A stretch of 28,316 nt of DNA, taken from a virus. The notes beneath the pieces were generated by a model. It did not search any database and was not told the origin of the DNA. It saw only the letters and a program-made list of their open reading frames with translations. Positions within the stretch are counted from its first letter, which is position 1. Each line of letters starts with the position of its first letter. Positions 1 through 28,316 of this stretch are shown piece after piece. Both the position numbers and the translations under genes were made by a program. The DNA lies in IMG/VR virus record IMGVR_UViG_3300028581_000190, positions 1 to 28,316 of that record; one strand, given 5' to 3'.

Positions 1-69
1 GGAAGAATTTCTCCTGAAGATGCGAAACAAGAAGTAATTGATGTTATCTTAAATTTATTGAAAAAATAA
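1..69 (+). CDS. C-terminal end of an upstream gene (partial)
   Basis: An open frame enters from the left edge and ends at TAA (67-69). It encodes 22 residues, GRISPEDAKQEVIDVILNLL followed by KK. The next ATG begins one base after the stop, the tight packing typical of a phage operon. Nothing in this short tail identifies the family. That it is a real gene end is inferred from the frame, the spacing and the direction shared with the head genes downstream. Confidence 0.6.
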   Translation, partial: GRISPEDAKQEVIDVILNLLKK

Positions 70-70
70 A

Positions 71-1345
71 ATGGCGAAGATTAAAGAACAAATAAATTAC
101 GGGGATAGACCCGAAAGAATGGACCCGAGATTGGAAAGAAAATTGGGAAGTCCTGAAAGTTTGTATGCGAAAAATCCTGCAATGAAAAAGGGAGTTGCGG
201 ATGTTCAAAGATTGGTAAGTTCAAGATTCGGGAAAGTTGCGGATAAGTTGAAACAAGTGACTGGTGTACAGGACCTTAGTTCCCAACAAGTTCAAGGGAT
301 GCTTTTTCAAGAAATGATGAGCAAAGTTCCTGGAATTACAAGAATTGAAGGAAGACATAGAGAAGAATTAGAACAACTTGCAATTGATGCATGTTTAGAA
401 GAAACTCAAGTTCCTGCTGATTGGTTTACGATTGAGGCATTATTGAATAGAGCCCCTATTAATATTTCGGACTTCAGAATGCAAGCCACTAAACCAAATA
501 AAAAGGAAGATGAAGAGACACCTGAAATTCCTTCTTTTGACGTTGAAAACCTAACTGACGAAGAAGTAATGGAGTTGGAAATTCATAAAAGAAATATGAT
601 TAACGCTCTTGTTCAAGGAGCGGCAAAAAAGGGACATTATATTTTTCAAAAACCTGAAATTAAAGAAAGGTTGGATGAAATTGACCCACAATTATATCCC
701 GCTTATTTGAAAATTATGTCAATCAATGATTTCATGTATTTTTCTATGGAACAAATGATTGAAATGATGTCTCAAACAGGAAATGGTGTCGCTGGAAAAG
801 TTAAGTTAGAAAATAAAGATGAAGACGAAGAAGAGGGTGGCGAAGGTGAAGATGAACCTGATACAAAAATTGTTGCAGAAGGTTTAATATTCCCAATTTT
901 GTGTCATGAAATAATCAAAGGGTTAGAGGAATCTATCGCAAGACACGGATTACCTGAAGATCCTGAAATGTCAAGAAATGTTAGGGGTGTTACTGATGTA
1001 TTGTCTAATGAACCGATGCAACTTAGAATTGGTCCTGAAATTGTTGAAAAATTAAGGTTTGCGTTACCTGACGAGATGTTTGATGATGAGAACAAAGGAT
1101 TGGTACCTTGGTTTTATTCAATTCTCTATAAGACAGAAGCTAAAGAATTTTTAGATATCATTGGTAACGCAATTTCGGAAGATGAATCAAAAGTTAAAAA
1201 GGCAACTGCAAAATTCAAAGAAATTATGAAACAAGCTCAACAGTCAAAGAGTGAGTATGATAATTTTAAAGGTGAAGAAGGTTCCGAAGATGAAGATGAT
1301 GATTTAGACCAACTTTATAGAGATTTGGGAATTCCAAGACCATAA
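71..1345 (+). CDS. Unknown acidic protein upstream of large terminase
   Basis: This 424-residue protein is not recognised. The N-terminal third is mixed-charge and probably helical. A Glu/Asp-rich linker lies near residues 255-267 (EDEEEGGEGEDEPD) and a second acidic stretch sits close to the C-terminus (GSEDEDDDLDQLYRDLG). The ordered part between them contains LRIGPEIVEKLRFALPDEMF and a hydrophobic VPWFYSILY segment. There is no signal peptide and no obvious membrane segment. It lies directly upstream of terminase, where T4 has gp16 (small terminase), but it is far longer than gp16 and shows no resemblance I can see. A virion, neck or packaging role is inference from position only. The ATG follows the previous stop by one base with only A-rich sequence before it. 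Confidence 0.85.
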   Translation: MAKIKEQINYGDRPERMDPRLERKLGSPESLYAKNPAMKKGVADVQRLVSSRFGKVADKLKQVTGVQDLSSQQVQGMLFQEMMSKVPGITRIEGRHREELEQLAIDACLEETQVPADWFTIEALLNRAPINISDFRMQATKPNKKEDEETPEIPSFDVENLTDEEVMELEIHKRNMINALVQGAAKKGHYIFQKPEIKERLDEIDPQLYPAYLKIMSINDFMYFSMEQMIEMMSQTGNGVAGKVKLENKDEDEEEGGEGEDEPDTKIVAEGLIFPILCHEIIKGLEESIARHGLPEDPEMSRNVRGVTDVLSNEPMQLRIGPEIVEKLRFALPDEMFDDENKGLVPWFYSILYKTEAKEFLDIIGNAISEDESKVKKATAKFKEIMKQAQQSKSEYDNFKGEEGSEDEDDDLDQLYRDLGIPRP

Positions 1346-1366
1346 ATCAGAATATGATTTAACTGT

Positions 1367-3127
1367 GTGAACAAAGAACAATTAATAATAGAATATACGA
1401 AGTGTATGAGGAATACCCCTTATGCACTTCGTACTTATTTACAGACATACGATAATACGGTATCAAAGTATGTTCCATTAGAACTTTTTCCTGATCAAGT
1501 TTCACTACTTGAAGATTATGAAACCCACAATGAAAACATTGCGTTAAAATACAGACAAGCTGGAGTTTCCACCGTAACCGCAGCTTGGGCTTCAAAAAAA
1601 CTTGCATTTGCAAGAAAAGAAAAACCTGAAAAAGTTCTAATCATTGCCAACAAGTTGGATACTTCAGTTGAAATGGCTAACAAGATAAGGGCATTTATTG
1701 AACAATGGCCTAGTTGGGTTTCAATCGGGTTTTCGGTAGAAAAAAACTCCCAAAGACATTTCAAACTTAATAATGGATGTGAGGTCAAAGCGGTGGCAAC
1801 ATCCAAAGATGCACTTAGAGGTTATACACCAACAATTCTTATTTTTGACGAAGCGGCCTTTATTGAGGCGGATGGAGACTTTTGGTCTGCTTGTATGGCC
1901 TCACTATCTACTGGTGGTAAAGTTATCGTAGTTTCCACACCAAACGGTTACGATCCAATATATTATGAAATATATGACCAAGCATTAAGAGGAATGAATG
2001 ATTTCAAAATCTCTGAAATGTTTTGGTATCGAGACCCTCGTTACACCAGAGATTTATACATGGTAAAGACAAATGATTTGGTTCATTACCTTTTGAATCG
2101 AGAAGATTATCCTTTAGACTCGGTTATTTCCTTAAGTAATGATAATCCCTACGAAAGAGACCATACTATTGTAACAGATTATATTTCTCAAGGATATAAG
2201 CCTTGTTCTGCATGGTTTGAGGGGATGGTAAAAAAACTCAAGTACGATAGACGTAAAGTTGCCCAAGAACTTGAATGCAACTTCTTGGGGTCAGGAGATA
2301 ACGTATTCGATTCTGATTTGATGCAAAATATTTCCAAAAACCAACTGAGACCACCACAAGCAAAACTTATGGGGAATGCTTTATGGATTTTCAAGGAACC
2401 TGTAAATGGTCACAAGTATGTAATGGGTGTTGACGTTTCTCGTGGAGATTCTGAGGATTTTTCATCAATCCAAATCATTGACTTTGATGAACGAGAACAA
2501 GTATTAGAATACGTTGGAAAGATTCCTCCAGATGTATTAGCCGAGATTGCCTATAAATGGGGGACAATGTACAATGCCTATTGTGTAATTGATATTACTG
2601 GTGGTATGGGAGTATCTACTGCAAGAAAAATGCAAGAATTACAATATCAACCAGGACTTTATGTTGATGGAGTGGATACATCTAATAAGTGGAAATGGGA
2701 TCCAAAAATTAATGATAAAATACCTGGAATCAATTTTAATACGAAACGAGTTCAGATTATTGCCGCATTTGAAGAAGGTGTTAGACATGGATTCAAAATA
2801 TATTCTCATAGAACATACAACGAGATGAATACCTTCGTCTACATAAATGGAAGACCAGATCACCAAAAAGGTCAACATGATGATTGTATTATGGGATTAT
2901 CGATGGCAATTTATATTGCTGAAAAATCATTTCAATCATTAACAAAAGTTGTTAATCATACTAAGGCAATGTTGAATTCATGGGCATCAGTTGTGAATGA
3001 GAATAAAAATACTTCAGAATTTTTTAATCCAATGGTACCTCAAATGGGTAGAGACCCAAACCTAAATAATAATGGTGCTAGTAAAGCGGATTATCAAAAA
3101 TATGGTTGGTTATTTGGTGCTAAATAA
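1367..3127 (+). CDS. gp17: Terminase large subunit, T4 gp17-like (packaging ATPase and nuclease)
   Basis: This is the motor that pumps DNA into the prohead and cuts the concatemer. The 586 residues show the two-domain layout of the family. In the ATPase domain, the Walker A variant RQAGVST is at about 63-69, Walker B ILIFDEAAF has Asp-Glu at 161-162, and the coupling motif VVSTP is near 188-192. In the RNase H-like nuclease domain, MGVDVSRGD has Asp356, VIDITGGMG has Asp409, and GQHDDCIMG has Asp505/506. Length is close to T4 gp17 (610 residues). The start is GTG at 1367, 21 bases after the previous stop; the nearest upstream ATG (1354) is out of frame. There is no Shine-Dalgarno sequence. 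The gene appears intact with no intein or intron. Confidence 0.97.
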   Translation: MNKEQLIIEYTKCMRNTPYALRTYLQTYDNTVSKYVPLELFPDQVSLLEDYETHNENIALKYRQAGVSTVTAAWASKKLAFARKEKPEKVLIIANKLDTSVEMANKIRAFIEQWPSWVSIGFSVEKNSQRHFKLNNGCEVKAVATSKDALRGYTPTILIFDEAAFIEADGDFWSACMASLSTGGKVIVVSTPNGYDPIYYEIYDQALRGMNDFKISEMFWYRDPRYTRDLYMVKTNDLVHYLLNREDYPLDSVISLSNDNPYERDHTIVTDYISQGYKPCSAWFEGMVKKLKYDRRKVAQELECNFLGSGDNVFDSDLMQNISKNQLRPPQAKLMGNALWIFKEPVNGHKYVMGVDVSRGDSEDFSSIQIIDFDEREQVLEYVGKIPPDVLAEIAYKWGTMYNAYCVIDITGGMGVSTARKMQELQYQPGLYVDGVDTSNKWKWDPKINDKIPGINFNTKRVQIIAAFEEGVRHGFKIYSHRTYNEMNTFVYINGRPDHQKGQHDDCIMGLSMAIYIAEKSFQSLTKVVNHTKAMLNSWASVVNENKNTSEFFNPMVPQMGRDPNLNNNGASKADYQKYGWLFGAK

Positions 3128-3128
3128 C

Positions 3129-3136
3129 TATTTATA
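3129..3136 (+). promoter_or_regulatory. TATTTATA motif before the portal gene (candidate late promoter)
   Basis: TATTTATA lies directly after the terminase stop, 27 bases before the portal ATG. It shares the TATTTAT core found in the gene direction before nine other starts in this window. Assignment as a late promoter is inference; the core is the reverse complement of the T4 late box ATAAATA. Confidence 0.5.
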
Positions 3137-3163
3137 TTATCAGGGTAAATAGTAAAATTACGT

Positions 3164-5011
3164 ATGGCAGAACAAAATATGACAGTTTGGCAAAGATTGT
3201 CACAAACATTTGGACCTAATTCACTTCTTAATCAAGACTATCCGACATTCAAGTTTGATAAAAAGGAACTTCTGCGAACCAAAAGTAGAGAAGAATATGA
3301 AAAAGAAAAACTCCAAGCACAACAAACATATTACCTCACCAATCAATGGTCGAAGGTAGAAAACAACCTTTATTCACAGGCGATTTATTATGAACCAACA
3401 AGGTTATCTGCTCAATACGATTATGAGTCGATGGAATATACTCCTGAGATTTCTGCAGCGTTAGACATTTATGCCGAAGAATCCACCACAACAAATGAAG
3501 ATGGATTTATTCTGCAAATTTATTCTGAATCAAAAAGAATAAAAGGGGTATTAGCTGATTTGTTTAACAACGCTTTAGACATTAATACTAACCTTCCAAT
3601 GTGGACACGGAACACCTGTAAGTATGGTGATAATTTCGTGTATCTTAAATTAGACCCTGAAAAAGGAATTGTCGGTTGTCAACAATTACCAACAATTGAA
3701 ATTGAAAGACATGAGGTTGGGGCGAGTGGTAAAATATCTGTCGATGTTAAAAACGAAGTTGACAAAGACAGAAAAGCATTACACTTCACTTGGAAGAATA
3801 AAAATATGGAATTCCAATCATGGGAAATTGCTCATTTTAGATTATTAGGTGATGACAGAAAACTCCCATACGGAACATCTATGTTAGAGAAAGCCAGACG
3901 TATTTGGAAACAACTGTTACTTTCTGAAGATGCTATGTTGATTTATCGTACGTCTAGAGCACCTGAAAGAAGGATGTTCAAAGTATTCGTTGGTAATATG
4001 AATGATGATGATGTTGAAGCGTATGTACAACGTGTTGCAAACAAATTCAAAAGAGAACAAATAGTTGATAGTAAGACTGGTAACGTGGACATGAGATTTA
4101 ATCAAATGGCTGTCGATCAAGATTATTTTATACCAGTTCGTGATCCAGCGGCACCAGATCCAATCACAACTTTACCTGGTGCTACTAACTTATCCGAAAT
4201 TGCCGATATTGAATATATTCAAAAGAAATTATTAACTGCATTACGAGTACCCAAAGCATTCTTAGGATTTGAAGAAGTTGTTGGTGATGGTAAAAACTTG
4301 GCATTACAAGATATTAGATTCGCTCGTACAATTAATAGAATCCAAAAAAGTATGATAGCAGAACTTAACAAAATCGCTATTGTACATTTATTCTTATTGG
4401 GATTTGAGGATGAATTATCAAACTTTACTATTGGATTAACAAATCCATCAACCCAAGCTGATTTATTGAAGATTGATGTTTGGAAAGAAAAAGTATTATT
4501 ATACAAGGATTTGGTTTCTGATCCAGGAAATGGAATACAGGCGACTTCATCTACATGGGCTAAGAAACACATATTTGGATGGTCTGATGACGAAGTTCGT
4601 TTAGACCTACAACAACAAAGAATTGAAAGAGCTGTTGGCGAAGAACTTAAAGCAACTCCAACTGTGATAACCAAAACAGGTTTGTTTGATAATATCGACA
4701 AATTGTATGGAAGTCAAACAGGATCAACTCCAACTGCAGGAGCGGAAACAACTATGGATGGAGGAGAAGTATTAGGATCGCCGCCATCATTTGATGGTGG
4801 TGAGATTCCTGGTGGAGAACCTGAATTACCACCGGCAGGAGGAGCTGAAGAAGCTCCACCATCTGAAGTAACACCGGAATCAAGGAAAAAAGACCTCAAT
4901 ATTTTAGTGGAAAATAATTTAATCGAAGGTTCACAGGTAATAAATTTGGGTCAGGCACAAGATTCTTTGGGAGAAATTTCAAAAGAGTTAGATAAGTTAT
5001 TAAATTCATAA
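3164..5011 (+). CDS. gp20: Portal protein, T4 gp20-like
   Basis: This protein forms the dodecameric ring at the unique capsid vertex through which DNA enters and leaves; it also nucleates head assembly and docks terminase. The 615 residues carry hallmark gp20 segments: ISAALDIYAEESTTTNEDG, WTRNTCKYGDNFVYLKLDP, AHFRLLGDDRKLPYGTSMLE, LIYRTSRAPERRMFKVFVGN and the region around LPGATNLSEIADIEYIQKK. The last roughly 100 residues become a Pro/Gly/Glu-rich flexible tail ending in a short helix. This makes it longer than T4 gp20 (524 residues), an extension that may be specific to this lineage. The order terminase then portal then core proteins then protease matches T4, without the tail tube and sheath genes that T4 has in between. 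Confidence 0.96.
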   Translation: MAEQNMTVWQRLSQTFGPNSLLNQDYPTFKFDKKELLRTKSREEYEKEKLQAQQTYYLTNQWSKVENNLYSQAIYYEPTRLSAQYDYESMEYTPEISAALDIYAEESTTTNEDGFILQIYSESKRIKGVLADLFNNALDINTNLPMWTRNTCKYGDNFVYLKLDPEKGIVGCQQLPTIEIERHEVGASGKISVDVKNEVDKDRKALHFTWKNKNMEFQSWEIAHFRLLGDDRKLPYGTSMLEKARRIWKQLLLSEDAMLIYRTSRAPERRMFKVFVGNMNDDDVEAYVQRVANKFKREQIVDSKTGNVDMRFNQMAVDQDYFIPVRDPAAPDPITTLPGATNLSEIADIEYIQKKLLTALRVPKAFLGFEEVVGDGKNLALQDIRFARTINRIQKSMIAELNKIAIVHLFLLGFEDELSNFTIGLTNPSTQADLLKIDVWKEKVLLYKDLVSDPGNGIQATSSTWAKKHIFGWSDDEVRLDLQQQRIERAVGEELKATPTVITKTGLFDNIDKLYGSQTGSTPTAGAETTMDGGEVLGSPPSFDGGEIPGGEPELPPAGGAEEAPPSEVTPESRKKDLNILVENNLIEGSQVINLGQAQDSLGEISKELDKLLNS

Positions 5012-5019
5012 TATTTATT
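5012..5019 (+). promoter_or_regulatory. TATTTATT motif before the 232-residue gene (candidate late promoter)
   Basis: TATTTATT begins one base after the portal stop and ends 13 bases before the next ATG. It belongs to the same set of TATTTAT motifs found before other late genes here. Confidence 0.45.
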
Positions 5020-5032
5020 TGAAAAAGACACC

Positions 5033-5731
5033 ATGACCTTCGGAATAGTAAAATCCCTAATTGAAAAAAATCTCTTAGAATCCTACAAAAATGAATTAGA
5101 ATTCAAGAAGACTTTGCGAGAATTCAAACACAACGTTTTGAGTAATAAAGCTATGTCTAAAGCATACGCAATATATGACCAACTGAGCTCACCTCAAGGG
5201 TTAAGTGATCAGGATGCAAAATATTTTATTGAAGAAGGGATTAATTTATTAAACAAAGTTTTGTCAAGTATTAAACTTCCAATCACACTTTCCGAAAAAA
5301 CTGAAAATAATTATTCCGATATTGACACCTTAGTTTATACCCAAGGAGTAGATTTACTCGAAAGAGTTAATGCGAAGAAAAATATTTTGAAAGTTATTAT
5401 GTCTACAAAAGAATCTATTAAAGAAAATATAAATATTCCGATTAGCTCTATGGTTGCGGTTGCGAATCAAACCGTTAATAATTACATACTTAATTTGGAT
5501 GAAAATTCCAAAAAAGAATTTTTCCAAATAGTTTCTGAAGATACCAAAATTTTGGAAACAAAATTTGAAACCTTAAGAGAAAGTACGATATCCAAATTAA
5601 CCACACTTCAAGAAAATGAGGATTCACAGGATATCAAAACAAAAATTTTAGAAACGATTGACAAAATTAAATCTGAAAAATTTGACCAATTAAACTTTTT
5701 AAAGTTAAAAAATTTGGAAGAATCAATTTGA
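5033..5731 (+). CDS. Probable prohead core protein
   Basis: The 232 residues are Lys/Glu-rich, almost entirely helix-forming and free of cysteine. It sits between portal and protease, where T4 has the small prohead-core genes 67 and 68, so a role in the scaffolding core is a reasonable inference; no specific homology is recognised. The N-terminus MTFGIVKSLIEKNLLESYKN ends a helix with L-L-E before Ser16, resembling the (I/L)-x-E cleavage rule of T4-type prohead proteases. Further LRE-Ser and LQE-Asn sites occur towards the C-terminus. Its last 9 bases overlap the convergent bS21 gene. Confidence 0.85.
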   Translation: MTFGIVKSLIEKNLLESYKNELEFKKTLREFKHNVLSNKAMSKAYAIYDQLSSPQGLSDQDAKYFIEEGINLLNKVLSSIKLPITLSEKTENNYSDIDTLVYTQGVDLLERVNAKKNILKVIMSTKESIKENINIPISSMVAVANQTVNNYILNLDENSKKEFFQIVSEDTKILETKFETLRESTISKLTTLQENEDSQDIKTKILETIDKIKSEKFDQLNFLKLKNLEESI

Positions 5732-5914
5732 TTGGTCTTTGAGTCCTTGAATATATTTTGCCTTCAGAATCTGTGATCTTCTAAGTACAGATTTTTTTGT
5801 ATAGTGCTTTCTATCAAATAGAATTTGATTTTGTTTTGTTTTAATTACTTTTGACTTTAGGGTCTTGAGAGCCTTCTCAAGAGGATTACCCTGTGTTATT
5901 TTTATTATTATCAT
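5723..5914 (-). CDS. rpsU: Phage-encoded ribosomal protein bS21
   Basis: The 63-residue basic protein aligns by eye with bacterial bS21. It opens MIIIKITQGNPLEKALKTLK (short beta strand, then the helix with ALK-x-LK), continues with a KT-containing turn, then FDRKHYTKKSVLRR (the R-x-x-Y-x-K-x-S-x-x-RR signature), and ends KAKYIQGLKDQSN. Length matches the short Bacteroidota bS21 rather than the 71-residue E. coli protein. bS21 sits on the 30S platform next to the 3' end of 16S rRNA. In Flavobacterium ribosomes it helps hide the anti-Shine-Dalgarno sequence, so a phage copy could alter start selection on host or phage mRNA (inference). It is the only minus-strand gene inside the head cluster and has its own host-like promoter, suggesting earlier expression than its neighbours. 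Confidence 0.85.
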   Translation of the reverse strand: MIIIKITQGNPLEKALKTLKSKVIKTKQNQILFDRKHYTKKSVLRRSQILKAKYIQGLKDQSN

Positions 5915-5930
5915 ATATTAGAAATATCTA

Positions 5931-5938
5931 CAAATATA
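5931..5938 (-). promoter_or_regulatory. Host-type -7 element TATATTTG upstream of bS21
   Basis: Read on the minus strand, TATATTTG lies 16 bases before the bS21 ATG. It matches the Bacteroidota housekeeping -7 consensus TAnnTTTG. A TTG occurs about 13 bases further upstream, closer than the usual -33 spacing, so the upstream element is not convincing. Recognition by the host sigma factor is inferred. Confidence 0.45.
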
Positions 5939-5960
5939 AAAAAATTTTGACAATCATACA

Positions 5961-6000
5961 TATTATGTATATAATTTCATTAATAAACATACATAATATC
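5961..6000. repeat. 11-base perfect inverted repeat between divergent genes
   Basis: ATATTATGTAT (5961-5971) and ATACATAATAT (5990-6000) are perfect reverse complements separated by 18 bases. They lie in the gap between the bS21 promoter and the start at 6008. They could form an operator or an RNA hairpin at the 5' end of the next gene. The local sequence is very AT-rich, which raises the chance of coincidence. Confidence 0.4.
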
Positions 6001-6007
6001 ATTATTA

Positions 6008-6445
6008 ATGAAAAAAGGAAAAAGTGTCAAACTTAACCTGTTCAATCCCATAAAGTCACAGTATGGGACAGTAGATTCCAAAAACTTAAAATCAGTTTAC
6101 ATAAATATTCAATCATGGGTTACACCAAAAGAAGAGTTAGATAATTGGAACCGAGTTGTCTCAGGTTTGGGACGAGAAATAAAAAATTCCGTTTTTGAAT
6201 CAATAAATTGTAAAATATTTCAAGAAAAAAATATTGTTGATTTAGACCTTCGGACAAGTGGGATATCAAAAGGGAAAAAATCATTTTTCAATTTGGAAAT
6301 CAATCTATATACCCTACGTGATATGGATTTCAAATGCGATGAAATAAAAGAATCTATAAAAACTATAGTTAAATCCATCTACAAAAATAACGTAGTTCAA
6401 AACAAATACTTTGAATTTTCAATTTCAAAAAAAGACGAAAACTGA
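6008..6445 (+). CDS. Unknown 145-residue protein between portal and protease genes
   Basis: This protein is not recognised. It is basic and soluble, with alternating strands (SVYINIQSWV, VDLDLRTSGI, SFFNLEINLY) and a C-terminal helix IKESIKTIVKSIYKN, suggesting a compact alpha/beta domain. The strand pattern and the phrase LEINLYTLR could suit a small virion or regulatory protein, but this is not evidence of function. It starts with ATG directly after an inverted repeat, lacks the TATTTAT motif of its neighbours and is divergent to bS21. It may therefore be expressed on a different schedule from the head genes. Confidence 0.85.
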   Translation: MKKGKSVKLNLFNPIKSQYGTVDSKNLKSVYINIQSWVTPKEELDNWNRVVSGLGREIKNSVFESINCKIFQEKNIVDLDLRTSGISKGKKSFFNLEINLYTLRDMDFKCDEIKESIKTIVKSIYKNNVVQNKYFEFSISKKDEN

Positions 6446-6464
6446 CAAACAATTCAAATCCGTA

Positions 6465-6472
6465 TATTTATC
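6465..6472 (+). promoter_or_regulatory. TATTTATC motif before the prohead protease gene (candidate late promoter)
   Basis: CGTATATTTATC lies in the short gap after the 145-residue gene, with the core ending 12 bases before the protease ATG. It is one of ten such motifs in the gene direction. Confidence 0.5.
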
Positions 6473-6484
6473 TTAAAAGATTAG

Positions 6485-7201
6485 ATGAAAAATTTAAGAA
6501 TTTTAGAAGCAAGCGAGCTTGGTCATGGTATATTGATTGAAATGGACGCAGGTTGGGTTTCTCCGAAAGATACTCAAAATATTGACGTTTTGAAAGAAGC
6601 AGCCAATTTAGATTATAGAAATCCATTTGAATTTTATGCAGTTCTTCAAAAATACGACACACCAAATAGAAATGGTAGAACGTATCCTGAAAGGATTTTG
6701 AAAAGAGAATCTGAAAGATATAAGCAAGCAATTTCTAAGGGTTTATCCACATCAGAATTAAACCACCCTGAGTCGTCATTAATTGACTTAGACAGAGTAT
6801 CTCACATCATCACAGACATATGGTGGGATAAAAATATACTAATGGGAAAACTCAAATTATTGACATCTCCAGGGTTTCATGAAAGAGGCATAGTTTCAAC
6901 TAAAGGAGACCAAGCAGCAAACTTAATGAGACAAGGAGTAACATTAGGTATTTCATCAAGAGGTGTTGGTTCACTTAAGAAGGTTGGCGAAAGAAATGAA
7001 GTACAAGATGATTTTGAACTGATATGTTTTGACTTGGTATCTTCTCCATCAACACCAGGTGCTTATTTATTTTCTAACCCTGACGAAAGAAGTAAGTATG
7101 AAGAAAATTTAGAGGAAGAAATAAAATCTAAACAAAATAACGACTATGTTGAAAAGTCGGTTGACTTAATGAGAAAATTAGACGATTTTTTAGGAAAATA
7201 A
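6485..7201 (+). CDS. gp21: Prohead core protease, T4 gp21-like
   Basis: This serine protease (T4 gp21/peptidase U9 type) matures the prohead by cutting scaffold, core and capsid proteins. The 238 residues contain the conserved NRNGRTYPERIL block (62-73), the probable catalytic histidine in STSELNHPESS (His94), and the probable catalytic serine in TLGISSRGVGSL (Ser157 or Ser158). The block FDLVSSPSTPGAYLF follows. T4 gp21 is similar in size (212 residues). The N-terminus reads MKNLRILEASELG, so I-L-E before Ala9 could be its own activation cleavage site. It is followed after 4 bases by the 69-residue gene, making a two-gene unit ended by the terminator at 7439. Confidence 0.95.
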   Translation: MKNLRILEASELGHGILIEMDAGWVSPKDTQNIDVLKEAANLDYRNPFEFYAVLQKYDTPNRNGRTYPERILKRESERYKQAISKGLSTSELNHPESSLIDLDRVSHIITDIWWDKNILMGKLKLLTSPGFHERGIVSTKGDQAANLMRQGVTLGISSRGVGSLKKVGERNEVQDDFELICFDLVSSPSTPGAYLFSNPDERSKYEENLEEEIKSKQNNDYVEKSVDLMRKLDDFLGK

Positions 7202-7205
7202 AATT

Positions 7206-7415
7206 ATGGACGAAAAATATTTTGTAGCAAAAATTCAGTATGATTTCCCTGATGAAAACACAGGTAAGATTAAAAAAGTTAGAGAAGAGAAACTGGTTAA
7301 AGGTTACTCTGTCACAGATGTGGAAGCTAAAGTGACTAAAAAATACGAAGGATTCACTCATGATTGGAGAATCACTGCAGTATCTGAAAGTAAAATCGAC
7401 GAAGTAATCGAGTAA
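7206..7415 (+). CDS. Small protein resembling DUF4494-type proteins
   Basis: The 69-residue protein has a beta strand start (KYFVAKIQYDF), a charged turn with KIKKVREEKLV, then YSVTDVEAKVTKKYEG and a second strand WRITAVSES. This pattern of strand, VTEEYLV-like strand, an S-x-T-x-x-E-A helix and strand is reminiscent of DUF4494 proteins common in Bacteroidota; that comparison is from memory and tentative. Function is unknown. It sits 4 bases after the protease stop and is the last gene before a strong terminator, so it is co-expressed with the protease. Confidence 0.85.
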   Translation: MDEKYFVAKIQYDFPDENTGKIKKVREEKLVKGYSVTDVEAKVTKKYEGFTHDWRITAVSESKIDEVIE

Positions 7416-7438
7416 TTAATAATCAAACTGAAACAAAC

Positions 7439-7465
7439 AAAGTGGTCGATTGACCACTTTTTTTA
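7439..7465 (+). terminator. Rho-independent terminator after the protease unit
   Basis: A nine-base-pair stem AAAGTGGTC / GACCACTTT closes on the loop GATT (stem 7439-7447 with 7452-7460), followed by a T-rich run. It separates the protease unit from the scaffold-capsid unit, which has its own TATTTATA motif at 7507. Confidence 0.88.
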
Positions 7466-7506
7466 TTTTGTGGGTATTGTAAAATGGATTTTTTTAGTTT
7501 TGGCAC

Positions 7507-7514
7507 TATTTATA
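7507..7514 (+). promoter_or_regulatory. TATTTATA motif before the scaffold gene (candidate late promoter)
   Basis: TATTTATA lies between the terminator and the scaffold ATG, 24 bases before the start. It is the only motif of its class upstream of both scaffold and major capsid genes, so it may drive both. Confidence 0.5.
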
Positions 7515-7538
7515 TGATAAATTAAACAATTTTTTTCT

Positions 7539-9080
7539 ATGAAAGAAAATAAAAACTTAGTACAGGAGGCGTTAATTCAAATGAGAAATGTTGAACAAGC
7601 AATCTCCCAGAATGCAAAAGGAATACTTGCTTCTACTATGAAGGAAGAAATCAACCAATTAGTAAAAGAATCTCTGTCAGAGCAAGATATGGAAGATGAG
7701 ATTGAATTAGATACAGATATCGATACCGATATGCCTGTTGATAATGATGATGATATGGAAATGGACATGGAATTTGATATGGACATGGATATGGATTCAG
7801 AAGAAAGTCCAATAGATTTGACTGATGCTTCAGACGAAGAAATTCTTAAGGTATTCAAAGCTATGGGTGAAGAAGATGGAATCATCGTTAAAAAAGATGG
7901 TGAAGATATTCATTTAACCGATAGCGACACTGACTCAGAATATTTAGTTAAGCTTGGTGAGTCCGAGGAAGAGGAAGAATTAGATGAAACTATGCACGTA
8001 GATGAAATCGATGAAATGGATGTTGATACAGAAGATGTAATCAATGCTATTTTCTCAAAAGACGGAGATGTTGAAGATTTTGACATGGACCAAGAAGAAG
8101 AAGTTATGTATGAAATTGAATTCGACGAAGAAGAAGAAATGTACGAAGGAGATGACGAGATGATGGAAGAAGACGAAGACATGATGGAAGAAGAAGACGA
8201 CGAAGAAGATTTGGACGAATCTTACAACCATAGAAGAGCTGTTAGAGAGGCAAAATCGACAGTAAAACCTAAAGGTGTTGGAATTGGATCTGGACCTAAA
8301 TTCACTTACAAAGATAAAGCGAAAGGCGGATTCGATGAGAAGAAGAAAGAAGGACCAAAATCAGTTGGTACTGGTAAACCAAAATTCGAATACAAGAAAG
8401 GTGAAAATATGGAATCAAAATCCAAAGTTGTTAAGGCAGAAACAAAAGAAGGTCAAGGATACAAAGACAAAGAGGATGAAAGATTGGCAATGAAACATGG
8501 TAAAATTGCTTCAAAAGATCTTAAAACTACTAAGGCTCGTAGAGATGACGCAGGTTTTGAAAAAAGAGAAACCAAAGAAGCTGCTAGAACTTATGGAATG
8601 GGTTCAAAAGAAGGAAGAGGACTTAGAAAAGGAATTACTAACAACAGAAATTATGTTTATGGTAAAAACGGAGTAAAAGTTGAATCCTCAGAATCAGAAG
8701 TTGCAACGTTAAGAGAGAAAAATGAAGAATACAGAAAAGCATTAAATGTTTTCAGAGAAAAACTTAATGAAGTTGCTATCTTCAATTCAAACTTGGCATA
8801 TGCTACAAGATTATTCACTGAACATTCGACCACTAAAAAGGAAAAAATAAACATTCTTAGAAGATTTGATAATGTAGATACTTTGAAAGAATCTAAAAAT
8901 CTTTACAGGTCAATTAAAGACGAATTGTCTAAAACTGAAAGTACACCAATTAACGAATCAGTAGAAACTAAATTAAACAAAGGTGTTTCTACAGGTTCAT
9001 CAACTACCCTAATTGAATCAAAAACTTATGAGAATCCTCAATTCTTAAGAATGAAAGATTTGATGAGTAAAATTGGGTAA
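7539..9080 (+). CDS. Prohead scaffold/core protein, gp22-like in position and composition
   Basis: The 513 residues fall into zones: a helical N-terminus with paired VKES and LSEQ sites (to about 50); a very acidic low-complexity region with repeated DMDMDM and EEEDMMEE runs (about 50-230); a basic Lys/Gly-rich middle (VKPKGVGIGSGPKF repeated as KSVGTGKPKFEYKKG); and a C-terminal coiled region with LREKNEEYRKALNVF and IFNSNLAYATRLFTEHS. T4 gp22, the main scaffold protein, is acidic, helical, encoded directly before gp23 and degraded by gp21. Position, charge and the many (I/L)-x-E sites here fit that role, though it is about twice as long as gp22. The middle basic region may contact DNA or the shell (inference). 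Confidence 0.85.
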   Translation: MKENKNLVQEALIQMRNVEQAISQNAKGILASTMKEEINQLVKESLSEQDMEDEIELDTDIDTDMPVDNDDDMEMDMEFDMDMDMDSEESPIDLTDASDEEILKVFKAMGEEDGIIVKKDGEDIHLTDSDTDSEYLVKLGESEEEEELDETMHVDEIDEMDVDTEDVINAIFSKDGDVEDFDMDQEEEVMYEIEFDEEEEMYEGDDEMMEEDEDMMEEEDDEEDLDESYNHRRAVREAKSTVKPKGVGIGSGPKFTYKDKAKGGFDEKKKEGPKSVGTGKPKFEYKKGENMESKSKVVKAETKEGQGYKDKEDERLAMKHGKIASKDLKTTKARRDDAGFEKRETKEAARTYGMGSKEGRGLRKGITNNRNYVYGKNGVKVESSESEVATLREKNEEYRKALNVFREKLNEVAIFNSNLAYATRLFTEHSTTKKEKINILRRFDNVDTLKESKNLYRSIKDELSKTESTPINESVETKLNKGVSTGSSTTLIESKTYENPQFLRMKDLMSKIG

Positions 9081-9120
9081 TTAAATAAACAAATAAAACA
9101 AAAAAAACAAAATACTAAAA
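9081..9120 (+). promoter_or_regulatory. A-rich leader before the major capsid gene
   Basis: The 40 bases before the capsid ATG are almost entirely A with scattered C and T, with no G and no Shine-Dalgarno sequence. In Flavobacterium, adenines upstream of the start favour translation, so this leader is probably a high-efficiency start region. No TATTTAT motif or terminator separates it from the scaffold gene, so the transcript is likely shared. Confidence 0.5.
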
Positions 9121-10926
9121 ATGGGAGCATTATTAGAATCAGGTCTTGTAGGTAACATCGGTCTTAAGCACCTTAAAGTTATCAAAGAAGACACAATCAA
9201 CAAATGGGACAAATTAGGATTCCTTGAGGGTCTTAAGGGTCACATGAGAGAAAACGTAGCTCAACTTTATGAAAACCAAGCTTCTCACTTAATTAACGAA
9301 GCATCATCTACATCTGATACAGGTGCATTTGAAACAGTTGTTTTCCCTATCGTTAGAAGAGTTTTCTCTAAATTATTAGCAAACGATATCGTTTCAGTAC
9401 AAGCAATGAACTTACCTATCGGTAAATTATTCTACTTCGTACCTAACATTCAGGCATACACTGACCCTGCGAACTTAGCGAATACTGGTATTCACTATGC
9501 ACCTTACGGTTCACCAAATGCTGCGGCGGATCAAACTCCAAACTCTGGATATGATTACAACAACACAAAGGATCTTTATGATAGATTCTATGAAGGTAAC
9601 GAACCAGCATTAGACCCACCAGGTTTATTTGACTATTCTAAAGGACAATATTCTGCAATCACAGCACCAGTTGTTACTGTGGCTTGGTTAGCGGACAACT
9701 TAGTTCCTTCAGCGTACACTCTTTCTGATTACAGAAAAGTGTTAATCGTTATGTCAGGTTTTGCATCTGACGGAGCTGGTAAATTAATCGGTCCTGATGG
9801 TCAACCAATGGATAACGAAGCATTCTTATCTGATTTGACTATTTATGGTGTCACTGGAAATACTACTACTTCAGCTAACACTACAAACCCTTACTTATTC
9901 AGAGTTGTAACTCAGAGATATGGTAAAGGTATCGTTCAATATGGCAACAACAACGCTACGTTGGTATTCCCTAACAGTAAGACAGATGGTGGTCAGTATG
10001 ACAACCTTTGTGATGCTCAAGGATACATCTACTTAGAAGTTGACCTTCAAGTACCAGTATGTATCACTTGTGGTGGTTCATTAGACGGTTACACTGGTTC
10101 AACATTCTCATCATCAACTGCTACATCTAACGCATTCACATCTACTTATAGAATCTATAAGAACTTAGAATTTGAAGATAGAATTGGTGAAGTTTCTTTT
10201 GACCTTATGTCAGTAACAGTTTCTGTAACTGAAAGAAAATTAAGAGCACAGTGGTCTCCAGAAATGGCTCAGGACGTTGCGGCATTCCACAACATCGACG
10301 CTGAAGCTGAATTAACTGCATTGTTATCTGAGCAAGTTGCAGCTGAAATCGATAGAGAAATCTTGAGAGACCTTAGAAAAGGAGCAGCTTGGAACTTAAG
10401 ATGGGATTACAATGGATGGAAGAGATTAGGATCTAACGCAGTTCCTTATACTCAGAAAGATTGGAACCAAACTCTTATCACAGCAATCAACCAAATTTCA
10501 GCACAAATCCACAAATCAACTTTGAGAGGTGGAGCTAACTGGATCGTTGTATCTTCTGAAATCAGTGCTATCTTTGATGACTTGGAATACTTCCACGTAT
10601 CAAACGCAGCTCCTGAGCAGGATCAGTATAACATGGGTATTGAAAGAGTTGGTACATTAGCAGGTCGTTATCAAGTGTATAGAGACCCTTACTTCCCACC
10701 AAACCAAGTATTGATGGGTCACAAAGGAACTTCTCTATTGGACACTGGTTACATCTACGCACCGTATGTACCTCTACAATTAACTCCTACAATGTACAAT
10801 CCGTTCAACTTTACTCCGATTAAGGGTATTATGACTAGATACGCGAAAAAAATGGTAAATAATCGCTTTTATGGCCGGATCACAGTTGATGGTGTTAGAA
10901 CATTCGACTTGAGAGAATTGAGATAA
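9121..10926 (+). CDS. gp23: Major capsid protein, T4 gp23-like
   Basis: This HK97-fold shell protein has 601 residues (T4 gp23 has 521). The N-terminal propeptide is helical and ends in ASHLINE before Ala61, matching the T4 gp23 cut after FLTE at residue 65. The next segment contains AFETVVFPIVRRVFSKLLA and VQAMNLPIGKLFYFVP, the counterpart of T4 VRRAIPNLIAFDICGVQPMN. Later blocks are RKLRAQWSPEMAQDVAAFHN, DAEAELTALLSEQVAAEIDR, the region ending in WIVVSSEISAI, YQVYRDPYFPP and GYIYAPYVPLQLTP. Extra length lies in the middle, around a Gly/Ser/Thr-rich, Cys-containing segment (VPVCITCGGSLDGYTGSTF), probably an insertion domain. It is followed by a terminator. Confidence 0.98.
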   Translation: MGALLESGLVGNIGLKHLKVIKEDTINKWDKLGFLEGLKGHMRENVAQLYENQASHLINEASSTSDTGAFETVVFPIVRRVFSKLLANDIVSVQAMNLPIGKLFYFVPNIQAYTDPANLANTGIHYAPYGSPNAAADQTPNSGYDYNNTKDLYDRFYEGNEPALDPPGLFDYSKGQYSAITAPVVTVAWLADNLVPSAYTLSDYRKVLIVMSGFASDGAGKLIGPDGQPMDNEAFLSDLTIYGVTGNTTTSANTTNPYLFRVVTQRYGKGIVQYGNNNATLVFPNSKTDGGQYDNLCDAQGYIYLEVDLQVPVCITCGGSLDGYTGSTFSSSTATSNAFTSTYRIYKNLEFEDRIGEVSFDLMSVTVSVTERKLRAQWSPEMAQDVAAFHNIDAEAELTALLSEQVAAEIDREILRDLRKGAAWNLRWDYNGWKRLGSNAVPYTQKDWNQTLITAINQISAQIHKSTLRGGANWIVVSSEISAIFDDLEYFHVSNAAPEQDQYNMGIERVGTLAGRYQVYRDPYFPPNQVLMGHKGTSLLDTGYIYAPYVPLQLTPTMYNPFNFTPIKGIMTRYAKKMVNNRFYGRITVDGVRTFDLRELR

Positions 10927-10950
10927 TCGATATTTCGATATGGATATGGT

Positions 10951-10982
10951 AAAAAGGGACAAGAAATTGTCCTTTTTTTTTT
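10951..10982 (+). terminator. Rho-independent terminator after the major capsid gene
   Basis: GGGACAA (10956-10962) pairs with TTGTCC (10967-10972) around the loop GAAA, flanked by an A-run and a ten-base T-run (10973-10982). It ends the scaffold-capsid transcript. Confidence 0.88.
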
Positions 10983-11023
10983 ATTTATTATAAAAACTAT
11001 AGATTTTTCGGATGAATGTTGTA

Positions 11024-11031
11024 TATTTATA
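11024..11031 (+). promoter_or_regulatory. TATTTATA motif before the first HNH gene (candidate late promoter)
   Basis: GTATATTTATA ends three bases before the ATG. The same three-base gap occurs before the second HNH gene, the 231-residue gene and the 122-residue gene. Such a short gap implies a leaderless or nearly leaderless mRNA if this is a promoter. Confidence 0.5.
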
Positions 11032-11034
11032 AAT

Positions 11035-11715
11035 ATGAAAAAATATATTCCATCACAAGAAGAAATAGAAATTATTCTTAAAATGTATAATGAGGATTTA
11101 GTTGGGAGTCAAACAATCTCAGAAAAAATAGGATTAAATAAACAACAAGTATTAAGAATACTTAAAGAAAATGGTGTTATTTTAGGCCCTTCAGGTAGAC
11201 GTTTTATTGGTGGTAAAAAAGTTGCAGATAAAAAATATAGACAAAATAATAAAGAATATATGTCTAATAAATCAAAAAATTGGTATGAACAAAACAAAGA
11301 ATATCGTAAAGAATATCTTAAAGAATACCGAGAAAAAAATATAGAAAGTATTAGAAAAACCAAACGTGATTACGAAAGAAATCGTAAGGCGAGTGACCCC
11401 CTCTATAAACTAATATCTAATTTCAGAACTGCGATTTATCAGGTGTTAAAAGAAAGTAATGTTGAGAAAAACAAACACTACTTTGATATATTACAATATA
11501 CTCCTGAATCATTGATTAAACATTTGGAATCTCAATTCGAGAATAATATGAATTGGGATAACTATGGTGATTGGCATGTTGACCATAAATTACCAATTAC
11601 ATCCTTCAACATACAAGAAATGGGAGACGAGGAGTTTATGAGATGTTGGTCTTTAGAAAATCTTCAACCAATGTGGGGAACGGATAACATTCGTAAATCT
11701 AATAAGGTTTTATGA
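11035..11715 (+). CDS. Free-standing HNH homing endonuclease
   Basis: The 226 residues start with a helix-turn-helix-like segment (SQTISEKIGLNKQQVLRILK, about 25-44), continue with a very basic Tyr/Lys/Glu-rich helical linker (about 65-118) probably used for DNA contact, and end in an HNH nuclease: GDWHVDHKLPITSF with His181 and His184, CWSLENLQPMW with Asn209, and NIRKSNK. This layout is typical of phage mobile HNH enzymes. It sits after the capsid terminator with its own motif, a common landing place for such elements in T4-like genomes. The neighbouring target site cannot be seen from one genome. Confidence 0.9.
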   Translation: MKKYIPSQEEIEIILKMYNEDLVGSQTISEKIGLNKQQVLRILKENGVILGPSGRRFIGGKKVADKKYRQNNKEYMSNKSKNWYEQNKEYRKEYLKEYREKNIESIRKTKRDYERNRKASDPLYKLISNFRTAIYQVLKESNVEKNKHYFDILQYTPESLIKHLESQFENNMNWDNYGDWHVDHKLPITSFNIQEMGDEEFMRCWSLENLQPMWGTDNIRKSNKVL

Positions 11716-11717
11716 AG

Positions 11718-11725
11718 TATTTATA
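11718..11725 (+). promoter_or_regulatory. TATTTATA motif before the 404-residue gene (candidate late promoter)
   Basis: GTATTTATA follows the HNH stop by two bases and ends 14 bases before the next ATG. It lets the 404-residue gene be transcribed independently of the HNH gene. Confidence 0.5.
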
Positions 11726-11739
11726 ATAAATTAAGAATT

Positions 11740-12954
11740 ATGATTAAGCAAACTTGGGAAATATCACAGGAAGAACGGAATAGAATTATTTCACTTCACG
11801 AATCCGCAACAAAGAATTTTTATATATTATCAGAACAAAATAATAACAAAACCAAAAATGATTCAATTAGTTTGACCAAACGGGTTGAATTCCCAAGTGG
11901 AATCCATAGTTCATCCGCAGTAAATCTTAATAACCTGATAGATTTAACGGAAATCGAAGATTTCTTGAAAAAATATCCAAATAATGAAATTATCATTAAA
12001 TTAAAATCTAGTGAATCACAAGTTCCAAATTACGATAGAGAAGTTACTCCAAAGAAAAAACTGAATCCGGGTGACCTCAGTAAAATGAGGTATGAAACTA
12101 TTCAAACTTTTATTACAAACTGGATGAATGGACTTGTGTCTAAAGGAATCATATCTCAACTACCTGAATTTGTAACTACTCAACCTATTGTTGACACTAC
12201 AACACCTTGGAACCCTAGTCCAGGATTAACTTCATCTCAAATTTCTGCACTAGCCAAAGACCCAAAATATACTAAACATCAATTTGTTGAAATAACGGTA
12301 GAAGTGGTTGGAAAACAAACACCTGAAGACACACCGGGTGGTAAAACCATAACTTTCGACGATGAGCAAGTGGTAACTTCGAGAACACCTTCCGCATCCA
12401 AAAATCAGTATAATACTGCATTATTTTACAATTATAGTTACGCACCTGGAGCAGTTCTTGGGATGAGTCAATCTGAAGCAGAATCTTTACCAGGGGCTTT
12501 ATTAACTATGAATAGGGAATTTGATGTTCAGACTTCGATTAAAAAATTGAATCTTTCACCTTTTAAGGTTAAGATAATTCCAAATGGAGGACAAACTGTT
12601 CCGGTAATAATTTTGAAACAAATGAATGGTAATGAAGTACCCACTTCTCCAAAAAATTGGGCGCCATGGAACTCATATGTTACTGACTCATACACACTTG
12701 AAATCCCATTTCCAAATGATAGTAAAGAATTTCAATCTGCATGGCTATTCATTTATTGGTATATTAAAAAAGGATTTCCGTCAGATTGGAATTTTATATC
12801 AAACAAACCTAAAAATATCGATTGGAGTCTAGTTGATAGAGGATTACAGAGTGGTGGGAAACAAATACAAAATTCAAGTATTGAAACTCAAAAAAAAATA
12901 TGGAGTTTATACCCAATGGATTGGTATGTTAAGATAGTGGAAAAAGTTTATTGA
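11740..12954 (+). CDS. Unknown late protein with a capsid-targeting-like N-terminus and possible OmpA-like domain
   Basis: The 404-residue protein opens with a charged helical peptide, MIKQTWEISQEERNRIISLH then Glu21, followed by SATKNFYIL. L-H-E before Ser fits the T4-type prohead-protease rule. Residues about 45-190 are loosely reminiscent of an OmpA-C peptidoglycan-binding fold: an opening FPSGIHSSS segment, NEIIIKLKSSE as central strand, LNPGDLSKMRYETIQTFI as the helix with S-x-x-R, and KHQFVEITVEVVG as final strand. The typical TD and NxxLSxxRA residues are only partly kept, so this is tentative. The C-terminal half is Trp-rich and unrecognised. There is no signal peptide. Packaging into the head is inference. 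Confidence 0.85.
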   Translation: MIKQTWEISQEERNRIISLHESATKNFYILSEQNNNKTKNDSISLTKRVEFPSGIHSSSAVNLNNLIDLTEIEDFLKKYPNNEIIIKLKSSESQVPNYDREVTPKKKLNPGDLSKMRYETIQTFITNWMNGLVSKGIISQLPEFVTTQPIVDTTTPWNPSPGLTSSQISALAKDPKYTKHQFVEITVEVVGKQTPEDTPGGKTITFDDEQVVTSRTPSASKNQYNTALFYNYSYAPGAVLGMSQSEAESLPGALLTMNREFDVQTSIKKLNLSPFKVKIIPNGGQTVPVIILKQMNGNEVPTSPKNWAPWNSYVTDSYTLEIPFPNDSKEFQSAWLFIYWYIKKGFPSDWNFISNKPKNIDWSLVDRGLQSGGKQIQNSSIETQKKIWSLYPMDWYVKIVEKVY

Positions 12955-12970
12955 GGGATAACAAATAATT

Positions 12971-13438
12971 TTAATCCATAGCAATGAAACAAAAGTAACT
13001 GAAAGTTTTATCTTCGTTGTAAGATAGGTAGAACCTTTTTATTTTATCATTGAGTAATAGTTCGTTGTGTACCATAGAATTTTTCCATTGTAAAAAACAA
13101 AACATTGCTATATTATAATTTGTTGAGTGGTAAGGATTTTGATTGTTTGGAAGGTTTCTTGAAATTCCAATATTTTCTCCCGCGAATCTAAACGAAAGTT
13201 TTTGGGGGTTTATATTCTCGGAAAATCCGTTATGACTATAATCCCGAACCAAATTTTTACTACGATAGTCTGTTAATTCCTTTATCGATTCGTCAATGAC
13301 TACTGGATTTAATCCATTTGAATATCTATACTCATTTAAGATTTGTTCAAAATGAACAATGATGGGGGTATCATTATTAGTTGGGGTCTTAAAACCAAAT
13401 AATAAAAATGAACATAGAAAAAAAACTAGTTTTTTCAT
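12971..13438 (-). CDS. Secreted CAP-domain (SCP/PR-1-like) protein
   Basis: The 155 residues begin with a Sec signal peptide (MKKLVFFLCSFLLFGFKT) and no clear lipobox. The mature part fits the CAP fold: LNEYRYSNGLNPVVIDESIK (the NExR-x3-GLxP signature), SHNGF with His69, AGENIG with Glu88, and FLQWKNSMVHNELLL with Trp118 and His124. These are the usual cavity His/Glu/His positions. CAP proteins are extracellular or periplasmic, with varied lipid-binding, protease-like or wall-associated roles. A secreted CAP protein in a T4-like phage is unusual, and its role here is unknown. It overlaps the upstream 75-residue gene by 4 bases, so the two are co-translated. Confidence 0.85.
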   Translation of the reverse strand: MKKLVFFLCSFLLFGFKTPTNNDTPIIVHFEQILNEYRYSNGLNPVVIDESIKELTDYRSKNLVRDYSHNGFSENINPQKLSFRFAGENIGISRNLPNNQNPYHSTNYNIAMFCFLQWKNSMVHNELLLNDKIKRFYLSYNEDKTFSYFCFIAMD

Positions 13439-13662
13439 GGTGTTTCTTGAGTGAAGTGGTTGTTGAAGATTCTCAGTGATTTTGACACTAATTCTGACTC
13501 TTGAAGAGTGAATATATTAGAATTGTGAGAATATTCCAAAGCCTTTATTATCATAAAATATGCTTGTTCCAAGTTCATATTGTCACAGATAGAATTGATG
13601 TCGTCAGGGCTGTAGTATCTTACACTTCCAAATAGAAGACCCATAGGTTCTGGTTGTTCCAT
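13435..13662 (-). CDS. Unknown 75-residue protein paired with the CAP gene
   Basis: This small protein is not recognised. It begins MEQPEPMGLLFGSVRYYSPD and continues with two likely helices (LEQAYFMIIKALEYS and SELVSKSLRIF). No signal peptide is present. Its stop overlaps the CAP start by 4 bases, and together the two form a two-gene minus-strand island between plus-strand late genes, resembling an acquired cassette. The start shares a 29-base divergent gap with the 231-residue gene. Confidence 0.75.
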   Translation of the reverse strand: MEQPEPMGLLFGSVRYYSPDDINSICDNMNLEQAYFMIIKALEYSHNSNIFTLQESELVSKSLRIFNNHFTQETP

Positions 13663-13680
13663 AATTTTGATTAAACTGTA

Positions 13681-13688
13681 TATTTATT
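13681..13688 (+). promoter_or_regulatory. TATTTATT motif in the divergent gap before the 231-residue gene
   Basis: GTATATTTATT ends three bases before the GTG start at 13692. On the opposite strand the same bases read AATAAATA, close to the classical T4 late box TATAAATA, 18 bases before the 75-residue gene. The site could therefore act in either or both directions. Confidence 0.45.
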
Positions 13689-13691
13689 ATT

Positions 13692-14387
13692 GTGAAAGAT
13701 ATTATAAAAAAAATAATAAAAGAGGTAAGTGGTGCTGGTTTAACTGGTTCTTATTCGGGACCACTTGTACTTGGTCCACAAATTTGGAAGGATAACCAAG
13801 TTGGTCCTTTCACAGAGCCTGTTTACAAATATACGAACGCTCAACTTGCATATCAAGAGGCGGATGGAGATTTTACTGAATCACCAGAAGAAAGGGAAAA
13901 AATTGAAAAACGAACCAAATTAATGAGTAAAATTAATATGGAGAAAAAGACAAAATATACGGGTCAAAATGATGAAGATGGTTCTGCCATTAATCCAACA
14001 ATGAGTGGCGAACCTTTGAGAGAAAAGTTGGTTAATGAAGACTTGGCGGTATGGTTTGGTACAAAGAAAAAACCAAAAGGTTCTAAACAACCTAAAGGTC
14101 CATGGGTTAATATCTGTAGAAAAAAAGAAGGTGGAGGACATCCACCTTGTGGTAGACCTGAAGCGGATAGTAAAGGTTACCCAAAATGTAGGGCTAAAGG
14201 AGTTGCTGCAAACATGACCGATGCCCAAAAGAAATCAGCATGTTCACAGAAAAGAAGGGCAGAAAAATCAAATCCTAAAGTCGGAACTGGAAACAAACCA
14301 ACTATGACATCTTATAAACCGAAAAAATCCCAAAATGAATCATTAAGGGATTTGATTTCGAAAGTATTACGAGAAAATTTCAAATAA
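13692..14387 (+). CDS. DUF5872-like basic protein, candidate packaged protein
   Basis: The 231-residue protein starts with GTG (no better in-frame start nearby). The N-terminus MKDIIKKIIKE before Val12 and the C-terminus SLRDLISKVLRENFK are both short amphipathic helices ending in (I/L)-x-E. Between them lies a Gly/Pro-rich section and then a Cys-containing basic region: PWVNICRKKEGGGHPPCGRP, YPKCRAKGVAANMTD and KKSACSQKRRAEKS. The GGGHPPCGR...YPKCR pattern recalls DUF5872 proteins of phages and giant viruses (from memory). Four Cys and one His could bind a metal. The very basic C-terminal half suits DNA contact. Its last 8 bases overlap the convergent 142-residue gene. Confidence 0.85.
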   Translation: MKDIIKKIIKEVSGAGLTGSYSGPLVLGPQIWKDNQVGPFTEPVYKYTNAQLAYQEADGDFTESPEEREKIEKRTKLMSKINMEKKTKYTGQNDEDGSAINPTMSGEPLREKLVNEDLAVWFGTKKKPKGSKQPKGPWVNICRKKEGGGHPPCGRPEADSKGYPKCRAKGVAANMTDAQKKSACSQKRRAEKSNPKVGTGNKPTMTSYKPKKSQNESLRDLISKVLRENFK

Positions 14388-14808
14388 GTTTTTCCAAGAT
14401 TTTTTTGAGCGAGTGTTGTACTTGACTATGCATTTCTTTTTCCAATTTTAATCGAGATTCTTCCACCTTGTTGTCGAACATACGATTCAATTTCTGAGTA
14501 ATTTGAAACGGCACTGTGATGTCTAAATTATAGATATGATTCGTGATATTGATTCTATAATTATAGATATGATTCGTGATATTGATTCTATCATCTTGTA
14601 GTACTACGAACATCTGAAGAGTATCATTTTTAATATATCTTTTTTGAGATAATGGCGTAATCAAAAACTTGGAATCTTGGTGATTAATAAGTTTACGACA
14701 GATAGATGCTGCAGTTCTTTCATTATCGTCAAATTCGATTGGATCGATAACTATGTTCTCCATTTTGCGAAAAATCTTAATCCATAGTTTTTTGAAGAAT
14801 TTTTTCAT
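14380..14808 (-). CDS. Unknown 142-residue protein with an internal 11-residue duplication
   Basis: The protein is not recognised. It opens with a very basic helix (MKKFFKKLWIKIFRKMENIV) and is otherwise mixed-charge with a C-terminal helix of Glu/Lys/Gln. RINITNHIYNY is followed immediately by RINITNHIYNL, produced by an exact 33-base tandem duplication that keeps the frame. The second half (ITVPFQITQKLNRMFD) looks like the start of a helical domain. The basic, aromatic N-terminal helix could be membrane-surface-seeking or a targeting peptide (inference). A weak TAGTTATT sequence lies upstream but does not match the motif well. Confidence 0.75.
   Translation of the reverse strand: MKKFFKKLWIKIFRKMENIVIDPIEFDDNERTAASICRKLINHQDSKFLITPLSQKRYIKNDTLQMFVVLQDDRINITNHIYNYRINITNHIYNLDITVPFQITQKLNRMFDNKVEESRLKLEKEMHSQVQHSLKKILEKLI
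14526..14591. repeat. Exact 33-base tandem duplication inside the 142-residue gene
   Basis: Bases 14526-14558 and 14559-14591 are identical over 33 bases, with the match ending on both sides. The unit is a multiple of three, so it adds 11 residues without breaking the frame. Perfect identity suggests a recent slippage or unequal-recombination event. Confidence 0.95.
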
Positions 14809-14869
14809 GTCTTTTGTGGGATATAATAACTATACAAAAGTATGAAAATGACTCGAGATTCAAAACGAA

Positions 14870-15355
14870 TTACACATTTATTTTTTTTATGAATTCTTCC
14901 CAAACTTCCACACTATTATCATTTCTACCTATATTTGCAGAATAACACGCCAAAACAACGTTGTCTTTAGTATATCCTTTAGTTCCATCTAATCTATCCA
15001 AAGAAGGTTGTTGGGGATGTTTTGAGTTCTCCGAAGGTATCAAAGGAACTTTGAACCAATAGCAAAGACCTTTTTGTTCTTCAAACATATGATTAATATC
15101 ACCAACTTTTAGAGTATGTTGATCCCCTCTGTTTTTAGAATCATTTATCAAAGTATTTTGCCATAATCTAACTCGTCTTTCTTTTTGTTTCACTCCTTCA
15201 ACTTTTCTGAAATCCAAATTTTTTCTTTTTTCTCTTTTATATTCTCTTCCAAGACCGCAAGCGCATTTTTTACATTTGAATCCTCTTTGAGATTCATAAA
15301 AATTATCAACACTTTTTGTTTCTCCGCAAATTTTACATGTTTTATGTGTTCCCAT
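14870..15355 (-). CDS. HNH-type endonuclease with an N-terminal zinc finger
   Basis: The 161 residues start at the ATG at 15355; an in-frame ATG at 15379 lies upstream of the TATTTATA motif, so it was not chosen. A zinc-ribbon-like unit is first: CKICGETKSVDNFY (Cys7, Cys10) and FKCKKC (Cys28, Cys31). A basic Arg/Lys linker follows, then a nuclease region with GLCYW and PSLDRLDGTKGYTKDNVVLA. That last block is the common ending of phage HNH enzymes in which the strand after the metal histidine carries SLDRxD and Y-x-x-x-N. It is a probable mobile (homing) element. It lies just after the terminator of the upstream transcript and has its own motif with a three-base gap. Confidence 0.85.
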   Translation of the reverse strand: MGTHKTCKICGETKSVDNFYESQRGFKCKKCACGLGREYKREKRKNLDFRKVEGVKQKERRVRLWQNTLINDSKNRGDQHTLKVGDINHMFEEQKGLCYWFKVPLIPSENSKHPQQPSLDRLDGTKGYTKDNVVLACYSANIGRNDNSVEVWEEFIKKINV

Positions 15356-15358
15356 ATA

Positions 15359-15366
15359 TATAAATA
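15359..15366 (-). promoter_or_regulatory. TATTTATA motif before the second HNH gene (candidate late promoter)
   Basis: On the minus strand TATATTTATA ends three bases before the ATG at 15355, the same layout as before the first HNH gene. It supports the start chosen for the nuclease. Confidence 0.5.
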
Positions 15367-15390
15367 TATGGATAAACATAAAAAGATAAA

Positions 15391-15414
15391 AAAAAGGGAA
15401 ATATTTCCCTTTTT
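15391..15414 (-). terminator. Hairpin terminator after the 155-residue gene
   Basis: AAAAAGGGAAAT and its exact reverse complement ATTTCCCTTTTT form a gapless 24-base palindrome, overlapping the stop codon at 15413-15415. On the minus strand it runs into a long T-tract. It ends the transcript of the two virion genes upstream and insulates the HNH gene. Confidence 0.8.
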
Positions 15415-15880
15415 AACAATACGATCCTGAGCAATGTTTCTTTCCGTCTAAACCTGGCATCTTACCTTTACATACTTGGACTCCGTAACCGTTCGAATAA
15501 GCTGAGGGGTGGACCTTAAACTTTCCTTTCGCAGCCGCTAAACCTCTAGCACAAAGTTTAGTTCCCGTTTTCTTTCTACCTTCGGTCATCTCTTCATAGT
15601 CGACGTACTGTTCCATTTTCCGTTTTTCATTCATCATGAAATCAAAAACTTGGTCCATGTTTGTTTTTGCCTCTGAAACATGGTCATCAGCCCAATCATG
15701 TCCATCTTGTAAAATTTGGTCAATCATTTCTTCATCCATTTCCAATAACATTTTACACTGTCTTGCAATTTGTTTGAGATTACTGAAGAACATATAATTT
15801 TCGGATTCTTGTTCTTCTTTTAATACTTTTTTGACCAAATTATTTAGGTCTCTTTCTGTTAGTTTTACTATCCTGTTCAT
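15413..15880 (-). CDS. Small protein with capsid-targeting-like N-terminus and Cys-rich C-terminal domain
   Basis: The 155 residues have three parts. The N-terminal helix MNRIVKLTERDLNNLVKKVL is followed by Lys-Glu22, so L-K-E ends the helix as in a prohead-protease site. An acidic, Met-rich helical middle follows (EMDEEMIDQILQDGHDWADD). The C-terminus is basic and Cys-containing: GTKLCARGLAAAKGKFKVHP, SAYSNGYGVQVCKGKMPGLD and KHCSGSYC. The AAAKxKFKVxPSAYxNxYxxxVCKG pattern recurs in other phage proteins as I recall them, with unknown function; four Cys and one His could bind metal. Its start overlaps the stop of the 500-residue gene by 4 bases, so the pair is co-translated. Confidence 0.85.
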   Translation of the reverse strand: MNRIVKLTERDLNNLVKKVLKEEQESENYMFFSNLKQIARQCKMLLEMDEEMIDQILQDGHDWADDHVSEAKTNMDQVFDFMMNEKRKMEQYVDYEEMTEGRKKTGTKLCARGLAAAKGKFKVHPSAYSNGYGVQVCKGKMPGLDGKKHCSGSYC

Positions 15881-17379
15881 TTTGTATTTACGATTGAAAA
15901 TGTTAATTGTCTCTTATAAGTATCTTTTTCTCCTGATGTGTTCACTTGAATATCAACAAAATATTGGTTTGGTATTTTGTCTCTCATATCAAATATGAAA
16001 TAATATTCATTTGGAGTACGATTTAGTGGTGTCCAATCTTGTACTAGTACTTCTGTTGTACCTTCTGTAACATAAACTCTGTAGAACCCTGAAACATCCA
16101 ATAGAAGTACTTGCCCTGTGTAAGCCTTTTTGATTGTAACACCAACTTTACGAATATCTGTATTAAGGATTTTTTCATTTTGTAAAATACCATAAAAATC
16201 AAAACCAAATATTTCAGGGTCTTTGGAAACAGAACCGATTTGAATACCTGAGGTATATGGTTGTAATGTAAATTGATTTGTTACGTTAGGTATTGATTGT
16301 CCATTGATTGTAAGACCAGACCATACATCGTAAAATACGCATGGTGTTGGATAGTTAGCAAACCCATTAGGTACTGTAACCTCGTATATTCCCTTAGTTT
16401 TGAGACAAGTGCTTAATGAAGCCATTCCAGTTACTGCTGTACCATTTCTATCTTCGATTCTAACGAATGGGTCAGAATCAAGATTGGCAAAATCCCCATT
16501 TTGATAGACATACAAGAATAACTTATTTTCTTGATTCTTGAGGAATAGGTTTCTGTCATCTTCTACGAAATCGTTGTAATTTGTTAGAAGATAGGGTTGA
16601 TAAAAAGTTTGGGTTTGTCTTGAAAAAAATGCAACACTATAACTCTCTGTAAGACCTGTGATATTTTCTATTTGAGGTAGATATGAAATACCCCAACCTG
16701 TGACTCCAGTTATTGACCCATTCAATATCCCATTAATCTCGGCGGTCATATCCATATTCAAATCCTCGTTTCCGAGTTCGAAATGTTGTCGAGCAACAAT
16801 CGTCAAACCTGAATAGTTTACAGACCCTTCATTCTTATTGTTGTAGATACCATTTTGAGACCATCCAGAGAGAGTTGTCGTCTGATACCAGTTAGATGGT
16901 CGTGTAGAATATGCTCGACTGTCAACGTACGTTAAAGGGGAAATTCCACCATTCGCACTATTTTGTGCAATGTTGAAATCATTGTAGTCATATCCGACAC
17001 CTTCATCCCAATATTGAGGCTGACCTGTGGTTCCTGAAAACTTAGGGATTCTCCATAATATTAAATCAAATGAAGTTGCTCTTCGTCTTTCATTGGACAT
17101 AAATGAATTTAATAATTCATTGTCAAATGAAGATGTGTTGGTCATTTTCAGGGTGTGTGTCATTGCTGAAGTACAACCTGTTGATATAACACCTGATGCA
17201 ATGTTTTCTTCTAATAAAGATAAATCTAAATCAAAGATAAATCTTGTGAAACCAAAGTTTGGGACAATTAAATCCGAAGCTCCAAAATTCAACTCAATTA
17301 CAGGGTTTCTTCCCGTATTAACATATGAGTTTGAAATGATGGTATTGTTTTTATTTATATAAGACCTTAAGATTGACAT
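15877..17379 (-). CDS. Probable virion structural protein, beta-rich
   Basis: The 500 residues are dominated by beta-strand sequence with many Asn, Thr, Ser, Gly and aromatic residues, typical of tail, fibre or neck proteins. The opening resembles carbohydrate-binding/DNRLRE-like strands: a stretch YVNTGRNPVIELNFG and then TRFIFDLDLSLLEEN, echoing G-x-x-R-x-x-L-x-F-D-L-S-x-L. No enzymatic motif, signal peptide or collagen-like repeat is seen. The sequence ends ...YFVDIQVNTSGEKDTYKR with a final strand. It follows the gp5-like gene in the same direction but has its own TATTTATT motif. Attachment, collar or baseplate-wedge roles are all possible. Confidence 0.85.
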   Translation of the reverse strand: MSILRSYINKNNTIISNSYVNTGRNPVIELNFGASDLIVPNFGFTRFIFDLDLSLLEENIASGVISTGCTSAMTHTLKMTNTSSFDNELLNSFMSNERRRATSFDLILWRIPKFSGTTGQPQYWDEGVGYDYNDFNIAQNSANGGISPLTYVDSRAYSTRPSNWYQTTTLSGWSQNGIYNNKNEGSVNYSGLTIVARQHFELGNEDLNMDMTAEINGILNGSITGVTGWGISYLPQIENITGLTESYSVAFFSRQTQTFYQPYLLTNYNDFVEDDRNLFLKNQENKLFLYVYQNGDFANLDSDPFVRIEDRNGTAVTGMASLSTCLKTKGIYEVTVPNGFANYPTPCVFYDVWSGLTINGQSIPNVTNQFTLQPYTSGIQIGSVSKDPEIFGFDFYGILQNEKILNTDIRKVGVTIKKAYTGQVLLLDVSGFYRVYVTEGTTEVLVQDWTPLNRTPNEYYFIFDMRDKIPNQYFVDIQVNTSGEKDTYKRQLTFSIVNTK

Positions 17380-17392
17380 TTATCTTTTAACT

Positions 17393-17400
17393 AATAAATA
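17393..17400 (-). promoter_or_regulatory. TATTTATT motif before the 500-residue virion gene (candidate late promoter)
   Basis: On the minus strand GATATTTATT ends 13 bases before the ATG at 17379. It lies in the short gap after the gp5-like gene. Confidence 0.5.
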
Positions 17401-18936
17401 TCAATTAAGTCTAATATTTTTACTTAGAATTTTGTTAACCGCATTATTAAGCTCGGTTAGAATTGATTGAACGTTTGTTCCGTCTTGAGTTACTGGTACC
17501 GGAGGGAGACCTGGATATGCGTGAGTATGTGTAACCAAGAATTTCACAATCAAATTAATTAATTCTAAAAGTTCCTCGCCTCTAACCATACTTGAAGTTT
17601 TTGGAAGAAATTCATTAGCAAATTTCTCAGGACTAATTCCATATAATGTGTCGTCAAAATTTATTTTACCTTTGCCAGGTATTTGTGAATTATGAGAAAC
17701 TAAAAATAATATATCACTTCCTAAAGCTCCATATGAAGATTCTTGATTAACATATTTTTGTTGTGGAATTACAAATTTTTTCGGAGTTCTTGGAATTCCA
17801 ACTTTATCTTTTGCGTAAATCAAACCATAGCCACCTTTTAATGCAGGGTTTAATTTAATCCCTTTATAAATGTCACTAATGTTACTAACTTCTACTGCTG
17901 TTGCCGATGAACCTAAAGGTGTAGATGGATTCAATTTTGAATACATTATTGTATTAGGTCGGTAGTAAATTGGAAACTTATTTGCTGCATTATTGTCATT
18001 GAACAATTTAACTCCACTTTTAGTTACATCTGTTTCATTACATTGCTTTATGAAATCATTTATAAATTTAATGGTTTCTGTTTTGGACAACATCGCGAAG
18101 GATTCAATTACAACCAATTTTTTAAGGTTTTCTGAAATTTCACTGTCGACTGAAATAAATTTGGAATTTACGGTAACATTTGGTTTTAATTGATACAAAT
18201 AAACCGAACCAGAGAATTTATCTTGAGTATTTTCAGGATTTGTAAGAACCCATTCAATTAAATATTTTGTAAGTAAAACATCTTCTTGTAGTTCGTAAAC
18301 AACTTTTGGCTCTAATTTTTGTAGTGTACTTTGAAACTTGGAGAGTTGTAAAAATCCTCTCTGTTGGTTAGCAACAGGTATGACGTTGGGTTGTAATTGT
18401 TCTCCTTTGAATTTGCCAGCTCTGATTAATACTTCGTCTTGTTTTACAATAACATCAGCACTACCTCTACCCATTAAAGCATTATCTCCTGGCTGTGGGA
18501 ATACTCCTTTGTGAACCGATTGGTCCGTAAATGTTCCATCTTGATTTTTGAGTGGTTTTGGGTTTTTGATTTGCATACCCGTACCTGTGAATTTATTTCC
18601 ACCGTAATAAAATTCTTTGAAGGTTGCGGTCGGACTTGAAAAGGTATTTTGAACGTAGTACTGATTTTGATATTGGAAATCTTTATTTACGTAAATTACC
18701 TGAACCAATTCATCAACTTTTGGTACAGAATAAACGAAGTATGGAAGTAATGTGTTGAATACAAACGGGTCTCTCGCAGTCCATATATCTTTTTCTTCGT
18801 TCCACGGAGGATCACTAATACTTTTCAAGATATCGTCATAATTGTCGATAAGCCTAACACCTCGGATTCTTCCCAACATCATTGGGTCTTCAGTATTCAA
18901 TACCCTACACTGAAAAAATATTGAGTTATTTTCCAT
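17401..18936 (-). CDS. Baseplate hub/spike protein, gp5-like OB fold, no lysozyme domain seen
   Basis: Residues 12-28 (VLNTEDPMMLGRIRGVR) are the hallmark of the gp5/VgrG N-terminal OB fold (usually DPxxLGRVRVR), followed by DPPWNEEKDIWTARDPFVF and VPKVDELVQVIYV, the second and later strands. The protein is thus the central hub/spike of the baseplate that carries the membrane-puncturing tip. The 511 residues include PQPGDNALMGRGSADVIVKQ, a gp5-like strand segment. There is no T4-lysozyme catalytic pattern in the middle. The C-terminus contains LVTHTHAYPGLPPVPVTQDG (His470-His472), a sequence type common near the ends of phage spikes. Its start overlaps the 70-residue gene by 11 bases. Confidence 0.8.
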   Translation of the reverse strand: MENNSIFFQCRVLNTEDPMMLGRIRGVRLIDNYDDILKSISDPPWNEEKDIWTARDPFVFNTLLPYFVYSVPKVDELVQVIYVNKDFQYQNQYYVQNTFSSPTATFKEFYYGGNKFTGTGMQIKNPKPLKNQDGTFTDQSVHKGVFPQPGDNALMGRGSADVIVKQDEVLIRAGKFKGEQLQPNVIPVANQQRGFLQLSKFQSTLQKLEPKVVYELQEDVLLTKYLIEWVLTNPENTQDKFSGSVYLYQLKPNVTVNSKFISVDSEISENLKKLVVIESFAMLSKTETIKFINDFIKQCNETDVTKSGVKLFNDNNAANKFPIYYRPNTIMYSKLNPSTPLGSSATAVEVSNISDIYKGIKLNPALKGGYGLIYAKDKVGIPRTPKKFVIPQQKYVNQESSYGALGSDILFLVSHNSQIPGKGKINFDDTLYGISPEKFANEFLPKTSSMVRGEELLELINLIVKFLVTHTHAYPGLPPVPVTQDGTNVQSILTELNNAVNKILSKNIRLN

Positions 18937-19138
18937 TATTTCTTTCTTGATAAACTTTTAATACTCTGTCATACAATTCCTCTACTTTATCTAAGTATAG
19001 AGTACTTTTAATTATAGATTCTTTTGTATTTTCAAAGTCGGCAGATAATAAATCCATGTATTCTACCAATTTAGTATTTGGTAAATCTTTGAGAGTCGAT
19101 TGACTATCTATAATTTCTGTGAATTTTTCGTCTTTCAT
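18926..19138 (-). CDS. Unknown 70-residue helical protein between hub genes
   Basis: The protein is acidic and almost wholly helical, with a heptad-like pattern (LSADFENTKESIIKSTLYLD and VEELYDRVLKVYQE). It is not recognised. It is translated between the 698-residue and gp5-like genes, overlapping the latter by 11 bases and starting 2 bases after the former. Tight coupling suggests a baseplate or assembly partner, for example a small chaperone, but this is only inference. Confidence 0.8.
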   Translation of the reverse strand: MKDEKFTEIIDSQSTLKDLPNTKLVEYMDLLSADFENTKESIIKSTLYLDKVEELYDRVLKVYQERNNGK

Positions 19139-19140
19139 TT

Positions 19141-21237
19141 TTATAGTTTTTTTCCGAACGATATTCCTCCTAATCCCGCAACTTCGATTTTGCCATTTTC
19201 CGATTCTTCTTTATCGGAAGCCTTATTTGTTGCTAAATTATATAATAACATCAAATTTGGTGACCCATCTGGCAAAGTTCCTGTAGGGATACCTAATCCT
19301 TGAAATAGTTCAATTGCGTTTATTGTCGCTCTTTCTGGTGAATAACCAGGTAATACACTTGAAAGTAACAATAACGGAGCCGGAATTTCACTTTTTAACG
19401 GTTGGTTAAAGTTTCTTCCTTGTCCTACTAAATTTAGTAGTAACAATATATTATCTAAGAGGCTTTTACATCTACGAAAATCATTTATGAGTTGTGCAAC
19501 GATTACTGCAAGTTGTGTCAGTCGTATAATTATTGCATATTTTTTTAATAATTTAGACCTTGATATGTCGGTTATTATTAGTTGTAATAAATTTACAATA
19601 TCTTTCTTTAATATTTCATAAAGAACTTGAAGAAACTCCGAATTAATTTGAGAAATAACTTGAATTGAAAATGTCTTGAATTTTTTCAAGAAATCTTCTC
19701 CACTATTAACTATATTACTTCCTTGTGTTCCAACACTAGATCCAGCATTACCTGAAGAATTAATAGACACGGAAGTTTCATTAATTTCTGTAACAGCTTG
19801 GTTATAAGTGTATGTTGCTCCTGATTCGACTACTGATAATAGAGTGTAAAGTGGTAGTAGATTTTTTGGGGTTAATACCGAAGCCGCAACGGCCAATGGT
19901 ATTTTTTTAATTACACTCTTATCTATTGATAATTTTACGTTTAAGTTTGAAGGTGCAGTTAAAGACCAAGCAGGATTATCTGATATTGTATCAATAATTT
20001 CACCAATATTTTCTGCTTGTTGTTCAACGGTTTCACCACTTAGATTATTTCTAAACTCTATCAATTGTGCTACTAATGCCTCAGAATCAACAGGTAATTG
20101 TATATTATCACAATCCTCAAATTCCATAATTCCATTTTGAACATTTGAAATTTCAACTTCAATATTTCGTAAATCAATTTCATTAAGTTCAAAAAAAGAA
20201 TCGTCAACACCATCTAATTCAGCAACTTTAGCAACTCCACTTACATCGATTTCTCTTCTATCATCAAAACACAATCCAAGTATTCTTGATACAATTAAAC
20301 CAAACCTACTTTGGTTATTTAACTCTCCAAATCCAACTTGCGTATTAATGTTAATAGCACCTGAGATTAAATTTACAATTTGAGCACCGATATCGACAGA
20401 ATCTACTATCTTTATAGTACTATAATAGTCAGAAATAAATTCACCAACATTATTTAAGATATTACCTTGACTATCCTCACGGTCAATTAAAAAAACTCGG
20501 TAATAATCACCTGTCACACCAAAACTATTTGTTTGGGTGTATTGCATATCAAATAAATCTTGACCCGATTTCCCTAAATAATTCTTTCCATTTATTTGAC
20601 TATATGACCTATCTTTGTTATCTGAAGTCATTAAGTTGAATAACTGTTTATTCATTGGAAATGGTATTGGCCCCCCGTAAGGACGAAATGTTGAATCCGC
20701 GGATGGATCTTCTTTCTCGTAATAAACTTTACCAAAGTTGGTCTGAGGAGACTGTTTTAGATTCGAAAAAAAATCTACTGAATTAACAGGAATGTATATA
20801 CCTTCTTGTTGTGGTCTTAATGGTATTGGTTGTAAAGATAAACTTTCTGAGGTTACTCCATTATATGTTTGTTCAACTGAACATCCAAGAGCCTTTATCG
20901 TTTCTTTTTTAAGAATATCCGCCATTTTGGGCTCGATTTGTGCCGCGGCTTGTAATATTTTCGATCTTAAATATTTTAATGTTGTACTACCATTCCCTTG
21001 TGTTTGACCCAAAAATCCCAATAATTGGTCCATTGAATTCGGAGGGTCTCTTTGAAACCTTTTTTGAAATTCACTAACCTTATCTAGTTGACTTGAAATT
21101 TTGGAGGTAGCCTCAGTAGCAGAGTTACCCAACTTGCCTAAAAGTCCTTTTTCTGATTGTGAAACCTCTCTATAAGTTTTGTAGGCATCAATTTTGCTTT
21201 GAATTGACTGTTGAGCAGAATTTATATCTAATGGCAT
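19141..21237 (-). CDS. Large virion/baseplate protein of unknown type
   Basis: The 698-residue protein is not recognised. The first 120 residues are helical and polar (SAQQSIQSKIDAYKTYREVS). Residues about 150-300 contain strand-rich sequence with PFPMNKQLFNLMTSDNKDRS. A hydrophobic, Ile/Leu-rich helical part lies at about 540-620 (LLQLIITDISRSKLLKKYAI, then LTQLAVIVAQLINDF). This could be a buried or membrane-interacting bundle, though long hydrophobic helices also occur in tail hub and tape-measure proteins. It lies in the hub operon beside the gp5-like gene, so a central baseplate or tape-measure-related role is plausible. The C-terminus is Gly-rich (EVAGLGGISFGKKL). Confidence 0.85.
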   Translation of the reverse strand: MPLDINSAQQSIQSKIDAYKTYREVSQSEKGLLGKLGNSATEATSKISSQLDKVSEFQKRFQRDPPNSMDQLLGFLGQTQGNGSTTLKYLRSKILQAAAQIEPKMADILKKETIKALGCSVEQTYNGVTSESLSLQPIPLRPQQEGIYIPVNSVDFFSNLKQSPQTNFGKVYYEKEDPSADSTFRPYGGPIPFPMNKQLFNLMTSDNKDRSYSQINGKNYLGKSGQDLFDMQYTQTNSFGVTGDYYRVFLIDREDSQGNILNNVGEFISDYYSTIKIVDSVDIGAQIVNLISGAININTQVGFGELNNQSRFGLIVSRILGLCFDDRREIDVSGVAKVAELDGVDDSFFELNEIDLRNIEVEISNVQNGIMEFEDCDNIQLPVDSEALVAQLIEFRNNLSGETVEQQAENIGEIIDTISDNPAWSLTAPSNLNVKLSIDKSVIKKIPLAVAASVLTPKNLLPLYTLLSVVESGATYTYNQAVTEINETSVSINSSGNAGSSVGTQGSNIVNSGEDFLKKFKTFSIQVISQINSEFLQVLYEILKKDIVNLLQLIITDISRSKLLKKYAIIIRLTQLAVIVAQLINDFRRCKSLLDNILLLLNLVGQGRNFNQPLKSEIPAPLLLLSSVLPGYSPERATINAIELFQGLGIPTGTLPDGSPNLMLLYNLATNKASDKEESENGKIEVAGLGGISFGKKL

Positions 21238-21240
21238 ATT

Positions 21241-21609
21241 TTATCTCATTTTATATGATTCCTCATCTTTGGAAACATCTTTTTCAATGAGATTCTGTAT
21301 TAAATCATCGTCCAAATCTGCAAGAGAAAATGATTCCTCCTTGTTGTTATTAGATTTTTCCCAAATACTCGACTGTAGTTTTGATAGATTAAGTTTTTTA
21401 TCAACACAATCATTTACGATTTTTTGTTGTTTTTCAATTACAGGTCCAATAGTAGTCATATCGGATGGGTCTTTTAACATCGCCAACATCTTATTCTGAA
21501 TCCTAATTGCAGTTTGTCTTTGTTCAACAAGTTCATTATAGATTTCTTGCATGAGAGATAATATAGAATCTTTGGTGAAATTAATTTCTTTTCTTTGAGG
21601 CCTCGGCAT
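21241..21609 (-). CDS. Unknown 122-residue helical protein opening the hub operon
   Basis: The protein is helical: a basic opening (MPRPQRKEINFTKDSILSLM), a central helix EIYNELVEQRQTAIRIQNKM, and an acidic C-terminus with FSLADLDDDLIQNLIEKD. It is not recognised. It is the first gene after the TATTTATA motif, three bases from it, and its stop is followed after 3 bases by the 698-residue gene. Size, acidic hydrophobic tail and closeness to the gp55-like gene raise the possibility of a gp33-like late coactivator, whose C-terminus binds the sliding clamp. A baseplate function is equally possible. Confidence 0.85.
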   Translation of the reverse strand: MPRPQRKEINFTKDSILSLMQEIYNELVEQRQTAIRIQNKMLAMLKDPSDMTTIGPVIEKQQKIVNDCVDKKLNLSKLQSSIWEKSNNNKEESFSLADLDDDLIQNLIEKDVSKDEESYKMR

Positions 21610-21612
21610 ATC

Positions 21613-21620
21613 TATAAATA
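21613..21620 (-). promoter_or_regulatory. TATTTATA motif opening the hub operon (candidate late promoter)
   Basis: On the minus strand GTATTTATA ends three bases before the ATG at 21609, in the 19-base gap after the sigma-factor gene. It would drive the four hub-cluster genes down to the gp5-like gene. Confidence 0.55.
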
Positions 21621-21628
21621 CTTTTTTA

Positions 21629-22375
21629 TTAGTTTTTGATTCTTGATTGAATTACTATATATAATTTTTTGAATCTTTTGATTGAACTACGTATTTCTTT
21701 AGTACTTAAGTTGGTCATTTCTCTGAGTGATAATAATATTACATTCTTATTGAATTTATTATTGTCCGCTCCCGAAAAAATTGTTTCATAATTATCAAAC
21801 AAATCAATTAGAGCATATCCTAATTTTTTTTCGTTATTATTTAGGGGTTCTGTCTCAATATATTCTTTTAACTCATATAAATATTTGTTAATAATATAAT
21901 CGGTTTCAACAACATCATCGTCGATTCTATAAGTCAAATCAGGCCTTTCCTCGAGACTTGATGAAATATCTTCGTATGATATTTTTCTATTAGTCTCTTT
22001 TTGGTCTTTAATAATCTGACCCATCAGATAGTTTTTACAAATAGTTCCAAAATAAGAATAAGCTTTTTTATTTTTATCTGGCTTAAACTTATCGACTTTC
22101 GTCATAAGAAAGGAATGTGTGTCTGTATGAATTTCCTCAAAATCCATATCTTTACGATATAACTTATATCGTCGAATAATTGAGGAAATCATTTTATCTA
22201 AAGGATGTCTTAAAAACTGATTATAGATTTTATTTTTTTCGTAAGATGATTCGGCAATTAGAAATTTTCTAACCGCCTCCTCTTCTCTTACATCAAAATA
22301 ATTTTCTTTAACTGCCTTTCTACCTCTTTTTTTCGATAAAATATCCTCTGTTGTGGCAGAGAGTGAATCTTGCAT
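21629..22375 (-). CDS. gp55: Late-transcription sigma factor, T4 gp55-like
   Basis: The 248 residues match the reduced sigma-70 family member used for T4 late transcription. A region-2-like core spans about 57-127: HPLDKMISSIIRRYKLYRKD, DFEEIHTDTHSFLMTKVDKF, KPDKNKKAYSYFGTICKNYL and MGQIIKDQKE. In T4 gp55 the equivalent block ends with F-x-P-x-K-x-x-x-F-A-Y-x-T and a basic helix. A basic tail near the start (KKRGRK) and a C-terminal helix-turn-helix-like segment (LREMTNLSTKEIRSSIKRFK) complete it; T4 gp55 is shorter (185 residues). It presumably redirects host RNA polymerase to late promoters, for which the TATTTAT sites here are candidates. Start and upstream stop share the A of TAATG. Confidence 0.85.
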   Translation of the reverse strand: MQDSLSATTEDILSKKRGRKAVKENYFDVREEEAVRKFLIAESSYEKNKIYNQFLRHPLDKMISSIIRRYKLYRKDMDFEEIHTDTHSFLMTKVDKFKPDKNKKAYSYFGTICKNYLMGQIIKDQKETNRKISYEDISSSLEERPDLTYRIDDDVVETDYIINKYLYELKEYIETEPLNNNEKKLGYALIDLFDNYETIFSGADNNKFNKNVILLSLREMTNLSTKEIRSSIKRFKKLYIVIQSRIKN

Positions 22376-23181
22376 TAAGCATTTTCGGATTGATATTTTA
22401 TGGATCTATCGTCCGTGAAAAAATATTCTCTTTTTGCGGTTTGAATCCAAAACTTTACTTCATCTTCAACCATTTTACTGTCTCCAAATTTATAGTTCCA
22501 AAAAATAGATCCTTCTCTAAGGTTTACGTGTTTGTAACCAAGTCTTGGAATTGTCATTACTGAAACAGAGTTATATGTTAATCGTAATAAAAACTCATAA
22601 ATAAAAGTCAGTTTTATTGATGGTTTGAATCCTCCAAAATCTTCAATAACAGATTTTTTAATTACAGAACCTGCGGTTTGGAAATTTTGATATTCTTGTA
22701 AAGTATCGTTGGTCAAAATACCCATTTCTTGTGAGAAATTTGCCGCGAATGTCGCTTCATTTGTAAACCCTGCGAATAATCCCTTTTCGTCTGTTTCAAC
22801 CACAACAGGTAAAAACATTTGTACTTCAGGAAACGACTCAACATATTTTTTTACATTTTTGAACCATATTGATGAATATTCATCATCAAATTCAAAAAGA
22901 GAGACCCAAGTTCCTTTTGCATTTTTTATTCCAAAATTGACTTGGTTTGCGTAATTTGGTTCTTGGTCCCACAATAATTTTGTAACATTCAAATTACCAA
23001 AATCATATGAGTCTAATATGTCAATGAGAGATTGCTCTTGTGAGTGAACAATTACTAATTCTTCAAATCCAACTTGTTGATTTTTAAGAGATGAAATTGC
23101 CTTTTCAAAATACTCATCAAAATCTTTTGCTTTAGCCGATTTTATAGGTAGTATTACTGATAATGATAGTGTATTATTCAT
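22375..23181 (-). CDS. Glycosyltransferase, GT-A fold (family 2-like)
   Basis: The 268 residues begin with the family-2 strand LSLSVILPIKSAKAKDF and AISSLKNQ, then EELVIVHSQE. The nucleotide-sugar/metal site is probably FEFDDEYS (Asp99-Asp100), preceded by NFGIKNAKGTWVSL, the usual N-x-G-x-x-x-A-x-G segment. A later GSVIKKSVIEDFGGF corresponds to the acceptor-side block. It should transfer a sugar from a nucleotide donor, inverting. Donor and acceptor cannot be told. It lies one base after the GT-B gene, in a five-gene sugar-related block. Confidence 0.85.
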   Translation of the reverse strand: MNNTLSLSVILPIKSAKAKDFDEYFEKAISSLKNQQVGFEELVIVHSQEQSLIDILDSYDFGNLNVTKLLWDQEPNYANQVNFGIKNAKGTWVSLFEFDDEYSSIWFKNVKKYVESFPEVQMFLPVVVETDEKGLFAGFTNEATFAANFSQEMGILTNDTLQEYQNFQTAGSVIKKSVIEDFGGFKPSIKLTFIYEFLLRLTYNSVSVMTIPRLGYKHVNLREGSIFWNYKFGDSKMVEDEVKFWIQTAKREYFFTDDRSIKYQSENA

Positions 23182-23182
23182 A

Positions 23183-24235
23183 TTATTCTTCTGTTTTGGA
23201 AATTTGATTTTCGAATGAATCTGCTCTTGTAGTCAAATATCCTTCAAATAAAGAAACTACTGTCGATTCAAACTTTTGTTTATCCGTATATCTTTCGACG
23301 GTCTCTTTCATTTTTTCAAAAATTTGTGGGTCGATGTTATCTTCCAACCAATCTTGTGCATAATCCGCAACCAAATCAGGTAATAAAGTTTGGTCCGTAA
23401 CCCAAATACCATTTTCTTCACTCATCCAATCAGGTGACAGGTTTGGAACTTTTCCAATCACAGGAACATTTGATTTCATAGATTCAAGTGGGAACGTACC
23501 AAAACCACTGTGGTCATCAATCCAAACACTCAAAAAACAATCCCTTAAAGAGTTCGCAAATTCTTTTTCAGATAAACCTCTTAAGTCTCTAAACGTAAAC
23601 CATCTATATTGTGGAAATTTCAAATAAAAGGTCTTAATCAAATTAATCGCATCACTCTGTTCTTTTGAATGGACTCCAATAATGGGCATTGCCGGAGTAG
23701 ATTTAGGTGTAAATTCTTCACTGATTAATGGGTCAATGATGTCGAAAGAAATTTGTCTCATGACTCTTTCAATATACTCTTTTTGTTTACTTGATGTTGT
23801 AATACATTTTAAAAATCCAAATTGATTCCAAGTTTGGCCTGGTTGTAAAGTTTCTAACATGTGTGCGTACTGTTGTGTTAAAACAATTTTAGCACAAGGA
23901 AGCTGTTTTACTTGGTCCATTACGTATCCAAAAATTTCAGGGATGACTAAAAAGTCCTCTGGTGAAATTTCTAAATTTTGTCCTTCGATTGCACGGTGAG
24001 GAATTGACATATACTCTTCATCTAACCATGCAACAACACCTGCATAATCAGCTTTTTCATGAAGTATAATTGGATTGAATCCATTATCTTTTAATGTTTT
24101 TGCCATTTGATATATAAGTCTTACTGAAGCCTTCGCATTACCTTTAGTGTCTTGAACTAAAAAATATATTCTGGCTTGCTTGTCTCTTAATATATTAATG
24201 GACTGTTTTACTTTTTCTTGAAGTTGGTTTTCCAT
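23183..24235 (-). CDS. Glycosyltransferase, GT-B fold (family 4-like)
   Basis: The 350 residues show two Rossmann-like halves. The N-terminal half has RIYFLVQDTKGNAKASVRLI (a donor-free opening strand with a Gly-rich turn) and VVAWLDEEY. The C-terminal half carries the nucleotide-sugar motif HSGFGTFPLESMKSNVPVIG (about 242-261), where the Glu of PLES corresponds to the second Glu of the E-x7-E motif and the first is replaced by Ser/His. The rest (DWMSEENGIWVTDQ) is typical of the last helices. A retaining glycosyltransferase is likely. It is co-operonic with the GT-A enzyme; the two starts and stops lie within 1-2 bases of each other. Confidence 0.85.
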   Translation of the reverse strand: MENQLQEKVKQSINILRDKQARIYFLVQDTKGNAKASVRLIYQMAKTLKDNGFNPIILHEKADYAGVVAWLDEEYMSIPHRAIEGQNLEISPEDFLVIPEIFGYVMDQVKQLPCAKIVLTQQYAHMLETLQPGQTWNQFGFLKCITTSSKQKEYIERVMRQISFDIIDPLISEEFTPKSTPAMPIIGVHSKEQSDAINLIKTFYLKFPQYRWFTFRDLRGLSEKEFANSLRDCFLSVWIDDHSGFGTFPLESMKSNVPVIGKVPNLSPDWMSEENGIWVTDQTLLPDLVADYAQDWLEDNIDPQIFEKMKETVERYTDKQKFESTVVSLFEGYLTTRADSFENQISKTEE

Positions 24236-24236
24236 A

Positions 24237-24521
24237 TTAATAATGATTGATAAGTTTTTTATTTAATAAACTATTGAACGCTAACCTAAAAGGGATACTA
24301 ACTTGTGCGTTAGATTTCATTCCAAGTTTTTCATCAACAATTTCTTGTTCATTCAAAACAGTGTCTAATAACATTTTAAGCATTTCGAATTTGATAATAT
24401 TAATTTTTGTTTCTGTTACTCCTGACTCTGAATCTTCACTGTCGTCAGTTTGACTCATATCAAGATAGTTTTCAATTTCATCTAAGTCGATAAAATAATT
24501 CTCACCTAATACTTGTATCAT
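24237..24521 (-). CDS. Unknown 94-residue protein in the sugar block
   Basis: The protein is not recognised. It opens with a strand (MIQVLGENYFIDLDEIENYL), has an acidic Ser/Asp linker (SQTDDSEDSESG) and ends with a helical part IIKFEMLKMLLDTVLNEQEI followed by SIPFRLAFNSLLNKKLINHY. It overlaps the HAD-like gene by 4 bases and ends one base before the glycosyltransferase start. The first half looks like a small regulatory or adaptor module. A role in the same process is inferred only from packing. Confidence 0.8.
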   Translation of the reverse strand: MIQVLGENYFIDLDEIENYLDMSQTDDSEDSESGVTETKINIIKFEMLKMLLDTVLNEQEIVDEKLGMKSNAQVSIPFRLAFNSLLNKKLINHY

Positions 24522-25117
24522 GTTATTTCTTGTATTTTTGTTTTTAATTCCTTAAGACTTGAAATATGAAATTCAGATTCAACATCATTATTATAAGTTG
24601 TGTTAAATTTAATTACAATTTTGTTTTTTGGATGATTCAATAATAGTTTAGGATTTGCCGTAAGTAAAATGTCTACAGAATCCCATAGTGAATTAATTGT
24701 GCTTTCGCTATAAAATCTAACGGATTCAACTAAACACCCAAATTTTGAAATAAAGAATAATGATGCGGGTTTTGATTTTCCAATTTCATCTGAAACAATA
24801 ATAATATCATGAGAATCTCTCATATCTAAGTAAAATTCATTCAAGTCCAAAAGACCTGAAGGCTCTACAGACCCCGCATGTCCAAAAATTTCCATGGTAT
24901 GCTCTTTATAAAGAAAATCATATAATTCATCTTCATTTCTGAATTTTAAATGTTTTGAAATATCTAAAGACGTTAAATCAGATAAAACTTCATATTGAAA
25001 GTTATCATCTTCATTTTCGTCTATGAACGGATTATTAAGAAACCATTTCTCATACTCTTGTTGTATTTTTTTTAGAGTGTCCCTCAATACTCCATTCAAT
25101 TCAATACCTATTTTCAT
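24518..25117 (-). CDS. HAD-superfamily-like protein with degenerate catalytic residues
   Basis: The 199 residues open MKIGIELNGVLRDTLKK, aligning with HAD motif I (hhhDxDGVLxD) but with Glu and Asn in place of the nucleophile Asp and general-acid Asp. Motif II is present as DIIIVSDEIG, and the Lys of motif III as SKPASLFFISKFG. The usual D-D pair of motif IV is missing from VDILLTANPK. An enzyme of the 5'-nucleotidase/phosphatase group is therefore likely to be inactive or repurposed. It overlaps PhoH by 4 bases upstream and the 94-residue gene by 4 bases downstream, so it is expressed with the sugar genes. Confidence 0.75.
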   Translation of the reverse strand: MKIGIELNGVLRDTLKKIQQEYEKWFLNNPFIDENEDDNFQYEVLSDLTSLDISKHLKFRNEDELYDFLYKEHTMEIFGHAGSVEPSGLLDLNEFYLDMRDSHDIIIVSDEIGKSKPASLFFISKFGCLVESVRFYSESTINSLWDSVDILLTANPKLLLNHPKNKIVIKFNTTYNNDVESEFHISSLKELKTKIQEIT

Positions 25118-25848
25118 TCTTCGTATTTTTCTAATATTTTAGATATTAATGGATTTCTAACAATATCTGTAGACTTGAATTCAAAAACACCAATATCATT
25201 CATATTTTGAAATTTTTTAAGAGCATCCCAAAGACCTGTTTGTGTTTTGTCTTTGTGTCTATCAAATTGTTCTAAATCTCCTGATATAAAAAATTTTGAG
25301 TTAAATCCTATTCTAGTTAATAACAATTTCATTTGACTTGGAGTTGAATTTTGGGCTTCCTCAAAAATTAAAATTGAGTTATCAATATTCATACCTCTCA
25401 TATAAGCTAACGCGAATACTTCTATAGCCTCGATTTCCTTTAATTTTTCCCTTGTATCTTTACCAATTATTTTGTTTAATAGGTAGTACGAAGGAAAAAT
25501 ATATGGGTCTAGTTTTTCTTCCACTCCACCAGGTAAACTACCTAGTTTTTCTTCGGCTTCCACTGCCGGTCTCACGATTATAATTTTTTCATAAGGAGTG
25601 TTAGGGTCAGATAATAAATCGACCGCACATTTCATTGCGATATAACTTTTTCCAACACCTGCAGGACCTGAACAAATACTAATTTGGTTGTTAGTCAATT
25701 TTTCGTAGTATTCTTTTTGACTTTCAGATAAAAATTTTTCTTTCGTTTTTCTCTTAATTATTGAACAGATTTGTTGTTTTTTATTTTTAATTGGGGTTTC
25801 TTCACTTGGTAAAGTTGCCGTTGGTTTTGGTTTTGTTGGTCTACCCAT
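25114..25848 (-). CDS. phoH: PhoH-like ATPase
   Basis: The 244 residues carry Walker A SGPAGVGKSYIAMKCA (about 60-75), the PhoH-specific VRPAVEAEEKLGSLPGGVEE (92-111), Walker B SILIFEEAQNSTPSQMK (158-174) and a final FISGDLEQFDRHK. PhoH proteins are P-loop NTPases often fused to RNase domains in bacteria; phages carry a short form and it is widespread in marine phage genomes. The biochemical role in phages is not settled: RNA handling or stress response under phosphate limitation have been proposed. Its position among sugar genes may simply reflect operon packing. The N-terminus is basic and Pro/Lys-rich. Confidence 0.93.
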   Translation of the reverse strand: MGRPTKPKPTATLPSEETPIKNKKQQICSIIKRKTKEKFLSESQKEYYEKLTNNQISICSGPAGVGKSYIAMKCAVDLLSDPNTPYEKIIIVRPAVEAEEKLGSLPGGVEEKLDPYIFPSYYLLNKIIGKDTREKLKEIEAIEVFALAYMRGMNIDNSILIFEEAQNSTPSQMKLLLTRIGFNSKFFISGDLEQFDRHKDKTQTGLWDALKKFQNMNDIGVFEFKSTDIVRNPLISKILEKYEE

Positions 25849-25854
25849 CCTAAA

Positions 25855-26949
25855 TTATTTAACTTTATGTTTTTTCAAACTCTGTGACTCTCGTTTATAT
25901 ACAGTATTACCTCCGTCAGGACTTTCATATATCCACACTGTTTCAAGTTGTTTTTTGTCAACTTGAGATTTTATCCATTGATATGTTTTCTTCAATCCAA
26001 CAGACAATGGCTGACTCACTTCCCACCCAATTTTTTCTCGATATAATTTGTTATCAGAATTTCTACCTTTAACTCCCAATGGGCACTTGAATCCATACTT
26101 TTTAACAAATTCTTCACCTTCAATATTTTTAATAGTTATATATTTTTCAGCGATTTCTATTGCCATTTTAGCTAACTGATTGATTGTAATCATTTCTTCA
26201 CTACCAATATTTACAGGACCTTCGAAATCAGATTCCATTAATTTAAGAACCGCTTCAACACATTCATCAACATACAAGAAAGAACGAGTTTGTAAACCAT
26301 TACCCCAAACTTCGATTTCCCCACCATTTTCAGTTTCAACAGCTTTTCGACACATAGCTGCAGGTGATTTTTCTCTACCCCCATTCCATGTACCTTGTGG
26401 TCCAAATATGTTGTGGAATCTGGCGATTCTGACATTTAATCCATAATTTCTACTGAAGGCTAAATAAAGTCTTTCAGAGAACAATTTTTCCCATCCATAC
26501 TCAGAATCAGGATTAGCGGGATAAGCCGAGGATTCTTCACAATTTGGATTGTCAGGGTCCATCTGATTGTGTTCGGGATACATACATGCTGAAGATGAGT
26601 AAAATAGTTTACCAACTTTTTTCTTAACCGCTTCACGAGCGACATTAAGATTAATGGTCGCTGAGTTGTACATTACATCTGCGTCGTGTTCCCCGGTAAA
26701 GATATATAACGCTCCTCCCATATCTGCCGCGAGTTGATAAACTTCATCAATACCCTCTTCGATTACTAATTCTACAACTTTGGGGTCAGTTAAATCTCCT
26801 AAAATAAATTCATGACAAAACTCGTCTTGAAAGAAGTATTCATGTTTTTTAATGTCGCATATTCTGACGTGATTTCCTTCTTCTTTTAACCTTTTGGCGA
26901 GGTGCCCACCTATGAACCCTCCTCCACCTAATACTACTATTTTTTTCAT
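25855..26949 (-). CDS. GDP-mannose 3,5-epimerase (plant GME-like)
   Basis: The 364 residues form an extended SDR epimerase. GGGGFIGG (8-15) binds NAD. QLAADMGGA, SSSACMYPE (Cys122), EYGWEKL (Tyr151, Lys155), ARFHNIFGPQGTWNGGREKS (Lys194), NGLQTRSFLYVDECVEAV, PVNIGSEEMITINQLA and VKGRNSDNKLYREKIGW match plant GDP-mannose 3,5-epimerase block by block. In the Arabidopsis enzyme the catalytic set is Cys145, Tyr174, Lys178 and Lys217; all four here are offset by exactly 23, as expected for a protein missing a plant N-terminal extension. The reaction converts GDP-D-mannose to GDP-L-galactose (and GDP-L-gulose). It lies between PhoH and an FkbM methyltransferase. Confidence 0.9.
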   Translation of the reverse strand: MKKIVVLGGGGFIGGHLAKRLKEEGNHVRICDIKKHEYFFQDEFCHEFILGDLTDPKVVELVIEEGIDEVYQLAADMGGALYIFTGEHDADVMYNSATINLNVAREAVKKKVGKLFYSSSACMYPEHNQMDPDNPNCEESSAYPANPDSEYGWEKLFSERLYLAFSRNYGLNVRIARFHNIFGPQGTWNGGREKSPAAMCRKAVETENGGEIEVWGNGLQTRSFLYVDECVEAVLKLMESDFEGPVNIGSEEMITINQLAKMAIEIAEKYITIKNIEGEEFVKKYGFKCPLGVKGRNSDNKLYREKIGWEVSQPLSVGLKKTYQWIKSQVDKKQLETVWIYESPDGGNTVYKRESQSLKKHKVK

Positions 26950-26954
26950 ATTAT

Positions 26955-27590
26955 TTATCTATTTTTCGATTCTTCAGCAATTTCATATTCGACTCCAAGA
27001 GATTCAAATATTTTACCACATGGAGTTTTATCGAATTTACATTTCGATAATTTTTCTTCATCAAAAAATGATGGATTAACCCACCAATCTTCAAAGTATA
27101 ATTCAGGATGATTGTCGTGAGATACGTCAGAACAAATTAATTTATAACCTTTTGATTCTAATAATTCTCTTTGAGGGATTTTTTCCTTTTGAACAAATTC
27201 ATCTCCCAAATAAGCATCGTGCTCGATTGTAATTATTTTGAATGTATAATCACTTGAAATTATCTTTTGTAAAAGTTTGAAACGGTCTCCACAACCTTCC
27301 ATATCCAACGTTAGATAATCTATTGTTTTGTCTGTATAATAGTCTTTTAATAAATCATTATAGTCAACATTCAAACAGTCTGATTGAATAAATTTACATT
27401 GTCTTTCTTTCCATTGTTGATTAAAATCTTGAATATCTATTGATATACCATCCCAACCATTTAATTCTAAAAGGTATGTGTTATTTATTTTTTTCGGTAA
27501 GGAACATCCGAGATCTAAAAATTTACCAGATTTTCCTTCTGTTAGGTAGTGAACAAATAAATCTTGTCCGCATTGTGAGTACGATTTCAT
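26955..27590 (-). CDS. FkbM-family methyltransferase
   Basis: The 211 residues begin MKSYSQCGQDLFVHYL, the S-Q-x-x-Q-D-x-F opening seen in FkbM-type methyltransferases, followed by GKFLDLGCS (SAM motif I, about 22-30) and WDGISIDI (motif II, 46-53). TIDYLTLDMEG (89-99) is the conserved FkbM block. Such enzymes O-methylate sugars and natural products; the acceptor here is unknown. It overlaps the upstream epimerase by 4 bases, and the GDP-mannose 3,5-epimerase follows 5 bases after its stop, so a methylated sugar product is a plausible joint output. Confidence 0.88.
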   Translation of the reverse strand: MKSYSQCGQDLFVHYLTEGKSGKFLDLGCSLPKKINNTYLLELNGWDGISIDIQDFNQQWKERQCKFIQSDCLNVDYNDLLKDYYTDKTIDYLTLDMEGCGDRFKLLQKIISSDYTFKIITIEHDAYLGDEFVQKEKIPQRELLESKGYKLICSDVSHDNHPELYFEDWWVNPSFFDEEKLSKCKFDKTPCGKIFESLGVEYEIAEESKNR

Positions 27591-28316
27591 TTTATTGATT
27601 TTATTATTTTATTTATCCCTTCTCTCAATGAGATTTCAGGTTTCCAAAATTTAAGGATATATGGGTCAGGGTCATTTTTTTTATTCATTTGAACTTCATC
27701 AATTTCGGTTGATGGAGTAATTTTGCAAGAGATTTGTTCATTTATTAATTCGGCAATTTCTAATACGGTGTTCCATTGAAAACTTGTGATATGTAAGTTT
27801 TTGTCTCTATCAATAGTTTCATATTGTTGAGATAAAATCATTAAAGCGTTTGAACAGTCTTCTGCATGAAGAAATTGTCTTTCTTCTTTACCATCCGTCA
27901 TCATTTTTATCTCACCTTCTTTTGCTTTAAGTATGAAGTCCGTAATAACATGGGATTTTTCAAAATCATGTTCAACTCCATAGACATTCCAAAATTTAAC
28001 AATCAAACCATTTAAGGATTTTGTATAAATTTCACCAATTGACTTACAAACTCCGTAAGGAGAATATGACATATTTGCCATTTGAGATGAAGCGAATATA
28101 AATGGTTTATTATATTTCTTTATTGTTTCAAATGTGAACAAAGTTAATCTTACATTGTTGTCAATAAATTCGTAAGTATGTTGATATTTTTTCAAATAAC
28201 GGGAACCTCCTACATCAAAGGCTAAAAACATAACAAAGTCAGTTTCTTTGATATAATCTTCTAAAACCCCTTGTACTCTTAAATCTTGAGACGAGTCCGA
28301 TTCAATGTCAAACTCA
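27587..28316 (-). CDS. NAD-dependent sugar epimerase/dehydratase, extended SDR (5' end outside window)
   Basis: The frame stays open to the right edge, adding at least 28 residues before the first in-window ATG at 28231, so that ATG is probably internal and the NAD-binding glycine motif lies beyond the window. Seen: IFASSQMANMSYSPYGVCKS with catalytic Ser and Tyr-x-x-x-Lys (Tyr59/Lys63 counted from the ATG at 28231), VKFWNVYGVEHDF (the RxxNVYGP-like block), DGKEERQFLHAEDCSNALMI (R-x-F-x-H-A-x-D) and ITSFQWNTVLEIAELI. These fit a UDP-/GDP-sugar epimerase or dehydratase. Substrate cannot be assigned. It is the most upstream gene of the sugar block in this window. Confidence 0.88.
   Translation of the reverse strand, partial: EFDIESDSSQDLRVQGVLEDYIKETDFVMFLAFDVGGSRYLKKYQHTYEFIDNNVRLTLFTFETIKKYNKPFIFASSQMANMSYSPYGVCKSIGEIYTKSLNGLIVKFWNVYGVEHDFEKSHVITDFILKAKEGEIKMMTDGKEERQFLHAEDCSNALMILSQQYETIDRDKNLHITSFQWNTVLEIAELINEQISCKITPSTEIDEVQMNKKNDPDPYILKFWKPEISLREGINKIIKSIK

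Follow-up and report, generated by a model that had tools for sequence, protein, structure and literature searches.

The window analyzed here is a 28-kb virus fragment (28,316 nt) in which a short minus-strand gene for a homologue of ribosomal protein bS21 lies among plus-strand head genes. The genes and features at the locus are as follows.

3164–5011, plus strand: T4-type portal (PF07230, E 4e-75)
5033–5731, plus strand: convergent neighbor, 232 aa, its end overlapping that of bS21; TATTTAT at 5012
5723–5914, minus strand: phage bS21 gene, 63 aa, ATG start, Tyr54 kept
5922–5928, minus strand: GATATTT, conserved word, ending 7 nt upstream of the bS21 start
5931–5938, minus strand (read 5938–5931): TATATTTG, the −7 word proposed in the initial annotation; not conserved
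5947–5972, plus strand: TTGAC-N18-TAT, bipartite promoter-like element directed toward the divergent neighbor, in 62/62 distinct leaders
6008–6445, plus strand: divergent neighbor, 145 aa, beginning MKKGKSV; bS21 adjoins in 79/80 loci
6485–7201, plus strand: prohead protease (PF03420, E 4e-22), with a conserved TATTTAT in front (6465)

Searches of Pfam and PHROGs placed T4-type terminase, portal, prohead protease, and capsid genes around bS21, which, as the initial annotation had stated, is the only minus-strand gene accepted before 12.97 kb. The same annotation called the gene embedded antisense; this overstates the arrangement, which is a 9-nt tail-to-tail overlap with the 5033–5731 open reading frame (ORF). 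No terminator was found at the overlap (5723–5731), and plus-strand transcripts may run on antisense over bS21. Elsewhere in the window, 22375–27590 (minus strand) and 11035–13438 hold surface sugar genes (glycosyltransferase family 2, nucleotide-sugar epimerase, and an FkbM-type methyltransferase-like gene); 11035–11715 resembles endonuclease VII, and 12971–13438 has a marginal CAP-domain match.

The Pfam Ribosomal_S21 profile (PF01165) matched the 63-aa protein at 33.5 bits, above the curated cut-off of 27 (E 3e-8), and among solved structures the nearest match is Flavobacterium johnsoniae bS21 (7jil), which aligns without gaps; the bS21 signature first read from the 63 residues is thus borne out. 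Identity to a Flavobacterium copy (L119) is 47% over 60 aa. In the ungapped alignments to 7jil and L119, the window protein keeps Tyr54, a trait of Bacteroidia-type bS21 and the residue stacking against the 3′ tail of 16S rRNA. PHROGs gave a weak match to its own S21 family, and the NCBIfam equivalog TIGR00030 scored 27.4 bits against a cut-off of 28.95, a miss by 1.5 bits; hence, we term the protein a bS21 homologue, its equivalence being unproven. We conclude, on the sequence, that the window gene is a phage-encoded bS21 of the Bacteroidia type.

Two scans for relatives gave more than 500 matches each, and we kept the best 80 per scan (the best-80 sets). Across the 141 phage copies in these sets, residue 54 is Tyr in 103 and His in 38, the latter in relatives L004 to L056; it is Tyr in 80/80 hosts. 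Changes fixed in the phage copies lie in the first half of the protein (Y19L, R21S, F23V, D24I, G27K, T28Q, and R30Q). In a tree of 115 sequences containing host and phage copies, the phage copies are split from the hosts by a branch of length 1.35 with 98/97 support; inner forks are weak because the alignment has only 64 columns. When bacterial genomes were searched for the phage bS21, no close relative turned up. From homology, we infer a freshwater, Bacteroidota-type host. One relative (G001) is 326 kb long with 33.7% GC, and its genes were called with a simple ATG-ORF rule.

The layout of the locus is constant. Both neighbors are identical in kind in 134 of the 141 bS21 loci (best 80 of more than 500 from each of the two scans), and of 139 contexts in the best-80 sets, 108 show a stop overlap of 9 nt with the convergent ORF and 27 an overlap of 4 nt. 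In a reverse search from the divergent gene, the single locus of 80 in which bS21 did not adjoin was truncated by a contig end. The divergent neighbor has no family match in Pfam or PHROGs; its structure model (pLDDT 71, middling) has a single uncharacterized viral match and no significant fold relative in the PDB. The bS21 gene of a 735-kb phage (L200:5990–6201) has AAAGGAGGATAA in front and a gene context other than head genes, and L199 and L201 differ again from that arrangement.

Phages of this kind have been described. According to Chen et al. 2022 (PMC9723584), bS21 phages of freshwater Bacteroidetes (predicted hosts; clades a to e) carry a reverse-strand bS21 gene among the terminase, portal, protease, and capsid genes, flanked on either side by a constant hypothetical family. 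The window shares with them, by the published description, the reversed gene in the head block and the two constant neighbors, as well as an aromatic residue 54 and phage copies that form their own group; G001 falls within their size and GC range. The 6008–6445 gene likely corresponds to their bS21_CN. The finding is therefore already known in kind, and the initial statement that bS21 occurs in some marine phages understates a literature that already covers freshwater Bacteroidetes phages arranged in exactly this way. The bS21 of Pelagibacter phage HTVC008M, which reportedly enters Escherichia coli ribosomes (Mizuno et al. 2019, PMC6375957, as cited in PMC9723584), is likewise phage encoded but belongs to a phage of another host phylum; we set it beside the window protein by description only.

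The constant site among head genes and the tie to 6008–6445 (79/80) would suit a bS21 that acts outside the ribosome, for example, as virion cargo or a head-assembly factor, and Chen et al. raised virion delivery as possible (PMC9723584). However, the phage protein keeps Tyr54 and the rRNA-facing C-terminal half and lacks similarity to head proteins, and we consider such a role very unlikely.

The initial annotation assigned bS21 a host-type promoter on the strength of TATATTTG, read as a Bacteroidota −7 element. The word is present in the window, but it is not conserved across relatives: TAnnTTTG occurs in 13/62 distinct phage bS21 leaders from the best-80 sets, versus 80/80 distinct host rpsU leaders, and relatives have TATATTTA, TATACTTG, TATACTTA, AAAACAAC, TTAGTTATA, or AAAACAACA at this position. 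The word with TTG 18 to 22 nt upstream was found in none of the 62 phage leaders and in 21/80 host rpsU leaders; since the full pair is found in so few hosts, the absent −33 element is weaker evidence than the absent −7 element. A host-type promoter (TTG/TAnnTTTG) for bS21 is thus rejected on comparison with relatives (13/62 and 0/62). A candidate −35 box for bS21, GTCAAAATTTT, was also rejected, being the reverse of the invariant TTGAC of the divergent neighbor; in L290, the bS21 leader lacks the spacer, yet TTGAC-N18-TAT is retained. Promoter words taken from a single genome can mislead where relatives exist. A search of the open literature found no papers on promoters of Flavobacterium phages.

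These results bear on the proposal that bS21 is an early takeover gene transcribed by host polymerase from TATATTTG. The word itself, together with the absence of an exact TATTTAT at bS21 and its retention before the protease gene in 31/31 distinct relatives, is consistent with this proposal, but the −7 word is unconserved and never accompanied by a −33 TTG, and in RNA from Lake Rotsee, bS21 RNA is high together with capsid RNA (PMC9723584). Early expression by host polymerase, as first claimed, therefore finds little favor here and is in our judgment improbable; the metatranscriptome is a snapshot, so bS21 may nonetheless be expressed early.

What is conserved at the locus is a back-to-back control region, in the 93-nt gap between the two divergent genes, with a neighbor side and a bS21 side. 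On the neighbor side, TTGAY-N18-TAT is found in 62/62 distinct leaders in the best-80 sets, with 34 distinct spacers of mean identity 0.49, and TTGAC-N18-TAT is found in 80/80 leaders of the divergent-neighbor gene; the window version is a perfect TTGACA-N17-TATAAT (5947–5975). Fixed spacing with free spacer sequence gives the look of a two-part promoter, and we assign the element to the divergent neighbor. As a phage-wide promoter class, TTGAC-N18-TAT is weak (8 sense and 6 antisense occurrences in intergenic regions, versus 1.5 in shuffles), and AATTTTGAC-N16-20-TAT is nearly confined to the bS21 locus. Also in the leader of 6008–6445, ATAAAC (5983–5988) is nearly invariant among the relatives aligned. 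Rfam gave no match.

On the bS21 side, GATATTT is present in 49/58 distinct 60-nt leaders, and ATATTT ends 6 to 8 nt before the bS21 ATG in 55/62 distinct leaders (both from the best-80 sets). This word is probably a −10-type element of bS21, or the start of its leader. Two relatives (L290 and L296) have a full TATTTAT at this position, so we take GATATTT to be a weaker variant of the phage TATTTAT motif; the reading is tentative because the score in the window is unremarkable. Motif scores in the window's bS21 leader are 5.9 bits for ATATTTCTAA and 7.4 bits for ATATTTGTAG, where the 90th percentile of shuffled sequence is 6.2, and an exact TATTTAT lies within about 40 nt of the bS21 start in 8/58 relatives of the best-80 sets.

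That TATTTAT is a motif of this phage, as first suggested, held up in the 326-kb relative, where it precedes 75 of 181 intergenic-led genes versus 9.1 expected. Mostly preceded by A or G and lacking a −35 partner, it is the main promoter-like word in the window and in L102 to L118; a smaller gene set of the relative has TATCTTTG, which resembles host promoters. The ORF at 21629–22375 (minus strand, 248 aa) may encode a late sigma factor for the motif; of its 416 confirmed matches, the best 80 share 79 to 96% identity with it. Its profile has T4 gp55 as the best PDB match (E 0.095, not significant alone), and the structure predicted for it, at low confidence, is similar to sigma region 2 (4lup; probability 0.97, 3.2 Å over 99 columns, E 0.64, not significant alone).

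We calculated the pairing of leaders with the 16S tail, which we take to be of the F. johnsoniae type and which may differ from that of the phage's host. For the 32 window genes, the median was −2.2 and the best −5.6 kcal/mol, in agreement with the earlier observation that starts in this genome lack Shine-Dalgarno sequences. Across all gene leaders of the 326-kb relative, the median was −1.9 kcal/mol, versus −1.8 for shuffled leaders. Phage genes being as Shine-Dalgarno-poor as shuffled leaders, hiding the tail should cost the phage little. In the 326-kb relative, two genes, L112:5094–5795 and L114:15492–15791 (both minus strand), depart from the general lack of Shine-Dalgarno sequences and carry very strong ones (−19.2 and −15.5 kcal/mol, respectively); bS21-free ribosomes would favor these genes.

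In F. johnsoniae, bS21 synthesis is under feedback control through an extended Shine-Dalgarno sequence, which subunits without bS21 read best, and ribosomes with Y54A bS21 or bS21 without its C terminus have higher rpsU translation (PMC9976891). Host rpsU leaders (GAGAGGAGGTGTC) had the extended Shine-Dalgarno sequence in 80/80 Flavobacteriia, with a median duplex energy of −21.1 kcal/mol (range, −23.2 to −18.4). We looked for this mark of rpsU autoregulation in the phage bS21 leaders and found none: the median was −1.5 and the strongest −8.8 kcal/mol, and none was below −7 in the second relative set. The phage gene and host rpsU of the Flavobacteriales (McNutt et al. 2023, PMC9976891) thus encode homologous proteins with Tyr54 in common, whereas, of two features found in 80/80 host genomes, TAnnTTTG is not conserved at the phage gene and the extended Shine-Dalgarno sequence is absent from it. 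Searches of the open literature found no paper noting this difference for phage bS21, and the accessible part of PMC9723584 mentions neither the Shine-Dalgarno absence nor the back-to-back control region, nor does the word “promoter” occur there. What is new here, as judged from leader comparisons, is a phage bS21 gene without the host feedback switch and a proposed host-style promoter that is not conserved.

We favor, with a probability of roughly 0.55, the reading that phage bS21 replaces the host protein in the 30S subunit, hides the anti-Shine-Dalgarno tail, escapes feedback, and holds host rpsU down. Phage bS21 would take the place of the host copy in host 30S subunits, and Tyr54 and the conserved C-terminal half would keep the tail folded away. 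Because the phage gene lacks a Shine-Dalgarno sequence, its synthesis should not drop as subunits fill, and subunits filled with phage bS21 would hold host rpsU translation at a low level. In this way, the phage copy could win the exchange, with selection of phage mRNAs not needed. The initial suggestion that a phage bS21 could replace the host copy is supported as an idea and has been published for such phages (PMC9723584). The TIGR00030 miss, the long branch (1.35), and the fixed first-half changes mean that 30S incorporation is not guaranteed. The loss of the Shine-Dalgarno sequence could simply mirror its general lack in the phage, and host bS21 that is already part of a ribosome would not necessarily be exchanged.

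Chen et al. 2022 proposed instead a specialized ribosome, in which the altered N-terminal half of phage bS21 favors phage mRNAs late in replication. The fixed residues (19, 21, 23, 24, 27, 28, and 30) belong to the half that lies above the path of the mRNA and overlap the published set, and bS21 is highly co-expressed with capsid genes (PMC9723584); however, we found no feature of the mRNAs on which such a preference could act, phage and published host leaders alike lacking Shine-Dalgarno sequences, and we regard this explanation as doubtful.

If replacement of the host protein by phage bS21 does take place, the host's feedback may be turned against it, an extension that we put forward tentatively: rising phage bS21 would close host rpsU, making replacement one-way, and the back-to-back promoters would be shared with a partner found only with bS21. 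McNutt et al. proposed a different emphasis, with host feedback as a counter-defense if a phage removes host bS21 (PMC9976891). bS21 is reported to be the most common ribosomal protein in phages (PMC9976891); what phages gain from it is unsettled. The Shine-Dalgarno difference described here offers a simple laboratory test, for which F. johnsoniae rpsU reporters and bS21 depletion strains exist.
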